64,000 nucleotides of DNA, taken from Chloroflexota bacterium (GTDB taxonomy: Bacteria; Chloroflexota; Anaerolineae; Anaerolineales; Anaerolineaceae). Each line of letters begins with the position of its first letter. Positions within the stretch are counted from its first letter, which is position 1. A model generated the notes under the pieces. It did no database searches and was not told where the DNA came from. It worked only from the letters and a program-made list of their open reading frames with translations. The stretch lies in the NCBI GenBank assembly GCA_009773005.1, contig WOUT01000005.1, positions 87,231 through 151,230 of the forward strand, in the 5' to 3' direction. Shown piece after piece: positions 1 to 64,000 of the stretch. A program made the translations under genes and the position numbers.

Positions 1-497
1 CTGCCAAGCGGCTCACCGGTTCGATCATACACGTCGGCGAAGATGGTTATCTGATCCGCTCCGATTTGATGTCGATACTGGATGGCTTCAGCAGCGCAAC
101 CCTCAAGCAGCCCTTCTGTTTTTACCATCACCCCAATATATACCTTTAACCGAACGTATTGGGCGCCAATCGCCTGGGCTACAGCCAGCGGTTCTTTGGC
201 GCCGTGACCCATGAGACATATCCCAAGTTTTAATTGAGGAAATTCTTCCCGAATCGCAGTTCCAACCACTGCAACCCCGGCGATAACGTGGGGTGGAATC
301 GGTCGAACCACTGGATGATCGCCCAGATCCTGAAGATATAGACCATTTATCCCCGCTTTGACCGCCATCTCAGTATTTCGCAAAGCGTAATCGCGAATTT
401 CTGCCATGGTTTTCGCATCAGGGTGCCCGGAAGCCGGGAAAGGAGGCAAATGAAGGGCAGCGAGGATTGGCGGAGTTGGAAAATTAAATTCTGGCAT
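1..497 (-). CDS. BtpA/SgcQ-family TIM-barrel protein, 3' end outside window
   Basis: The first 165 residues are visible; the gene runs off the left edge. The N-terminus has the BtpA-type strand (ILAALHLPPFP), then a conserved GLYLQDLGDHP segment, a GAQYVRLKVYIG strand and ITIFADVYDRTG, in the order expected for the BtpA (PF03437) barrel. The family includes E. coli SgcQ, found with sugar genes of unknown pathway; BtpA itself was named for photosystem I assembly, which is unlikely to apply here. ATTAGGAGAGGTT precedes the ATG. It is the last visible gene of a leftward operon, 8 bp after the SIS gene. Substrate unknown; the setting suggests a phosphorylated sugar or nucleoside fragment. Confidence 0.8.
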   Translation of the reverse strand, partial: MPEFNFPTPPILAALHLPPFPASGHPDAKTMAEIRDYALRNTEMAVKAGINGLYLQDLGDHPVVRPIPPHVIAGVAVVGTAIREEFPQLKLGICLMGHGAKEPLAVAQAIGAQYVRLKVYIGVMVKTEGLLEGCAAEAIQYRHQIGADQITIFADVYDRTGEPLG

Positions 498-505
498 AAC
501 CTCTC

Positions 506-1660
506 CTAATCTAGAAATTCGAGTCCTAGTGTCTCACTCGTCCGGATGCGGCTGATACCCCCTCCACCTTCTTGGCTGCGCCCCCCTCCAAAATCACGGA
601 AGTAAGGTTCTTTGAGCAATTCCGCGCGGTACGCTGCGAAGAGGCTGGCAGGGATGGCGGAGATAACTGGCGAAAACATCTCGCGTATTCCATCTGCCAG
701 CGGGAGTTGAACATCAGCTTTTGAGAGAAATGCTGTCGCTGAAAGTGGGGCTGCGACAGCCACCCGGCGTCCGATTGCATGCGCTGCCGTGACAATTTCC
801 CCCGCCCGTGAAGCATCACGATCTCCCGAAGTCAGGATGAAAGTTGGAGTGGCAACCTTTTTGGCAAAATATTGCAGGTGAGCCCACTCCTCCGTATCCT
901 GACCCGTGGCCGGATCACCAGTGGCTTCAAGGATTTTCGCTGCTGAAAATAATGCGGAGGCATAATTTGGTCCGCTGCCACAAAATATAAATTCGTCTGC
1001 TTCCGACCAATCTTCAGCCAGTTTTTTAGTCAGAGCCTCATTTTTCCTGATCGTAAACTCGGCTGCATCCCCTAAAGCAGAAACTTCTATCCGCAATTTT
1101 TCAGCTTCATCCACGCTCAAACTACCACATTGTTCTCCGAAATGGATCGCAATCAGCAATAACCCCGCTTGATTTGCCACATATGAGCGCATTCCCGGGA
1201 TGATAATCCCGGCCGGGTCAGCAAACGGCGGCTGGGTCGTATCCACTATAAAATCGGCTGCTCTTGCAATCCGGCTGTTCGGAGCGGCAGTCAACGCCAG
1301 CGTCTTCGCTCCAGCTTTGCGCGCCAAAAGCAACCCCTCAACCGTTCGCGATACTTCACCTGAAACCGAAGCGCCGATCACCAGGCAGCGCTCCACATCA
1401 CGGAGGGTATCCGCGGTGTAGCGGGAAAATTGTAATGACGTCATGGCTTCAGTGGTAATTCCGGTCAATACTTTAAAAGCCAGCTGAGATCCGATCGAAG
1501 CATGGTGTGAGTCGCCACAACCAGTCAGATAGATGTGCTGAATGGAGCGGCAAAAATCTCCACTCAGGGTTCGCCGTATGTTATCGGTATAGGAAGGAAC
1601 TACGCCGCGGATCAGCTCAGGCAGACTTTGGATTTGCGCAACCATTGGGTTCATACTCAA
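506..1660 (-). CDS. Double-SIS-domain sugar-phosphate protein (GlmS/AgaS-like)
   Basis: This 384-residue protein has two SIS folds (roughly residues 30-180 and 210-340), like the isomerase half of GlmS, but no glutaminase domain. Phosphosugar-binding signatures are visible: YLTGCGDSHHAS near residue 45, IGASVSGEVSRT near 95, and FCGSGPNYASA with the EWAHLQYF region in the second half. Such stand-alone proteins are amino-sugar deaminases/isomerases or deglycases (AgaS, FrlB types). It lies 25 bp downstream of the PfkB kinase gene and 8 bp before the BtpA gene, so probably handles an intermediate of the same pathway. Exact substrate cannot be read from sequence. Confidence 0.8.
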   Translation of the reverse strand: MSMNPMVAQIQSLPELIRGVVPSYTDNIRRTLSGDFCRSIQHIYLTGCGDSHHASIGSQLAFKVLTGITTEAMTSLQFSRYTADTLRDVERCLVIGASVSGEVSRTVEGLLLARKAGAKTLALTAAPNSRIARAADFIVDTTQPPFADPAGIIIPGMRSYVANQAGLLLIAIHFGEQCGSLSVDEAEKLRIEVSALGDAAEFTIRKNEALTKKLAEDWSEADEFIFCGSGPNYASALFSAAKILEATGDPATGQDTEEWAHLQYFAKKVATPTFILTSGDRDASRAGEIVTAAHAIGRRVAVAAPLSATAFLSKADVQLPLADGIREMFSPVISAIPASLFAAYRAELLKEPYFRDFGGGRSQEGGGGISRIRTSETLGLEFLD

Positions 1661-1685
1661 TCACCTCTGACAGGAATACATTATT

Positions 1686-2699
1686 TCAGTCCTGCAACCG
1701 TTTGATTAATTCCTGAATTCGGGTTTTGTTTTCTCTCGTTTGGTTTTTTTCTGTGCTCAAAAATTGGATGATCTCCTGTTTGCCGGGTAACGCCGCTCCG
1801 GCTCCCCAGCGGGTTGCCGCTAACCCGCCCATTGCATTGGCAAGCAGTCCGGTTGTTTCCAGGCTCCACTTTTGGGATAACCCGAAAATCATCGCCGCGG
1901 TAAACGCATCCCCCGCGCCGGTGGTATCGACTGTTTTTACTTTAAAACCGGGGATGTGCACTTGTTTTTCGCGGGTAGTCAGTTGGCAGCCATTTTTACC
2001 TTGCTTCAATCCCACTATTTTAACTCCATGATCAACTAAAAAATTTACAGCATCAGAGACTGACCGAGTAGCGGCGATTGTGCAGGCTTCCGATTCTCCC
2101 AAGATCAGCAGCGTTAACTTGGGCAACATCCGAATCAAGGCGTCTCCCATTTTATAAGCAGGCTCCACCCCAATATCCAGAGTAATTCCAATCCCTTTTT
2201 CGCCAGCAATCTCTACAGCTTTCATCACCGCATCCGATTGTGGCCGCGTCAGGCAGGCATACCCACTGAGGTGCAGCATCGAAATATCGGCAAATGTTTC
2301 GGGCGTAATTTCAGAAGGATTTAACAACGCATTCGCCCCGCGGTAGGTGAACATCGTACGCTCACCATCCGGGGTAACTGCCAAAAAAGTAATACCCGTA
2401 GATTCGTTTTCTTCCCGTACAACCTGGTCAATGATCACCCCTTCACCTACAAGGGTTGCCAATATCTGCTGTGCCCATAGATCATTTCCAGTATGAGTAA
2501 TGAGACGGGGTTCGCATCCAAGGTGCGCTAACGCAACAGCCGTGTTGGATGCAGAGCCGCCTGTCTGTTTGACCATTTTTTCAGCAAGTCCATCTCCACC
2601 CTTTTCTGGATATGCAGGGATTTGCAGAAAAATATCCAGACATAGATCTCCGATCAAGGCTACTTTTATTACAATTTTTTTATTTTCCACGACAACCAT
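1686..2699 (-). CDS. PfkB-family carbohydrate/nucleoside kinase, likely pseudouridine kinase
   Basis: A 337-residue ribokinase-type kinase. The N-terminus has the substrate-binding pattern (LIGDLCLDIFLQIPAYPEKGG, then GGSASNTAVALAHLG), and the C-terminal half has DTTGAGDAFTAAMIFG with the catalytic Asp of the GAGD anion hole. Directly upstream in the same operon is the pseudouridine-5'-phosphate glycosidase gene, so phosphorylation of pseudouridine (PsuK/YeiC role) is the simplest reading; another nucleoside or sugar is possible because SIS and BtpA genes follow. The start ATG is followed by Val-Val-Val; a purine-rich stretch precedes it. Confidence 0.8.
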   Translation of the reverse strand: MVVVENKKIVIKVALIGDLCLDIFLQIPAYPEKGGDGLAEKMVKQTGGSASNTAVALAHLGCEPRLITHTGNDLWAQQILATLVGEGVIIDQVVREENESTGITFLAVTPDGERTMFTYRGANALLNPSEITPETFADISMLHLSGYACLTRPQSDAVMKAVEIAGEKGIGITLDIGVEPAYKMGDALIRMLPKLTLLILGESEACTIAATRSVSDAVNFLVDHGVKIVGLKQGKNGCQLTTREKQVHIPGFKVKTVDTTGAGDAFTAAMIFGLSQKWSLETTGLLANAMGGLAATRWGAGAALPGKQEIIQFLSTEKNQTRENKTRIQELIKRLQD

Positions 2700-2745
2700 G
2701 AGATTCTCTCTCTCAAGCTCAGGATTGCTTGCCTTTGTTAATTTC

Positions 2746-3594
2746 TTATTTGGTTGTTTTTTCTATCGCGAGCGCGATTTCACTTGCCAAGGCAGCATTG
2801 TTCTCCAACAAACGGCGATTTGAAATCACGGTTCTGCCGTTTGAATGCACTGCCATGCGTGAGAGCAGAAATGGAGTAACCTCTTTTCCGCTGACTCCGG
2901 ATTGCACTAAATCTAGTTGGGAAAGAGTGTTCCAGCTTTCCACTTCTTCAAATAAAAGCGCGTGTTCAAGCGGGATAGGATTGAATACCAGCACTGCATT
3001 TGTTAAACCCAAACTGCGGCTAGCGGCGAGTATTCCAGCGATCTCTTCCGGATTGTTTGCGCGGGGGATTGCAATTCCGCTGCTGCGCGAATAAAATGCT
3101 GGCATTTCATCCGTCTGATACCCCAAAACAGTGACGCCCAGAGATTCCAGCATCTCATAAGTTCCAGGCAGATCGAGAATTGCCTTTGGACCTGCGCTCA
3201 CAATCACAATCGAAGTCCGCGTAAGTTCAAATAAATCTTGAGAAACATCCCAGCGCCCGGGATGCACTCCTCCGATTCCTCCGGTGGCAAAAACCGAAAT
3301 TCCGTTCAGGTGAGCGAGGCGGGCAGTAGCGCTCACGGTGGTAGAAGCGCATGCTTTTTGCGCAATCATGATGGGCAGTTCGCGTACCCCCGCCTTGTAA
3401 ACGTGTTTTTCTTTTGCCATTCGCCGGATTTCATCAACCGTCAGACCGATTTTAATTTGTCCGTCCATGATTCCAATTGTTACCGGGCTTCCCCCGTGAT
3501 CAATTACAATTTTTTCGAGAGCGAACGCCGTTTCCACATTTTGAGGGAATGGAAGACCATGCGTTATCACTGTGGATTCTAATGCCACACGCAT
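2746..3594 (-). CDS. psuG: Pseudouridine-5'-phosphate glycosidase
   Basis: The protein (282 residues from the chosen start) matches the PsuG/YeiN family over its length: MRVALESTVITHGLPFPQN at the N-terminus, ACASTTVSATARLAH, FATGGIGGVHPG, VIVSAGPKAILDLPGTYEMLESLGV and FYSRSSG. The family reversibly splits pseudouridine 5'-phosphate into uracil and ribose 5-phosphate, in the cytoplasm and with a divalent metal. I chose the ATG at 3594 because TTAAGGAG lies 5-8 bp upstream; an in-frame start 12 codons earlier (3630) lacks a ribosome site. It is the first gene of the operon psuG-kinase-SIS-btpA and diverges from the RpiR regulator. Confidence 0.92.
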   Translation of the reverse strand: MRVALESTVITHGLPFPQNVETAFALEKIVIDHGGSPVTIGIMDGQIKIGLTVDEIRRMAKEKHVYKAGVRELPIMIAQKACASTTVSATARLAHLNGISVFATGGIGGVHPGRWDVSQDLFELTRTSIVIVSAGPKAILDLPGTYEMLESLGVTVLGYQTDEMPAFYSRSSGIAIPRANNPEEIAGILAASRSLGLTNAVLVFNPIPLEHALLFEEVESWNTLSQLDLVQSGVSGKEVTPFLLSRMAVHSNGRTVISNRRLLENNAALASEIALAIEKTTK

Positions 3595-3700
3595 TTTTAA
3601 CTCCTTAAAGTTAGTGATTTGAAAATTCAATTAGAACACGAAGATCAAGGCTCGCACAGAATAGCGGCTTCCGTTTTTAAACAGTTTCGTAATTTACATC

Positions 3701-3729
3701 TTGCAATTTATGATAACTTATACTAGAAT
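3701..3729 (+). promoter_or_regulatory. Probable promoter of the rpiR-type regulator gene
   Basis: TTGCAA (3701-3706) and TAGAAT (3724-3729) are 17 bp apart on the plus strand. The -10 box overlaps the -10 of the divergent psuG promoter by two bases, so the two polymerase sites should compete. Confidence 0.5.
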
Positions 3730-3755
3730 TATAGCAGTACCATGCATTATGTCAA
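3728..3755 (-). promoter_or_regulatory. Sigma-70 consensus promoter of the psuG operon
   Basis: On the minus strand TTGACA (3755-3750) and TATAAT (3733-3728) are separated by 16 bp: both hexamers match the housekeeping consensus exactly. The predicted transcript starts about 120 bp before psuG. Confidence 0.75.
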
Positions 3756-3760
3756 TAGAT

Positions 3761-3776
3761 GTTGTGTTACCACAAC
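3761..3776. promoter_or_regulatory. Inverted repeat, likely RpiR-type operator
   Basis: GTTGTG-TTAC-CACAAC, a perfect 6-bp inverted repeat with a 4-bp spacer. It abuts the upstream side of the psuG -35 box and lies about 25-40 bp downstream of the predicted start of the regulator transcript, a position suited to control of both genes. Assignment to the regulator is by position only. Confidence 0.45.
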
Positions 3777-3832
3777 GGACTGCAAAATTATATAAGGCAT
3801 ATTTTACTCCTCGCATTAATTAGAGGTGGGGA

Positions 3833-4693
3833 ATGATTGAAACGAAAACAAACGAAAAAATAAATGCCATTACCAAAATTCGATCTCGTACGCTGGCGCT
3901 CTCCGAATCAGAGCGAAGAGTCGCCTCCTGGATTTTGGATCATGCCGATAAAGTTCTCTATCTTTCAATGTCGCAAATTGCGCAGGAATGCGAGGTCAGC
4001 GATACAACTGTCTTGCGTATGTGCCGCAACGCTGGCTTTATCGGCTTCACGGATCTGAAACTTTCACTGGCGCAGGATATGGCCAGCCCAACCCAATTGA
4101 TTCATGAAAGCATCATTCCTTCTGACGATCCGTTAACCATCGTTCAAAAAGTATTCACGTCCAATATTCAAGCGCTATACGATACACTCGAAATCCTGGA
4201 TGAAGCCACGTTGAATAAGACAATCCAATTAATTGAAAACGCCAGACACATCCTGATCGCCGGCGTCGGCGGATCATCAATTATTGCCCAAAACCTTTAT
4301 CAACGACTTTTTCGCCTGGGCATCCCTTGTGATGCTCCATTGGATGTTCAACTACAAATCATGCATTCCACCCTGTTAATGCCCGGCGATCTGGCAATTG
4401 CCGTTTCTTATTCCGGCAGCACAAAAGATATGGACCTCGTCTTTAGTGAAGCCAAACGAAATGGCGCGTCGACGATCTTGATCACCGGGAATATGAAATC
4501 CAAATTAGCCGATCAAGCAGATTTAGTACTCGTTAGTGTCTCTCATGAAATCCGCAGTGAACCAGTCGCTGCCCGTAATGCTCAACTGACCTTGGTGGAT
4601 TCAATCTTCATCCTCTACTCTTTCCTGCATATGGATCAGTCTTTGGCAGTTGAAAAGAAAATTGCCAACTCGGTTGTGTCAAAATCTTATTAA
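3833..4693 (+). CDS. MurR/RpiR-family transcriptional regulator
   Basis: 286 residues: an N-terminal RpiR helix-turn-helix (about 10-85, with LSESERRVASWILDHA and SDTTVLRMCRNAGFIGFTDLK) and a C-terminal SIS domain (about 120-255; HILIAGVGGSSIIAQNL, IAVSYSGSTKDM). Members sense a phosphosugar through the SIS fold and control nearby catabolic genes. It diverges from psuG, so the likely effector is an intermediate of that operon. The ATG follows GAGGTGGGGA at normal spacing. The TrpF-like gene starts 8 bp after its stop, so the two are co-transcribed. Confidence 0.88.
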   Translation: MIETKTNEKINAITKIRSRTLALSESERRVASWILDHADKVLYLSMSQIAQECEVSDTTVLRMCRNAGFIGFTDLKLSLAQDMASPTQLIHESIIPSDDPLTIVQKVFTSNIQALYDTLEILDEATLNKTIQLIENARHILIAGVGGSSIIAQNLYQRLFRLGIPCDAPLDVQLQIMHSTLLMPGDLAIAVSYSGSTKDMDLVFSEAKRNGASTILITGNMKSKLADQADLVLVSVSHEIRSEPVAARNAQLTLVDSIFILYSFLHMDQSLAVEKKIANSVVSKSY

Positions 4694-4701
4694 AAGGGTA
4701 G

Positions 4702-5397
4702 ATGATGATTATTCAAATCTATACGGTTCAGACGCCGGAAGAAGGGGTTGCCTTGGCACAGGCGGGCGTCAATCACATTGGGATCACTCCTTCAGCTATT
4801 GGACTGCCGGGAGAAGTGAGTAACCAAACCGCGAAGAGAATATTTGAGAGGATCGGGAATCAAGCGGTAAAAGTTGCGCTTTCAGTGGATTCTGATCTCT
4901 CAAAAATCGTGGCGATGGTTCAAATTGTCAAACCCAATATCCTGCATCTCTGCGGAGATGTAAAATTGATGACCCCTGAGAAGGTTGCTGAATTGCGAAA
5001 ACTTCTTCCTCCGATCAAAATTATGCAAGCAGTACCAGTTGTAAACCAGAAAGCGATCGAAATTGCGAAGGAATATCAAGAAGTAGTTGATTTTTTGATC
5101 CTTGATTCGGTCTCAGAGGATATCGGTGGTATCGGCGCTGCTGGTTTCACTCATGATTGGAAGGTTAGCCGTGAAATCGTTTGTCAATCTCGCCTACCAG
5201 TGATTCTGGCTGGCGGGCTTTCTCCTGAAAACGTTGCAGAAGCTATTCGAGTTGTTCGTCCATGGGGAGTGGACTCTCTCACGCACACGAATCAACCTCT
5301 TGGCGAAGGAAAATTTAGAAAGTCTCTCGAACGCGTAAGGTTGTTCATTGAAGCTGCCCACGCTGCTGATCAGAAATTAGCTTCTCAGTCAACATAA
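4702..5397 (+). CDS. Phosphoribosylanthranilate-isomerase-like TIM barrel
   Basis: 231 residues resembling TrpF: an N-terminal strand with IQIYTVQTPEEGVALAQAGVNHIGI, VDFLILDSV in the middle and the phosphate-grip strand LPVILAGGLSPENVAEAI, followed by WGVDSLTHTN where TrpF usually has GVDVSSG. No other trp genes are near, and it is co-transcribed with an RpiR regulator opposite the pseudouridine operon. A tryptophan role is therefore doubtful; a phosphoribosyl or similar sugar-phosphate isomerase is more likely. Two consecutive ATGs (4702, 4705) are possible starts. Confidence 0.65.
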   Translation: MMIIQIYTVQTPEEGVALAQAGVNHIGITPSAIGLPGEVSNQTAKRIFERIGNQAVKVALSVDSDLSKIVAMVQIVKPNILHLCGDVKLMTPEKVAELRKLLPPIKIMQAVPVVNQKAIEIAKEYQEVVDFLILDSVSEDIGGIGAAGFTHDWKVSREIVCQSRLPVILAGGLSPENVAEAIRVVRPWGVDSLTHTNQPLGEGKFRKSLERVRLFIEAAHAADQKLASQST

Positions 5398-5569
5398 TCG
5401 ATAAATAGACTCATCGCTTTTTTTAAAATAAGGGGTGATTCCAAAAAAAAGGCAATGCCTTTTGGGACAAGTTCCTTATGGTTCGAATCATCGCAAAGAG
5501 CTTATGATGCAGTAAAATGGGATTGCCGAATGGAATGACAGAAACTGGCAGCCCTATCCTAATTCAGAT

Positions 5570-6673
5570 ATGCGAGATTATCAAATGCGTGAAGTTACAT
5601 CAGCGATCAAAAGTTGGCAAAAGCAAGGAAAAGCCATCGCAATCGCAACTATTGTGAAAGTGGAAGGTACGCCTCTTCGCCCACTGGGTTCAAAAATGGT
5701 TGTTACTTCGGATAAACAAATTGCCGGATCAATAACTGGCGGTTGCATTGAAGGTGGTATATACGAAGAAGCCCAAACTGTGATAAAGAGTTGCCAACCC
5801 AAGCTGCTTCATTTTGGGCTGTTAAATGATGAATCACCCTGGGAAATCGGATTAAGTTGCGGAAGTTCGATAGATGTTTTTATTGAGCCACTGGATTCCC
5901 CCGTTTGGAAAGAAATCTACCCGGTTTTGGAAACGAGCCTCAGTAAAAACCAATTGATGGCAATTGGAACAATACTCTCAGGAGCGAAACTTGGAAGCAA
6001 ATTGGTCGTCTGGCCTAATGGTGACGTTCACGGCAGCTTGGGGAGCCAAGTCTTGGATAAGCAAGCTGTCGAATGGATGAAACAACAATTATTGGTTCAA
6101 GGTTCCAGTTCGATGACATTTGACGAGGCAGGCGCCCAGGTTGAAGTTTTTGTGGATGTGATTACTACCCCGGCGCGATTGGTAATAGTAGGCGCAGTTC
6201 ATATCGCAATTCCCCTGGTTTCGATGGCCAAGATACTTGGTTTTCACACTATCGTGATCGATCCGCGTTCCGCATTTGCGACACGCGAGCGCTTCCCGCA
6301 TGTGGATGAATTGGTTACTGAGTGGCCCTCGACTGCACTGGAAAAACTTCGACCCGATGAATGCACTTATATTGCCGTTCTAAGCCACGATGATAAATTG
6401 GATAACCCCGCGCTCCAGGTCGCGCTGGCGAGCCCAGCTCGATATGTCGGTATTTTGGGTACCCATAAAAATATTCCCAAACGTCTAAATGAACTGAGAG
6501 ATCTTGGCGTCACTGAAGAGCAATTAAGCCGCCTTCATGCCCCGATTGGTCTTAAATTGGGCGCAATCCAACCTGAGGAAATTGCGCTTTCTGTTCTGGC
6601 AGAAATTGTCGCCGCAAAACACGGATTGTCAAAAATTCAGGAAAACCCGGTTAAATCAACCTTCTCTCATTAA
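5570..6673 (+). CDS. XdhC/CoxI-family molybdenum hydroxylase maturation protein
   Basis: 367 residues. The N-terminal XdhC_CoxI part shows GSKMVVTSDKQIAGSITGGCIEGGIYEEAQ and IGLSCGSSIDVFIEP, both with conserved Cys; the C-terminal XdhC Rossmann part (about 205-345) has RLVIVGAVHIAIPLVSMAKILGFHTIVIDPR and YVGILGTHKN. XdhC proteins carry molybdenum cofactor and help insert the sulfurated form into xanthine-dehydrogenase-type enzymes. The nearby yqeC and yqeB genes on the other strand point to the same process. Start choice between 5570 and the ATG at 5585 is open; neither has a clear ribosome site. Confidence 0.87.
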   Translation: MRDYQMREVTSAIKSWQKQGKAIAIATIVKVEGTPLRPLGSKMVVTSDKQIAGSITGGCIEGGIYEEAQTVIKSCQPKLLHFGLLNDESPWEIGLSCGSSIDVFIEPLDSPVWKEIYPVLETSLSKNQLMAIGTILSGAKLGSKLVVWPNGDVHGSLGSQVLDKQAVEWMKQQLLVQGSSSMTFDEAGAQVEVFVDVITTPARLVIVGAVHIAIPLVSMAKILGFHTIVIDPRSAFATRERFPHVDELVTEWPSTALEKLRPDECTYIAVLSHDDKLDNPALQVALASPARYVGILGTHKNIPKRLNELRDLGVTEEQLSRLHAPIGLKLGAIQPEEIALSVLAEIVAAKHGLSKIQENPVKSTFSH

Positions 6674-6924
6674 CCATAAAATCGTGAGCAGCAAGCAACC
6701 GTATTGAATTATCGAAATTTATTCCCTCAATAACAAGGATTTGGTTTGAAATTTTTTTCTATTGATTGAAATAAAAAAGTCAGCCAATCTTATTGACCAT
6801 CATGAAATTTCGCCCTGGAATTCTCTAGGTTGAACCAGTTCCAAAATATCTTGTCTGAACAGGATGACTCCCAACCGATTGAATCGCCCTTAACGGTAAT
6901 CTAAGAGGAAATGCTCTCTTATGA

Positions 6925-7677
6925 TTAAACTCTTGAATAACGCTCAAGGGCGTGCGGCGCCTTGCGCAGACTGCCGATGATGACCTTGTCAAACCCCCCG
7001 TCCAATAATTTCGGAACGACTTTTCTTGCTTCGGCCAGTATTTCTACGTTATCAGCCTGGTTAATAAGCGCCACTTTTTGAGCTTGGATCGGGATATTTT
7101 TTAGTCCCCCTGCCGGATGGACCAGCATGTCACCCACGCTTTCAATGGTTATGATTTCGCCTTCTTTCAAATGCGTAATCCTCGCAAAATATTCTGGGCG
7201 GTGCACCCATTGGTGGTTGAACGGCTTGCCCAATACAGAGAGACCAACGACTACGATCACGTGGTCCACCCACAATGGAATGGCAGGTTCATGCTCAGCC
7301 GGGGCTTTTACAGGAAATGACCGTGCACCATCCGCCTCAATAAAAAGTGAGATTTTTTCCTTGTCAGCAATTTTAGTTAGCTTCTCAAGGATTTCTGAAA
7401 CTGGTCCGTTCACTCGATTATCTTTCGTATAGGGGCCTGTGATCAGTGTGACCTTTTGGTTTTTGTATTGCTCTATCTCTAGCTCCTCAATGGTATTTAC
7501 AAAAAAGTGTCTGTCTGCCAGGTCTAATTGGTCAGTTCCAAAATGAGTGGTTGTCGTCACCCAGGCAAGACCATCAACCTGGTTGGCTAATTGGAAAAGT
7601 GACGTTGTCTTTCCTCCTGCTCCTACAATCGCGACCCGGGCAGGGAGTTCGGGTTTAAGCGCCTCAATTAGATTCAA
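6925..7677 (-). CDS. yqeC: YqeC-type accessory protein for selenium-dependent hydroxylase
   Basis: 250 residues with an N-terminal P-loop (VAIVGAGGKTTSLFQLA), WVTTTTHFG and LFIEADGARSFPVKAPAEHEPAIP, the signature of the YqeC family linked to selenium-dependent molybdenum hydroxylases. The best start is TTG at 7677, six bases after GAGGA; there is no nearby ATG. It lies 15 bp downstream of yqeB in the same transcript. The biochemical step is not established; a nucleotide-dependent step in selenium or cofactor handling is the usual proposal from co-occurrence. Confidence 0.83.
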   Translation of the reverse strand: MNLIEALKPELPARVAIVGAGGKTTSLFQLANQVDGLAWVTTTTHFGTDQLDLADRHFFVNTIEELEIEQYKNQKVTLITGPYTKDNRVNGPVSEILEKLTKIADKEKISLFIEADGARSFPVKAPAEHEPAIPLWVDHVIVVVGLSVLGKPFNHQWVHRPEYFARITHLKEGEIITIESVGDMLVHPAGGLKNIPIQAQKVALINQADNVEILAEARKVVPKLLDGGFDKVIIGSLRKAPHALERYSRV

Positions 7678-7692
7678 TGTCAGTCCTCAAAA

Positions 7693-8505
7693 CTACTGGT
7701 TTGGTAGAACTGTGAGGATAACTTCCATCACTCCGCTTCCAACTGCCAACGCCTTGTCGGAAACCAGATAACATGAACTTATATCACAACGAGGGTCTAA
7801 ATCACCTATTTTCATCCCGCTTTCGACAACAAGTCCACCCTGAATTAACCCTCGGATGACACCCTTAAACCTTGAAAAAACTGGTTCCTCGTCGACAGAG
7901 GCAATGAGTGCCCCTGCTTCGACCAGATCACCAATTTGTGTGTTCACCGACAGGATTCCGTCTTTTGGAGCATATAAAACCCGCTCCACGCCAAAACCAT
8001 TAACCACTTCAGGGATGCCGTTGTCTGGTTCAGCGCACCCTTCCCAATAAACTCGTCCAAGATTTTGGCCACGCTTCGTCTCCACAACGGCATGGCAATT
8101 TTCTCCAGCGGTAAAACCCGGTCCCAAACCGATCACGCAAGGAGCAGCATTGATCTGTTGGTCTGATACTGCCTTGGTCATACGTCCATCGACCAAACCT
8201 GACAAGACAAAATCAAGACTGGTCTCGGATTTTGGGTCAACCAATATCGCAACGTTCCCATCTTTCATAAACCGACTGGCTTCAACCGAGGACGAGGCAA
8301 GCTTTCCGACAACCTCTTCCACCTGACAGAAACCATCGAACACTGCTTGAGCAAAAGAAACCCTTCTCCGTACCATTACTGGAGCAGGAAGTTCTGTTAT
8401 AACAATTTGGAACCCGGCTCTATACAACCTGAGAGCAACACCGCTGGCCAGGTCACCCCCACCACGAATCATGATGGTTGGCGCATCGACTTCATTAACA
8501 TTCAT
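7693..8505 (-). CDS. yqeB: YqeB/EF2563-type selenium-dependent hydroxylase maturation protein
   Basis: 270 residues. The N-terminus IMIRGGGDLASGVALRLYRAGFQIVITELPAPVMVRRRVSFAQAV is the family signature (Rossmann-like glycine loop), followed by CVIGLGPGFTAGENCHAVVETKRG. In known genomes this family travels with YqeC and the labile-selenium hydroxylases. It is the first gene of the yqeB-yqeC pair. No hydroxylase structural gene is in this window, so the client enzyme must be elsewhere. Confidence 0.85.
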   Translation of the reverse strand: MNVNEVDAPTIMIRGGGDLASGVALRLYRAGFQIVITELPAPVMVRRRVSFAQAVFDGFCQVEEVVGKLASSSVEASRFMKDGNVAILVDPKSETSLDFVLSGLVDGRMTKAVSDQQINAAPCVIGLGPGFTAGENCHAVVETKRGQNLGRVYWEGCAEPDNGIPEVVNGFGVERVLYAPKDGILSVNTQIGDLVEAGALIASVDEEPVFSRFKGVIRGLIQGGLVVESGMKIGDLDPRCDISSCYLVSDKALAVGSGVMEVILTVLPNQ

Positions 8506-8614
8506 GCCTGGAATTATACATCTTCAAAGTTGTCAGCGGCGGACGTTCATATCAATCGCTGAAAACATATTGGGTACGAGGTAAGGTCTTATTTACTTGT
8601 ATGCTAAAAGAATC

Positions 8615-8631
8615 AGCCTATTTGGTAGGCT
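8615..8631 (-). terminator. Hairpin after the 8646-9650 gene
   Basis: AGCCTA-5 bp-TAGGCT stem; on the minus strand it is followed by GATTCTTTT. It sits 15 bp past the stop codon of the leftward gene. Confidence 0.5.
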
Positions 8632-8645
8632 GTAATTTATGTTTT

Positions 8646-9650
8646 TCAAACACCGCAATTATTTCCACTCTTGGACGATTGTTCAAGCAATCCGTTCTGT
8701 GAGAGCCATTGATGCTTATTCTGGAAACCACTGCCTGAAGAGTACTGCTGACCAACAATCAGTTTTGCATCAACATCTTCATAATTCTTATTCTCAGTTG
8801 CTTTGAAATAGATTGCTTGTTCAAGAGTCTGCTGCGGGAACCAGAACGCATTGATATATTTAGCAGCCAGGAACATTTCCTCTGTGGTGGCGTTTTGTGA
8901 AGCCATCAGTTCAAGTAATCCAAGCATCGCCATACCGTGATTGCAATCAGGAAAATGAGTCGGATTATCACAGCATGGTCTGTAAACTGCTTTAGCCACT
9001 TCTTCGACCCTTGCTTGTTGTTCAGCCGATAGAGATATAATGGCTGAACTTGAAAACAACTCGTTCACCGGTTTTGCCCCGATTGTCCATCCCCCGGTCG
9101 AAGCGAAGCGATCGATCTTCCCGTCACTGGCTTCTTGAATCGGTCCGTTATCCAGCAGCGGATTTTTGTTCGTTAATCCCAGCGCCCAAAAGTAATTAAG
9201 GAGAAAATGGGCATTCTCACTGGTAATCACAATCTGATTTTGGCTTCCTTTGGTCAAGATCTCGATCTCCTGTTCAGTCAACGGTTGACCGGATTGTTGG
9301 TAAAGTTGCTCAAATGTATTCAGGTCAATTGCGCCGGCAGCCAGTAGTTTTGGTCCAACATCATCATACATAACTGGAATTATGAAACCACCTTGTGGAT
9401 TGATCTCGCCGGACAGTTCTTGCATAATATTTGAATGGCCTGGCTCAGCCGCCATCTCTCGTTGAACCGAATACCTTCCAATGCCAAATCCACCAAGCGA
9501 TCCAGCAAGAAAAGTAATCAGGGTGATGATAATCCAATGCTTTTGGGGGTTGAAGGAGATCCTGCGACTTGGCTCGGGAGATGCCATCGGTTCTTGCAGT
9601 TCGTTCTTAGTTTCCATATCACTGGGTAAATCTTCGGGCGTTTTAGTCAT
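8646..9650 (-). CDS. Membrane-anchored protein of unknown function, Cys-rich C-terminal part
   Basis: 334 residues. A cytoplasmic N-terminus of about 35 residues is followed by one membrane segment (WIIITLITFLAGSLGGFGIG) and a large extracytoplasmic domain. The most striking region is RPCCDNPTHFPDCNHGMAM near residues 230-250, with three Cys and two His, and a terminal CGV; this could bind a metal. The rest is helical, with no enzyme signature I recognise. The ATG follows AGGAAAAAACTA. It stands apart from its neighbours. I do not recognise the family. Confidence 0.75.
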   Translation of the reverse strand: MTKTPEDLPSDMETKNELQEPMASPEPSRRISFNPQKHWIIITLITFLAGSLGGFGIGRYSVQREMAAEPGHSNIMQELSGEINPQGGFIIPVMYDDVGPKLLAAGAIDLNTFEQLYQQSGQPLTEQEIEILTKGSQNQIVITSENAHFLLNYFWALGLTNKNPLLDNGPIQEASDGKIDRFASTGGWTIGAKPVNELFSSSAIISLSAEQQARVEEVAKAVYRPCCDNPTHFPDCNHGMAMLGLLELMASQNATTEEMFLAAKYINAFWFPQQTLEQAIYFKATENKNYEDVDAKLIVGQQYSSGSGFQNKHQWLSQNGLLEQSSKSGNNCGV

Positions 9651-9863
9651 TAGTTTTTTCCTAAGCGATTTTCACAAACAAAGCGGATTAACAAGTTAAA
9701 AGTGCAATATCCAATAAGTGATAATTAAAGGGTTCATTAGCGAATAAAACTTTTTTCTAATAGTTATAAGTCGCTTCAATGGTTGCCGAGTTTACATCCG
9801 TGCAATTTACGAAACCATGTTTCCAGGTTGACTCACTGATATTACTCAGTTTATAGGCAGACA

Positions 9864-10100
9864 TCAAATAATGTCGCCACGCTTCCTGTACCATACCCGG
9901 CCCACGAGAAGACCAACAATTCCGCCAACCAAAGCAGATGCCCAGTGGAATGGATGCGGGTAAACATCAAGAGCTATCCTGCCAATGACATAGCCAAGAA
10001 ATGTCATTCCGACTATCCAACAATAAACCACTACTGGCCATTCTTTTTTCTTTTTGGTGCTTTGTGCGATTGACTTTAGATTAATTTTTGCTCTGTTCAT
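9864..10100 (-). CDS. Small two-helix membrane protein
   Basis: 78 residues: a basic N-terminus (STKKKKEW), a first membrane helix (VVVYCWIVGMTFLGYVIG), a short loop with HPFHW, a second helix (ASALVGGIVGLLVGRVW) and a basic tail. GGAGAAATATAA precedes the ATG at good spacing, supporting a real gene. No family recognised. Confidence 0.6.
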   Translation of the reverse strand: MNRAKINLKSIAQSTKKKKEWPVVVYCWIVGMTFLGYVIGRIALDVYPHPFHWASALVGGIVGLLVGRVWYRKRGDII

Positions 10101-10688
10101 TTATATTTCTCCATAATGAAATTTCAATAATTGTTAAAAACATAAATAAGTTGTATTGATCACATCAGTGACTCGCTGTTAGGTTACTGTCTACACCTAG
10201 GTCTTCTTTTCCTGGCAAGACAGTTCAAATGCATTTTTTTGTACCACAAATTTAAGGATGCCTCAGAAGATCCATCTCAGTTGAATATTTATTTTATAAA
10301 TAAAAATGCCTGTATTTTAATTGCTGGCGGAGTATCGAGTGTTGGATAGAAAGAAATTAAGCCAACTGTTTTATTTTTCACGAGCGTTGAGCTCTAGGCC
10401 GCTAGAATTGGTCAAATATTTTATTCTTGATAAAGTGTAACGGGCTAACTCTACCTCGGTTAGCGTCATTAAGCGGTAAGACCGTTAAGCATTTTGGCCT
10501 ATACCAGAGTAAATCAGTGCATGGTATCCTTTCCAAAAACAAATCTGAGATTCCAAATATCCAAAATTTTCGTAGTATCATTTTTATATATGCGTTAAAT
10601 AACTTTTTTAGAATAATTAGTTCCTCAACGCTCTGCCAACGATGAAAAGTATCAGCTTGACCAGCAATTAAATTCAGGAGAGTAATAA
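10101..10688. other. Intergenic region before the cystathionine gamma-synthase/lyase gene
   Basis: About 590 bp without a convincing gene. I see a small hairpin GCTAAC-9 bp-GTTAGC near 10445-10465 and a second short one around AAGCGGTAAGACCGTT (10470-10485). No SAM riboswitch pattern and no Cys- or Met-rich leader peptide were found here. Confidence 0.5.
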
Positions 10689-11855
10689 ATGACCCCAATT
10701 TCACATATGGAAACACTGGCGATTCATGCCGGCCAATCACCAGACCCGGCAACCGGCGCGGTGATACCACCGGTTTACATGACCTCTACTTATGCACAAG
10801 AACATGTAGGGGTTACCAAGGGATTTGATTACAGTCGCACCGCAAACCCTACTCGCCTCGCTCTAGAGCAATGCCTTGCGGCATTAGAGGGATTGGAACT
10901 TAAACAACCAGCCTACGGATTGGCTTTTTCTTCCGGGATGGCGGCTATTGATACTTTATTGCGGTTGATCAAACCAGGTGAACATGTTTTGGCGTCGAAT
11001 GATGTTTATGGAGGAACTTATCGTCTGTTTGAACATGTATTAAAAGACTATGGTATTAAGTTTTCTTATATCGATGTTAGTAATCCCAATCTACTGGAAA
11101 ACAGCTTGCTGCCAGAAACTCGCCTTGTTTGGCTGGAAACCCCAACCAATCCACTGCTGAAGATTGCGGATATTTTAGAAATTTCAAGGCGCGTAAAATC
11201 GCGATCCCCACAGATCTTGGTCGCAGTCGATAATACCTTTGCTTCACCACATTTGCAACAGCCCCTTGCTCTGGGCGCTGACTTTGTAGTTCATTCAACT
11301 ACAAAATATCTCGGCGGTCACTCTGATGTGATTGGCGGAGCCATCGTCATGAAAGATAGGGCGTCTTACGAGCGTTTGAGGTACTTGCAAAACGCCGTTG
11401 GCGCAGTCCCTGGGCCAATGGACTGCTGGTTAATCTTGCGGGGGATCAAGACCCTGTCGTTACGGATGGAGCGCCATTCCACTAATGCTGTCAAAGTTTC
11501 AGAATATCTCTGTGGTCATTCTGCAGTTGAACAGGTGATTTATCCAGGGTTGGATATCCATCCCGGTCATGAAGTCGCCAAGAAACAGATGAAGATGTTC
11601 GGTGGAATGGTGTCAGTAATTTTAAAAGGTGGCGAAAATGCCGCCCGAAAAATGGTTGAGGCAACCCGGATTTTTGCCTTGGCAGAGAGCCTGGGGGGGG
11701 TAGAGTCGCTTATTGAAGTACCTGCAGCCATGACTCATGCGTCGGTAGCCGGGAGCCCCCTGGAAGTGCCAGCTGGCCTTGTACGTTTATCGGTTGGGAT
11801 AGAAAATATCGATGATTTAATAGCAGATTTGGACAATGCTTTGAGTGGGTTGTAA
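10689..11855 (+). CDS. Cystathionine gamma-synthase/gamma-lyase (Cys/Met metabolism PLP enzyme)
   Basis: 388 residues, normal for the family. It opens with METLAIHAGQSPDPATGAVIPPVYMTSTY, has YSRTANPTR and the PLP-binding HSTTKYLGGHSDV with Lys206, and ends with MTHAS...LVRLSVGIENIDDLIADL. The enzyme forms or cleaves cystathionine. Facing the cystathionine beta-synthase gene, it probably acts as the gamma-lyase of reverse transsulfuration (homocysteine to cysteine), but synthase and lyase cannot be separated by eye. CAGGAGAGTAATAA precedes the ATG. Confidence 0.9.
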   Translation: MTPISHMETLAIHAGQSPDPATGAVIPPVYMTSTYAQEHVGVTKGFDYSRTANPTRLALEQCLAALEGLELKQPAYGLAFSSGMAAIDTLLRLIKPGEHVLASNDVYGGTYRLFEHVLKDYGIKFSYIDVSNPNLLENSLLPETRLVWLETPTNPLLKIADILEISRRVKSRSPQILVAVDNTFASPHLQQPLALGADFVVHSTTKYLGGHSDVIGGAIVMKDRASYERLRYLQNAVGAVPGPMDCWLILRGIKTLSLRMERHSTNAVKVSEYLCGHSAVEQVIYPGLDIHPGHEVAKKQMKMFGGMVSVILKGGENAARKMVEATRIFALAESLGGVESLIEVPAAMTHASVAGSPLEVPAGLVRLSVGIENIDDLIADLDNALSGL

Positions 11856-11885
11856 GGTCTGGCTGTCTTTAAACCCCTCTTTGGA

Positions 11886-11926
11886 AAACGGCAGGCATCT
11901 CTGAAACTCAGGGGCGCCTGCCGTTT
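11886..11926. terminator. Bidirectional terminator between convergent genes
   Basis: Perfect 11-bp stem AAACGGCAGGC/GCCTGCCGTTT with a 19-nt loop, A-rich on one side and T-rich on the other. It serves the rightward gamma-lyase and the leftward beta-synthase gene. Confidence 0.75.
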
Positions 11927-11935
11927 AGTTTACTC

Positions 11936-13384
11936 TCAACCAATTTTTTCGGTGAGGTAATCGATTAAATCGATCTTGGTTAACATACCGACAGGCTGAT
12001 TGTCGGTATTTACGATTATGACAATCTTTCCACGTTCAAAAGCCGGGAACACGCTTTCAACGCTATCTTCGGGTTTTGCAGTCAACACATTTGGGTTAAT
12101 GATAGAAGCAATGGTCTCAAGCGGGTCATGAACATGGTTGGATTTTAGCAAGTGGTCGAGCACATCCGCTTCACTTACCATTCCGATCAATTTACCTTGT
12201 TCATCAACTATCGGTAATTGCGAAATATCATACTGGTTCATCTTATCCACGACGGCATTCATTTCATCATCGGATCGGGTTACGACCAAAGGAATCTTGT
12301 TGTGCGTTTCGAGGAGTGCCATAACAGAATCAGTAATCTTGTTGTCAGTTAAAAAACCGTTTTCGCGCATCCAGTTGTCATCGAACACTTTCGAAAGATA
12401 ACGATTCCCGGAATCGGGCAGAACCACAACAACGTTTTGACCTGGTCTTAGAGACCGGACAATCTCCGATTTTAGTAAACCTGCAACCGCAGAACCGGAA
12501 GACCCTCCAGCAAAGATACCCTCTTCCCTGACCAGCCGCCGAGTCATCTGGAAAGATTCGCGATCATCCACCTGGACAACTTCATCAATAAGCGAAAGAT
12601 CCAACGTTGAAGGCAAAAAGTCTTCACCTATTCCTTCAATTTTATACGTTTTAGGATGTGGATCCGTAGGCATCTGTCCAAGTTTCCAGGTTTCGTAAAG
12701 CAAAGAACCCTGAATATCCACACCCACAACTTTAATTTGCGGGTTTTGTTCTTTCAAGTACCGTGCGGTTCCGCTGATAGTGCCGCCGGTGCCCATGCCG
12801 GCGACAAGTACATCAATACTTCCGGCTGTTTGTCTCCAGAGCTCAGGTCCGGTGAAACTGTAATGAGCATCGGGGTTTGCTGAGTTATGGTATTGATTGG
12901 CGAGCATACTGTTAGGTGTCTCGCGGACGATCCTTGCTGCCACACTATAATAACTTCGGGGGTCTTCAGGGGCAACTGCGGTTGGAGTGATGACAACGCG
13001 TGCACCAAATGCACGGAGAAATCGAACCTTCTCTTCGCTCATTTTATCGGGCATCACAAATACACATTTGTAGCCCTTAACTACTGCTGCCAGGGCTAAA
13101 CCAGCTCCTGTGTTTCCTGAGGTGGCCTCAACAATTGTTCCCCCAGGCTGCAATTGACCATTCTTTTCAGCATTTTCAATGATGGAAAGGCCAATCCGGT
13201 CTTTGATCGAGCCAGCCGGATTGAAAAACTCGACTTTCGCGAAGATATTCGCGGCTGTTTTTCCAAAGACTACCTGGTTTAGACGTACCAATGGGGTATT
13301 ACCAATTGTTTCGAGGATATTCCGGTAAACCCCCGGTTGTTGAACTGGATGGGTCGATTTCTTGCTTATTTTAGTAGCAACCAT
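11936..13384 (-). CDS. Cystathionine beta-synthase / cysteine synthase with CBS domains
   Basis: 482 residues. The catalytic part (about 20-330) has NPAGSIKDRIG with PLP Lys61, VEATSGNTGAGLA, a GMGTGGTISGTARY phosphate loop and GIFAGGSSGSAVAG. Two CBS domains follow (about 350-480), as in regulated cystathionine beta-synthases. The reaction joins homocysteine or a sulfide with (O-acetyl)serine. GGAAG lies 7 bp before the ATG. Expression is probably controlled by an upstream cysteine leader peptide and transcription attenuator (13400-13566), which puts the gene in cysteine biosynthesis. Confidence 0.9.
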   Translation of the reverse strand: MVATKISKKSTHPVQQPGVYRNILETIGNTPLVRLNQVVFGKTAANIFAKVEFFNPAGSIKDRIGLSIIENAEKNGQLQPGGTIVEATSGNTGAGLALAAVVKGYKCVFVMPDKMSEEKVRFLRAFGARVVITPTAVAPEDPRSYYSVAARIVRETPNSMLANQYHNSANPDAHYSFTGPELWRQTAGSIDVLVAGMGTGGTISGTARYLKEQNPQIKVVGVDIQGSLLYETWKLGQMPTDPHPKTYKIEGIGEDFLPSTLDLSLIDEVVQVDDRESFQMTRRLVREEGIFAGGSSGSAVAGLLKSEIVRSLRPGQNVVVVLPDSGNRYLSKVFDDNWMRENGFLTDNKITDSVMALLETHNKIPLVVTRSDDEMNAVVDKMNQYDISQLPIVDEQGKLIGMVSEADVLDHLLKSNHVHDPLETIASIINPNVLTAKPEDSVESVFPAFERGKIVIIVNTDNQPVGMLTKIDLIDYLTEKIG

Positions 13385-13399
13385 TTCTCTCTTCCTTGC

Positions 13400-13543
13400 A
13401 AAAAAAAGCCAACTGCAACATAAAAACGGCAGACGCGTGCACCGTTACACAATCCTGATTGTGCGGGGTGACTGTCTGCCGCCTGAGGCAGTTGGCCTTT
13501 AATTAATTTAGGCTAGATTCGCGGCGGTTGAGACAGTCCCCGC
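13400..13543 (-). promoter_or_regulatory. Transcription attenuator (terminator/antiterminator switch) before the CBS gene
   Basis: Seen on the minus strand. Terminator form: GCCAACTGC (13496-13488) pairs with GCAGTTGGC (13416-13408), followed by eight T; nested inside are GGCAGAC/GTCTGCC (13480-13474 with 13434-13428) and a small hairpin (13463-13448). Antiterminator form: GCGGGG+ACTGTCT inside the leader peptide gene (13543-13531) pairs for 13 bp, with one 2-nt bulge, with AGACAGT..CCCCGC (13477-13463). This pairing encloses the 5' terminator arm, so the two states exclude each other. A ribosome stalled at the Cys codons leaves the antiterminator arm free; one that reaches the stop codon covers it. 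Confidence 0.75.
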
Positions 13544-13566
13544 CCAAGACAGACGCAAAGTTCCAT
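13513..13566 (-). CDS. 17-residue cysteine leader peptide
   Basis: Short ORF read from 13566: MELCVCLGRGLSQPPRI then TAG. AAGGAAG lies a few bases before the ATG, a good ribosome site. Cys codons are 4 and 6; codons 8-13 form one arm of the antiterminator. The size, the Cys codons, the position 130 bp before a cysteine-pathway gene and the mutually exclusive RNA structures all fit ribosome-mediated attenuation. Too short for standard gene calling. Confidence 0.72.
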   Translation of the reverse strand: MELCVCLGRGLSQPPRI

Positions 13567-13662
13567 TTTCTTCCTTAATCAATTCGAATTTTTAATATCG
13601 CGCCAAGTATAACATAAAGTGTGGTTGGCACATCGGACAATATTTGGAGGGTTTGAGTCCAT

Positions 13663-14040
13663 TTATTCGACGATCAATTTTCCACGCAGCATTCCCATCT
13701 GACATTGGAAGCCATACTCACCCGGTTTATCGGGTGTAAATTCCACCGATACTTCTTGTCCTTCAGGTAGTTTTGCGCTTTGGTTGAAATCCGGGAACAG
13801 CACCATCTCGGAGCAGGATGAGCTCTCCTGGCGGGTGAAGCGCATCCGTAATGGTTGCCCGGCCTTAACCACGATAATATCGGGCGTGTAACCGCCTTTT
13901 ACCGTAATAGCTACCTCTTGAACACCGCTGGTTCCAGCCGAGACTCGGGTTTGGCCTTTTGGAGCCAGCCAAAAAAACCAAACGATTAACAAACTAAGGG
14001 CAATCCCTCCGAACGTTACACCAATTTGAATAGGAGTCAT
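13663..14040 (-). CDS. Membrane-anchored cupredoxin-domain protein
   Basis: 125 residues: one N-terminal membrane helix (about 6-25), then a cupredoxin_1-type domain with VAITVKGGYTPDIIVVKAGQPLRMRFTR and a C-terminal GEYGFQCQMGMLRGKLIVE, where Cys, Met and Met are likely copper ligands. It should face outside the membrane and bind or pass copper. Its ATG overlaps the TGA of the preceding gene (ATGA), and the copper ATPase gene is first in the same operon. Confidence 0.83.
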   Translation of the reverse strand: MTPIQIGVTFGGIALSLLIVWFFWLAPKGQTRVSAGTSGVQEVAITVKGGYTPDIIVVKAGQPLRMRFTRQESSSCSEMVLFPDFNQSAKLPEGQEVSVEFTPDKPGEYGFQCQMGMLRGKLIVE

Positions 14041-14363
14041 TTCTTGTGTTCCTTGTCTTTTCTAATTTCAATTAATTTCTGACGAAACATCTCAACGGAT
14101 GGCCAGCCCTTTAACCCTTCAATAGTTCTATATACTCGGCAGTTCATGGAATAGGTTTGCCGATCTTCAGGCCAGAAATCCTCACTATTAATCTGGAAAG
14201 ATGGCGAGCCCAGGAACTTCGCGTCAGTTGCTTCTAGATCTGACTTCACCTCAACCAACTTGATCGAGATATCTAGCTTTTCTTCTCTGGAAGCGGTTTC
14301 TAGTTTTGCCATTGCATTCTGCCAGGATGGGCAGCCATCGAAGTAAAGCAAATAGATTTCCAT
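14037..14363 (-). CDS. Thioredoxin-like small protein
   Basis: 108 residues from the ATG at 14363; the reading frame continues upstream inside copA, but only this ATG lies between the genes. It starts MEIYLLYFDGCPSWQNAM, a thioredoxin-fold beginning with a single Cys followed by P-S-W rather than CxxC, and has LGSPSFQINSEDFWPED, a cis-Pro-like segment. Similar proteins occur beside mercury and copper genes; reductase or metal-handling roles are possible. Located 7 bp after copA and overlapping the cupredoxin gene. Confidence 0.7.
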   Translation of the reverse strand: MEIYLLYFDGCPSWQNAMAKLETASREEKLDISIKLVEVKSDLEATDAKFLGSPSFQINSEDFWPEDRQTYSMNCRVYRTIEGLKGWPSVEMFRQKLIEIRKDKEHKK

Positions 14364-14370
14364 GGTTATC

Positions 14371-17028
14371 TCATTTCGCACTGAACTTCGGGCGGAAGCC
14401 GCGTAACCGGTTGGCATTGCTGACAACTGTTACGGAGGAGAAAGCCATCGCCGCTCCAGCCAGTAAGGGACTGAGCAGTATGCCAAAGAAGGGGAACAGA
14501 ACACCCATGGCAATCGGAACTCCTAACACGTTATAAATGAAAGCTCCAAACAAGTTCTGTTTGATGTTGCGCATTGTCGCCCGGCTGACCTCGATTGCGG
14601 TCACTACACCCTTCAGACTGCCCTTTATCAGAGTAATGTCTGAAGCCTCGATAGCCACGTCTGTGCCAGTACCAATCGCCAGACCTACATCTGCTTGTGC
14701 AAGTGCCGGGGCATCATTGATTCCATCACCTACCATAGCCACCTTCTTTCCTTCCGCCTGCAGCAGATGCACATTGTGAGCCTTATCTTCCGGCAAAACT
14801 TCCGCCAGCACCCTATCAACACCCACTTGGCGGGCAATAGCCTCTGCAGTGCGGCGGTTATCACCAGTGATCATCACCACTTCTATTCCCATCTGGTGTA
14901 AAACGGCGATCGCCTCCTTCGAATCTTCTTTGACTGTATCCGCTACGGCGATGATACCGGCTGCTTTTCCGCCTATAGCAATGAACATAGGCGTTTTGCC
15001 TTCATTTGCCAGGGTTTCAGATTTCACTTCCAATTCTCCCAGATCAACCTTCTGGCGATTCATCATTTTCAAGTTTCCGAGAACCACCTGCCGTCCATCT
15101 ACCGCGGCAATTACACCGTATCCAGGTACAGCCTCGAAAGCATCCGGCTTATCTAATGATAGTCCTTTTGCTTTTGCTCCTTCCACAATGGCTTCAGCCA
15201 GTGGATGTTCACTAACCGATTCAACTGAAGCTGCCAATCTCAACAATTCTTCAGTCTTCATTGATACCTGTAAAGAAAGAACAATATCGGTTAATTCAGG
15301 TTTGCCCTTGGTGATCGTACCGGTTTTATCCAACACGACTGTCTTGATCACCTGTGCAGTCTGCAATGCTTCGCCAGAGCGGATCAGGATTCCGTTCTCT
15401 GCGCCTTTGCCAATCCCGACCATCAAGCTCATTGGAGTGGCCAGACCCAGGGCGCATGGGCAGGCAATGATCAATACCGACACAGCAGTGACCAGACCGT
15501 ACACAAGCTGAGGCTGCGGCCCGAAATCGAACCAGATCACAAAGGTAATAACAGCGAGGATCATCACAATCGGAACAAAGAAACCTGAAATGGTGTCTGC
15601 CAGACGTGCAATGGGAGCTTTACTGTTTTGAGCATCCTGAACCATCTTGACAATCTGCGCCAGGGCGGTATCTTTGCCAACCTTCGTCGTACGGAACTTG
15701 AATGCCCCGGTCTTGTTCAGGGTAGCGCCAATTACCTCATCTCCTGCTTTTTTAGATGATGGCAGGCTCTCGCCGGTCAGCATCGATTCGTCAACGGCAG
15801 AGCTGCCCTCAACAATAATTCCATCCACTGGAATTTTTTCACCGGGCCGCACCTGGACAACATCTCCGACCAGCACTTCTTCAACCGGAATATCCGTTTC
15901 TATATCATTTCGAATGACGCGAGCAGTCTTGGCTTGCAGACCCATCATTTTCTTAATCGCTTCGCTGGTTCTACCTTTTGCGCGTAGCTCCAGCGCTTGG
16001 CCCAGAACCACCAGGGCAATGACCACCGCTACTACATCAAAGAAGGGTTCAGACGTGCCTTCCGGAAATATTTGAGGAAAAAGAATAGCGAAAGTTGAGT
16101 ATAACCAGGCTGCTCCCGTTCCTAGAGCAATCAAGGTATTCATGTTAGCGGCACGGTGCTTGAGTGCCGCCCATGCCCCGGTAAAGAAATCGCTGCCTGA
16201 CCAGAATAAAACTGGTAACGTCACTAGTGCAGCTCCAAACCAGGACAAACGCAGGGTTTCCATCGACCAATCTCTTAAGATTGGGAGGAAATTGGGGTAA
16301 GCGGTAATCAGCACAGGGACGGAGATGATCGCCGCAACCCAGAATCGCTTCATCAACCTTTGGTATTCTTTTTCGTGAGTGGCCTGTTGTTGGTCGACCG
16401 GCTCTTCACTGACTGCAGACCTGGTCTTGTACCCCCAATATTCGATAGCTTTATTTAACTGACCGAGTGAAATTTGGTCAGGAATGTAATCGACAGTAGC
16501 TTCTTGCGTAGCCAGATTGATTGAAGCATTTAGAACACCCGGAGTGGTCTTTAATTCGTTTTCAATTAAACCCACGCATGATGCGCAGCGGATATTATCG
16601 ATTCCGATCCGCTTTTGGGCACCACCGACCTGGTAACCAGTCTTGTGGATCGCATGAACGATATCCAGGATTTGGATTTTCCTGGGATCGTAATCCACCA
16701 CTATATTTCCTTCTATTGGATTAGCAATGACTCGTCCAATGCCGGGAGTCTTTTCAAGCGTCGAACGAATCATCTGCCCACCCGGATGCCCATCCTTAAC
16801 GAGCCCAAGAATGGGGAGTTCAACCTGAAGTAACTTTGAATCTGGATTGAATCCGGTAGTTGCAGATGCAGCATGTTCACCGTCCAAATGGACAAATTGA
16901 TATGGATCTTTATCGAATTTATTTACACAATTTTCTGAACAGAAATAAAACATCTGCCCCATGTGTTCTCGGGTCGCAAAGGCTTTGCTTGGATCTACTT
17001 CCATGTCACAAACTGGATCTTTAACCAT
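14371..17028 (-). CDS. copA: Copper-translocating P1B-type ATPase with N-terminal YHS domain
   Basis: 885 residues. Order: YHS domain (1-45, [13 protein letters not shown]...FYFCSENC), a first HMA-like domain that has lost its CxxC (about 65-140), a second HMA domain with NIRCASC (about 145-210), six to eight membrane helices, the TGE loop (DESMLTGES), the CPC transport motif ([13 protein letters not shown]), the phosphorylation site [15 protein letters not shown] and [20 protein letters not shown]. Uses ATP to export Cu(I). The ATG at 17028 follows AGAGGTG; a TTG precedes it. Two copies of the TAGGC palindrome lie 90-130 bp upstream. Thioredoxin-like and cupredoxin genes follow in the same operon. 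Confidence 0.93.
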
Positions 17029-17120
17029 CAATCACCTCTTTACGATATTCTCATGCTAATACCTGATCATCATAGCATTAAAAGGAATGACTTATCAGAG
17101 TCAAACAGCGAGGGGATTGA

Positions 17121-17161
17121 TAGGCTGATATGCTCCCTTGGGAAATAGGCGAAAATACTTA
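17121..17161. promoter_or_regulatory. Two degenerate TAGGC-N6-GCYTA-like sites upstream of copA
   Basis: TAGGCTGATATGCTCC (17121-17136) and TAGGCGAAAATACTTA (17146-17161). Both match the left half of the island-wide palindrome and part of the right half. They lie in the region between copA and the upstream response regulator gene. Confidence 0.4.
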
Positions 17162-17230
17162 ATTTTTTCGATGAAAGATCTGCAGTGCAGGAAAAAACCA
17201 AAGACGCAAACAGAGTTAGAGCTGTATTTT

Positions 17231-17923
17231 TTAATAATCAAAATTCGCCAGTTCTTCTTTCGTTTCTTCAGGAAGTTGAATCAAACCCAAGGAGATCCCA
17301 CGCATCACGGCTTCCGTCCGGCTGTTGGCTTGCAGTTTTTCGAAGATCCGGGCGATATGCCCCTGAACTGTGCGGTCGCTGATATTCAAGTTGTTTCCGA
17401 CAACCTTATTGGTCAGTCCTTTAGCAACCTGAGTAAGGATTTCGATTTCGCGATCTGTCAACGATTCAAAAATTGGCGCTAAGTTCTGACGGGAAATCTG
17501 CGCCAACACTTTGGGTAAGATAGTCGTGTCCAGTACGGATTTACCCTGAAAGACATCACGGACAGCATTTCTGATCTCATCAGGAGAGGCTGTTTTAAGA
17601 ACGTAACCATTGGCGCCAGCTTTCAGAACAGCCGAGATGTAAGGATCATCGTCAAAAGAAGTGAGGATGAGCACCCCAATAGGCCAACGCTGTGCTCGTA
17701 TTTCTCGCGAGACTTCAATCCCGGTAGCCTTTGGCATCTGAATATCCAGCACAGCTACATCAGGAACCATTCGCTCAATCATCCCCACCGCCATTTCACC
17801 ATCGGAGGCTTCTCCAATCACTTGAATATCACCAGCCTGTTCCAAAAACTGGCGGATACCTGCACGTACAACGGCATGATCGTCGGCAAGAATAACTCGT
17901 ATAAGGGGCTTAAATTCACTCAT
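17231..17923 (-). CDS. NarL/FixJ-family response regulator (orphan)
   Basis: 230 residues from the ATG at 17923 (AGGAG 14 bp upstream); the frame extends upstream but overlaps the previous gene. Receiver domain: acidic pair in VILADDHAVVRAG, phospho-acceptor Asp60 in VAVLDIQMP, switch residues in VLILTSFDDDP. C-terminal LuxR helix-turn-helix: LTDREIEILTQVAKGLTNKVVGNNLNISDRTVQGHIARIFEKL. It is very similar to the regulator at 26694, which has a kinase beside it; this one has none. It sits between DUF2085 and copA in the copper island and is a good candidate for control of it. Confidence 0.88.
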   Translation of the reverse strand: MSEFKPLIRVILADDHAVVRAGIRQFLEQAGDIQVIGEASDGEMAVGMIERMVPDVAVLDIQMPKATGIEVSREIRAQRWPIGVLILTSFDDDPYISAVLKAGANGYVLKTASPDEIRNAVRDVFQGKSVLDTTILPKVLAQISRQNLAPIFESLTDREIEILTQVAKGLTNKVVGNNLNISDRTVQGHIARIFEKLQANSRTEAVMRGISLGLIQLPEETKEELANFDY

Positions 17924-17942
17924 GCGGCAATTTATTCTCCTG

Positions 17943-18779
17943 TCATTTCGTTTCTTTCCGGTCCGATATGTTACTTCCTTGCCCTGTTCCTGCAATCAAG
18001 GTCAAGTTCAATAGACGTGTTTTTTCTGCCCTTAGCCAGGTTCGATACTGGTATTTATCTATTATTACTTGTCCCGAATTTGTAAAAGCTTCATCAAGGA
18101 AAGGGAGACCAAACCAGATGATACCGAGACCAAACAACACCCCGGATATCAAGCGCATCCAGGCGTTGAAAGATCCCCAAGCATCGCCTGTATAAAAAGT
18201 AGTTGCAAAAATATCATTGGTCAATGTAGCCAGCCAGATATTTGAGTCGCGGAATCCTTGACCAATACCTGCAAAGTCACTGATCAAATGAGTCGTTCCG
18301 TCAATTGCCATTGGCAAAAGCATTAAGAAAGCCCCCCACCAAGGCAACTGTAAGTTCTTTTTCCTGAAAACTCCCCAGAGAATCCCAAAACCCCAGAGGC
18401 TTGTGTACATAGACACCATCCGGTCAGACCAGCCAACTTTCCAACCCATTTGTGAATTTCCCGCAAACTGCCGTAGGAATGCGATGTTATCTGTGTTTTG
18501 CCAGGCGGACTGTATTTCGGGAAGGGTATAGGATATTTTGGAACCAAAGAGGAAATAAGAGCGTTCGGGTAATTGATGACAGAGGAAGGAGTACACCCAA
18601 TAGATTGCCTTTCCTAGAATAGTCCACCCAATAGACATAAAAACAGGTGCCAGGAATGGAAGAATCACAAATATCCCCAGAAATACGTTCACAACGGCTA
18701 ACCAGTGCCGGCTCAACCAAAGTGCAAATTGATCAGTTTTCTTTATATGAATCGTTTGTGTTTCGACTAGAGAAGGCAT
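17943..18779 (-). CDS. DUF2085 membrane protein
   Basis: 278 residues with about five membrane helices. The DUF2085 signature is clear: YWVYSFLCHQLPERSYFLFG (conserved Cys-His) and further on MDGTTHLISDF-like residues (MAIDGTTHLISDFAG). Function is unknown; Cys, His and acidic residues at helix ends suggest metal binding. It ends 19 bp before the response regulator gene, in the same transcript. Confidence 0.8.
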   Translation of the reverse strand: MPSLVETQTIHIKKTDQFALWLSRHWLAVVNVFLGIFVILPFLAPVFMSIGWTILGKAIYWVYSFLCHQLPERSYFLFGSKISYTLPEIQSAWQNTDNIAFLRQFAGNSQMGWKVGWSDRMVSMYTSLWGFGILWGVFRKKNLQLPWWGAFLMLLPMAIDGTTHLISDFAGIGQGFRDSNIWLATLTNDIFATTFYTGDAWGSFNAWMRLISGVLFGLGIIWFGLPFLDEAFTNSGQVIIDKYQYRTWLRAEKTRLLNLTLIAGTGQGSNISDRKETK

Positions 18780-18795
18780 ATTGTGGTACTCCGAT

Positions 18796-18828
18796 CTGTG
18801 GCGCGCTCAAATATTGAACGCACCACAG
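18796..18828 (-). terminator. Hairpin between the YtkA-like and DUF2085 genes
   Basis: CTGTGG/CCACAG outer stem with an inner GCG/CGC. No T-run follows, so it may be a processing or pausing element rather than a terminator. Confidence 0.3.
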
Positions 18829-18848
18829 AATTTAAAACTGCATCAGGG

Positions 18849-19241
18849 TTATTGAACTTTTAATTCGAAATCCTTCTTGAAATCCAAATTTTCTTTCCGA
18901 ACGGCAACTGTAATTCTCCATGTTCCTGACATGTTGAAATCTGCTATGATGGCATATATACCATTCCCTTGTTCCGTTGCCGCTCCACCCAATGTCATCC
19001 CGCTCATATCGATATGATCGGCGCTGACTTCCACTTTCGCTCCGGTCAACGGTTGGTCCTTTTGATCTCTGAGATCTAAGACTATTTCGGTTTTCCCTAC
19101 GACCGGCTCAGTTGGGACGGTCTTAAGGGTATTTTTTGCAGGGTCCAATGCAGCAGCCTGTGGTTGTAATGAACTACTGCAGCCCACTAACAGAGTTGCT
19201 AAAATAAGTATTATTCCGATCCATTTCCATTGTTGGTACAT
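18849..19241 (-). CDS. YtkA/FixH-like lipoprotein
   Basis: 130 residues. A lipoprotein signal (ILILATLLVGCSSS, Cys21 lipobox) is followed by one Ig-like YtkA domain: VLDLRDQKDQPLTGAKVEVSADHIDMSGM, GNGIYAIIADFNMSGTWRITV. YtkA-type domains occur with copper chaperones and oxidases; the HIDMSGM stretch has His and Met suited to copper. It lies 18 bp after the multicopper oxidase gene, so they probably work together outside the membrane. Confidence 0.78.
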   Translation of the reverse strand: MYQQWKWIGIILILATLLVGCSSSLQPQAAALDPAKNTLKTVPTEPVVGKTEIVLDLRDQKDQPLTGAKVEVSADHIDMSGMTLGGAATEQGNGIYAIIADFNMSGTWRITVAVRKENLDFKKDFELKVQ

Positions 19242-19259
19242 AGTTGTTTTTCTCCTGGT

Positions 19260-20333
19260 TCAATCAGTAACATTAATCATCAACATCAAGCCGCCTGGCT
19301 CCACATTGTCGTTGGTTGTATGGTGGAGAATGTGGCAGTGCAGTATCCATTGGCCTGTTTCATTGGCAACGAACTCGATGTCATACCGTTCACCCGGTGA
19401 AACCAACACAGTATCTTTGGTTAGTTGGGTTGCTTCTGGGACCGGATGGCCGTCAGTTGCGACAATTTTAAAGGGAACTCCGTGCAAGTGAATTGGGTGA
19501 ACAAACTGACCGATACCCGCCAAGCGCAAGCGGACGAGTTGTCCCTTCTTGACATTGATTGTCTCGGTATTTGGGAATGCCTTCCCATTGATGGTGAAGT
19601 AATTCGGTTCCATGCCTGCCATCGGCATAGCCGCAAAGGTTTGTCCGTTTTTGACTAACCATTCGGAAATCATGAGATTGACATCCACATCAGGTTTGGG
19701 TGTAATCGGTTTTTTGGAGTCAATGACGAAAGGTGCATATAACCCGGCAGAAACCTGAATATCGCCTTCATAATGCGAGTGGTACATGTAAGTACCGGCT
19801 GGTTGGGCGACAAACTCATAAGTAAAGGATTCGCCGGGTTGAACCGGTTTCTGGGTGACATTGGGAATACCATCCATTGCATTGGGCACAGCGATGCCGT
19901 GCCAGTGAATGGTGGTTGGCTCGGGTAGTTCATTTTTTAGGTTTATTCGAACGGTATCGCCTTCAGTCACCCGAATCATCGGCCCCGGCACAGTTCCGTT
20001 ATAAGTCCAAGCGGTTACAGAAACATCTTTTGTAATCGGCCAAATAATCGGTTTAGCAGTCAACTCGAATACTTTAACGTTACCTTCCATGCGAAACAAG
20101 AGCGGTCGTCCACCAACTTTTTCTGTTGCATTTTGAATATTTTCTCCACCGATCGGCTGCATCATATGCGAGCTACCTGAAGAAGTCGTCATCATTCCGG
20201 GTGTTGCTGTCGCACTTATCGTTTTTTCGGAATTGATAAGTATCTCAGACCCAGTTGTATTTCTAGGTGAGCAAGCTGCCAATAGAAACAAACCTGCAGT
20301 GACAACAAGAATAAGCCAACGTATTCTAATTAT
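19260..20333 (-). CDS. Two-domain multicopper oxidase lipoprotein
   Basis: At least 343 residues (from TTG 20291). Copper motifs, numbered from there: HWHG (129-132), YHSHYEG (170-176), HPIHLHG (265-271) and HCHILHH (318-324) with the type 1 Cys319; the first domain lacks a type 1 Cys, which fits a two-domain oxidase with its blue copper in domain 2. The lipobox LLAACS needs a signal peptide, and the frame supplies one only if translation starts upstream: ATA at 20333, 7 bp after AAGGAGG, gives a basic start and hydrophobic stretch before the lipobox. No ATG/GTG/TTG is available there. Probably oxidises Cu(I) or organics outside the cell. Confidence 0.85.
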   Translation of the reverse strand: MIRIRWLILVVTAGLFLLAACSPRNTTGSEILINSEKTISATATPGMMTTSSGSSHMMQPIGGENIQNATEKVGGRPLLFRMEGNVKVFELTAKPIIWPITKDVSVTAWTYNGTVPGPMIRVTEGDTVRINLKNELPEPTTIHWHGIAVPNAMDGIPNVTQKPVQPGESFTYEFVAQPAGTYMYHSHYEGDIQVSAGLYAPFVIDSKKPITPKPDVDVNLMISEWLVKNGQTFAAMPMAGMEPNYFTINGKAFPNTETINVKKGQLVRLRLAGIGQFVHPIHLHGVPFKIVATDGHPVPEATQLTKDTVLVSPGERYDIEFVANETGQWILHCHILHHTTNDNVEPGGLMLMINVTD

Positions 20334-20427
20334 GGTGATTCCTCCTTGGGATTTAACCCATATTTATCTTCTCAAGATTAGACGATTAACCACCAAGAAA
20401 TAAGTGTGTAATAGCTCGGTGTTAAAT

Positions 20428-20442
20428 GGGCAATTATGCCTA
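20428..20442. promoter_or_regulatory. TAGGC-palindrome upstream of the multicopper oxidase
   Basis: GGGCAATTATGCCTA on the plus strand: the right half is perfect, the left has GGGC for AGGC. It lies about 100 bp before the oxidase start and about 60 bp upstream of a possible -10 (TAATCT on the minus strand). Confidence 0.5.
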
Positions 20443-20496
20443 ATATTACTCAAGTTGTAGTCATTTGTCGTAAGGCAGTGTCACCTAATAGTTAAA

Positions 20497-20850
20497 CTAT
20501 TTCATTACCTCTTTGTTTTGGTCTTCCAATGGGTAACTCACAGCAGGAAGTTGAGACAAAAAAACGATAAATCGGGATTGATGTGATCGTTTCAGATCAT
20601 AATCCAGAAATACAGAAGTAAAATTGTCATCCCCGTCTATTACCAGAGTCGCCGGAGGCAGATCGTCTTGTGGGTAGACTAATAAAATGACCCTCCGACA
20701 AAAGCAATTGGAGTACTTGGTAAGGGCTGATAATAAATCAAACGACCGCATCACCGAATATCCTACCGCCGTCAATTGATCAGTTAATTGGTTAACCGTC
20801 CTACTACAATCCTGTTTAATTATTAAAATGGGTTGTTTTCCTGCATTCAT
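20497..20850 (-). CDS. Small protein resembling a degenerate receiver domain
   Basis: 117 residues from ATG 20850; the frame continues to a TTG at 20925, 10 bp after the previous gene. It begins KQPILIIKQDCSRTVNQLTDQLTAVGYSVMRSFDLLSAL, which has the strand-helix-strand rhythm of a response regulator receiver, but the acidic pair is mostly lost and no phospho-acceptor Asp is evident. No DNA-binding domain. Function unknown; ribosome site weak. Confidence 0.45.
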   Translation of the reverse strand: MNAGKQPILIIKQDCSRTVNQLTDQLTAVGYSVMRSFDLLSALTKYSNCFCRRVILLVYPQDDLPPATLVIDGDDNFTSVFLDYDLKRSHQSRFIVFLSQLPAVSYPLEDQNKEVMK

Positions 20851-20934
20851 ATCAATTCTCAAGTTGCAGTTTAAGAAGTCTAAGTAATCTCGAGTAGAGC
20901 AAATAACAGTTTTGCAAGTAAACAATTCTGCCTA

Positions 20935-21228
20935 TCAATGGCATCCGTGTCTTCGATTTTGTGGATCTATATTTTCAACGTGCGCCGCGCTTAATTTATT
21001 GGGCGAATTGGATGGAGTGATTTGGTACTGATTGTCATTTTGCTTGCCATGTCCAGAATGCATCCAGAAATGGCTTAAGATCATAGCCGCAAAAAAGCCA
21101 TATTTTATTACAACACGCGGTTGTACGTTAAATATAAAAGTCGCTATCAGAGCGATCGAAATCCCGGCAATTGCAATAAGACCCAGTGTAGGGATACGAA
21201 ATTTATTTGAAGGGGTGAGCTGCTCCAT
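20935..21228 (-). CDS. Small membrane protein, DUF2933-like
   Basis: 97 residues with two hydrophobic segments (LGLIAIAGISIALIATFIF and YGFFAAMILSHFWMH) and a His-rich tail (SHFWMHSGHG, C-terminal RRHGCH). This layout resembles DUF2933, small membrane proteins found with copper genes; compare 38119-38355. AGGAGGC precedes the ATG. Probably binds metal at the membrane face. Confidence 0.6.
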   Translation of the reverse strand: MEQLTPSNKFRIPTLGLIAIAGISIALIATFIFNVQPRVVIKYGFFAAMILSHFWMHSGHGKQNDNQYQITPSNSPNKLSAAHVENIDPQNRRHGCH

Positions 21229-21378
21229 GAAAAGCCTCCTTTGTACTACAAATATAGTGGGTCAGAAGACTTGCGAAAAGCGCTGTTCAGCGTGTTTAAA
21301 CGTCAGCAGAAATGCCTATATTGGGATGAATTGGTTATATTCGAAGCATTGGCTTGGTGAAAATCTCCACCCAAATGT

Positions 21379-21420
21379 AAAAAACAACCTGACTAAAACT
21401 TCTCAGTCAGGTTGTTTTTT
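21379..21420 (-). terminator. Strong intrinsic terminator
   Basis: AACAACCTGACT/AGTCAGGTTGTT 12-bp stem flanked by A-run and T-run on opposite sides, so it can act in both directions. It ends the leftward operon whose last gene is the methyltransferase (stop at 21466). Confidence 0.85.
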
Positions 21421-21465
21421 CAGTTCGACACCCGGAAAGATAAAAATACTTGTTTAATTATAGGC

Positions 21466-22107
21466 TCAATATAAGGATTGATAATAGATCAGTTCTCCAA
21501 AGACCGTGTTGAAATGCTTTGATTCAATGATCTCGGAGAATCCTGCCTGGTGAAGCATTATTGGTATTAGACCACGGATATTATCTCCTGCTTCTTCCAG
21601 CCTTGAAATTAGAATCGAGACTAGGCGCATTCCGAGGTTCGTCGGCTTTCCAAAATCCAGCAGGTGAAACTCTCCACTTGGTTTCAAGACCCTAAAAACC
21701 TCGCAAAAAGTTTTAAGTTTATTTTGAGCCGTCAGGTGATGGATCATCAGACTGGAGATGACACGGTCGTATGAAGCAGGCGGGTATGGCAATTCATAAG
21801 CTAGTCCTTTCTCCCACTCGATATCCAAACCAACGGCATCAGCTTTACTTCTGGCAATTTGAAGCACTGCTGGATCGCCATCCAGACCAAACAATTCAAT
21901 TTGAGGAAGAAACTGTTTGATCTGGATAGTCAAAGTGCCAGTGCCGCAACCAAGGTCCAGTACCTTTTGACCAGCTTCCAGGTGGGAATGTTCCACAAGA
22001 TAGCGCTTGAAGGTTTCTTCTCGCATTCCCCATTTGAGCAACGGGTCATAAAGAGGGGTCAACCAGTTTTGATTTAAAGCAGGAATGTACTTTTCATTTT
22101 TTTTCAT
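21466..22107 (-). CDS. Class I SAM-dependent methyltransferase
   Basis: 213 residues. Motif I is VLDLGCGTGTLTIQIKQ near residue 50, with acidic ELFGLDGDP after the next strand and DRVISSLMIHHLT at motif IV. The overall type is the UbiE/MenG-like Methyltransf_11 family. The substrate cannot be told. It starts 4 bp after the CcdA-like gene and is the last gene of that operon; in this setting modification of a metalloid or quinone is possible. Confidence 0.82.
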   Translation of the reverse strand: MKKNEKYIPALNQNWLTPLYDPLLKWGMREETFKRYLVEHSHLEAGQKVLDLGCGTGTLTIQIKQFLPQIELFGLDGDPAVLQIARSKADAVGLDIEWEKGLAYELPYPPASYDRVISSLMIHHLTAQNKLKTFCEVFRVLKPSGEFHLLDFGKPTNLGMRLVSILISRLEEAGDNIRGLIPIMLHQAGFSEIIESKHFNTVFGELIYYQSLY

Positions 22108-22111
22108 TGAA

Positions 22112-22933
22112 TCACACCGTTGAGAGAATGATCAACCCCATTACAACCACCCCACCGCCTAACACAAGGCGCACCCATTCTTTGTGGTGCAGGTTCCAAT
22201 GAGCCAGACGGTTAAGAGTTGGACGGGCAGAAGCCAGGATCAAGATTACCACTAGCGGGAGGATAAAAATGAAGTTATATAGTAAAAGGTAACCATACCC
22301 AAGCATGGCAGTGGGTTGGAGTGCCAGGAGGCTGAGCACACCAAGATAAACCGCACCGCTGCATGGTACAGTACAGAGACCGATTAGAAATCCACCGACA
22401 ATCAGAGCAGGCACAGTCGCTTTTTGAGCAGACTTTCGGGCGATCTCGCTAATCTTACCGGGTGCTTGAAGTTTCCATCCCCAATCCGGGAGGAAGAAAT
22501 CCTTGATCATCCATAAACCAATCAAGATTGCCACTAATGCTCCAAGACGAGCAGGCAAATGCTGGCGAGTAAAGAATTCTGCCGCTTTCAGTAAACCGAC
22601 ACCCAGCGCGAGATAAGTCAGGAATACAGCGCCGATGTATATGCTACCCATCCCAACCAGGCGAGCGCGCGTGGCTGCAACATTTTGTTCTCCGGCTTTC
22701 AATGTCGTGAGCAAGGCAGTGATGAACAATAGCAGCACCGTGAAAGCACAGGGGTTGATTCCATCCACTGCTCCCGCTATGATCACTGTCGGGAGAGTGA
22801 TGGCAGGCAAGTAGCTTTGCATAGCCATATCGGGCGCGTTCGGATGCCAGAAACCCGCTAGACCAATCGTGCCTAAAGCCAGGATGCCCAAGACTAACAG
22901 AATCAGGTTACGACGGAGACTAGGAGAAGTCAT
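22112..22933 (-). CDS. CcdA/DsbD-like membrane protein with paired Cys
   Basis: 273 residues, seven or so membrane helices. Two helix-embedded motifs, IAGAVDGINPCAFTVLLLF and GLCTVPCSGAVYLGVLSLL, carry the Cys residues typical of CcdA-type thiol transporters or of the related copper/mercury transporters. I chose ATG 22933 (AAGGAT upstream), 4 bp after the cupredoxin stop; a TTG at 22948 would overlap it. It probably moves reducing power across the membrane for the neighbouring cupredoxin or Cys-rich lipoproteins. Confidence 0.8.
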   Translation of the reverse strand: MTSPSLRRNLILLVLGILALGTIGLAGFWHPNAPDMAMQSYLPAITLPTVIIAGAVDGINPCAFTVLLLFITALLTTLKAGEQNVAATRARLVGMGSIYIGAVFLTYLALGVGLLKAAEFFTRQHLPARLGALVAILIGLWMIKDFFLPDWGWKLQAPGKISEIARKSAQKATVPALIVGGFLIGLCTVPCSGAVYLGVLSLLALQPTAMLGYGYLLLYNFIFILPLVVILILASARPTLNRLAHWNLHHKEWVRLVLGGGVVVMGLIILSTV

Positions 22934-22937
22934 GTCG

Positions 22938-23399
22938 CTATCCTTCAACGATTAACTTGCCATTCATTGTCGGGTTGGCGCGACCACCGCAGCAAATGTC
23001 ACAGTAAAAAACATATGTGCCAGGTTTGGTTGGGATGAAGGTCGTCATAGCAGATCCCTCTGGGGGAGCTACAACATTTGCGTTGAAATCGTCAACTGCC
23101 CATTGGTGTTTACCGCCGCCATCCGTGTGATGTGAATTGTCCAAGCTGCGCAGTCGGATCGTAACCGGTTCACCGACTTTTACCCGGATTTCGTCTTTAT
23201 CAAAACCACCCATATCAGCGGAAATATCAATTACATTCTCTGCCACCGGTAAAGGTGGTTTATAGAAGGCATTGAACAGTAATGTTCCTGCCAAACCAAG
23301 CACGATTACAGCAATTACAAGAAAACCGAACTTTTTTAGACGCTGCTGTTTACGGTGGCGAGTTTTGCGAGTCGCTTTATGTTTAATGTTTTCATTCAT
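22938..23399 (-). CDS. Membrane-anchored cupredoxin with Cys-rich site
   Basis: 153 residues. Basic N-terminus and one membrane helix (about 27-45), then a cupredoxin domain: IRVKVGEPVTIRLRSLDNSHHTDGGG and YVFYCDICCGGRANPTMNGKLIVEG. The C-x2-C-C-x7-M arrangement plus paired His resembles, but does not equal, the CuA ligand set of oxidase subunit II. Extracytoplasmic copper binding or electron transfer is likely. It starts 12 bp after a 43-residue membrane protein. Confidence 0.82.
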   Translation of the reverse strand: MNENIKHKATRKTRHRKQQRLKKFGFLVIAVIVLGLAGTLLFNAFYKPPLPVAENVIDISADMGGFDKDEIRVKVGEPVTIRLRSLDNSHHTDGGGKHQWAVDDFNANVVAPPEGSAMTTFIPTKPGTYVFYCDICCGGRANPTMNGKLIVEG

Positions 23400-23411
23400 A
23401 GCGAAGCTTTC

Positions 23412-23543
23412 TTATTTCCAGAATTGCGAGATGCTTTGTACAAAAAGAAAAATTCCTATTCCTAAAATTATGCTCACCAAGAGGTAGTAGGCTACTTTTT
23501 GTAACCTCGAGGATTGGAATAATTTACCATGATTGGTTTCCAT
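23412..23543 (-). CDS. 43-residue single-helix membrane protein
   Basis: A short gene with ATG at 23543, preceded by GGAGG at 9 bp, and stop at 23412. It begins METNHGKLFQSSRLQKVAYY and continues with one hydrophobic helix (LLVSIILGIGIFLFV) and a short SISQFWK tail. It fits exactly between lgt (21 bp) and the cupredoxin gene (12 bp). Perhaps a small subunit of the cupredoxin or CcdA complex. Confidence 0.6.
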   Translation of the reverse strand: METNHGKLFQSSRLQKVAYYLLVSIILGIGIFLFVQSISQFWK

Positions 23544-23564
23544 TTTATACGACCTCCAATGACA

Positions 23565-24356
23565 TCAAACTTTCATGTAGGACTGCCGGAATTTCAATGT
23601 TGTGATTGCGAGCAGAGGCAGGCTGACCGCGAACACCAGCACGCTGATAATTTGAGCCTGGTTTAGACCCATGGCGATGACCTTGTAAGAGCTGGTAAAA
23701 GCTATAAAAAAACGCATAGAGGAATACAACACCAAATAAATCAAAGTCAAGACCCCGTCAGGCAAGTTTTTCTTACGCAAACTCCATAACAAAGCAAAGA
23801 TCGACAAGTTCATTAAGATTTCATAAACAGGGGTTGGGGTATAGTAAACACCAAGTTGGGGAACCATTGCATCTGGACTGGTATAAGCAAATCCAAAAGG
23901 ACCATCTGTCGGTTTGCCGACCGCATCACCGGTAATGATGCAAGCGATCCTCCCGATAGCCTGTCCTAAAACAACGCCAGGTACCAGTGCATCTAATAAA
24001 CGCGGCAATCCCCAGTGCTGGACGCGAGCCAGGATAGCGGCAGCAATCAAACCCCCTATTACTCCACCCCAGATAGCCAATCCACCCTCCCAGATGTATA
24101 GTGCACGAATTGGGTTAGCAGCGTATTCGTCCGGCCAGTGGTCAATGACATGGAACACGCGGGCGCCGATTAAACCGGCAATCACAACCCAAAGCAGGCT
24201 GTTGGCGACATCCTCTGTATTAAATCCTTTTCGGCCTGCTTCACGCATTGCGATCCAGACACCAATAAACATGGCCGCCGTTACGATCAGGCTGTACCAG
24301 CGCAGATGAAAGTGACCTATTGAAAAAAGAATTGGATCAATCGAAATTGTAAGCAT
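23565..24356 (-). CDS. lgt: Phosphatidylglycerol:prolipoprotein diacylglyceryl transferase
   Basis: 263 residues, about seven membrane helices. Family hallmarks: FSIGHFHLRWYSLI with the essential His region, FHVIDHWPDEYAANP, IWEGGLAIWGGVIGG and the Lgt signature GQAIGRIACIITGDAVGKPT. It transfers diacylglycerol to the lipobox Cys of prolipoproteins. It is embedded in the copper/redox operon, which encodes several lipoproteins, so this may be a dedicated second copy. Confidence 0.93.
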   Translation of the reverse strand: MLTISIDPILFSIGHFHLRWYSLIVTAAMFIGVWIAMREAGRKGFNTEDVANSLLWVVIAGLIGARVFHVIDHWPDEYAANPIRALYIWEGGLAIWGGVIGGLIAAAILARVQHWGLPRLLDALVPGVVLGQAIGRIACIITGDAVGKPTDGPFGFAYTSPDAMVPQLGVYYTPTPVYEILMNLSIFALLWSLRKKNLPDGVLTLIYLVLYSSMRFFIAFTSSYKVIAMGLNQAQIISVLVFAVSLPLLAITTLKFRQSYMKV

Positions 24357-24375
24357 GTAACCTTTTTAATTTCTT

Positions 24376-24402
24376 CCCCGTTTGAAATGCCGTCAAACGG
24401 GG
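24376..24402 (-). terminator. Hairpin between YHS gene and lgt
   Basis: Perfect 10-bp stem CCCCGTTTGA/TCAAACGGGG with a 7-nt loop, 26 bp past the YHS stop. The following minus-strand sequence is A/T-rich but has no clean T-run, so partial read-through into lgt is likely. Confidence 0.5.
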
Positions 24403-24427
24403 AATTTAGGGAGGGAATTGATGGTTT

Positions 24428-24598
24428 TTATTGGCAGCAGTGCTTGGTCTCTGCCTTTTGCACATATTTCTGAGGTTCATTATCGAAAGCTTTCTTGCAG
24501 CCTTGCGAGCAGAAATAGTAGGTCTTTCCCTGGTAGTCCGATTTACCGGCGGCTGTTGTTGGATCAACATCCATTCCGCAGACTGGGTCTTTTGCCAT
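24428..24598 (-). CDS. 56-residue YHS-domain protein
   Basis: ATG at 24598 after AAGGAGAAAAAACT. The protein is a complete YHS domain: it starts MAKDPVCGMDVDP, continues with TYYFCSQGCKKAF and ends KHCCQ, so it has five Cys. YHS domains bind metal ions, typically copper, and one is fused to CopA in this same island (14371-17028). A role as small cytoplasmic copper chaperone is likely. Too short for ordinary ORF cut-offs. Confidence 0.85.
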   Translation of the reverse strand: MAKDPVCGMDVDPTTAAGKSDYQGKTYYFCSQGCKKAFDNEPQKYVQKAETKHCCQ

Positions 24599-24710
24599 AG
24601 TTTTTTCTCCTTCTGATAATTTATATATCCTGATTGTCGGCTATCCACCTTCAATGCCAGTATACGGCACCGTATTTAGATAGAACAGCGCCAAGTTGCC
24701 GGATTTAGGC

Positions 24711-24726
24711 TAAGCGTTTTTGCCTA
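24711..24726. promoter_or_regulatory. TAGGC-palindrome upstream of the YHS gene
   Basis: On the minus strand TAGGCAAAAACGCTTA, matching TAGGC-N6-GCYTA exactly, about 115 bp before the YHS start. Confidence 0.5.
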
Positions 24727-24888
24727 TTATTCAGTTTCTTGGGTATATCCGGGTATATTTAATTACCAACTATGGTCCAATGAATGTTTGGAGAAAAATC
24801 AGCAAAAGGTAGAAATGAATTTACAGAAAAGACCAGTCCGTTCAGATTTTAATAATTTATGAGAAAGAGATGGTATTGCGCTTTCACG

Positions 24889-26640
24889 TTACTCATGGTT
24901 TTGGTTGGCAGAATATGATAATCGAATCGAGATATTCGTGCCTTTTCCTGGATTTGATGCAATATTTAGATCAGCGTTTATCAGATCAGCCCGCTCTTGC
25001 AATCCCAATAGACCAAAATGTCCTTTTTCTGGAAACTCCGCCGGGTTAGTTGGGACAACAAACCCCTTACCGTCGTCTCGAATTTTTACGGTGAGATCGG
25101 TGCCGGTAAATTCCATGTCTACCCATGCGTGTTTTGCACTGGAATGGTGAATCACATTATTAAGCGACTCTTGAACCATGCGATATAATGACATCTCACT
25201 TTGTGGGTCCAAGCGGCGTTCCTGTCCCATGGAGGTAAAGGTAGTTGGTATATTGGCAGACTGTTCCATTTCGCCAACTAACATTTCCAACGACGCGACT
25301 AATCCCAAATCTTCAAGGTAGATTGGTCGCAAACCTCGGATCATTCGGCGCAAGTTCGTCATCGATTGCTGCACCATAATTTGCAATTCACTCAATGAAT
25401 TTTTTTGTGTTTCTGGAGAATTTATTAAGACCATCTGAATCCGTTGATTTAGGGCGATTAAGGACTGGGTGGTATCGTCATGCAGTTCACGTGCCAGGCT
25501 GCGGCGCTCATTTTCGATGCCGGCCGTAATCGCGCCAATGTAGCTCCTCAGGCTTTGTTGAGCTGCTTTCAGTTTATCAGCCATTTCTATCAATTCTGAC
25601 TGCAAGTTGCGAATTTCCTCAATACCTCCAACCGGTTGATGAATGGGATCAAAATCCCCCATGGCTAAACTGGCAGCTTGTTTCTCTAAATTTTGCAGAG
25701 GCGTAACGATCCGGCGAGCTCCAAACCATATCGCAAGAAGCGCCAGCAGAAATACAGGTACGATCACCAAAGGCGCAGATTGGGTAGTGATCAGGTAAGG
25801 GCTGGCTATATCCTCCCATGCCTCCTCGATTACTAACCCCCACCCGATTGCAGAGATGGGATTAAATGCGACAACATGCTCTCCTTCGCTGCCTTGATAG
25901 AAATTGATCCCGCTTTCACCGTTCAGAACTTCCTGAATTCCCGGGTGTGAGGGAACGCTTTCATCGATTTTGAATGGACCCCCTCGATAAAGCACATCAA
26001 AATTTCCTATTGTTTTAGCGGGGCTCACGACTAAAACCGTAGTCTGTCCGGAACTTGCTAAACTCCCGATTGCATTTTCGATAAACCGATCTGGAGAAAA
26101 AGCTCCAACCAGCACCTTATGCTGGTCTGTGAGAATTCCAATAAAGATGTAGGAATGGGGATTTCCAGGCGGTGAGATCAGGGGTGAAAATGTCGGATGG
26201 CTTATGTTTTCCAATGTCTTATTGAAGGTATCAGAGATTTGGGTTGGGATGGTTTGCCAATCGATCTGGGTTGTGGAAGAATGGATCAGGCTACCATCGG
26301 TATGATAGAGGGCAATTCCACCATCGAAAATGGAAGAAATTTCCTCCTTGCTTAGGAGCAGAGAAGTAAAATCGGATTTTCCGCTTAAATTGCGCGATAA
26401 AATCTGGATCATACTGGTCATGTGAGAGATTTCCCGCTCTAGGGAACTGGATGCGGCACGCACAGTTCTGAGATCCCTGTCGCCCACCAGGCTGCGCATG
26501 GCATCATGATGAAGCGTCTGACTTCCAAAAGCAACTGCCAAGAGAAGCCCGGTCAACGGGAGAACAATGATTAAGAATAATTGGAGAGTAAATCCCCTCC
26601 AATTGGATTTCTTATTGGGTGGGTGATTAAATCCTGACAA
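24889..26640 (-). CDS. NarL-type sensor histidine kinase with extracytoplasmic sensor
   Basis: About 583 residues. Two membrane helices (near residues 20-40 and 290-310) flank a 250-residue extracytoplasmic sensor of dCache type. Then HAMP, and a HisKA_3 dimerisation helix ENERRSLARELHDDTTQ with the phospho-accepting His (396 when counted from TTG 26667), and an HATPase domain with VQESLNNVIHHSSAKHA and IRDDGKGFVVP. Start: TTG at 26640 follows GAAAGGTG; another TTG lies at 26667. It follows the response regulator gene (26694) by about 50 bp and is its likely partner. Confidence 0.87.
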   Translation of the reverse strand: MSGFNHPPNKKSNWRGFTLQLFLIIVLPLTGLLLAVAFGSQTLHHDAMRSLVGDRDLRTVRAASSSLEREISHMTSMIQILSRNLSGKSDFTSLLLSKEEISSIFDGGIALYHTDGSLIHSSTTQIDWQTIPTQISDTFNKTLENISHPTFSPLISPPGNPHSYIFIGILTDQHKVLVGAFSPDRFIENAIGSLASSGQTTVLVVSPAKTIGNFDVLYRGGPFKIDESVPSHPGIQEVLNGESGINFYQGSEGEHVVAFNPISAIGWGLVIEEAWEDIASPYLITTQSAPLVIVPVFLLALLAIWFGARRIVTPLQNLEKQAASLAMGDFDPIHQPVGGIEEIRNLQSELIEMADKLKAAQQSLRSYIGAITAGIENERRSLARELHDDTTQSLIALNQRIQMVLINSPETQKNSLSELQIMVQQSMTNLRRMIRGLRPIYLEDLGLVASLEMLVGEMEQSANIPTTFTSMGQERRLDPQSEMSLYRMVQESLNNVIHHSSAKHAWVDMEFTGTDLTVKIRDDGKGFVVPTNPAEFPEKGHFGLLGLQERADLINADLNIASNPGKGTNISIRLSYSANQNHE

Positions 26641-26693
26641 GACACACCTTTCAACATTTCCGGACAATACATCCTAGCCGGGTACTTAATGTA

Positions 26694-27368
26694 TTACGAT
26701 ATTTCGGTAACGTTGGCTGAAATCAAACCTAGTGAAACCGCCCGCATCACGGCTTCGGTACGGCTCTCGGCATTTAACTTTTGGAAGATATTTGCAAGGT
26801 GGTTCTGCACAGTCCGGTCACTGATCCCCAACTGTACACCGATAGCCTTATTGGTAAACCCCTTCGCTGTCAGGGTTAAGATCTGAAGTTCACGACTGGT
26901 GAGGGGTTCGACTAACGTTGAATCGTCTTTCCTAGTCAGCTTGACAATCAACTTTTGGGCAAGTGTCGCATCCAGAACGGATTTTCCCTGAAATACATCG
27001 CGCACACCTTTAACGATCTCTTGTGGTTCGGCAGTCTTCAGTACATATCCATTCGCTCCGGCTTGAAGTACAGCCTGAACGTACGGATCGTCATCATAGG
27101 CTGTCAAAACCAGGACGCCGATGGGTAACCGGTTTGACCGGATCCAGCGGGTTACTTCAATCCCGCTCAATACAGGCATTTGGATATCCAGAACGGCAAC
27201 ATCCGGCTTAAATTGCTCAATCAGCTCGCAAGCTTCCTGACCATTAGATGCTTCGGCGATAACCTGAATATCCGAGCTTTGTTCCAGGAATTGGCGGATC
27301 CCGGCACGAACCACTACATGGTCGTCGGCGAGTAGAACATGGATAATTTGTGGGGGTTGCGAAGTCAT
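26694..27368 (-). CDS. NarL/FixJ-family response regulator
   Basis: 224 residues from ATG 27368. Receiver: VLLADDHVVVRAG, phospho-acceptor Asp61 in VAVLDIQMP, VLVLTAYDDDP; LuxR-type C-terminus LTSRELQILTLTAKGFTNKAIGVQLGISDRTVQNHLANIF. It pairs with the kinase just downstream and is a close paralogue of the orphan regulator at 17231. The NarL class often binds short inverted repeats, so the TAGGC palindrome of the island is a possible target. Confidence 0.9.
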   Translation of the reverse strand: MTSQPPQIIHVLLADDHVVVRAGIRQFLEQSSDIQVIAEASNGQEACELIEQFKPDVAVLDIQMPVLSGIEVTRWIRSNRLPIGVLVLTAYDDDPYVQAVLQAGANGYVLKTAEPQEIVKGVRDVFQGKSVLDATLAQKLIVKLTRKDDSTLVEPLTSRELQILTLTAKGFTNKAIGVQLGISDRTVQNHLANIFQKLNAESRTEAVMRAVSLGLISANVTEIS

Positions 27369-27441
27369 AATCAATTAATTATACATGCAACCATTCGTAG
27401 AAAATATCTGAAATCTTTAAAATGAATCAAGGTTGGTTCGG

Positions 27442-28467
27442 CTACTCTTGATTTGAAAAACCCCAAACAAAGGTGTAAATATAACTAACTATATCCTCAA
27501 TCTGTTTGGCAGTGAAGATCGGGCCCCAGTAAGGCATACCAGTTCCCATTCCTCCCCTGATAATCTTCCCTTCGAGTAATGCCGGACTCGCTCCGAGCAT
27601 GTTTTTGGGATCAGTGAAATCAGGCGGACTCACAAATCCTTCACCCGTCGATAGGTGGGGCGAATCGCCTGAAGAGTGGAGTCCCGGGTTCCAAACAGGT
27701 AATCCGCGCACCATCACCCCATCCCCTTTCCCTGTCTCACCGTGACAAGCTGCACAGTTGTTGGCAAATAGTTTTTGCCCGTTAGCTAATGCGTCCATCG
27801 TTGTTTGCTGCAGCCAAATCCAGGTAACTGCGTCCCACAAGTCATTATCGCTCAAATTTGATAAAGTTGCCTCAGCTCGCAACCGCAACCATAAATTTTC
27901 GGGGCTGGTCGAGAGGTAAGTATCTCTATTCTTAGCATAAGCAGGAAGTAATCCTGCAAACTGAGCCCCTCGTTCGGCGGAAGTAGTTTTAGAAGGTATA
28001 GTTTTTGCAGGCTGGGGAGCATCGATATCAATGCCCAATTTCAAAAATAAAGGTTGAGGATCCAGCGCCAGTGGCGTTCCAGTACCGGACACTTCGATTG
28101 TTCCGCGCATTCGCCAGTGGTTAGGACCACACCAACGGTTGCAATAAAAAGTATATTTTCCGGGTTTGTCAAAAATCAGTGTCGTTTCGATGAATTCTCC
28201 CGGAATGATTTCCAAAGCAGGTTGGTCTGATTTTCCAATTGCAAATCCATGCACTACATCATCACTTGTGATGTGAAGATGAATGGGCTGGCTAACCTCG
28301 GCTTGGATCGTGTCCGGGCTCCAGCCGCCATTTTCCGGCATGCGGGCATGTAATTCAATGGCGGCAGGCTGGTTCCTACCTGACAACCATTGACCAGCAA
28401 ATGGAATCGTCACTGCGACAAGAATAAACAAAATAACTAGTGAACGCGCCAAGTACTCTTTTTTCAT
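27442..28467 (-). CDS. CuA-domain/cytochrome c fusion protein
   Basis: 341 residues from ATG 28467, five bases before the upstream gene's stop is passed; a TTG at 28479 is the alternative. N-terminal membrane anchor, then a COX2-like cupredoxin with the full CuA ligand set: VVHGF (His) and YCNRWCGPNHWRM (Cys, Cys, His, Met). The C-terminal half is a class I cytochrome c: CAACHGETGKGDG and a distal Met in MGTGMPYWG. No oxidase subunit I or nitrous-oxide reductase is nearby. It should accept electrons outside the membrane from the NapH-like protein. Confidence 0.88.
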   Translation of the reverse strand: MKKEYLARSLVILFILVAVTIPFAGQWLSGRNQPAAIELHARMPENGGWSPDTIQAEVSQPIHLHITSDDVVHGFAIGKSDQPALEIIPGEFIETTLIFDKPGKYTFYCNRWCGPNHWRMRGTIEVSGTGTPLALDPQPLFLKLGIDIDAPQPAKTIPSKTTSAERGAQFAGLLPAYAKNRDTYLSTSPENLWLRLRAEATLSNLSDNDLWDAVTWIWLQQTTMDALANGQKLFANNCAACHGETGKGDGVMVRGLPVWNPGLHSSGDSPHLSTGEGFVSPPDFTDPKNMLGASPALLEGKIIRGGMGTGMPYWGPIFTAKQIEDIVSYIYTFVWGFSNQE

Positions 28468-28471
28468 AGTC

Positions 28472-29797
28472 TTAACCAATTAATAACCATAACATACTTA
28501 AGGAAAAAATAATGGAAAATGCAATCAATGGTAAAGCCTGTTTTACAGACTCAGTGATTCGACGTGCCACCCGGCTGGCCCAAAACAAACCAACCGCCAG
28601 GAGAACTACTTGTAACAACAAACTGAAAGATGTGGATTGTCCCACCCAGGACGTTCCCGACATCCCAATCAGGTTCCAACCCCAACCTAGCGGGTCAGAA
28701 ATCACCGGCAACACATAGGAAAATTTTGCAAAGGCAAATGAAATTGTAAATGCGATCCATGCCATCATTCCTAATGGAACGAGTAATTGACTGAATTGTG
28801 CCAAAGACTGGCGTAAAGTTGTTTTTATCGCACCGAGCCGCATAGATGCCCACACTGCGGCAATATAAAGACCTGGCAAAATACCCAAAGCCACAACGAT
28901 AAAGACCCCGGCAAAAAGGAGCCACGGTAAACTGCCAATAGCATACGCCGCCGATTTGAGCTGCCCCCACGGGCCTAGGAAAATTGCCGAATCAACCAGT
29001 GCGCTGGCTAACATCACTAACCCGAGAAAAGCCTCATCAAGGTTGTGTTTTGTCTTCGACCCCAGGTCACTGCCCCAAGGACGCAAATTGACTGCGATAT
29101 TGTCCGTCGGGCAAACGCGCAGACATTCCATACAGAGGCCACAATTCGCGCTGGATTTTAAGGCCAGCGGGTACAGTCCCCAAGGACAGGCATCGTAGCA
29201 TACTTTTTCATCATGAGCAGCGCAGATATCGGCATCTTTGACACGCACTTCCACCGGACCGACTTGGGCATATAAACCGGTGAAACCACCAATTGGACAA
29301 AGGTAGTTACAGAAAGAGCGCCTCTCAAAGACCAGACTAAGGATGAGTGCGAGGAGGAGGATGACCATTAACACAATTGCAGTCACTAGAGGCGATGTCA
29401 ACGTCACTGCGCCAAATAACCCCACCATGAGAAACCCGCCAGCCTGCAGCCAGCTCCCGCGCATGGCTTTCGGCCAACGCTTTCCCAACCCTATGCCTTT
29501 TCCACAAGGCTGCAATATGCCGCCATTCTGAAGCCATTCTCCAGGCATGGGGATAGGGCAGATACTGCACCACGAGCGCCCGCCAAAGGGGATGAAGAAT
29601 AGTTTGAGTGCCGTCCACCAAGCGATCCAGACAAAGATGATGGCGAAGTTATGGCTACCGACCACTGATCCGAACAACCCGGCAAAAATCGTGAAAACGA
29701 ACCCGGCCAAGGTGATGGCGCGCAGTAAAAATTGCGGCCAACGGCTGCGCAACAGAGTTTGAGTCCAGGAAATATGAGTCAAGTCCAGACGTGTCAT
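28472..29797 (-). CDS. NapH/NosR-like polyferredoxin membrane protein
   Basis: 441 residues. Membrane helices at both ends surround Cys clusters: WCSICPIPMPGEW, FCNYLCPIGGFTG, a CAAHDEKVCYDACPW stretch and ANCGLCMECLRVCPTDN, the last being a 4Fe-4S ferredoxin motif. NapH and NosR proteins pass electrons from quinol to extracytoplasmic acceptors. Its ATG overlaps the TGA of the CuA gene (ATGA), and the CuA-cytochrome c gene begins at its stop, so the three are translationally linked. Confidence 0.85.
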   Translation of the reverse strand: MTRLDLTHISWTQTLLRSRWPQFLLRAITLAGFVFTIFAGLFGSVVGSHNFAIIFVWIAWWTALKLFFIPFGGRSWCSICPIPMPGEWLQNGGILQPCGKGIGLGKRWPKAMRGSWLQAGGFLMVGLFGAVTLTSPLVTAIVLMVILLLALILSLVFERRSFCNYLCPIGGFTGLYAQVGPVEVRVKDADICAAHDEKVCYDACPWGLYPLALKSSANCGLCMECLRVCPTDNIAVNLRPWGSDLGSKTKHNLDEAFLGLVMLASALVDSAIFLGPWGQLKSAAYAIGSLPWLLFAGVFIVVALGILPGLYIAAVWASMRLGAIKTTLRQSLAQFSQLLVPLGMMAWIAFTISFAFAKFSYVLPVISDPLGWGWNLIGMSGTSWVGQSTSFSLLLQVVLLAVGLFWASRVARRITESVKQALPLIAFSIIFSLSMLWLLIG

Positions 29798-30300
29798 TTT
29801 ATGTACCTGGATTGTTGGTCCGGAAACATCCGCAGAGAAACGAGTGCTGCGATAACGGCCAGCAAGCTTAATGCAATGCTGCGCAGTAGCAAAAGATTTG
29901 GACCTACTTTGAGCTTTCCGATCATGAAGGGATGGAGGTTACCGCAAGCCACCGAACAGCGAAAGCGGAAGACGCCTGATTTGTCTGCTATAAATGTTCC
30001 GGTCGCTGTTTGCCCGGGGTCAGCTTTCAATTCAAAATTATAGCCATCCAGGGAAAAACCATGTACTACGTCTGTTGAAACCAATTCAATGGTTACTCGA
30101 TCACCCTGATTAACCTTCAATTCTCCAGGAGAGAATTGAAACATACTGGCTTCAATGCGGATATTTCGGTCCGCGGGTGAATTGCTAGGGATTGGCAATG
30201 GCGTAAACAGGATCAACAGGAGTGATACCGCAAACAGGAAAATCCATCCCCAGCGTTTCCAAAGTCTTTTGGTCGCGTTGTTCAGTGCTTTCGATTCCAT
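29794..30300 (-). CDS. Membrane protein with CuA-type cupredoxin domain
   Basis: 168 residues from ATG 30300, 4 bp after the PCYCGC stop; an ATG at 30336 would overlap that gene. One N-terminal helix (WGWIFLFAVSLLLILF), a cupredoxin with VVHGFSLDGYNFELK and FRFRCSVACGNLHPFMIGKL, and a second helix (LLLLRSIALSLLAVIAALVSL). The His, Cys, Cys, His, Met set equals the CuA site of oxidase subunit II. Electron carrier outside the membrane, partner of the NapH-like and CuA-cytochrome proteins. Confidence 0.85.
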   Translation of the reverse strand: MESKALNNATKRLWKRWGWIFLFAVSLLLILFTPLPIPSNSPADRNIRIEASMFQFSPGELKVNQGDRVTIELVSTDVVHGFSLDGYNFELKADPGQTATGTFIADKSGVFRFRCSVACGNLHPFMIGKLKVGPNLLLLRSIALSLLAVIAALVSLRMFPDQQSRYIK

Positions 30301-30304
30301 AGAT

Positions 30305-30784
30305 TTATCGGGTCGGCGGCATGTTTGAGGGGCCATACTGTGCGTAAGTCTGATCGATAGCGACTCGAATTTCTTGAGATGACTTCCCGTCCTTTGTCAT
30401 TTTCATCACATCCTGGGCAATATCAACACAGATCGAGCATCCGAGGGCGTGCTGATCATATACGATTTCGCCCGAAGATTTTATTTCTTTTACATAGCAG
30501 GCATAGTTGGAGGTGTGCCCAACTGAGCCGCATCCGCAATAACAAGGCACATTCTTCAACGCGCCCGGATTTACAATTGCAAACTGGTATGTTTCCTGTA
30601 CTGTGGTCGGGGCTTGTTGTATTTCTTGCGGCATCTCTGAAATGGGAACCATCTTACTCAAATCATTAGAAGATGGATTTGTATTACCGCTGCAGCCAGT
30701 CAGGAGAAAAACCACCGGAACCAAGGCCACTAACAATAGCAGCCAGGGAGAGCGAAGGATAGTGCGGGGTGAGGAAATTTCCAT
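30305..30784 (-). CDS. PCYCGC-motif lipoprotein
   Basis: 159 residues from ATG 30784 (AAGGTG upstream; GTG 30793 also possible). Lipoprotein signal LLLVALVPVVFLLTGCSG, then the family motif KNVPCYCGCGSVGH, followed by NYACYVKE and HALGCSICVDIAQDVM. Six conserved Cys after the lipid anchor suggest metal or redox function. Biochemical role unknown. First gene of the CuA/NapH/CuA-cytochrome operon, with a perfect TAGGC palindrome 95 bp upstream. Confidence 0.87.
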   Translation of the reverse strand: MEISSPRTILRSPWLLLLVALVPVVFLLTGCSGNTNPSSNDLSKMVPISEMPQEIQQAPTTVQETYQFAIVNPGALKNVPCYCGCGSVGHTSNYACYVKEIKSSGEIVYDQHALGCSICVDIAQDVMKMTKDGKSSQEIRVAIDQTYAQYGPSNMPPTR

Positions 30785-30878
30785 TATATGCACCTTATAT
30801 CTAAATTTGAAATAGATGTCTATCCAAGTATAAAGAGGGAATGATTATCCGTTCAGGGCGAAACCGCCAGTGGCAAGA

Positions 30879-30894
30879 TAGGCATAATTGCCTA
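30879..30894. promoter_or_regulatory. Perfect TAGGC palindrome upstream of the PCYCGC operon
   Basis: TAGGCATAATTGCCTA, a perfect 6+4+6 inverted repeat. A possible -10 on the minus strand, TATACT (30832-30827), puts the site near -65, a usual place for an activator. Confidence 0.6.
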
Positions 30895-31006
30895 GAAAAT
30901 TTTTATAAAGAAGTTTACAAAAGTAACTTTAATGAGCCACAGGCAGGAATTGTTTCCTGCCTGTGGTCAAATTCAGCTCTCAAATTAACGGGAAAGCCAT
31001 AGTGGT

Positions 31007-31501
31007 TTACGGAACCCAATTCGAGAGGACGGTGAGTGATAAGTCTTTATTGTCAAGGTCATTGTTCGGGATATGAACTCCGAAGTTATGTTTCCCGCCC
31101 ATATCACCATGCATCATAAATTGCATCGAAAGGGTGGTCTTCTCACCTGGTTTTAAGGTCATCGAACCGATGACAGGGGTGGGTGGTCAACACCCCTCCC
31201 TTACTTCAATATAGGGTGTTTTCGAAAAACGAAGAGGCTCATCCCCGACATTTGTAATGGAAAAAGCAACCTGAACCGGGGTACCCAATTTTACATCACC
31301 TAAGTCAACCACTTCTTTGTCAACCTTTAAACTTGGCCCCCCAGCGACTTCAGGTATATAAGGGGAAGCCTTTTTTTGAAATGCGAAAAAAGCGGCAATG
31401 AGCAAAATCACTGCCCCGCCTACTACCCAGAACAACGTTATCTTATTGCTTTTTTTCTGGGGCTGTCTGCGGTTTGATAAATAAGGTTTCGTCTTCGGCA
31501 T
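31007..31501 (-). CDS. Candidate selenoprotein: DUF1573-like membrane-anchored protein, Sec105
   Basis: Read as 164 residues with the TGA at 31189-31187 as selenocysteine 105. N-terminus: basic, one membrane helix (ITLFWVVGGAVILLIAAFFAF), then a DUF1573-like Ig domain (VVDLGDVKLGTPVQVAFSITNVGDEPLRF). The first stop lies in IEVREGC-U-PPTPVIGSM, i.e. a Cys-Sec pair before Pro-Pro. The same frame stays open for 59 codons with protein-like sequence (LKPGEKTTLSMQFMMHGDMGG, FGVHIPNND) to a TAA at 31007. A stem-loop follows the TGA at SECIS distance. AGGAGGGGC precedes the ATG. The Cys-Sec pair likely binds metal or does redox chemistry outside the cell. Confidence 0.75.
31158..31186 (-). promoter_or_regulatory. 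SECIS-like stem-loop after in-frame TGA
   Basis: On the minus strand, 12 nt after the TGA, a perfect 6-bp stem GTCATC/GATGAC closes a 5-nt loop GGTTC; the loop lies 19-23 nt after the TGA. Bacterial SECIS elements are hairpins at about this distance with a G-U in the apical loop, as here. Fit judged by eye. Confidence 0.6.
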
Positions 31502-31568
31502 TTTTGCCCCTCCTTTGTAATAGAAATTGAATTGAAGACATTGTAAAAGACAAGGTTAATAGCCACAA

Positions 31569-31584
31569 TAGGCAATTATGCCTG
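31569..31584. promoter_or_regulatory. TAGGC palindrome upstream of the selenoprotein gene
   Basis: TAGGCAATTATGCCTG, 70-80 bp before the ATG; one mismatch to the perfect palindrome. Confidence 0.55.
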
Positions 31585-32203
31585 TTAATGAGTGCGTATA
31601 AGGGCGTATGCGGGTTCCCGCAAGATAGCGTTTACAAGCCTACTTCAAATTTATTATTATATTAAAGTCGTGGGTTCTTCATTAATGTGAGCTATTTACG
31701 GGGAAGGATGTGAGACTCAAGGGTAGTCAAATTCCAATTCCACTGTCTCTCAATGACTTTGCCTGTTTTGTTGATCTGATAGGCAGGTTTCTAAAAAGGA
31801 TTTCAGGTTGGCAATTATTAGAGTGATGCGAACGGAGGCCAAGCCATCACAAACCCGCAGGAGGTTCAATCGGGGCGATTTGGCGATTTGTGGAAAATTT
31901 CGTTCAAGTTTTCCGATCCAGGGTTGAGAGAGCGACATCATGGAAATAGTCCTTATCTAGCCATAGATCATGGAGGAAACATATTTATCACAGATATCGA
32001 AGATTTTTAGGATGCTGATATCTCAAGCAGGCAATCTTTAAATCGTTTTGGTAATCTCGAAAAAAACTTTTTTAGTCTGCCGAATGAAATAACATTAAAC
32101 AAAGATAGCTTTGTATGGGTTGCAAATTTTGGGAAAAACCACATCGAACTGTTTTCTGATATTCAACCTTGATGTATCTAGTATTAAAAAGGAAGGTTCT
32201 GTA
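31585..32203. other. Intergenic region, no convincing gene
   Basis: About 600 bp between the selenoprotein and sortase genes. A 63-codon leftward ORF at 31750-31941 exists, but has no ribosome site and no recognised family. No repeats or RNA elements seen. Confidence 0.5.
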
Positions 32204-32881
32204 TTGATTAACCAGGTTTTGCGATTATTGGAAGGAATAGCCATCTTTGCGTTCCTTGCTGTTATCGGATACGCCAGCTTGACTTTATCCAAATTGAATA
32301 CTGCTTCGAAATCCGCCTGGAATCTACCGGTCTTGACTCCGACCGCACTCATCCAACCGCTAATTTTGCCGGGTGGACTAACTTCATCTGCTTCAAAAGC
32401 AGCCTCACGATCAAACACTAACGGAATACCACTGCATATTAATCCAGTCGTTCAAAGCAATATTAATATCCGGATACCTACTCCCGCTCCACTACATGGG
32501 AATCGAATTCAAATTCCTGCGCTAAACTTGGATGCGCCGATTGTCCAGGGAGATGAGGAGGAGCAACTCAAAAAAGGAGTGGGTCAACACTTAGGAACAG
32601 CCAATCCTGGAGAAATTGGCAATATGGTTCTTTCCGGGCATAACGACACGTATGGAGAAGTTTTTCGCTATCTTGACCAGTTAAATCCTGGAAACGAGAT
32701 CATTATCTATACATTTACACGTTCATACACATATATTGTCGAAGAATGGATATTGGTTGATCCAGGTCAAGTGGAAGTAATGGACCCCACTCCATATGAA
32801 AGCGTTACTTTGATATCCTGTTACCCTTACCTGGTTGATAACCTGCGAATTGTTGTAAAAGCTCGATTACTGAAGGGTTAA
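32204..32881 (+). CDS. Class D/E-type sortase
   Basis: 225 residues from TTG 32204, which has AAGGAAGG six bases upstream; the frame is open further 5' (ATG 32111) but that part looks unlike protein. N-terminal helix (EGIAIFAFLAVIGYASL), a linker, then a sortase barrel starting IQIPALNLDAPIVQGD. Catalytic residues: His in LSGHNDTYG, Cys in VTLISCYPY, Arg in NLRIVVKA. Sortases cleave a C-terminal sorting motif and attach surface proteins; housekeeping in monoderm bacteria. No obvious substrate gene is adjacent. Confidence 0.85.
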   Translation: MINQVLRLLEGIAIFAFLAVIGYASLTLSKLNTASKSAWNLPVLTPTALIQPLILPGGLTSSASKAASRSNTNGIPLHINPVVQSNINIRIPTPAPLHGNRIQIPALNLDAPIVQGDEEEQLKKGVGQHLGTANPGEIGNMVLSGHNDTYGEVFRYLDQLNPGNEIIIYTFTRSYTYIVEEWILVDPGQVEVMDPTPYESVTLISCYPYLVDNLRIVVKARLLKG

Positions 32882-32947
32882 GGCATTTATGTTTCACGGT
32901 CTCCGGTAGTAATTATTAAGGATCCTCTCCGACCAAAGCCCATTTCT

Positions 32948-32983
32948 AAAAAAAAGAGCAGCCCACAATATTGTGGATTGCTC
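32948..32983 (-). terminator. Intrinsic terminator after the SHOCT genes
   Basis: Minus strand: stem GAGCAATCCACAAT with ATTGTGGGCTGCTC, followed by a run of eight or more T. It ends the leftward SHOCT gene pair. Confidence 0.85.
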
Positions 32984-33006
32984 ATTATTAGATCCCGCCT
33001 GGTTGG

Positions 33007-33216
33007 TTACTGGATGTCTTTCAACATTAATAAGTATTGTTCCTGGTTGATCTCGCCCCTGGCATAGCGCTGTTCCAGGATTTGGCGAGCGGACAACGGT
33101 TGATTCGTTCCGTAAGACTGATTTGTATTGAAAAGTCCGCGCACCAGAAACACTGCCAACACAATTATTACAACCCAAAAAAGCAGCATGCCACCAATCA
33201 TTCCAAATCCCATCAT
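33007..33216 (-). CDS. Small SHOCT-domain membrane protein
   Basis: 69 residues: one membrane helix (MLLFWVVIIVLAVFLV) and a C-terminal SHOCT motif (SARQILEQRYARGEINQEQYLLMLKDI). SHOCT (short C-terminal) domains are oligomerisation modules often seen at the ends of small membrane proteins. Paralogue of the upstream gene, 12 bp away. Upstream of the pair lie five 11-bp repeats, the likely operator of the OmpR-type regulator. Confidence 0.75.
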   Translation of the reverse strand: MMGFGMIGGMLLFWVVIIVLAVFLVRGLFNTNQSYGTNQPLSARQILEQRYARGEINQEQYLLMLKDIQ

Positions 33217-33228
33217 GACATACCTTCC

Positions 33229-33483
33229 TTAGCGTCCTAAATCCGATAATATTTGTTGATATTCATCCCGGCTAATTTCACCTTTGGCATAACGAGCTTG
33301 CGCGATGTCTTTGGCTGATTGGGAGGTCAAATTCCGTGACTCAAGGTGCGCAGGATTTCCGCTCATCCTTCGAACAGCCCACACTACCAGTAGAATCAGA
33401 CCAATTAGAACCGCAATTGATACAATGGAACCAATGATCATTCCAATCCAACCCGTACCACCGTACCCAAAATTTCCCATCAT
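33229..33483 (-). CDS. Small SHOCT-domain membrane protein
   Basis: 84 residues: Gly-rich start (MMGNFGYGGTGW), one membrane helix (IIGSIVSIAVLIGLILLVVWAV) and a SHOCT tail (QSAKDIAQARYAKGEISRDEYQQILSDL). GGAAGAATTGTT precedes the ATG. First gene of a two-gene operon with the SHOCT paralogue. Exact role unknown; such proteins are often induced with metal-resistance genes. Confidence 0.78.
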   Translation of the reverse strand: MMGNFGYGGTGWIGMIIGSIVSIAVLIGLILLVVWAVRRMSGNPAHLESRNLTSQSAKDIAQARYAKGEISRDEYQQILSDLGR

Positions 33484-33548
33484 AACAATTCTTCCTTTTC
33501 TGGATGTTCATCCGTGTATCATTAAGTTTTATGTTGTCTTACTTGATA

Positions 33549-33603
33549 ACGATAACAAGGATGGATAAAGGAATATTGAAGAAATTGTAAAGGTTTGGTA
33601 AAG
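33549..33603. promoter_or_regulatory. Five 11-bp direct repeats, probable OmpR-type operator
   Basis: Minus strand, from 33603: CTTTACCAAAC, CTTTACAATTT, CTTCAATATTC, CTTTATCCATC, CTTGTTATCGT, each exactly 11 bp apart. Every unit begins CTT. Spacing of one helical turn is the PhoB/OmpR class pattern. It lies 65-120 bp upstream of the SHOCT operon. Confidence 0.6.
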
Positions 33604-33618
33604 ATATTTAGGCAGCTA

Positions 33619-34785
33619 CTAATTATGTTTTGTAACCAATGGTAATGTAAAGTGAAATGAACTGCCTTTCCCTTCGCCTGCGCTTTCTACCCAGATGCGC
33701 CCGCGATGTGCTTTAACAAGCGCCAGAGCAATTGTCAAGCCTATCCCGCTTCCTCCGCTCAAGCGAGCTCTGGATTGGTCAGTTCGGTAAAATCGATTAA
33801 AAATAAAAGGCAAGTGATCTGGTGAAATACCTATGCCGGTATCTTTTATAGAGAAAAGGATCTCGGATTTTTCTTGAGCCGCCGTTATGACCACCCTTCC
33901 ACCAGTGGGGGTATATTGTAATGCATTACCAACCAGGTTGGTAATCACTTGCAAGATGCGATCTTTGTCCACAAATACATACGGAAGTTCCGCATCCAGT
34001 TTTTTTTCGAGAATAATTTCTTTTTCTTCAAATTGTCGATTGAGATGACTTGTTACAGTTTCTATGAGTGCGACGGGAGAAACCGATACAAACTTAAGAT
34101 GGTAAGACCCGGCTTCGACCCGGCTGAGTTCCTGCAAGTCATTGACCAATCTCTGCAGGCGCTCTGCTTCAGAATGTACGCGCTGGTACGTTTCTGGTGT
34201 CGCTGGAAGCACACCATCCATCAGCCCTTCCATATAACCTTTGATCCCTGCAAGAGGAGTGCGCAACTCGTGGGTTACATCGCCGATTAACTGCCGGCGC
34301 ATTGATTCTGTCTTTTCAAGTTTGTCTGCCATCTGATTGAAAGTAAGGGCAAGTTGATCCAACTCGTCCAGTTGGTTTGAATGCAAATGACCCGAGATTT
34401 TGAGCCGCTCCTCATATTCACCTTCTGCAATTCGGTGGCTCAAAATCATCATTCGCTGAACAGGTCCAACGATTTGCCGGCTGATCAGAAAACTGGCCAA
34501 TGTGGCGGCGATTAATGCAACCGCGGCGGCCAGCGATAGAGCTTCAGTTACAGAGGTCTGATATTCATTAAAAAAATCCGTTTCCACAGCCTGGGAATTC
34601 CCCACAACTGGCATAGTCATGTTATTGCCAGACATCATGGCGCTCATTCCGGCCATATGCCGATCAAATGCTGCCGGTACCGACAAGCTGGTCGCTGTCG
34701 CCAAAACAAGTATCCCAACCAGAATCACAATTACATAAGAAAGAAATACTTTCAAGGCCAAATGCGTGCGAATAAATCTTAACAT
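33619..34785 (-). CDS. Sensor histidine kinase with Met-rich extracytoplasmic loop
   Basis: 388 residues. Two membrane helices (about 10-36 and 80-102) enclose a short outer loop with HMAGMSAMMSGNNMTM, a Met/His-rich stretch like those that bind Cu(I) or Ag(I). Then HAMP (about 103-160), the HisKA motif GDVTHELRTPL with His172, and an HATPase domain (NLVGNALQYTP, IKDTGIGISPDHLPFIFNRFYR, GGSGIGLTIA). Start follows the regulator gene by 8 bp. Probably a copper or silver sensor working with the OmpR-type regulator. Confidence 0.9.
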   Translation of the reverse strand: MLRFIRTHLALKVFLSYVIVILVGILVLATATSLSVPAAFDRHMAGMSAMMSGNNMTMPVVGNSQAVETDFFNEYQTSVTEALSLAAAVALIAATLASFLISRQIVGPVQRMMILSHRIAEGEYEERLKISGHLHSNQLDELDQLALTFNQMADKLEKTESMRRQLIGDVTHELRTPLAGIKGYMEGLMDGVLPATPETYQRVHSEAERLQRLVNDLQELSRVEAGSYHLKFVSVSPVALIETVTSHLNRQFEEKEIILEKKLDAELPYVFVDKDRILQVITNLVGNALQYTPTGGRVVITAAQEKSEILFSIKDTGIGISPDHLPFIFNRFYRTDQSRARLSGGSGIGLTIALALVKAHRGRIWVESAGEGKGSSFHFTLPLVTKHN

Positions 34786-34793
34786 TCAATCAC

Positions 34794-35477
34794 CTATTTG
34801 TCTTCGAATCGATAGCCAACCCCGCGAATTGTTTCGATAAAACGCTCATCTTCCAATTTTTGTCGTAGATGTCCGATGTGAACATCGACTACTCGTGTGT
34901 CGCCAAAATAATCATATCCCCAAGCTTTTTCAAGGAGTTGTTCTCTGCTTAATACCATACCATTATGTTGTGCAAGGGCAACTAAAAGATCAAACTCAAC
35001 CGTAGTAAGGTCAATCAATCGTTCTTCCACCCACACCCGTCGTTCTGAAGGGTCAATGCGGATGTGAGAAAAAATTAGGGTTGAAGTTGTATCTGATAGG
35101 CTATTCGTACTCTGAATCCGCCGCAAGGCTGCTTTGATCCTGGCAATCAGTTCGCGCGGGCTGAATGGTTTGGTCAGGTAGTCATCTGCGCCAACTGAAA
35201 GACCGACAATCTTGTCGGTTTCCTCGGAGCGTGCAGTGAGCATAATAACATAAACATTTGACTCGCGTCGTAAAGCTGCGAGTAACTCGATCCCGTCCAT
35301 TCCGGGCAGCATTACATCCAGAATGATCACATCGGGTTTGAAGATCCGGGCGGCATTTAATCCCCCCGGTCCATCCAAAGCAGAAAAATATTCATATCCT
35401 TCTGCCTTCAAATAAGCAGTTACGACACTATGAATTGAAGGTTCATCATCTATCAAGAGTATTTTTGCAGCAGCCAC
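34794..35477 (-). CDS. OmpR/PhoB-family response regulator
   Basis: 227 residues from GTG 35477, which follows GGAAGGAAATAAAT; the open frame continues upstream but has no start signal. Receiver with ILLIDDEPSIH, phospho-acceptor Asp54 in VIILDVMLPG and VIMLTARSEE; winged-helix C-terminus with ERRVWVEERLIDLTTVEFDLL and DTRVVDVHIGHLRQKLEDERFIETIRGVGYRF. Pairs with the kinase downstream. The 11-bp repeat arrays at 33549 and 36437 are its likely binding sites. Confidence 0.92.
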   Translation of the reverse strand: MAAAKILLIDDEPSIHSVVTAYLKAEGYEYFSALDGPGGLNAARIFKPDVIILDVMLPGMDGIELLAALRRESNVYVIMLTARSEETDKIVGLSVGADDYLTKPFSPRELIARIKAALRRIQSTNSLSDTTSTLIFSHIRIDPSERRVWVEERLIDLTTVEFDLLVALAQHNGMVLSREQLLEKAWGYDYFGDTRVVDVHIGHLRQKLEDERFIETIRGVGYRFEDK

Positions 35478-35532
35478 ATTTATTTCCTTCCTGCTATAAT
35501 TCCAATCCAAATCCTGATTATATTTTACACAC

Positions 35533-35565
35533 AAACAGGGACCGGCGATAAACCGATCCCTGTTT
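35533..35565 (-). terminator. Hairpin between the Met-rich gene and the response regulator
   Basis: AAACAGGGA..GG/CC..TCCCTGTTT stem about 20 bp past the Met-rich gene's stop. T-run is weak (GTGTGTAAAATAT), so some read-through into the regulator and kinase genes is plausible. Confidence 0.5.
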
Positions 35566-35584
35566 GTAATAAAACAAGGGGCGA

Positions 35585-36379
35585 TTATTCGGATATTTCA
35601 ATAAAGGTTCCATGCCAGGTGTGTAAAAATATCTGCCCGTTAAAGCCATTTACACTCAGCATCCCGGCAGGATTACCATCTTTTAATATGTCGATGGTGT
35701 AATAGCCATAGAATGGATCTGCATCTGCAGCCATCTGATATCCAGGGAAAAGCTGATCCAAATATTGCTGGCCAGCCTTGGCGGCCTGTTCAGATGTCAC
35801 CGTCATAGTCGCAGAAACAGAATTGGGATTGTTGTTATAACCACCCACACCTGCCCAAGGTGTTTGTGCCAGGGTCATGCCATTTCCACCCATCATGCCG
35901 TTACGCCCACTCATCATCCCCCTGTATCCGCTCATATGGCCATATTTTAGATTCCACATCATGTTCGGACCGTATTCAGGGAAAACGGAAAGGTTCACAG
36001 GGTCAACCAGAAGTTCCATCGCACCAATATCGGTGCTTTTCTCGGTTATGCGGGCATATGCATGATTATCAAATATCATAATTTCTTTGAGTTCAAGATC
36101 AGGGTTATTCAATCCTTTGAGATACCCTTCAATAGTTTGTTTTGTTTGGTCTACATTGAGAGGTTTGACGTTTGCAGCAAGATTGCCGCCCATCATGTTA
36201 TAACCATTCCCCATCATTGAATAACCCTGATATGCATTACCTCGCCCCATTATTCCACCAGTAGCAAAACCAGCCAATCCAGGAATATTACTTCCTGCAA
36301 ACAAGCCTGCGCCAAAAATCAGGGCGCTCATCACGATTCCACCAATAACCACTAAAGTAATTGATAAAGTTTTATTCAT
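35585..36379 (-). CDS. Secreted or anchored Met-rich protein with PepSY-like repeats
   Basis: 264 residues. N-terminal membrane helix/signal (TLSITLVVIGGIVMSALIFGAGL), a Met/Gly-rich stretch (YSMMGNGYNMMGGN), a PepSY-like module (VDQTKQTIEGYLKGLNNPDLEL...), a second Met-rich stretch (GHMSGYRGMMSGRNGMMGG) and a second PepSY-like module (SEQAAKAGQQYLDQLFPGY...). Met clusters suggest extracytoplasmic Cu(I)/Ag(I) binding. It lies upstream of the Met-rich-loop kinase system and has four 11-bp repeats in its promoter region. Confidence 0.75.
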   Translation of the reverse strand: MNKTLSITLVVIGGIVMSALIFGAGLFAGSNIPGLAGFATGGIMGRGNAYQGYSMMGNGYNMMGGNLAANVKPLNVDQTKQTIEGYLKGLNNPDLELKEIMIFDNHAYARITEKSTDIGAMELLVDPVNLSVFPEYGPNMMWNLKYGHMSGYRGMMSGRNGMMGGNGMTLAQTPWAGVGGYNNNPNSVSATMTVTSEQAAKAGQQYLDQLFPGYQMAADADPFYGYYTIDILKDGNPAGMLSVNGFNGQIFLHTWHGTFIEISE

Positions 36380-36436
36380 CTGTAATTTCTCCTGTCGAAA
36401 AATATAATTCTAAACTTATGGTTTTAGTTTAATCGT

Positions 36437-36480
36437 TAAAGTTAAAGAGACTGTGAAGCATTTCTAAAGCTTCTGTAAAG
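36437..36480. promoter_or_regulatory. Four 11-bp direct repeats, probable OmpR-type operator
   Basis: Minus strand, from 36480: CTTTACAGAAG, CTTTAGAAATG, CTTCACAGTCT, CTTTAACTTTA, exactly 11 bp apart, about 60-100 bp before the Met-rich protein gene. Same unit and phase as the array at 33549. Confidence 0.62.
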
Positions 36481-37023
36481 AAAATTCGGTTATCGAATAC
36501 TAGGAGCGTAAGACCCTCATAACGCCAGGATGAAAGAACTGCGTTTTGGTTTATCAAATATATTTCAGGAATTGATCGCTTTGAGGAGTAAATTTCTCTG
36601 GAATTTAAGTGGTATATTTTTAAACCCCATCGCCGCTTGCCTAAATAACGGCATCAACAAAGCTGGATTGCAAGTTCCTTTACCCAAACCATCATTGTGG
36701 TAGTTGATCGCCTTAGTTACACAATCGGCAATATTTTTATGAATTGCATTGATATCGCAGGCATCGTCCAATTTTGTGTTCTTTCACGTTCCTCATTTCG
36801 TAAAGCGCCATCCACTTCTATGAGAGTGTATGGCGCTTCACTTAAAACAAGAGGAAAGGAGATCTGAAATATAACAAAATTAAAAAAATAATTACAGTGC
36901 CATCCTGCCCAAAACAATATAGGCGTTATTGCTTAGTAGAGATAAAGCGACTCAGCGCATGACAAACAAAGTCATAGTTAGTATCATTTCTATTGTCCAA
37001 TAATACTGATTTCTGGATCTGAA
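36481..37023. other. Intergenic region with hairpin and TAGGC site
   Basis: Between divergent genes. A 9-bp stem AAGCGCCAT/ATGGCGCTT at 36803-36838 has an inner CACT/AGTG stem. Two leftward ORFs (36565-36771, 36717-36917) overlap in different frames and show no family likeness; I treat them as chance. The TAGGC site is listed separately. Confidence 0.5.
36920..36935. promoter_or_regulatory. TAGGC palindrome upstream of the 37024-38963 operon
   Basis: TAGGCGTTATTGCTTA, matching TAGGC-N6-GCYTA, about 90-100 bp before the first gene; a possible -10 (TAGTAT, 36979-36984) places it near -60. Confidence 0.5.
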
Positions 37024-37554
37024 ATGATTAAACCCTTGATGAGCAATGAAAAAAGAATTCTTATCCCGCTGGGAGCTGGCACGCTCGGAGCCTTATTTCT
37101 CTTTGCGGTTTATTTTGGGATCGTATCTTGGGCAGAAAGCCCAAAACACGCAATTGAGTTCTTTTGGCAAGACCGTTGGATCGTCATTCCAATTATCCTT
37201 GGGTTCGGTGTTCAGGTTGCTCTATATGTCATTTTAAAATTGAGATTGTTTTTACAGGCGGGGTACATAAGCCCAGACCTGCCATTACCTGCTACGGCAA
37301 GTATTGGAACCAGTAGTGCAACTTCGACAATCGCAATGGTAGCTTGCTGTGTTCACCATGTTACAGATGTATTGCCAATATTAGGGTTGACGGCGGCAGC
37401 CACATTTCTTGCGAAATATCGTCAATTATTCATGGTGGTTGGCTTGGGAACAACCTTTTTAGGAATCGGTTATATGTTGTTCATACTGATTCGTGAGAGG
37501 AGAAAAGCGATGTCTTTTAATCCAGTTCCACTTTTTACCAAGGAGATTACATGA
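37024..37554 (+). CDS. Membrane protein with CC and HH motif, possible metal transporter
   Basis: 176 residues, four membrane helices. The third region TIAMVACCVHHVTDVLPILGLTAAA has paired Cys and paired His inside or next to a helix, which resembles metal-transport membrane proteins of mercury/copper clusters. No exact family assigned. It is the first gene of a four-gene rightward operon; its stop overlaps the next start (ATGA). Confidence 0.65.
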   Translation: MIKPLMSNEKRILIPLGAGTLGALFLFAVYFGIVSWAESPKHAIEFFWQDRWIVIPIILGFGVQVALYVILKLRLFLQAGYISPDLPLPATASIGTSSATSTIAMVACCVHHVTDVLPILGLTAAATFLAKYRQLFMVVGLGTTFLGIGYMLFILIRERRKAMSFNPVPLFTKEIT

Positions 37555-38105
37555 AATATCCAAAATTTGTATTGATGATTTTACTGGTAACAATTCTTCT
37601 AGCAGCCTGTTCTCCAGTAAAAGTACCTGTAAAATACTCCATTGAACGGGCAACTCCTTCAAGCTGCTCAACACCTGAAGCCGACAAGATAGGAACTTGT
37701 TCAGTGAATATCACCCCCGAACCGACTGCGCTTTCAACGCCGGAGACAGCTCCAAAGTCTGATTTAACCAGGTCTGATGCCCAAGGTGCCGTCACTATGG
37801 AGATCACGCCAGAAAAACTGGTTAATCCCGGTGAAACCCTTAGTTTTAATGTCTCAATGGATACTCATTCGATCGATCTTACTATGGACCTGGCTCAGCT
37901 CGCTGTACTCACCACTAATACTGGAAATACTGTCCAGGCGCTCAAATGGGTTGCACCGAGAGGTGGGCATCATGTGGCAGGAAAGTTATTCTTTCCTGCC
38001 ACTCTGAAAGGCAAAAGTCTTTTAGATGGAGCCAAGAGTATCACAATTACGATTAACGACGTTGATGTGCCGGCTCGAATATTTATATGGTTATTAAATT
38101 ATTAA
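37551..38105 (+). CDS. Extracytoplasmic lipoprotein of unknown function
   Basis: 184 residues. Lipoprotein signal LMILLVTILLAACSP (Cys20), a Pro/Thr-rich linker, and a beta-sandwich domain (VTMEITPEKLVNPGETLSFNVSMDTHSIDLTMD...). The segment SFNVSMDTHSIDLTMDLAQLAVL and WVAPRGGHHVAGKLFF suggest an Ig-like fold with His and Met. It overlaps the previous gene by 4 bp. I do not recognise the family. Confidence 0.7.
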   Translation: MKYPKFVLMILLVTILLAACSPVKVPVKYSIERATPSSCSTPEADKIGTCSVNITPEPTALSTPETAPKSDLTRSDAQGAVTMEITPEKLVNPGETLSFNVSMDTHSIDLTMDLAQLAVLTTNTGNTVQALKWVAPRGGHHVAGKLFFPATLKGKSLLDGAKSITITINDVDVPARIFIWLLNY

Positions 38106-38118
38106 ACAGGAGATATGA

Positions 38119-38355
38119 ATGTCGAAAAAACATGGGTTGATCATGATCGCTTGCTGCGTGATCGCAATGGGCGCAGCAGTAGCGGTTTTCTTTTTCAAAG
38201 TACCCGCAAACAATGTGTTTATTATTTTATTGTTCTTGCTCTGCCCATTGTCCCACGTTCTCATGATGGGCATGATGGGGCGCGGAAATCATGAGCATCA
38301 CGAAACATCCGAGAAATTACCTTCTCCAAAGAATTTAGGGAAGGGTTTAGAGTAA
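38119..38355 (+). CDS. DUF2933-like small membrane protein
   Basis: 78 residues: two membrane segments (MIACCVIAMGAAVAVFFF and VFIILLFLLCPLSHVLMMGMM) and a His-rich tail GRGNHEHHETSE. This is the DUF2933 plan found beside copper genes. AGGAGATATGA precedes the ATG. Its TAA overlaps the ATG of the DUF1573 gene (TAATG). Confidence 0.7.
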   Translation: MSKKHGLIMIACCVIAMGAAVAVFFFKVPANNVFIILLFLLCPLSHVLMMGMMGRGNHEHHETSEKLPSPKNLGKGLE

Positions 38356-38963
38356 TGGCCAAGCAAGTCCCGTCGTTCCCTTTGGGGAAGCAACCTCAAT
38401 CTATCTTTGAATTTCTACGCAAAACCGGAAATAAAACTTGGAATTATGTAATTCCGGGAACGACAGGATTATTAGTGCTTGCACTCTTACTCTATGGGAT
38501 CCTGACGTGGAGTACGGATAACTCGAAAATTCAATACAAACCAGCAGATGTAGTTTATGGAGAAAAGATTCACGCCGTGCACAATATGGGGTTGGGCTCT
38601 GTATCCCAAACCTCCACTTATTTTTTAACTTCTCTTTCTGCGAATCCAGAAATCCGTTTATCCGAAATATTTTATGATTTTGGAGAAGTCAATACACAGC
38701 AGGTGTTGACCCGCACATTCGTTATCGCAAATTTAGGTAAATCCCCATTAGTGATCTTACGGGCTTATACAACTTGCGGCTGCACTGTAGCGGATTTTAC
38801 TGCATCTGAAATTCCCCCGGGTAAAGTTGCCTTGATGACCCTCCAATTTAACACCGGATTCCACGATATGGCCGGCACAACCGTCCGCCGAGGTGTGGTG
38901 ATTGAGACCAACGATCCCGACCATCCAATCCAGGAAATTTGGGTGCAGGCTTCGGTAAGATGA
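38355..38963 (+). CDS. DUF1573 membrane-anchored protein
   Basis: 202 residues: one membrane helix (about 32-50), then a DUF1573 Ig-like domain: IFYDFGEVNTQQVLTRTFVIANLGKSPL, the conserved TTCGCTVADF motif and PPGKVALMTLQFNTGFHDMAG...VVIETNDPDHP. It is the ordinary Cys form of the domain and a distant relative of the candidate selenoprotein at 31007. Function of DUF1573 is not established. Last gene of the operon. Confidence 0.83.
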   Translation: MAKQVPSFPLGKQPQSIFEFLRKTGNKTWNYVIPGTTGLLVLALLLYGILTWSTDNSKIQYKPADVVYGEKIHAVHNMGLGSVSQTSTYFLTSLSANPEIRLSEIFYDFGEVNTQQVLTRTFVIANLGKSPLVILRAYTTCGCTVADFTASEIPPGKVALMTLQFNTGFHDMAGTTVRRGVVIETNDPDHPIQEIWVQASVR

Positions 38964-39794
38964 TCGGGGAAATGTCGGTTCATCTGCGTCAATATCCATG
39001 ACCGGTCAACATGAAGTTTGCGTTAATATCCAAAAATTCCACGACAAAAGTGATAAACAATATGGAAATCCAAAGACGACTCTATCCACTCCCCACTACT
39101 AAAAATTGAGAGGAATCCATTGTTTTCATTTTGAACTCATCTAAAGCCACCACCCGCAGGTGGCGCTTCGCGGAGATGTGCAACCTGAACCAGCATTAAA
39201 GTAAAAACAAAAAGGAAAACGGAATCCCCTCCAATACTCCCACTCAACTATCGGTTAGATGCGGGACAATTGTTTTTACCAATTTACTGAGTCCTTTATA
39301 ATGCCTGGTTTTTTTTCAAACCTGGTTCTTTGTATTTTTTCGATTAAGTTTTCTTTTTCAAAAAATCATAACAATCTGGGTGGTAATGAGGATAGGCAAT
39401 TTGTGGTTCAGGTAATCGGTTGATATGAGGGCTGCTGGAGGTCCTGGGGGGAGAAATTCTCGGGTTTTAGAAATTCATTTTGCCTGATCACCGATGATAG
39501 ACTCCACTCAGTCAAGTGAACTATTGGTAAAATAATTTTTAGTAAGTGTAAATATTCCAATTACGAATAATGCTTTTTCCGTAGTATTATGAAAGGGCTA
39601 TGCAAGGCGTCCAACTTAAGAAGCAACATTGGCATATGAAACAAGATTTTACTCATACGGCTATCAATCAAATAATCGGAACAACAGTTTTCATTCAGAA
39701 TAATTTAATATAAGTTTATTTCCCTAAACTAACTCCAGGATTAACTCCTTCGTATCATAAGTGTAATTTGCGGGTTAATCAATAAAAGGAAAAA
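38964..39794. other. Long intergenic region, no gene seen
   Basis: About 830 bp, A/T-rich towards the PfaD gene. I saw only a small CCACC/GGTGG hairpin near 39150-39170 and a single TAGGC half-site near 39393. No convincing ORF, RNA or mobile remnant. Confidence 0.5.
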
Positions 39795-41447
39795 ATGGTG
39801 GATTCAATGAGTGCATATTCCAAAACAGATAAAACTAACCAGGTTATTCAAAGTTTTAACACCCACAATCCGCTTTTTTGGCATGGAACCCAGATGCCAC
39901 AGTCACTTTCTCAAGAAGTTCTCTCCTCAATGTTACGAGATTTTTCACAACCAGTTATTCTTGTTCGCAATGACAATCAATTGGGAATCTCAAATGAACT
40001 GTCTTTCTCAACCGTTCGTAATGAGTGGGAAACTCTTTCATTTTCCTTACCCTTCTCGGCAGAATCCTTCGGGGATCCCGTCTTTCAAAAAACGTATGGC
40101 GTAAAGTATTCGCTCTACGGCGGGGCGATGGCCAATGGCATTGCCTCTGCAGATTTCGTGATTGCTCTCGGACAGGCAGGATTCATGGGATCATTCGGAG
40201 CAGGCGGGTTACTCCCTCACCAAATCGAATCCGCAATCCTGAAGGTACAAGAATCACTTATTGCGAAGCCCTATGCATTTAATCTCATCAATAGCCCATT
40301 TGAACCCTCGCTCGAAGAACGCGCTGTTGAACTTTACTTAAAACACAGTGTTCCTGTGATCGAAGCCTCGGCTTATCTCACAATAACCCGTAGTCTCGTT
40401 CTTTACCGCGCTTCAGGTTTATCGCAAAATTCAGATGGTAGTGTAAAGATCTCAAATCGAGTGATCGCAAAGGTTTCGCGAAAAGAAGTGGCGATCAAGT
40501 TCCTCGAACCAGCTCCATCAGAGATACTGAATCAACTTAAAGAAGAAAGAAAAATCACAGAAGAACAAGCTCGTCTGGCTTTGCAGGTTCCGATGGCAGA
40601 TGACATTACAGTCGAAGCTGATTCCGGAGGACACACCGATAACCGACCACTGGTATGCATCTTACCCGCAATCATGCGACTGCGCGATCAGGTTCAAGCC
40701 AAAAATCAATACCCCGAACCTGTCCGCATCGGAGCCGCGGGCGGCATCGCCACACCAGAATCTGCATTAGCTGCTTTTATGATGGGCGCAGCCTTTGTCG
40801 TCACAGGGTCTGTCAATCAATCCTGTTTAGAATCAAGCGCCTCTTCTCATTCCAAAAAATTGCTGGCTCAAATGGAGATGACAGATGTCGCTATGGCTCC
40901 AGCAAGTGATATGTTTGAAATGGGCGTCAAAGTGCAGGTTTTAAAACGGGGAACGATGTTCGCGATGCGCGCTCAGAAACTCTTTGAAATCTACTCTCGC
41001 TATGAATCTATAGAAGAAATTCCACCTCAAGAACGAGAAAAACTGGAATCGACAGTCTTTAAAATGACTTTGGATGCCGTTTGGGATGAGTGCAAAATTT
41101 TCTTTTCCGCACGCGATCCAAAACAAATCGAACGAGCAAATCAGAATTCAAAAGCAAAAATGGCATTGGTATTCCGCTGGTATTTGGGGCTTTCATCCCG
41201 CTGGTCAAACATAGGGGAAAAAGGCCGTGAGATGGATTATCAAATCTGGTGTGGACCTTCGATGGGTGCGTTTAACGACTGGGTACGCGGATCATATCTT
41301 GAAGAACCTGAAAACCGGAAAATAGCGGATGTATCCTTACAAATACTACTGGGTGCGGCTTACATCTATCGCTTGAATTCTCTTGAATCTCAAGGGTTAC
41401 GTTTCACCCAGGAAACCAGGCAGTATTTTCCTAAAAAGTGGAATTAA
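39795..41447 (+). CDS. pfaD: PfaD-type trans-acting enoyl reductase
   Basis: 550 residues, a nitronate-monooxygenase-like FMN barrel of the PfaD family: MANGIASADFVIALGQAGFMGSFGAGGLLP, FNLINSPFEPSLEERAVELYLKHSVPVIEASAYL, ADDITVEADSGGHTDNRPL and PVRIGAAGGIATPESALAAFMMGAAFVVTGSVNQ. In PUFA and related lipid synthases PfaD reduces the enoyl intermediate in trans. The large synthase on the opposite strand has no enoyl-reductase domain, so the two should work together. AAAGGAAAAA precedes the ATG. Confidence 0.9.
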   Translation: MVDSMSAYSKTDKTNQVIQSFNTHNPLFWHGTQMPQSLSQEVLSSMLRDFSQPVILVRNDNQLGISNELSFSTVRNEWETLSFSLPFSAESFGDPVFQKTYGVKYSLYGGAMANGIASADFVIALGQAGFMGSFGAGGLLPHQIESAILKVQESLIAKPYAFNLINSPFEPSLEERAVELYLKHSVPVIEASAYLTITRSLVLYRASGLSQNSDGSVKISNRVIAKVSRKEVAIKFLEPAPSEILNQLKEERKITEEQARLALQVPMADDITVEADSGGHTDNRPLVCILPAIMRLRDQVQAKNQYPEPVRIGAAGGIATPESALAAFMMGAAFVVTGSVNQSCLESSASSHSKKLLAQMEMTDVAMAPASDMFEMGVKVQVLKRGTMFAMRAQKLFEIYSRYESIEEIPPQEREKLESTVFKMTLDAVWDECKIFFSARDPKQIERANQNSKAKMALVFRWYLGLSSRWSNIGEKGREMDYQIWCGPSMGAFNDWVRGSYLEEPENRKIADVSLQILLGAAYIYRLNSLESQGLRFTQETRQYFPKKWN

Positions 41448-41461
41448 CAATGCGCTGAATT

Positions 41462-42211
41462 TCAGGGTTCCATAATAATTCTCGCCAACCCGATCTGTTG
41501 GTCAGCGGGAATACATAGTGTAAGCACAAAACCTGCTTCCCGCCTGAATAGTATACGCCATGCTTGTGATCCATTCACTTCAGCCTTGAATTCCAAATTG
41601 CCCCATTCAGAATCACCGCACTTGGGCTTAATACCTATGATTTCTATGCAGCGGGTATCTAATTGAAGCCCTTTCTCGATGGCTTTAAGAAAGGCTTCCT
41701 TGGCGCTCCAAATAAGATTCGCATGAAAATTAATGTCTTCACCTTGGCTGGAATTAACTTGTCGTGATTCTGAGTCTGTAAAGTAATCCGCAATCAATTG
41801 TGGAGATCTCTCTTCAATAAATTCCAGATCGACCCCAAAGTGTTGTGATTCTTTTCGGGAAAAAGCAGCAAACACGCCGCCATTTGAGTGACTGAGCGAC
41901 AGCCAGCCCACTCTTCCGCTTTTGTCGATTTCAACATACGGAACACCGCTGGACATTTTTCGGATTGTGATTAGTCGGGGAGAGAGCGTCAGTGGCGGAT
42001 CAAAGCTGGATGCAACCAATTGCTTGACGAGCATTCTGCTGATGAGCCATTCCATTTTTCTTTTAGGGACAATAAATTTGCGGTATTCGTCAAGTTCAGT
42101 AGAATCAAAATATCCTTCAGGGTTTTCGATACATTCCTGAAATCGAACATCTGAATTTTTTAAGAAAATCCAATTAATCATTTGTGAAAATCTAAAGGGA
42201 TCCTCGAACAC
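41462..42211 (-). CDS. 4'-phosphopantetheinyl transferase (Sfp/PfaE type)
   Basis: 249 residues from GTG 42211; ATG 42181 is the alternative. Signature motifs: WLSLSHSNGGVFAAFS, the Mg-binding FGVDLEFIEERSP and the C-terminal WSAKEAFLKAIEKG. The enzyme moves the phosphopantetheine arm from CoA to carrier proteins. It follows the lipid synthase by about 40 bp on the same strand, so is probably dedicated to its carrier domains. Convergent with pfaD, 14 bp stop to stop. Confidence 0.9.
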   Translation of the reverse strand: MFEDPFRFSQMINWIFLKNSDVRFQECIENPEGYFDSTELDEYRKFIVPKRKMEWLISRMLVKQLVASSFDPPLTLSPRLITIRKMSSGVPYVEIDKSGRVGWLSLSHSNGGVFAAFSRKESQHFGVDLEFIEERSPQLIADYFTDSESRQVNSSQGEDINFHANLIWSAKEAFLKAIEKGLQLDTRCIEIIGIKPKCGDSEWGNLEFKAEVNGSQAWRILFRREAGFVLTLCIPADQQIGLARIIMEP

Positions 42212-42249
42212 AGTTACTCGCAGAGAATCCCTTCATAATCATCAACAGT

Positions 42250-45200
42250 CTAATGTTTTTCTTTTGTCATAAGAATTTTCATCGGCTCAATAAAGCGGGC
42301 TTCAGCCGGGTCAGCTTGTGGTGATGTTCGATAATCCATCAAGTCGAGGTACACATTTCCCTTGGAATCCATCACACGTGCATCAAAATACAATTGACCA
42401 TCTCGTTCTTTTGGTTTTATTTCTGCATAAATCGAAGCCCCGTTTACATACTTCCTGTAGACTTTCAACTCTCCAATGGAATGAGGTAAGCCTAGGATTC
42501 CTGTAGACCCTGCCTCCCATAGGCCTGCCGTTTGAAAACACAATTCAATCAGCAATGGAGTTGTAAACAGTCCCGGATCATCAGCGGAGATTTGCACCAA
42601 TTTTTTATTAAACCTGCCAAGAACAGAGTTACCTGAGCGCTGCGCTGCTTCCAACACCTGGAAGGAAGGTCCATGAAAGAAAAGTTGGTAAATTTCTTCG
42701 GCGGTAACTTCCTTATTTTTGCCCCATTTGGGTGGAGTGGCTGCCTCAGGAGCCGCAACTTGTTTCAGCGTGAGATAGACCAAACCTCTAAAGTGTTGAG
42801 TATGTTCTATCCTTCCAGTCTTCCGTTCAACATCAGACTCCAGGGAAACTCTTACCTGCAGACCCTCCGCGATTCTGACCGCCAATGCTTTCCAGATGAT
42901 TTTTCTGGACTTGTTACCAAAAAACTTGATGGGAGCGAGAAATTCAATATTCTCGAGTCTCTCAACTTCAAACCCTGAGTTATCTGAAGCCAATACTGAA
43001 GAAATATGTTTAGAGGCTTTAGCAAAACCCTCAATGCCAACGACTCCTGGTAATACCGGCGTACCATTGATTGAATGATCACGTAAATAAGTAAGTTCTT
43101 TCGGATCCAGCGTTGCTTCAAGTGTAATCCCTGCATTTGCCGTAAAACTGGTTAGATGGCTTAGCATGGTGTGAATTGGAGTTCCCGACCGCAAAGCAGA
43201 ATCTGCAGCGTTGACATCCAATCCTTGATCTTTAATTTTTATTTTTTCCAACATACCCAACGATCCAGCAATCACAATTTCACCTGAGCGACCTGCCAAC
43301 AATTCGTCCCCAACAATTGGTGCAGCTTGAGCAGGTTTTAGCATATCGATGCCTGCCCGTTCCATCACTATCGGGATGCTCCCGCGGCTTGCCATTCCAA
43401 TCTCTGACCACGCACCCCAATCAAGGGAAATGAACTTGGTAGAAGGATATTGGGTTGGAAGCCAATAGGCCATCTTTGAAAGAAAATCGTTACCTGCGCT
43501 GTAATCCGTCTGACCGGCATTGCCAAATCTGCCAGCGATTGAAGAGAAGAAAACCACTGATTTTGGCAGCCGGTTTTCTTTTTCAAAACCGCTTAAGAGG
43601 TTTAGAAAACCAATCGCCTTTACCTCCACAACCTGCCGAAATTCTTCCAGAGATTTACTTTCGAGTTTGCGGCTTTTCTCTAATCCGGCTGCATGAATCA
43701 AGAAATCCACATGATCTTCGGAATTCGCGATCTCCTTTATTGCATTCAAGACTGATTTTTGATCGGTGACATCACTTCTGATATATGTCGCTTTTCCGCC
43801 ATAACTCTGAATCCGCTGCATTAATTCCATCGTTGCACTGGCGCGTTCCAATGAAGCAAATTTTTCTTCTATTTGGACCGGGGTGATCTTTTCTCCATTG
43901 GAAGCGAATCTTTTGATCAGTTCTTCTCTAAATCCATTACGATCTTCCTTGATCTTTTGTAAGTCAGGATCATTCGAGTCAAGAAGAGGAGTCCGACTTA
44001 ATAAATAAAATGATCCTTTTGATCGTTTCGCCAGGTCTTCGACCACAGCCCCGGTGATTCCACCTGTTCCACCACTCACAACAAAAACACTTTTATCAGA
44101 AAACACGAGTTCTGTTTTTAACTCTTCAGTTTGCTCCAGAAGGGCGATGGTAAAGCGTAATTCACTCTCGCGTCCCACTTCTAACGAAGCCGGGTCTTTG
44201 AGCGTTTCTTGAATTAAACAGTTTGCCACAAATTCGGTATCGGCTTTCTTTTCAAAATCCACCACTTTCACAAGAGCGTCCCGTCGTTCACGGCTGTAAG
44301 CCTTGGTGAAGCCACTCACTGCGCCCCCAAGAGGGTTAGTTGGGTTCAAAAATCCATGCAATCCACCCATACGGGTTGCGGAAATTAAGAAAGCATTTGA
44401 AGGGAGGATCTTCGAAAGTTGGAATAAGGGCTCAAGCATTTGTTCGAGAGCCAATTTCCAGGCATCTTCTCGAGGTCCACTCCATTTTGGATCTGCGTCC
44501 AACCCGGTCAGACAATACACTCCCAGGAGTGGTCCTTTTTGGATCCATTCAGAAGCTGCTTCAAGCGGAGAACCTGCTTCAACCGTCAATACATCAACTT
44601 TTTGTACTTCCAATTGCTTTATTAGAGCGGATGAGGTCTTATCCCGACCTTTAATAATTAGAACACGCCCTCCTTCCAATACTACACCAGTGGGCACGCA
44701 AAGTTCTATCCGGGAAAGAAGTACTGGTTGAGGAACTCTTCTACGAAGAGTAATCTCCGCCTTCTCAGGCGCGGCACCCTCAGATAAACCAGTGTTAGTA
44801 CCATCAGAAGCATCATTATGAGAAATCGGTTCAACGGTCACATTTTCGTTTGAAACCACGGGAGATAACGCTTCCTTAACGAATCCGATTACTTTTGCAA
44901 GCGTGTTGTATTCCGATAATCGCAAATCTTCTCGCTTTGGTATGCCGTAATGCGTGCGGACAGCCGCAAACAATTCAGCTTGTTTGACAGTGTCTATGCC
45001 CAAGTCAGCTTCGAGATCAAGATCAAGATCAAGCATTTCCAAAGGGTATCCAGTCTTTTCACTGACAGCCTGGAGTACGAATTGTTTCAAATCTGCATCA
45101 TCCCCGATTGCTGATTCGGAGTTTGGTTCAATTAATTCAGCTGAAATTTTAGAAGGTTCCGATGGTTTTTCTATAGGCGCTTCACTCGCACTCGTTTTTA

Positions 45201-48200
45201 GTTGAGGAGTTTGAGCTGCAATTCCTTGCAGGTTATCTTTGACAAAACCGATTACTTTTTCAAGGGTGTTGTAGTCAGCTAACCTGAGGTCTTCCCGCCT
45301 TGGAATTCCATAATGGGTGCGCACAGAGGCAAAAAGCTCGGCTTGCTTCACTGTGTCAATTCCCAAGTCAGCCTCCAGATCAAGTTCGAGGTCTAACATT
45401 TCGACCGGATAACCTGTTTTTTCGCTGACCACTGAAAGCACATGAGATTTGATCTCAAGATCACTCTCATTGATCGAGTCAGTTGATAGATCAATTGGTT
45501 GTGAGGCGAAGTTTTCTGTGATTTCATTCATATTGGCTTGCACGTTAACGGCAACGTTGATTGGTAACACGGTTCCATTTCTTGTGCTTTGAACAGGTTT
45601 TTCATCCATTGCCCACATACTTGGTACTTGCCCATACTGCCAACTACATTGAATTGGTTCCTTAACAGGCACTCCCTGGGATTTTATCCGTAATGTGCGT
45701 TTTACCACTTCAAGATCCGCTTGTACGTAACCAGAGACTGCAGCCAACCAGTTGTCATAGATTTCGTGATTAATCCGTTCGCCTACTCCTGGAATCCTCC
45801 GGAAGAGGACCATTGCGATTTGAGAGCCAAAACCTGCCCCCAACCGGAGGGCAAATTGTGGGTTATAAATTCCACCTTTAGATAGATTTAAATCTCCCAA
45901 TTCGGGATCTGGTTCAAAACCCTCCAGGATATGAGCAATCGGCGGAACTTTTCCGGTCTCCAGTGATTTTACAGCCATCACATCTTCAACACCAACCCCC
46001 ATCGTGTGCCCCGTAAACCCTTTGGTATTGGCAATCACGACCTGGTTTGCATTTTCTTTAAACGTTCGTCTTAATGCATTAATTTCGGCGCTTGCACTTC
46101 CACCGCGAGCCGGGGTATACGTCTCATGAGAAACAAAAACCAATTCTGGAGCAATTAATTCCCTTCGCAGCCCAAAACGGTTTTCTGCTGTTTCGAGCAA
46201 CCGCTCCATTACATCCCCAACATGCTTTACGTCCAGGCGGGTTCCATGGAAGGCACTGTTGGCGATTTGGGAGGAAAGAACTTCGCAGATGGCACGTACA
46301 CCTCTCTCCTTAACTGAATCTTCACTTTCTATGACTAATGCTGCCGCGCCCATTCCCATGATCATGCCATTGCGACGTTTATCGAAAGGCAAGGCTGCCA
46401 TCCTCACATTGCCTTCTGTTGTTGCTGCGCCACTGGAAAATAGACCTGTCCCGATCCAGGATGCAAGATTTTCATTGGTGACATCGTCTCCGGCAATGAC
46501 AATTACCCTGCGGCATCTTCCGGTACGGATCCAATCCTCGGCAATTGCTATAGCATGGGTCGTTGTCGCACAAGCTGCGTTCACATAAGTGTTAGGTCCG
46601 CGAGCGCCAATGTATTCTGCAAATTGAGAATGACCCATGGCGAGAACACGGAAGACAAACCGGCGGTCAAAATGGTAGTCAATCTCGGAAATTTTGGATT
46701 CGAGCTCCAACTTACGGCGCTGAAGATCATTCTGAAGTTGGGTTTGTCCGGTTGGATTCAGGCACACAAATAGATCTTCCATAGATTTGATTTCGTTCAA
46801 CTGCCGTTCCAAGGCTTTGGCTTCGTAGAACCGATCAGCTTCTTCAGCCATTCGATTCAAACCAGGGAATGCTGAGGCGAAAATTATGCCCGTCTCTTCC
46901 TGCATCGCTTCTGGTAATTTCCACCCGTTTGGCAAATAGGTTCCCCTACTTGTGCGGCGGTGATGCATAACAAGAGGAATTCCCGCATCACGCAGAGCGT
47001 CAATCCCTGCTGCTATGGCTAATTGAGTAGAAATATCCAATGACTCTACCCGTTCTTCCGGAACTCCAAATTCTTCTTCAAGGTTGAATGCACCGCTTAG
47101 TCCCGCCAGTTTAAGCGTCTGGTCTATATCAGTGATTTCTTCCATCACTGCACCAGCTTCGCTTTTTACTAAACGAGTGACGTGTTTTCCGAGCATTCCT
47201 TTTCGAACACTTTCCGGAAGATGCTCAATCCGCATCTCCCCGTTTAAAATGCTATCGACATTCCCGTCGTCAAACACTTTTCCATTTCGTCCAGGAAGAC
47301 CAAGTCCGGCGCCGCTGACCACCACAGATCCGGTCAATACAACGAATTGGTCCTTATTTTTTGGACCGGAAATGTCGTCTTGTTGCACTGTGACAACGGA
47401 ATCGGTTATTGAGGATGATGAGCCCGAAGATTGAGACTCAGGTCCGGTAACTCCGGCTGCATAAAGTCCACATAATGCTTCGTTAAAACTCGCCTTCCCG
47501 CCTTTTCGCGGGTGATTGGTGGCAAGAATGGTTACGTCCGTTTTGCCTTTCATATTATCTGAAGCGAGTGCGTTCAGAACTCGTTTTGGTCCTACTTCAA
47601 CAAAGACGCGCGCACCTTCGGTATAAAGTGTTTGCATGCTCTTTACAAACTGTACCGGAGAAGCCACTTGCTGCGCCAGAAGGTTTGTGATTTCCTCTCG
47701 CCCATCCGGATACAATTCCCCGGTTACATTTGCAACAATCGGAATATTTGGTGATTTAACATTCATACGCTCTATCACATGTCTCACCGGTTCACTGGCT
47801 GGAGCTACTATTTTTGTATGAAAAGCATGTGAGACCGGGATCTTTACGGCTTGAAAACCTTTCGTCTGAAATTTCTCGATCGCAGAATCAATTGCGGCGG
47901 TGGTACCACCGAGAACTGATTGAACAGGGCTGTTAATATTTGCAATAACGATATAACCCTCTACCGCCTTCAATACTTCTTCTACTACCTCTAACGGAGC
48001 CGAGACGGCAGCCATACAGCCGTTATCATCCACCTTAATGCGAGACATTTCCCGACCGCGAGCGCTGACCACTTCCAAAGCTTCAGTAAAGGTTAATACG
48101 CCTGAAGCGACAAGAGCGGCATATTCACCCAGACTGTGTCCGATGACAAAATCAGGAGAAAAACCAAATTTACCCATTAATCTTAACAAAGCGACATTAG

Positions 48201-50604
48201 CGGTTAACAATGCTGGCTGGGTGATCGTGGTGTTCTTTAATTCTTTTTCAGCCTGAGCGAGTGCCTCTTCGTTACCATCGGCGTAAATGTAACTGGTAAG
48301 CGGTCTCCCAAGGATCGGAGTTAATATTTCATCAGCTTCCAAAAAAGTGTCGCGCACGACTGGTTCAACGTCGCGTAAATCTCGGATCATATTAACGTAT
48401 TGCGAGCCTTGCCCAGGAAACATAAAAACGACCTTGCCTGGCTTTCCGCTTCCGCGATAAATCCCGTGTGCTTGCAGCGCCCCCCATGTTGCAGGTACAT
48501 TTGTCTGCATGGCAGACAATGCTTTCTCACAGCGTTTGATCAATTCTTCAGCATTCTCATAATCGATCGCAAGTCGTTCAGCCTTCTCAACTTCTTTGGT
48601 TGTCGGACACACCGATTCCGGCATTACCTCGCTTTTGAATAAAATGATGTTTTCTGCAAGTTGTCGCTGCAATTCATCCTTGGTATCCGCAGAGATAAAG
48701 TAGAGTCCCTGGTATGCCTTGAGTCGATCAGAGGTTTTTTGTGGAATGGTAGCATTTTCGGTCGCTGAAGTTTGTACCGCGTCAGCGCCAACAGGTTTTT
48801 GCTCAACTTGTACATTTCCACCAGCTAATGCATCACATACAAAACCTACTACTTTTGCCAGAGTATTGTATTCGGACAAGCGCAAATCTTCACGTCTGGC
48901 GATGCCATAATTCGTACGCACTGTAGCGAAAAGCTCCGCTTGTTTTACCGTATCAATGCCAAGATCGGCTTCGAGATCAAGGTCTAGATCCAGCATTTCG
49001 CGGGGATAACCGGTTTTTTCACTGACTGTGGTTAAAACGAATTCTTCAACAGCTTTGTTATCTGCTTTTACCAAAGAAGGTACTTCGGTGGTATTGGTCG
49101 AATCGTTTTGAGACATTACAACTTGAACTGTGTGTTCGGGTTGTATCTGCATTGGGATCGAGAAACTGATATTTTCTTTTCCTAATATTCCTGGAAGATA
49201 TTCTTCCAAAATGACATGGAAATTTGTGCCGCCAAAACCAAAGGAACTTACGCCAGCGTAACGGTACTTTCCGTTTTTTACTCCCCAATCACGGGTTTGA
49301 GTATTCACGGCAAAAGGAAGGTTGTTGAAATCAATGTTCGGATTTGGTTTTTCAAAATTCGCAGAAGGAGGTAGAAGCCGTTCATTAAGCGCCAGGATGG
49401 TTTTGAGCAAACCAACCGCACCAGCTGCGCTTTTTAAATGTCCAACATTTGACTTCACAGAGCCCAGAGCGATGCTTCCATTTTTCAATCCGCTCGCGCC
49501 AAAAACGGCGTTCAAACTACCAACTTCAACCACGTCTCCAACTTTCGTTGAAGTCCCATGTCCCTCGACCAATCCAACTTCGTCCGGTGAAATGTCGGCG
49601 TCTTTCAACGCCCGTTCAATTGCACGCTGCTGGCCCAATGGATTTGGTGCAGTAATGCCTTTACCTTTTCCATCGGAACTTCCGCCAATTCCGCGAACCA
49701 AAGCATAGATCTTATCTCCGTCACGTTCAGCATCTTCCATTCGTTTTAACAGAAAGATGACTGCTCCTTCCCCCATAACAAAACCATTCGCTTTATCGGA
49801 ATATGGCCGAGATCCTTCAGCGCTTAGCGCCCCGATTTTGCTAAACTTAATATACGACTCTGGCCCCATACTGCGGTCAACTCCACCGGTCAGAACAGCA
49901 TCAAAGTGATTGTTTTCAAGCCCATCAATGGCAGCTTGCATTGCTGCCAAAGAGGAAGCACAGGCTGCATCAGTAATGAAGTTGGGTCCGCTAAAATTAT
50001 AGATATTGGCGATTCGACCAGCAATAATATTGGATAGTTCCCCGGGCATTGTGTCTTCCGTGATCATCGGAATTCTTGAGTGAATGTCCCTGGTGATTCC
50101 CGATGCAATTGCTTTCTTCGTTGCGTCCGGTAGATTCTGAAAATCCGGTTGAGATTGCAGATACTCCAGGTATTCCGGGAGTAAAATCCTGAACGTAGAA
50201 CGATAATGACCTTCGCCAGCATTCGCGTTACCCAGAATGACCGCTACCCGTTCAGGATCCAAAGGTTTTGTAGGATAACCATAATCTTTTAACGCTTGGT
50301 GTGCTGCTGCAAGCCCCCATTTTTGGGCATTATCCATCAACGAGAGAACCCGCGGAGGGATAGCTATACCATTTTTGAACGGGTCAAACTGATAGTCTTT
50401 TACAAATGCGCCAATCTTGCAGTAGGACTTATCTACAGCCAATGGATCTGGATCGTAATACAGTGCCGTGCTCCACCGGTCAGAAGGTACCTCACCAATT
50501 GAGTCCTTTTTATTTACGATATTATTCCAAAAAGATGCCACATCATAAGCATCTGGTAATATTGCTCCTAATCCCACAACTGCAATCGCTTTTTGATTTT
50601 TCAT
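42250..50604 (-). CDS. Multidomain PUFA/secondary-lipid-synthase-like polyketide synthase
   Basis: 2,784 residues. Domain order: KS1 (about 1-475; Cys215 in DAACASS, His349 in EGHGTST, His389 in SNVGHLK), ACP1 (Thr552), AT (about 720-1020; FPGQGSQ, Ser824 in GHSLGEY), KS2 (about 1085-1600; Cys1345 in NAACATTT, SHETYTPARGG, NTKGFTGHTMG), ACP2 (Thr1751), ACP3 (Thr1872), KR (about 2165-2430; VSGGTGGITGAV, DYSAGN), hot-dog DH (about 2465-2750; LRDHSINGTPVLPG with His2510). No thioesterase and no ER; PfaD supplies reduction. All carriers read LGIDTVKQ, with Thr for the usual Ser. Product is likely a reduced long-chain lipid; chain length and identity unknown. Confidence 0.93.
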   Translation of the reverse strand: MKNQKAIAVVGLGAILPDAYDVASFWNNIVNKKDSIGEVPSDRWSTALYYDPDPLAVDKSYCKIGAFVKDYQFDPFKNGIAIPPRVLSLMDNAQKWGLAAAHQALKDYGYPTKPLDPERVAVILGNANAGEGHYRSTFRILLPEYLEYLQSQPDFQNLPDATKKAIASGITRDIHSRIPMITEDTMPGELSNIIAGRIANIYNFSGPNFITDAACASSLAAMQAAIDGLENNHFDAVLTGGVDRSMGPESYIKFSKIGALSAEGSRPYSDKANGFVMGEGAVIFLLKRMEDAERDGDKIYALVRGIGGSSDGKGKGITAPNPLGQQRAIERALKDADISPDEVGLVEGHGTSTKVGDVVEVGSLNAVFGASGLKNGSIALGSVKSNVGHLKSAAGAVGLLKTILALNERLLPPSANFEKPNPNIDFNNLPFAVNTQTRDWGVKNGKYRYAGVSSFGFGGTNFHVILEEYLPGILGKENISFSIPMQIQPEHTVQVVMSQNDSTNTTEVPSLVKADNKAVEEFVLTTVSEKTGYPREMLDLDLDLEADLGIDTVKQAELFATVRTNYGIARREDLRLSEYNTLAKVVGFVCDALAGGNVQVEQKPVGADAVQTSATENATIPQKTSDRLKAYQGLYFISADTKDELQRQLAENIILFKSEVMPESVCPTTKEVEKAERLAIDYENAEELIKRCEKALSAMQTNVPATWGALQAHGIYRGSGKPGKVVFMFPGQGSQYVNMIRDLRDVEPVVRDTFLEADEILTPILGRPLTSYIYADGNEEALAQAEKELKNTTITQPALLTANVALLRLMGKFGFSPDFVIGHSLGEYAALVASGVLTFTEALEVVSARGREMSRIKVDDNGCMAAVSAPLEVVEEVLKAVEGYIVIANINSPVQSVLGGTTAAIDSAIEKFQTKGFQAVKIPVSHAFHTKIVAPASEPVRHVIERMNVKSPNIPIVANVTGELYPDGREEITNLLAQQVASPVQFVKSMQTLYTEGARVFVEVGPKRVLNALASDNMKGKTDVTILATNHPRKGGKASFNEALCGLYAAGVTGPESQSSGSSSSITDSVVTVQQDDISGPKNKDQFVVLTGSVVVSGAGLGLPGRNGKVFDDGNVDSILNGEMRIEHLPESVRKGMLGKHVTRLVKSEAGAVMEEITDIDQTLKLAGLSGAFNLEEEFGVPEERVESLDISTQLAIAAGIDALRDAGIPLVMHHRRTSRGTYLPNGWKLPEAMQEETGIIFASAFPGLNRMAEEADRFYEAKALERQLNEIKSMEDLFVCLNPTGQTQLQNDLQRRKLELESKISEIDYHFDRRFVFRVLAMGHSQFAEYIGARGPNTYVNAACATTTHAIAIAEDWIRTGRCRRVIVIAGDDVTNENLASWIGTGLFSSGAATTEGNVRMAALPFDKRRNGMIMGMGAAALVIESEDSVKERGVRAICEVLSSQIANSAFHGTRLDVKHVGDVMERLLETAENRFGLRRELIAPELVFVSHETYTPARGGSASAEINALRRTFKENANQVVIANTKGFTGHTMGVGVEDVMAVKSLETGKVPPIAHILEGFEPDPELGDLNLSKGGIYNPQFALRLGAGFGSQIAMVLFRRIPGVGERINHEIYDNWLAAVSGYVQADLEVVKRTLRIKSQGVPVKEPIQCSWQYGQVPSMWAMDEKPVQSTRNGTVLPINVAVNVQANMNEITENFASQPIDLSTDSINESDLEIKSHVLSVVSEKTGYPVEMLDLELDLEADLGIDTVKQAELFASVRTHYGIPRREDLRLADYNTLEKVIGFVKDNLQGIAAQTPQLKTSASEAPIEKPSEPSKISAELIEPNSESAIGDDADLKQFVLQAVSEKTGYPLEMLDLDLDLEADLGIDTVKQAELFAAVRTHYGIPKREDLRLSEYNTLAKVIGFVKEALSPVVSNENVTVEPISHNDASDGTNTGLSEGAAPEKAEITLRRRVPQPVLLSRIELCVPTGVVLEGGRVLIIKGRDKTSSALIKQLEVQKVDVLTVEAGSPLEAASEWIQKGPLLGVYCLTGLDADPKWSGPREDAWKLALEQMLEPLFQLSKILPSNAFLISATRMGGLHGFLNPTNPLGGAVSGFTKAYSRERRDALVKVVDFEKKADTEFVANCLIQETLKDPASLEVGRESELRFTIALLEQTEELKTELVFSDKSVFVVSGGTGGITGAVVEDLAKRSKGSFYLLSRTPLLDSNDPDLQKIKEDRNGFREELIKRFASNGEKITPVQIEEKFASLERASATMELMQRIQSYGGKATYIRSDVTDQKSVLNAIKEIANSEDHVDFLIHAAGLEKSRKLESKSLEEFRQVVEVKAIGFLNLLSGFEKENRLPKSVVFFSSIAGRFGNAGQTDYSAGNDFLSKMAYWLPTQYPSTKFISLDWGAWSEIGMASRGSIPIVMERAGIDMLKPAQAAPIVGDELLAGRSGEIVIAGSLGMLEKIKIKDQGLDVNAADSALRSGTPIHTMLSHLTSFTANAGITLEATLDPKELTYLRDHSINGTPVLPGVVGIEGFAKASKHISSVLASDNSGFEVERLENIEFLAPIKFFGNKSRKIIWKALAVRIAEGLQVRVSLESDVERKTGRIEHTQHFRGLVYLTLKQVAAPEAATPPKWGKNKEVTAEEIYQLFFHGPSFQVLEAAQRSGNSVLGRFNKKLVQISADDPGLFTTPLLIELCFQTAGLWEAGSTGILGLPHSIGELKVYRKYVNGASIYAEIKPKERDGQLYFDARVMDSKGNVYLDLMDYRTSPQADPAEARFIEPMKILMTKEKH

Positions 50605-50928
50605 TTTGAAATCTCCTTTTTATTCGCCTTCTTGTTGCCAATTTTAGCAAGTAGCAACACGAAAACTAACCTTGCCAGCTATAAGCTCTTAAAAATGATG
50701 TGTTTCTAAAGAGGGTTGGTCTAAATACGTCGAATCTGCAAGCGCTCAACCGGAATGAATCGTAGCTTAAATTGTGTTTCAAACAAGAATCCTTCAATAT
50801 TCGGGTTCATGCTTTAAGAAACCCTAACATCGTGAATTGGGTTCGAATTATTTAGTTTTTATGACATTAATTATAATGAATTGTTGCTTGAGAAAAACCA
50901 AGGAATGTGTAACTAGAAACAACAACTA

Positions 50929-51001
50929 ATCGAGTAGGGAGCGGCGACTAACCGCCCCCTCTCACACCACCGGACATGCGGGTCCGCATCCGGCGGTTCA
51001 T
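50929..51001 (-). mobile_element. Group II intron remnant: domains V and VI with 3' end
   Basis: Minus strand. Domain V-like hairpin (about 51000-50966): AACCGCCGGATGCGG paired with CGCAT-GT-CCGGTGGT, with the typical 2-nt bulge on the 3' strand. Next GTGAGAG and a domain VI-like stem (GGGGGCGG/CCGCTCCC with one mismatch), then CTACTCGAT, a typical bacterial intron 3' end. The sequence closely resembles bacterial intron 3' ends I know. Domains I-IV and the reverse transcriptase are missing. Confidence 0.65.
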
Positions 51002-51037
51002 CAAGCAATACGTAGTTCTTGATTGTTTGCCAAGAAT

Positions 51038-51064
51038 AACCCGTGGAAATCCATGTCACGGGTT
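51038..51064 (-). terminator. Hairpin after the 51107-51598 gene
   Basis: Perfect 8-bp stem AACCCGTG/CACGGGTT about 45 bp past the stop; followed on the minus strand by ATTCTT. Confidence 0.5.
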
Positions 51065-51106
51065 GTTTCATTTATTTTGATGGAAAACTCTAATAACTAA
51101 AATCCT

Positions 51107-51598
51107 TTACTCCATGCTGTCCCAAACTGGTTTTACAACGAAATAAAGCAGCACTAATGGGAATAATCGGATCATAGCGTCTTGATAGTGACCTGTGGAC
51201 ATAAAGAACATGACCGGAAGTACGATCAACGCCAAATAAATATACACGCTTTTCCGGTTATGCAGCCGCCAGATGAAAACAGCCACAATTGCTGCCGCGA
51301 AACTAAACGCTGAATCGATCCACAGGACGTAAGATCGAGTTTCAAGCGCAATTTTGATAGCGTTATAGACCATGAATAAATTACCCGCTCCAGCTACAAG
51401 TAAAAGATAAGATAAATTCTTCCAGGATTTATCGAATTGTTCTTCAGTTAGTTTAGGACTTCGTTCAATTACTGTTTTTTGAACTGGTTTTACTGGATTT
51501 TCAAATTCCTTTTTTTGTTTTTTTATGGCTTTACGGGTGAGGATAACAAGCAGCAATACAATCCCGAAAATTAGTAGTATGTACTTAAATTCTGGCAT
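51107..51598 (-). CDS. Small multi-helix membrane protein
   Basis: 163 residues from ATG 51598 (TTAGGATAAAA upstream); the open frame runs 56 codons further 5' but lacks a start signal. One N-terminal helix (YILLIFGIVLLLVILT), a charged segment, then about four helices (LSYLLLVAGAGNLFMVY, YVLWIDSAFSFAAAIVAVFIW, YIYLALIVLPVMFFM, LFPLVLLYFVVKPVW). No family recognised. It follows the SSS symporter gene by about 185 bp and might be its accessory. Confidence 0.6.
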   Translation of the reverse strand: MPEFKYILLIFGIVLLLVILTRKAIKKQKKEFENPVKPVQKTVIERSPKLTEEQFDKSWKNLSYLLLVAGAGNLFMVYNAIKIALETRSYVLWIDSAFSFAAAIVAVFIWRLHNRKSVYIYLALIVLPVMFFMSTGHYQDAMIRLFPLVLLYFVVKPVWDSME

Positions 51599-51783
51599 TT
51601 TTATCCTAAGAATTTTGGAATGGTTACAGACCCAAGTTGATGATTTCGTATGTATTATAAAACTCTTTGAGAGAGGCGTCCAAAGCCTTTTGACTTTGGA
51701 CGCTCTCAATTTTATCTTCTTTTGTAAATCTTGATCTGATTGTTCAAAATGAAACCAATTGATCAATCAGAATCCATCTTAAT

Positions 51784-53442
51784 TTAGGTGATCTCTTTTT
51801 CTTCTTTAGTAATCTTGCGGAACGCATCACGAATCGGAAGCAGTCCGAAATTAAGTTTCAGGTTCGGATCAAGCTTTTCACCGTAGTAATCTACAAGTAT
51901 CCGTGGCGGAGAGATCTTTTGAGTGGCCAACGATACTACGATCATCAATAGCATAGATACAAAGAATGCCACGAAAGAACTAATGTAGACCGCATCCCAT
52001 AGAGCACACCACCAGCCATCGCTGTAAACTCCCAAGTCTGCTGTAAACTCGCACACCACCGCCGTGGACTGACCACCCAGACCGGTCTTGAAGAAGAATA
52101 ACGTCGCTACAGCCCAGGTGATAAAGCCGCCAAGAAAAGCGGCAACCGCCCCCCATGAATTCGCCTTCTTCCAATACATGCCAAAAGCGAAAGGTACGAA
52201 AAGCCCTACCAACAGTAACGACCAGGCAAGGATTGAAAGTTCATATATCGTCCTCGCCCACATAGCAATGGAGACCGCGACCAAAGCGTTAACAACGACC
52301 ATGATACGGGTCGCCCATAATGCTTTTTTTCCTTCCAGTTTTTTGCCAGTGATCACTGGAATCAAGTTCTCGGTTACGGCTGACGCGCCAGCCAGCAAAG
52401 AACTGTCAGATGTGCTCATCAAGGCAGAAGTCAGTGCCGCGATGAAGATCGCTGTCAATATAGCGGGCAAATGGGTCATGGCTGCTGAGACAAGCAGGTA
52501 GCTGGTGTCCTCCAGCCCCGGGCTCAGTTTGAAGACCATAATACCGATCAACGGTGACATGATGCCGAAGAACAGGTACATAATGCCTGCGCCGTACGAA
52601 CCATAAACAGAGGTGGCCTGGTTGCGGGCTGCCATGGAGCGCTGCATCAAGTCCTGGGTCGCCACAGATCCCAAACCAATTGCCATCCATGCTGCTACCC
52701 AGTACATCCACCCTGTTAATCCGGTATATCCCAGGTAACCTTCAGTTACGCTGGGTAATAACCTGAATGGTTCAGAAACATAAGTGGATCCCGCCCCTTC
52801 GATCAAGCCAGGGAAGCCGCCCACCGCCTTAAGCATAACAACAAAAACGAGTGTGATGCCGCCGGCGGTAAAAAACATCTGGAAGAAATCAAGTAACGTA
52901 TCTGCCAGCATACCTCCCATGGTGGTGTAAGCTGCCACGATCGTGATAATAATGATCATGCCCCAGGTCGGATCAATTCCGAAGATACCTTGTGCAATTG
53001 CACCGCCAGCCACAATTTGCGCAGCTGTCCATGAGAAGTAGGTCAACATTTGCGCGATGACCGAAAGCACGATCATGGTCTTGTTGTAACGTCGTTCAAA
53101 GAAATCAACAACGGTCAGATATTTTGCCCGCCGCATAAGGCGAACGAAGAACAAACCTGAAATGAACAGACAGGCTGCTGCTCCAAACGGGTCAAAGATT
53201 ACTCCTTGAAAGCCGTAATCATAAGCGGTTTGAGAAGCGCCCATCAAGGTTTCGGCGGCGAACCAGGTTGCCATAATGGAAGCAGCCGCCATATGGATCG
53301 GCAGTCTTCGCCCTGCCACAACATAATCTGTATTGTCTTGAACCTTACGCCCTGCCCAAATTCCCACTGCAAGACGAATTGCGAAGAATATTGCAATAAA
53401 CAGAATCACCAACCATGCATATTCATAACCTTCAAGTATCAT
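51784..53442 (-). CDS. Sodium:solute symporter (SSS family)
   Basis: 552 residues, about 13-14 membrane helices. SSS features: NTDYVVAGRRLPIHMAAASIMATWFAAETLMGAS early, GPWG-like loops replaced by FDPFGAA, and the sodium-site helix around LTSALMSTSDSSLLAGASAVTENL. Family members import sugars, amino acids, betaines or organic acids with Na+. The PatA-like aminotransferase gene lies 46 bp upstream in the same operon, so an amine or amino acid is the likely substrate. Confidence 0.88.
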   Translation of the reverse strand: MILEGYEYAWLVILFIAIFFAIRLAVGIWAGRKVQDNTDYVVAGRRLPIHMAAASIMATWFAAETLMGASQTAYDYGFQGVIFDPFGAAACLFISGLFFVRLMRRAKYLTVVDFFERRYNKTMIVLSVIAQMLTYFSWTAAQIVAGGAIAQGIFGIDPTWGMIIIITIVAAYTTMGGMLADTLLDFFQMFFTAGGITLVFVVMLKAVGGFPGLIEGAGSTYVSEPFRLLPSVTEGYLGYTGLTGWMYWVAAWMAIGLGSVATQDLMQRSMAARNQATSVYGSYGAGIMYLFFGIMSPLIGIMVFKLSPGLEDTSYLLVSAAMTHLPAILTAIFIAALTSALMSTSDSSLLAGASAVTENLIPVITGKKLEGKKALWATRIMVVVNALVAVSIAMWARTIYELSILAWSLLLVGLFVPFAFGMYWKKANSWGAVAAFLGGFITWAVATLFFFKTGLGGQSTAVVCEFTADLGVYSDGWWCALWDAVYISSFVAFFVSMLLMIVVSLATQKISPPRILVDYYGEKLDPNLKLNFGLLPIRDAFRKITKEEKEIT

Positions 53443-53488
53443 CTTTCCCTTCCCTTTCTATCAAATGATTTGAAAAGTTTGGCACAGG

Positions 53489-54847
53489 TTAAAACGTTTT
53501 GTTTACTTCTTTTAGAACATCTTCCAACCGATTTAAGACCAAATCGATCTGTTCATATGTAATGACCAGCGGTGGTTCAATACGAATGGTATGGGCGCTT
53601 GTGAGCGTTCCAGCAACCAAAACGCCGCGTTTGAACAAACCAGAAGCGACTTGATATCCAATTTCAGGACTCTGGAAATGCTGACCGATCAAAAGACCTT
53701 TACCACATACGAAATCGTAAATCTTCGGGAATTTCTTCACAAAATCCTGAAGTTTTGGCATCAGGTAGGCGCCTTTTTCAGCAGCCATTTTCGGAAAATC
53801 TTCTTTCAAGGCGACATTGATGGACGCAATCGCCGCCGAGCAAGCCAATGCCCCGCCGCCGGTAGTGGTGGTGTGGATAAACGGGTTCGGGTACATCATA
53901 CACTGCCATATTTCCGGTGTGGAGCAAAAAGCGCTGATCGGCATCACACCGCCGCCCAGTGATTTTGCCACTGCGAGAATGTCCGGCACTACATTCCAAT
54001 GTTCAACTCCCCAAAGTTTTCCAGTTCGACCGAGACCGGTTTGTACTTCATCCGCGATCAAGAGGACGCCGTAGTCCTTGGTGGCTTTTCGGATACGCGG
54101 CCAGAAATCATCCGGCGGAACAATCGCGCCGGCTTCGCCTTGAATGGGTTCCATCAAGACCGCTGCAATTCCAATCCCTACCTTTTTGCAGATCTCAAGT
54201 TGTTTTTCTACCGCACCCGCATCACCAAATGGAACATGGTAGACAGGTCCGGCATAGAGCAGACCTGGGGGTTCACGGTAATCAGCTTTGCCCATCATGG
54301 AAAGGGAGCCCATCGTTTTGCCGTGAAAACCGCTTGTGGCAACAATAAAGCCCGGTTTCCCGGTGTACATTTTGGCTAATTTGATCGCACCTTCGATCGC
54401 TTCGGTTCCACTTGCACAGAAGAAGGAGTATTGAATATCTCCCGGCGTAATATCTGCCATCATGTGCGCCAGCACACCCCTTAACGGGTCAATCAGTTCC
54501 TGGCTGGGCATCGGCGTTCGCTGCAGTTGCGCCGCGACAGCGGCAACCACATCCGGATGACTCCAGCCATGGTCCATCATTCCATACCCTCCCAGGCAGT
54601 CGATATATTCTCGGCCAAGGACGTCAGCAAAGATCGCTCCTCTGCCGTTCCATTCAGTGACGGCCCAGTCCCCGGCTTCTGTAACCGACTTTCGATATTC
54701 CAGCCAATTTTTATTGAAATATTCAGCAAAATTGTTTTTGCTTTCTTCAATAATCGCTTTGCCTTCATCCTGAGTAACAATTGGTTTCTTAATTATTCCG
54801 AGCCAGCGATCGGAATAAGCCAAAGCCTCTTTCGTGTTTTGCGGCAT
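53489..54847 (-). CDS. Class III aminotransferase, putrescine-aminotransferase-like
   Basis: 452 residues, near the length of E. coli PatA/YgjG, which it resembles strikingly: EYRKSVTEAGDWAVTEW, EYIDCLGGYGMMDHG, YSFFCASGTEAIEGAIKLAK, GFHGKTMGSLS, MEPIQGEAGAIVPP, DEVQTGLGRTGKLWG, and Lys295 in AVAKSLGGGVMPI as PLP site; IRIEPPLVITYEQ near the end. The PatA reaction moves an amino group from putrescine to 2-oxoglutarate, giving 4-aminobutanal. Cadaverine or another diamine is possible. Diverges from an Lrp regulator. Confidence 0.87.
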   Translation of the reverse strand: MPQNTKEALAYSDRWLGIIKKPIVTQDEGKAIIEESKNNFAEYFNKNWLEYRKSVTEAGDWAVTEWNGRGAIFADVLGREYIDCLGGYGMMDHGWSHPDVVAAVAAQLQRTPMPSQELIDPLRGVLAHMMADITPGDIQYSFFCASGTEAIEGAIKLAKMYTGKPGFIVATSGFHGKTMGSLSMMGKADYREPPGLLYAGPVYHVPFGDAGAVEKQLEICKKVGIGIAAVLMEPIQGEAGAIVPPDDFWPRIRKATKDYGVLLIADEVQTGLGRTGKLWGVEHWNVVPDILAVAKSLGGGVMPISAFCSTPEIWQCMMYPNPFIHTTTTGGGALACSAAIASINVALKEDFPKMAAEKGAYLMPKLQDFVKKFPKIYDFVCGKGLLIGQHFQSPEIGYQVASGLFKRGVLVAGTLTSAHTIRIEPPLVITYEQIDLVLNRLEDVLKEVNKTF

Positions 54848-55279
54848 ATCAACTTCTCCTTTTATTGAAAATAGGTTTTTGGATTCAAGTGAGAGTTACA
54901 ACTTTTGACTGGATTCGTTGCCGATATCACGTAAAAAACCTGATTACAATACCGATAGTACGATAAAACAAAAAGAATGTTGCTTTTTTTCTCCTTTATA
55001 TTATGGCAAATTTTATTGGGAAGTCAAGTACTTTTTATTTCGTGTTATTTCGGATCAGAAACTAAGTTTTTTTCAGGTCAAAAACAAGGTGAGTATTAAC
55101 GAGAAGTATCTACGACGCAGAAAGCTTTGTGAATGAATATGCACAGAAAACGATCGGTGATTTTCATAGACCGTCATTAGGTTTTCCCTCTGGTTCAAGT
55201 TGGTTGATTATCCATTATATTACTTATTGTATTTTTCGGAAAACATATCTATAATATACGTAAATCTCGGAAAGAAATA
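54848..55279. other. Divergent intergenic region, aminotransferase/Lrp
   Basis: 430 bp, very A/T-rich (e.g. around 55200-55260). Probably holds both promoters and Lrp sites; no single motif stands out by eye. Confidence 0.4.
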
Positions 55280-55765
55280 GTGGTCACCATGATAAAAATA
55301 GACACAATCGATAAAAAAATATCTGATCTCTTGATCGAGGACGGCAGGATGAGTTGCACAAAAATTGCCTCCAGAATAGGCGGCATTTCTGAGCGTGCTG
55401 TTCGTTATCGGATTGACCGGTTAATAAAGAACAAGATCATATCAATACATGGCAACGTCCATGCTGAAGGGCTTGGACTGGCTGTTTTTGCCGATGTATT
55501 CATCGAAGTTGAACCCTCCCTTGTTCAGAAGATCGCTCAACAACTTGCTTCCTACGAATCCATCAGTTATGTTGCTTGCTCTACTGGTCAAAATGACATT
55601 AGTATCCAGGTATTTGCCCACGATAACAACGAGTTATTTAACTTTGTAACCGATGTCATTGGTCAAATTTCAGGAATTAGAAAAACCCATATTTCCTTCG
55701 TTCCATTGAGAATTAAAGACGACCAAATCTGGCATATTCCTTCGTTTTGTGTTCAGGAAGATTAA
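55280..55765 (+). CDS. Lrp/AsnC-family transcriptional regulator
   Basis: 161 residues from GTG 55280 (GGAAAG five bases upstream; ATG 55289 is the alternative). N-terminal helix-turn-helix (IDKKISDLLIEDGRMSCTKIASRIGGISERAVRYRIDRL) and a C-terminal RAM ligand domain with VACSTGQNDISIQVFA. Family members bind amino acids and control transport and catabolism. It lies between the divergent symporter/aminotransferase operon and the amine-degradation operon, so likely controls both. Confidence 0.88.
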   Translation: MVTMIKIDTIDKKISDLLIEDGRMSCTKIASRIGGISERAVRYRIDRLIKNKIISIHGNVHAEGLGLAVFADVFIEVEPSLVQKIAQQLASYESISYVACSTGQNDISIQVFAHDNNELFNFVTDVIGQISGIRKTHISFVPLRIKDDQIWHIPSFCVQED

Positions 55766-55862
55766 CCTCTTGAACATCTAACCTGCGTTTTCCATTATCG
55801 GTAAGTTTGATAACTACATGGACATTACCTCGTGAAATATTTACCACTTAAAAAGAGGTTAA
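55762..55862 (+). other. Structured leader between the Lrp and permease genes
   Basis: Perfect 10-bp inverted repeat TTAACCTCTT (55762-55771) and AAGAGGTTAA (55853-55862) enclosing 81 nt with an inner GGTAA/TTACC pair. It overlaps the Lrp stop codon and ends 25 bp before the permease start. Confidence 0.4.
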
Positions 55863-55887
55863 CTATACGCAATAACAGGAGGAACGT

Positions 55888-57486
55888 ATGGCAATAGAAT
55901 CCAGCAAAGAAATATTCACAAAGACCGAGAAGAGTAAACTCAAAAGAGAATTGACCCTGTTACCCCTTTTTGGGTTGATCTACTTCACGGTTTGCGGTGG
56001 AGCATTTGGCGCTGAACCTATGGTGGGATTATCTGGACCTGGTTTGGCTTTGCTCTTGATGGTTATTACCCCTTTGGTTTTTAGCATTCCAAATATGCTG
56101 ATGGTCCGTGAAATGCAATCCATGATGCCTGTTGAAGGCGGTTACTATCATTGGGTTAAACAGGCTTTTGGGCCTTTCGCCGGGTTTATGTCCGGATGGA
56201 TGAACTGGGTTGTCTCCTGGGTTGACGTATCCATTTACCCCGTGTGGACTGCCTGGTATCTAAGTTATTTTATACCTCAACTCTCTGAAGGTGGGACGAT
56301 CTTCGGTAGAGAATTCTCATCTGACTTCCTCTCCTGGATCGTTGCGGCCATTCTCATCATTTCTATATCACTTTTGAATATGCGAGGCGCCAGGCTCTCG
56401 GGTCTAACGACCAACTGGTTGGGGCTTTTTATGATCATCCCGCTGGTGATCATGTCCGGGTTTGGCATCTATGCATGGATAGCCTCTGGCACAACCCCCC
56501 AAATCCCGTTCCTCGCAGGTGGAGCTGATGTGACGGCTCCAAATGTCATGGCGGCTTTAAGTGTCGGTATATATGTAGCCATGTGGAACTTTATGGGGTG
56601 GGAATTGCCAACCGCTGCAGGAGATGAAATTAAAGAACCAAAAAAGACTTACCCACGCGCAATGGCTCTTGTGCTGGTTGCGGCAATCTTGTCTTATTCC
56701 ATCCCGACGGTCGCAGGCTTATATGGCGGCGCTGGCGAGAACGGCAGCTATCAAATGTGGGGCATTGAAGAAAACAACCCTGGTGAGGGTATCGGCGTGG
56801 TTCTCGCCGAAAGCGGTGTGACTGAAACACAGATCGGCGACTGGGGTGTTGACACTTCCGTCGATGCAGGTTGGGAGTTCCCCACGATTGCCCACAAAAT
56901 TGGTGACAAAGTAGCCGGTAAAGACAGCGGGCTTTCTTACTTCCTCGGTGCGATTGTTGGTGTGTCTGCCATTCTTTCAATGATCGGATTATTCATCGGC
57001 AACGGATTAGGAGGAACGCGTGTACCTTACGCAATGGCTGAAGACGGGATGATGCCAAAATGGCTGAATAAAGTCCACCCAAAATATGGAACTCCGTGGG
57101 TGTCGATCCTCGTTTGCGGCGTGTTCTATTTAATCTTTTCCACTTCAGCTTTCCAGAATCTCGTAGTCATCGATGTTTTCCTGAATATGCTTGTATTGAT
57201 GGCTGAGATATTTGCTCTGGTTGTCTTGCGCATTAAGAAACCCCTGTTACCCCGCAATAAAGTTCCGGGTGGGGTGTTAGGGCTGGTCTACATTGTGGTA
57301 GCGCCGCTTTCAATAATTGTGCTTGCAATCGTTAGCCAGGTTAGTGATTTTGGCTGGCAGGGCGCAATCGGCTGGGGTCTTATCGCCATGGCGATAGGCG
57401 CAATATTATTCTTCCCCATTCAGAAATGGGTGAAGAAGGGTGTTCCTGATGTCGACCCTTATGTCCTTAATACTATCGAAACATAA
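55888..57486 (+). CDS. APC-superfamily amino acid/polyamine permease
   Basis: 532 residues, about 12 membrane helices. Early helix with FGLIYFTVCGGAFGAEPMVGLSGPGLALLLMVITPLVFSIP, then MPVEGGYYHWVKQAFGPFAGFMSGWMNW, the typical APC TM1-TM3 pattern, and GWELPTAAGDEIKEPKKTYPRAM in TM6. A large loop (about 285-350) is longer than usual. Substrate likely an amine or amino acid given the neighbours. ACAGGAGGAACGT precedes the ATG. Confidence 0.88.
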   Translation: MAIESSKEIFTKTEKSKLKRELTLLPLFGLIYFTVCGGAFGAEPMVGLSGPGLALLLMVITPLVFSIPNMLMVREMQSMMPVEGGYYHWVKQAFGPFAGFMSGWMNWVVSWVDVSIYPVWTAWYLSYFIPQLSEGGTIFGREFSSDFLSWIVAAILIISISLLNMRGARLSGLTTNWLGLFMIIPLVIMSGFGIYAWIASGTTPQIPFLAGGADVTAPNVMAALSVGIYVAMWNFMGWELPTAAGDEIKEPKKTYPRAMALVLVAAILSYSIPTVAGLYGGAGENGSYQMWGIEENNPGEGIGVVLAESGVTETQIGDWGVDTSVDAGWEFPTIAHKIGDKVAGKDSGLSYFLGAIVGVSAILSMIGLFIGNGLGGTRVPYAMAEDGMMPKWLNKVHPKYGTPWVSILVCGVFYLIFSTSAFQNLVVIDVFLNMLVLMAEIFALVVLRIKKPLLPRNKVPGGVLGLVYIVVAPLSIIVLAIVSQVSDFGWQGAIGWGLIAMAIGAILFFPIQKWVKKGVPDVDPYVLNTIET

Positions 57487-57525
57487 TATGTTATCCAACT
57501 TTTGACTGAAATAAAGGAGAAAACA

Positions 57526-58731
57526 ATGAGGGTATTGTTAGTAGGTGTTGGCGGAGTGGGCGAAGCAATTGCAGTAATTGCCGCAAAACGAAAATGGCTT
57601 GAATTGATGGTCTTGGCTGACTATAATAAAGCGCGGGCAGATGAAGTGCAAGCAAAATTGAAAGATGACAAGAAATTCCCTTCAGAATTTATCGACGCCG
57701 GCAAGAAAGAAATGATCGTCGCAATGGCAAAAAAATACGGCGTTAACTTGATCATGAACGCTTGCGACCCCAGTTTCAACATCCCTATTTTTGATGCCGC
57801 CTTTGAAGCCGGTTGCAACTATATGGATATGGCGATGACTCTTTCAGAGCCGCATCCGAAAGATCCCTTCAAGAAAACAGGCGTGAAACTGGGGGATTAC
57901 CAGTTTGAGCGGGCAAAAAAATGGAAGGAAAAAGGTTTGCTCGCTTTGCTGGGTTTGGGTGTGGAACCCGGCATGGCAGATGTGTTTGCAAAATATGCTG
58001 AACTGCACTTGTTTGATGAAATTGAAGAAGTGGGCATTCGTGACGGCGCAAATCTAACGGTTAAGGGCTACGATTTCGCCCCGAATTTTTCAATTTGGAC
58101 CACCATTGAAGAGTGCCTGAACCCGCCGGTGATCTGGGAAAAAGGCAGGAAGTGGTTCACTACCGAACCATTCTCTGAACCCGAAGTGTTTGACTTTCCG
58201 GGCGGCATCGGAAAAGTGGAATGTGTTAATGTTGAACACGAAGAGGTTTTGCTCGTTCCGCGTTACGTTAAATGCAATCGCGTCACCTTCAAATACGGTT
58301 TGGGCGACGAATTCATCGGCATCTTGAAAACCTTGCATATGATCGGACTGGATAACAAAGAACCCATCAAAGTCAAGGGCGTTGAAGTTGCCCCTCGCGA
58401 TGTAGTTGCTGCTTGCCTGCCTGATCCCGCCCGCTTGGGCTATCTGATGGAGGGCGCTACATGTGCTGGAACTTGGGTAAAAGGCAAAAAGGATGGCAAA
58501 GAAAAACAGGTTTACCTGTATCAGGTGGCAGACAACAAAGAATGCATGAAACGCTTGAAATGCCAGGTTGTAGTCGCTCAAACCGCTTTTAATGCCGTGA
58601 TCGGAATGGAATTGATCGACACCGGGGTCTGGAAAGGCGCCGGAGTTGAGGGACCAGAGGCTTTTGACCCGATTCCTTTTATGGATCTCATGGGTGAATA
58701 TGGCTTCCCATGGGGCATCAAGGAATGGTAA
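57526..58731 (+). CDS. Saccharopine-dehydrogenase-like oxidoreductase
   Basis: 401 residues from ATG 57526 (AAAGGAGAAAACA upstream). N-terminal Rossmann fold with VLLVGVGGVGEAIAVIAAKR, then MNACDPSFNIPIFDAAFEAGCNYMDMAM and LLGLGVEPGMADVFAKYA, all typical for the saccharopine dehydrogenase/carboxynorspermidine synthase family. These join or cleave an amino acid and an aldehyde or keto acid through a reduced imine. Next to amine transport and aldehyde enzymes, it may act on a diamine, its aldehyde or lysine. Confidence 0.83.
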   Translation: MRVLLVGVGGVGEAIAVIAAKRKWLELMVLADYNKARADEVQAKLKDDKKFPSEFIDAGKKEMIVAMAKKYGVNLIMNACDPSFNIPIFDAAFEAGCNYMDMAMTLSEPHPKDPFKKTGVKLGDYQFERAKKWKEKGLLALLGLGVEPGMADVFAKYAELHLFDEIEEVGIRDGANLTVKGYDFAPNFSIWTTIEECLNPPVIWEKGRKWFTTEPFSEPEVFDFPGGIGKVECVNVEHEEVLLVPRYVKCNRVTFKYGLGDEFIGILKTLHMIGLDNKEPIKVKGVEVAPRDVVAACLPDPARLGYLMEGATCAGTWVKGKKDGKEKQVYLYQVADNKECMKRLKCQVVVAQTAFNAVIGMELIDTGVWKGAGVEGPEAFDPIPFMDLMGEYGFPWGIKEW

Positions 58732-58842
58732 CGATCTTGCAAAACCTGCATAAAATAAAATCTCCATCTTCATTTTATTTAATGGGGCAGGAGAGCCTAA
58801 GTCCAATAACAATCCGTTCAATATTATTTTTAGGAGATCCCC

Positions 58843-60741
58843 ATGCCCAACGGATACAACGGTAAGATACTTCATGTAAATCTCACAGATGAGATTATTT
58901 CTATTGAAACCCCGCCGGAAAGTTTCTATCGGACGTATATGGGGGGGAGCGCATTCGGACTTCATTATATTTTAAACGAAGTTCCAAAGGGGATTGAACC
59001 GCTCTCTCCGGAAAACATCCTCACGTTGATGTTATCAGTAACAACCGGTGCGCCCATCTCTGGTCAAAGCCGCATCAATGCAAATGCAAAAAGTCCAATG
59101 ACCGGCGGTATCGGAGATTCACAAGCCGGCGGGTTCTTTCCAGCCGAGTTAAAATTTGCGGGGTTTGACGGAATTGTAATTCGTGGTAAATCTCAAAAAC
59201 CGGTTTACCTTTCAATTTTGCATGGAACAGCCAAACTAAATGATGCCAGTCATTTATGGGGTAAGCAAACCCGTGAGGTTGATCAAGCAGTCAAAGCCGA
59301 AATCGGAGATATTAAAGCGCAAGTCATGCAAATCGGTCCGGGCGCTGAAAATGGGGTTCGCTATTCAAGTATTATTAATATGGCAAACCGGAATAATGGC
59401 CGCACTGGCATGGGGCTGGTTATGGCCAGCAAGAATTTGAAAGCGATTGTTGTGCGCGGTACTGAAAAAGTAAAAGTGGCTGATCTTAAAACATTATCAG
59501 CGCTGGCAAAAACGGGGGCGAACAATATGTCCACCAATCCGGATATGGACGGAATTGGGAAACTGGGCACAGCAAGCGTTGTCGTCCCACAAAATGCGCT
59601 TGGTACTCTTCCTACGCGCAACTATTCTGAAGCGTTTTTTGAACACGCAGAAGCGCTGAGCGGTGAGACCATGGCAGAAACGATCTTGAAAAGGCGGGAA
59701 ACCTGTTTTTCCTGTGTTGTGCGTTGCAAGCGGGTAATTGAAGCGGAATATAACGGCATCACAATTGACCCATATTATGGCGGACCGGAATATGAAACGC
59801 TCGGTACCTTTGGTTCCATGTGCGGAATTCAAAGCCTTGAAGCCGTTTCATTAGCGAATCAAATTTGCAACGCTTATGGAGTGGATTCGATCACATGCGG
59901 CGCGACGATCGCGTTTGCAATCGAGTGCTACGAAAAAGGCATCATCAATTCGAAGGACACTGGTGGAATAGAACTGAAATTTGGAAATACAGATGCAGTT
60001 CTGCAGGTGTTGGGTGAAATCGTGAATTGCTCTACACCTTTTGGCAAGGTTCTGGCTGAAGGATCTGCCAGGGCGGCAGAGGCTTTTGGAGCAGAATCAA
60101 GGAAATGTCTTACAACTGTGAAAAACGAAGAAGCGCCAATGCATATGCCCCAGGCAAAAAAATCACTGGCACTCATCTACGCTGTAAATCCATTCGGGGC
60201 TGACCATCAATCCAGCGAGCACGACTGGATGTATGAAGAAGGTACTTCGCAACTCTATCTGGATCGGCTCGCATTACTCGGGTTAAACACACCTCCCCCG
60301 GCAGGTGATTTTGGTCCCGAAAAAGTCCGCTTTGCCTACCTGACCCAATTCTTCTATAGTATGCTGGACACTCTTGAGCTTTGCCAATTTGTCTTCGGAC
60401 CTGCCTGGACGCTTTTTGGACCGCAAGAAACCCTCGACATGGTGAAGGCGGTTACGGGTTGGGATGTTACACTTGACGAATTAATGAAAGTTGGCGAGCG
60501 CCGGTTGAATATGCTCAGGGCATTCAACGCACGCGAAGGGTTTACTACTGCGGAAGATGTATTGCCCGAGAAGTTCTTCACGCCGATCGTGGGCAAAGGA
60601 GTCAGCGCCGGAGTTGCGGTAAACAGGGATGATTTGTCTGCTGCACTCAATCAGTATTACAATGCAGTCGGGTGGACAAATAATGGAAACCCGACACAAA
60701 ATAAACTCAAGGAATTGGGACTGGATTGGATTACTCTCTAA
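58843..60741 (+). CDS. Tungsten-type aldehyde:ferredoxin oxidoreductase
   Basis: 632 residues. N-terminal AOR domain: YNGKILHVNLTDEIISIE, YMGGSAFGLHYI, SGQSRINANAKSPMTGGIGDSQAGGFFPAELKFAGFDGIVIRGKS. The 4Fe-4S ligands are Cys288, Cys291 and Cys295 in CFSCVVRCK, plus LELCQF in the C-terminal part; ADHQSSEHDWMYEE binds the pterin cofactor side. The enzyme oxidises aldehydes to acids and reduces ferredoxin in the cytoplasm. The aldehyde could be the product of either aminotransferase here. Ribosome site TAGGAGATCCCC. Confidence 0.92.
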   Translation: MPNGYNGKILHVNLTDEIISIETPPESFYRTYMGGSAFGLHYILNEVPKGIEPLSPENILTLMLSVTTGAPISGQSRINANAKSPMTGGIGDSQAGGFFPAELKFAGFDGIVIRGKSQKPVYLSILHGTAKLNDASHLWGKQTREVDQAVKAEIGDIKAQVMQIGPGAENGVRYSSIINMANRNNGRTGMGLVMASKNLKAIVVRGTEKVKVADLKTLSALAKTGANNMSTNPDMDGIGKLGTASVVVPQNALGTLPTRNYSEAFFEHAEALSGETMAETILKRRETCFSCVVRCKRVIEAEYNGITIDPYYGGPEYETLGTFGSMCGIQSLEAVSLANQICNAYGVDSITCGATIAFAIECYEKGIINSKDTGGIELKFGNTDAVLQVLGEIVNCSTPFGKVLAEGSARAAEAFGAESRKCLTTVKNEEAPMHMPQAKKSLALIYAVNPFGADHQSSEHDWMYEEGTSQLYLDRLALLGLNTPPPAGDFGPEKVRFAYLTQFFYSMLDTLELCQFVFGPAWTLFGPQETLDMVKAVTGWDVTLDELMKVGERRLNMLRAFNAREGFTTAEDVLPEKFFTPIVGKGVSAGVAVNRDDLSAALNQYYNAVGWTNNGNPTQNKLKELGLDWITL

Positions 60742-60776
60742 TCCCGAAAAGTCACAGGAAACCTGGATATAAAAAT

Positions 60777-62051
60777 ATGATCAACTATCAAGAAAATTTT
60801 GAACATCTTTCGCCTGTATGGACCCATTATTCAGATATTATTGTCGATCATGGCGAAGGCTGCTATCTCTACGCCACCGACGGCCGAAAATTCCTCGATT
60901 TCACCTGCGGAATTGGCGTCACAAATACTGGCCATTGTCATCCAAAAGTTGTCGAAGCCATCCGCAACCAGGCCGGGTTATTGCTGCACGGTCAGGCAAA
61001 TCTAGTCACTCATAAACCAATGCTTGAGCTGGTCGATGAAATGCGCACGATTGTTCCGAAAAACCTGGATGGATTCTTCTTCAGCAATTCCGGCGCCGAG
61101 GCGGTTGAAGGCGCATTAAAACTGGCCCGCCACGCCACGGGTCGCCCTAATGTGATCGTTTTTCAGGGCAGCTTCCATGGTCGAACAGCTGCCACAATGA
61201 CCATGACCACCTCAAAAACCATCTACAAAGCAGGTTATCAACCCTTAATGCCTGGCGTTTTTGTTACTCCCTTCCCTTACTCATTGAAATATGGCTGGGA
61301 CGATGAAAAAACAAGCCAATGGTGCCTTGAAGAACTCGAATTCCTGCTGCTAACGCAAACCGCTCCACAAGAAACAGCCGCGATTTTCATTGAACCCGTG
61401 CTCGGTGAAGGCGGATATGTGGTTCCACCTGCTTCATTTATGAAGGGGTTACGCGAAATATGTAACCAGCATGGAATTTTACTCGCTATGGATGAGATTC
61501 AGTCAGGGCTTGGCCGTACCGGAAAATGGTTTGGTCACCAGCACTTTGACATTGAACCAGATATCATGACCATTGCCAAAGGGCTCGCCTCCGGTATGCC
61601 AATTTCCAGCGTGGTCAGCCGGTTGGATCTGATGAAAAAGTGGATTCCCGGTTCACATGGCGGAACATATGGCGGCAATGCTGTTGCTGCCGCTGCCGGA
61701 ACAGCGACCATCCAGGCGATGAAAGAAGAAAAAATGCTCGAAAATGCTCGGGCTCGCGGCTCTCAATTAGTTGCAGGGCTAGAATATTTACGGGAAAAAT
61801 ATCCACAAATTGTAGAGATTCGCGGTTTGGGATTAATGATCGGAACCGAATTCCGTGACGCAAAAGGCAAACCAGACAAGAAAACTGCCAAGGCGGTCGT
61901 CCATGAATGTGCTGACCGGTACATGATGCTGCTAACATCAGGTCCCTGGGACAACACAATCCGCTGGATCCCACCGCTGGTCGTGACCAAAGAACAGATG
62001 GATGATGCTCTAAATATTTTTGAAGCCTCCCTTGAAGCGGCAACAAAATAA
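60777..62051 (+). CDS. Class III aminotransferase, 4-aminobutyrate-type
   Basis: 424 residues from ATG 60777; the open frame starts earlier inside the AOR gene. Features: LYATDGRKFLDFTCGIGVTNTGHCHPKVVEA, FFSNSGAEAVEGALKLARHATGRPNVI, SFHGRTAATMTMT, FIEPVLGEGGYVVPP, DEIQSGLGRTGKWFG and Lys268 in TIAKGLASGMPIS. The pattern is that of GABA aminotransferases; taurine or other omega-amino acids are possible. The product aldehyde would feed the acylating dehydrogenase just downstream. Confidence 0.87.
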   Translation: MINYQENFEHLSPVWTHYSDIIVDHGEGCYLYATDGRKFLDFTCGIGVTNTGHCHPKVVEAIRNQAGLLLHGQANLVTHKPMLELVDEMRTIVPKNLDGFFFSNSGAEAVEGALKLARHATGRPNVIVFQGSFHGRTAATMTMTTSKTIYKAGYQPLMPGVFVTPFPYSLKYGWDDEKTSQWCLEELEFLLLTQTAPQETAAIFIEPVLGEGGYVVPPASFMKGLREICNQHGILLAMDEIQSGLGRTGKWFGHQHFDIEPDIMTIAKGLASGMPISSVVSRLDLMKKWIPGSHGGTYGGNAVAAAAGTATIQAMKEEKMLENARARGSQLVAGLEYLREKYPQIVEIRGLGLMIGTEFRDAKGKPDKKTAKAVVHECADRYMMLLTSGPWDNTIRWIPPLVVTKEQMDDALNIFEASLEAATK

Positions 62052-62127
62052 ACAAGTAGAACAATTATTGCGGATCGATGCATTTTGGTCGATTTGGGTC
62101 AAAAATCTATTTATCGGAGAGATAGCC

Positions 62128-63513
62128 ATGACTGATAACTTAAAAGAAATGTTGGAACGCGCTCAGGCTGCACAAAAAGTAATTGAATTTTGGCCGCAAG
62201 AAAAAGTGGATGAAATGATTCTCGCGGTTGGCTGGGAAAGTTACAAACGAGAAACCGCAGAGGTATGCGCAAGAATGGCGGTTGATGAAACTGGTTTGGG
62301 CGTATACGAAGACAAAGTTCTCAAACACCAAAAAAAGACCCTTGGCGTCGTCCGCGATCTGCAGGGCGTAAAGACTGTCGGTGTGATCGAAGAGAATCCA
62401 AAATTAGGGTTGGTCAAGATCGCCAAACCGATAGGCGTCATCGGCGCTATCACCCCAATGACCAATTCGTCTTCGACCATGCCGTGCAATGGCTTGCCGA
62501 TCCTTAAAACCCGTAATGCAGTCATTTTTGCGCCACATCCAAAAGCCAAAAATACCTGCGAGTTGATTTGCAATGAAATGCGCAAAGGGTTGAAGAAAGT
62601 GGGCGCGCCAGAGGATTTGGTGCAGAACATCAAAGAACCCAGCATGGAATTATCACAGGAATTAATGGGGGTGGTAGATCTGGTGCTCGCGACTGGCGGC
62701 GCCGGGGTTGTGAAAGTAGCCTACAGCAGCGGCAAACCTGCATATGGCGTTGGCGCTGGCAATGCCACAGTGATCGTGGATGAAACGGCAAACATCGAAG
62801 AAACCGCCGTGAAGATTTTCAAGGGAAAAACCTTCGATAACGCCACTTCCTGCTCCGCAGAGAACAATATCATCATTCACGAATCCATCTTTGATCAACT
62901 GGTCGCCGGATTGACGAAGCAAGGCGGCTACCTGGTTACTGGAGAGGATCGGGCTGAATTAAAATCTGCCATGTGGCCGGATGGCAGCCACCTAAGCGGT
63001 AAGATCGTTAGTAAAAGCGTCAAAGTTATCGCCGCAGAAGCCAAGATCACAATTCCTAAAAACACAACATTCCTCATGGTGCTTGGCGAACACATCGGTC
63101 CTGAAGATATGTTCTCTGCCGAAAAACTTTCGCCTGTCGTTACGCTCTGGAAGTATCAAGACTTCAGCAAAGCCGTTCAGATGGTCATTGACATCACTGC
63201 GTTCAGTGGTTATGGGCATTCCTGTGGTATCCACTCCACCAATGAAGCGCATATCATGGAACTCGCGACCAAAGCCAAAGTTAGCCGAATGATGGTTCGC
63301 CAACCCCAAAGCTACGGTAATAGTGGTGACTGGGTAAACGGCATGCCGTTCTCCATGACCCTCGGTTGCGGAACATGGGGCGGGAATATCACCACCGAAA
63401 ATGTAACCTGGAAACACTTCTTAAATGTTACCTGGGTTTCCTATCCGATCCCTGCAGTAATTCCTGATCCCGAAGTGCTTTTTGCTCCACATTTTATGAA
63501 ATACGGGAAATAG
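62128..63513 (+). CDS. CoA-acylating aldehyde dehydrogenase (SucD/SauS-like)
   Basis: 461 residues from ATG 62128 (CGGAGAGATAGCC upstream). It resembles acylating semialdehyde dehydrogenases: MGVYEDK-like GLGVYEDKVLKHQKK, VIGAITPMTNSSSTMPCNG, VIFAPHPKAKNTC, LATGGAGVVKVAYSSGKPAYGVGAGN, catalytic Cys242 in NATSCSAENN, and NGMPFSMTLGCGTWGGN. SucD forms succinyl-CoA from succinate semialdehyde; SauS forms sulfoacetyl-CoA. With a GABA-type aminotransferase next door, succinate semialdehyde is the simpler guess. Confidence 0.87.
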   Translation: MTDNLKEMLERAQAAQKVIEFWPQEKVDEMILAVGWESYKRETAEVCARMAVDETGLGVYEDKVLKHQKKTLGVVRDLQGVKTVGVIEENPKLGLVKIAKPIGVIGAITPMTNSSSTMPCNGLPILKTRNAVIFAPHPKAKNTCELICNEMRKGLKKVGAPEDLVQNIKEPSMELSQELMGVVDLVLATGGAGVVKVAYSSGKPAYGVGAGNATVIVDETANIEETAVKIFKGKTFDNATSCSAENNIIIHESIFDQLVAGLTKQGGYLVTGEDRAELKSAMWPDGSHLSGKIVSKSVKVIAAEAKITIPKNTTFLMVLGEHIGPEDMFSAEKLSPVVTLWKYQDFSKAVQMVIDITAFSGYGHSCGIHSTNEAHIMELATKAKVSRMMVRQPQSYGNSGDWVNGMPFSMTLGCGTWGGNITTENVTWKHFLNVTWVSYPIPAVIPDPEVLFAPHFMKYGK

Positions 63514-63531
63514 GTTATTTCAATCTACATT

Positions 63532-63572
63532 AACCAAAAAGACGCCCTGATTTGGTCGTCTTTTTGGTTTTT
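63532..63572. terminator. Bidirectional intrinsic terminator
   Basis: Perfect 13-bp stem AACCAAAAAGACG/CGTCTTTTTGGTT with T-run, between the rightward dehydrogenase gene and the leftward deiminase gene. Confidence 0.85.
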
Positions 63573-63579
63573 AAATACC

Positions 63580-64000
63580 CTATATTTCATCGCGCAAGAT
63601 TGGACAAGTCATGCAATGACCGCCGCCACGTCCTTCTCCGAGTTCAAAACCGGGGATCGTAAGCACTTCCACCCCTGCCTGTCGCATCCTGGAGATTGTG
63701 TAGGTATTACGCTCATAACAAACCACTACTCCTGGTTCGAGCGCGACCGCATTGTTGGCGTCATCCCATTGTTCACGCTCCATCTGATACATGTCCCCGC
63801 CCGTTTCAACCACATGAATTTTTAATTTTAACGCATCTTCCACTGCTGAAAGCATGCTTTTCTCTGCGCTGACCTTGAAATCTCCTGCCTTTGTTCCCGG
63901 TCGAAGAGAATATGCTCTGATTTGTTCTATCACCTTTGGAAAGATCGTAACTTTATCTCGGTCAAGCATGGTGAAAACAGTATCGAGGTGCATATGCCCG
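63580..64000 (-). CDS. arcA: Arginine deiminase, C-terminal part (5' end outside window)
   Basis: The last 139 or so residues of a guanidino-group-modifying enzyme. Visible: [13 protein letters not shown] with the catalytic His, [36 protein letters not shown] and the active-site [18 protein letters not shown] with the nucleophilic Cys. These are the arginine deiminase signatures. The enzyme turns arginine into citrulline and ammonia. The reading frame continues past 64000. Confidence 0.88.

Follow-up and report, generated by a model that had tools for sequence, protein, structure and literature searches.

A candidate DUF1573 selenoprotein with an adjacent Cys–Sec pair, encoded beside CuA-type genes in Chloroflexota

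A gene on the reverse strand of the window (the whole 64,000-nucleotide stretch of Chloroflexota DNA that was analysed), at positions 31007..31501, almost certainly encodes a selenoprotein, as judged from sequence comparison, in which the in-frame TGA at codon 105 (31187..31189, reverse strand) specifies selenocysteine (Sec) directly after a cysteine. The gene and its product, termed here CU after this Cys–Sec pair, very probably represent Sec decoding in a distinct new subfamily of DUF1573 proteins. The product would be extracytoplasmic and is probably membrane-anchored, with a hydrophobic helix at the N-terminus and, after it, a DUF1573/ASH Ig-like domain that carries the adjacent pair. The frame runs from an ATG at 31501 to a TAA at 31009-31007 (495 bp, 165 codons including the stop) with 59 sense codons between the TGA and the TAA, and the TGA lies in the context GAG-GGG-TGT-TGA-CCA-CCC, or E-G-C-U-P-P, with a Cys codon before it and two Pro codons after it. 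All of these features, claimed in a preliminary description of this DNA, were re-read exactly so. A Shine-Dalgarno-like AAAGGAGGGG was read from the sequence directly 5' of the ATG (31507..31516, reverse strand). Translated with standard table 11 the gene ends at Cys104, and automatic annotation may therefore miss its second half.

The TGA codon across relatives

Bacterial and archaeal genome contigs, scanned with search patterns drawn from one single protein, gave 15 confirmed loci, all of which have TGA at the codon 105 column (15/15) and run past it to the same C-terminus. Among 41 near genomes, the window's own genome included, 13 matches were obtained: six of the TGA form (G000, G022, G026, G027, G035 and G040), four of a Cys form (G001, G002, G009 and G012, all from the same genus as the window's genome), and three weak matches that lack the motif (G028, G029 and G037). 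In a phylum sample of 400 genomes the profile matched 22, of which 21 have TGA at the column; the last, G229, has a DUF1573 protein of the usual CGC type. Together with the window gene there are 46 distinct motif-bearing rows, with TGA in 42 and TGC or TGT in 4; the row filter required [G/S]-C-[Sec/Cys]-P, so the 42 and 4 are valid for motif-bearing rows only, and the rows are kin to one another and do not count independent events. L038, L071 (at two places) and the second piece of L019 lack the motif and thus lie outside the set, and the stop-free pieces at G035:C1:3108774 and G150:C1:4125388 are parts of decayed or frameshifted copies. The preliminary description had proposed looking for Cys at the Sec position in related genomes and for homologues that end at the TGA. 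The former occurs in the four genus-mates, and no homologue of the latter kind was seen among those found, all of which continue through TGA or TGC/TGT.

The comparison further indicates that the protein downstream of the TGA is under purifying selection. Nei-Gojobori counts for 14 Sec forms and 2 Cys forms, each set against the window gene, gave pn/ps of 0.15-0.32 after the TGA. In 13 of these 16 comparisons pn/ps was lower downstream than upstream, and L015, L018 and L031 showed the opposite; many pairs are saturated at synonymous sites, and the values are to be taken as counts rather than fine estimates. That the UGA is a real stop, with the protein ending at Cys104 and the remainder a decayed relic or an artefact of assembly, is the standard table 11 reading, but it is scarcely credible given a downstream protein conserved with low pn/ps across many genomes, Cys codons in four relatives, and homologues none of which was found to end at the TGA. 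A pseudogene was refuted by the same comparison of homologues, and a sequencing error was rejected because 42 distinct sequences would not share an error at the same codon.

In a midpoint-rooted tree, whose root serves for drawing only and from which L074, L077, L078, a duplicate of the window gene and identical rows were left out, the Cys forms make up one clade (support 94/91) nested within the Sec forms. This placement is as expected for a single replacement of Sec by Cys where the machinery was lost.

Several further copies and relatives were observed. L077 (G054:C277:87-521) is a divergent paralogue with SC-U-PQ and a perfect six-pair hairpin and without the M-H-x-x-M motif, while L074/L078 (G150:C1:4125080-4125534) and L038 (G035:C1:3108774-3108941) are extra copies of the CU gene that are apparently frameshifted or decayed. 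The locus L014 bears the title Clostridiales PH28_bin88; it is almost the same as the Levilinea locus L013 and was probably mis-binned. L010 comes from Leptolinea sp. HRD-7, a carrier that is in culture. Plasmids gave no match to the CU gene at E 1e-3, and 38 pattern-matching stretches in viral contigs yielded no confirmed relative, one of the two patterns used there, in which the Sec position was given as Cys, being blind to the TGA form.

The downstream hairpin and the selenocysteine machinery

The candidate bacterial SECIS (bSECIS) element is an apical hairpin at 31158..31174 (reverse strand), identified by covariation, a synonymous-codon null and folding. Its 6-bp stem and loop (GTCATC / GGTTC / GATGAC) begin after a 12-nt spacer, with 18 nt from the UGA to the apical loop, just as the preliminary description had it, and the G and C at the ends of the GGUUC loop are able to pair. 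The bSECIS rule given in the relevant passages of PMC13188914 calls for a G in the first two loop positions and 16-37 nt between UGA and loop, with which both the 18-nt distance and the loop GGUUC agree; the second loop position is G in 39/39 Sec rows.

In a gap-free alignment of 39 distinct Sec sequences, drawn from the 42 Sec rows by leaving out L014 (identical to L010 over this stretch), L065 (a near-copy of L064) and L074 (frameshifted), seven pairs are formed in 97.8% of 273 cells. Six of the seven pairs have changes on both sides, with 51 double-change cells compared with a shuffled mean of 15.4, and on four of five covariation measures the observed value was reached by 0 of 500 shuffles. 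The fifth measure, further pair types, gave 9 compared with a shuffled 8.7 and was reached by 269 of the 500. Sliding the partners by 1-3 columns left at most 66.7% of cells paired and at most 9 with double changes. At the fourth pair, A-U changes to G-C, with Ile and Met replaced jointly by Val and Thr; at the sixth, C-G changes to A-U or G-C. A perfect 6-bp stem is present in 38 of 42 Sec rows. In 2000 synonymous-codon shuffles, for which the pooled codon usage contains the tested sequences, the number of such rows averaged 6.9 and never exceeded 15; the four Cys rows retain 3-4 of the 6 stem pairs. Folded as a single sequence, the hairpin has unremarkable stability (z -1.18, with 25 of 200 shuffles folding as well), and a search of Rfam gave no SECIS match at the hairpin and one chance-level match on the other strand. 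The alignment evidence indicates that the hairpin is selected as RNA. We propose that it would direct the decoding of UGA 105 as selenocysteine by SelB and tRNA-Sec.

The genes for such decoding, for which a search elsewhere in the genome had been suggested, are all present in the window's genome over the curated cut-offs: tRNA-Sec (selC) at 60.5 bits, selB at 324 bits, selA at 547 bits and selD at 348 bits. The selD gene (L048, G000:C33:35485-36420) itself has an in-frame TGA, in NCAG-U, and so represents a Sec-containing SelD. The four models are unequally specific, with 5 (tRNA-Sec), 2 (selB), 1 (selA) and 2 (selD) of 14 control genomes over the cut-off, and selA was therefore used for comparison. 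Across 48 genomes, 22 of the 24 that carry the Sec form have selA over the cut-off, and none of the four Cys-form genomes gives any selA match (Fisher p 7e-4), three of the latter being only 84-85% complete and the fourth, G009, 98%. The two exceptions among the Sec forms are G026, with a fragment at a contig end, and G068 (88% complete), with no match. Since selA was also over the cut-off in 14 of 20 relatives that lack the CU gene, its presence does not imply that gene.

It is highly improbable that the UGA is read as another amino acid through an altered code or read-through. Such a reading would accommodate the presence of Cys, rather than a stop, at the column in four relatives. However, several relatives' CU genes terminate at TGA themselves (for example L009, L015, L022 and L026), so UGA is not reassigned there, and the hairpin, the association with selA and the complete Sec set in the window's own genome are what Sec decoding needs. 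A reassigned UGA was rejected on the strength of the TGA-terminated relatives together with the hairpin and the machinery. The Cys–Sec selenoprotein of the preliminary description is thus upheld by the conserved TGA, the selected downstream coding sequence, the covarying hairpin and the Sec genes of the genome.

The protein domain and its relation to known DUF1573 selenoproteins

The hydrophobic stretch at residues 20-40 is a helix, of lower confidence, in an AlphaFold2 model and is likely a membrane anchor, as judged by eye and from the predicted helix. The DUF1573/ASH Ig-like domain spans residues ~53-164, and its beta structure is modelled with confidence (mean pLDDT 86.7). The DUF1573-like character noted at the outset agrees with a PF07610 score of 35.1 bits, above the Pfam gathering cut-off of 26.1, and the HYDIN/VesB Ig model PF22544 scores slightly higher (37.4 bits, cut-off 25.5). 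In structure comparison the predicted domain resembles ASH/PapD-like Ig folds; the best match among solved structures is 2QSV from Porphyromonas gingivalis, a protein of unknown function (Z 13.7, rmsd 2.5, 105 residues aligned, 21% identity). A sequence search of solved structures returned HYDIN (two), CFAP74, OCRL-1 and EutS (E 0.99). Residues invariant in a 24-row alignment include C104, U/C105, P106, P107, M114, M130, H131, M134 and H138, with M114 and P107 replaced in the most distant forms, and the stretch M-[HS]-..-M-[GD]-[GNS]-x-H is present in 43 of 46 rows (absent from L070, L074 and L077). From general Ig topology, the loop with the Cys–Sec pair and the loop with this Met/His stretch may sit together at one end of the domain.

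A DUF1573 selenoprotein with the motif UGC was reportedly first predicted from Olavius algarvensis symbionts. The UGC form had been tabulated earlier (PMC9312934 and PMC13188914, in the relevant passages), and for this reason the new selenoprotein family of the preliminary description is corrected to a new subfamily, the selenoprotein itself standing. Proteins that share a domain and differ in Sec position or motif are treated as distinct subfamilies in the passage of PMC13188914 concerned; by this rule, the differing Sec position would make the CU protein a new subfamily. The known form, OS_HP2 (NF041425), and the CU protein share the DUF1573 domain, Sec decoding and a Sec near the CGC loop of the domain. 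However, OS_HP2 has the motif UGC with Sec at the first Cys, whereas the CU protein has GCUPP with Sec after the second Cys position, and the CU protein was recovered here from Chloroflexota, often with CuA-type genes next to it. None of the matches listed from the open-licence literature in PMC is a DUF1573 selenoprotein of the CUPP type.

It is unlikely that the CU protein is a plain member of the OS_HP2 subfamily with its UGC motif. The two share a Pfam domain, PF07610, and NF041425, which we infer from the model name and the domain to stand for the UGC form, does match the CU protein weakly. This match is only 27.8 bits against a curated cut-off of 100, and no NF041425 hit over that cut-off was obtained in any of 28 carrier genomes. 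In addition, hhalign places E102 on the first Cys of CGC and C104 on the second, with Sec in an inserted column, a placement that may be off by about one residue and for which the partners were three CGC-type domains rather than UGC members. The window's genome contains just two DUF1573 matches, the CU gene and a protein at 38355-38963 on the forward strand of the window, which has an ordinary TTCGC, no in-frame stop and an NF041425 score of 64.9 bits (below 100).

Gene neighbourhood and a possible role in CuA assembly

On the same strand, the CU gene is followed in order by genes for a PCYCGC family protein (PF13798; 30305..30793), a cupredoxin/COX2-like protein with the CuA motif C-x3-C-x3-H-x2-M (29794..30336), a membrane ferredoxin-type protein resembling NapH/MauN (Fer4_5; 28472..29797), a CuA-type domain fused to cytochrome c (27442..28479), a LuxR-type response regulator at the end of the gene row (26694..27374) and a sensor histidine kinase of the HisKA_3 type (24889..26667), all on the reverse strand. 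Conservation of this neighbourhood was counted in the 45 of 48 loci in which the motif was found (all but L096, L098 and L110), with neighbours clustered as single-linkage BLAST groups over simple ORF calls, each cluster taking its name from its member in the window or from a single representative. Among the 45 loci are several near-copies (L010, L011, L013 and L014), and several loci end at contig ends. Within 5 kb of the CU gene, the PCYCGC cluster is present in 30/45 loci, the CuA-type cluster in 31/45 (54 of the 59 proteins of this cluster have the C-x3-C-x3-H-x2-M motif) and the NapH-like cluster in 23/45. In the other 14 loci no CuA-type gene lies that close, some of these loci being cut by contig ends. 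Fewer loci have an HMA protein (5/45), a redoxin (7/45), DsbD_TM (5/45) or DoxX (5/45). The copper/redox island of the preliminary description is borne out by these recurrent neighbours, with copper handling by the CU protein itself being putative. On the forward strand, the gene for a sortase-domain protein (PF04203, 32111-32881) separates the CU gene from a two-component system.

The gene adjoining the CU gene belongs to the PCYCGC / OS_HP4 CYCXC family (PF13798, NF041379), which has a Sec form with UxxC (as described in part of PMC13188914). The window's copy contains Cys only and scores 66.5 bits with NF041379, below the cut-off of 90. In two other genomes a redoxin-like frame lies just upstream of the CU gene (L102:356-628 in G054:C194, and G042:C1:17374-17646), with a sub-threshold Sco match and a TlpA-like appearance by eye. 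The frame in G054 has an in-frame TGA in WATW-U-RWC (UxxC), and the redoxin-like frame is likely a second selenoprotein of the same neighbourhood.

Maturation of CuA in other bacteria involves a thiol reductant or a Cu(I) donor, for example Sco, TlpA or PCuAC (PMC6696091, in the part concerned). Since CuA maturation elsewhere uses such a factor, the CU protein, perhaps with the PCYCGC protein, may stand in that place. We therefore consider it possible, at somewhat less than an even chance, that the CU protein is anchored in the membrane and acts in CuA assembly as a Cu(I)/thiol factor. It and the neighbouring PCYCGC protein would serve the CuA-type cupredoxins encoded in this row of genes, either as a reductant of the CuA cysteines or as a carrier that holds Cu(I) and passes it on, the latter via the Cys–Sec pair and the conserved Met/His residues (M-H-x-x-M-G/D-G-x-H). 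Like Sco and PCuAC, the CU protein is predicted to be extracytoplasmic; the Cys residues of Sco are redox-active, and PCuAC has a site for Cu(I) made of Met and His (same part of PMC6696091), whereas the fold predicted here is ASH/PapD-like Ig rather than thioredoxin or the cupredoxin-like fold of PCuAC. Neither Sco (PF02630) nor PCuAC (PF04314) is among the six families that match the CU protein at E <= 1, and the profile search matched it to no copper-chaperone family.

The distribution of the established factors was also considered. In the window's genome neither COX1 (haem-copper oxidase subunit I) nor PCuAC is matched, and the only Sco match is sub-threshold (20.3 bits, cut-off 22.8). The four Cys-form genus-mates have no Sco over the cut-off and no PCuAC, and COX1 is present in three of them. 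In the Sec-form genomes G042, G214 and G402, no Sco, PCuAC or COX1 is over the cut-off, G042 and G214 being only 73-74% complete. Across the 28 carrier genomes Sco is over the cut-off in 16 and PCuAC in 10, so the CU protein is not a simple replacement for either.

A selenoprotein with a different role, either in general thiol or peroxide redox chemistry or in binding a soft metal other than copper, has close to an even chance of being the correct reading. Redox chemistry is the main use of Sec, and adjacent CU pairs are known in MerB-like SaoL, HgcA and SaoC, among others (both from the relevant passages of PMC13188914). DUF1573 is, moreover, a domain with no assigned function, and the TlpA-like frame (by eye) upstream in G054 has U-x-x-C. 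On the other hand, CuA-type cupredoxins are the most recurrent neighbours, the HMA-domain protein being within 5 kb in 5/45 loci, and the conserved Met and His residues may favour Cu(I).

The CU gene would add to a domain of unknown function a Sec form in which the Sec position has moved, and it ties a recurrent CuA/cytochrome gene row to selenium. With the Sec form, the Cys form and a broken hairpin all within one genus, it also offers a natural experiment on Sec loss. We tentatively suggest that the CU protein might be a selenium-based metallochaperone, in which the Cys–Sec pair and the Met/His residues would bind Cu(I) or reduce CuA cysteines in building the CuA proteins of Chloroflexota, including those of G000 (the window's genome), G042, G214 and G402.
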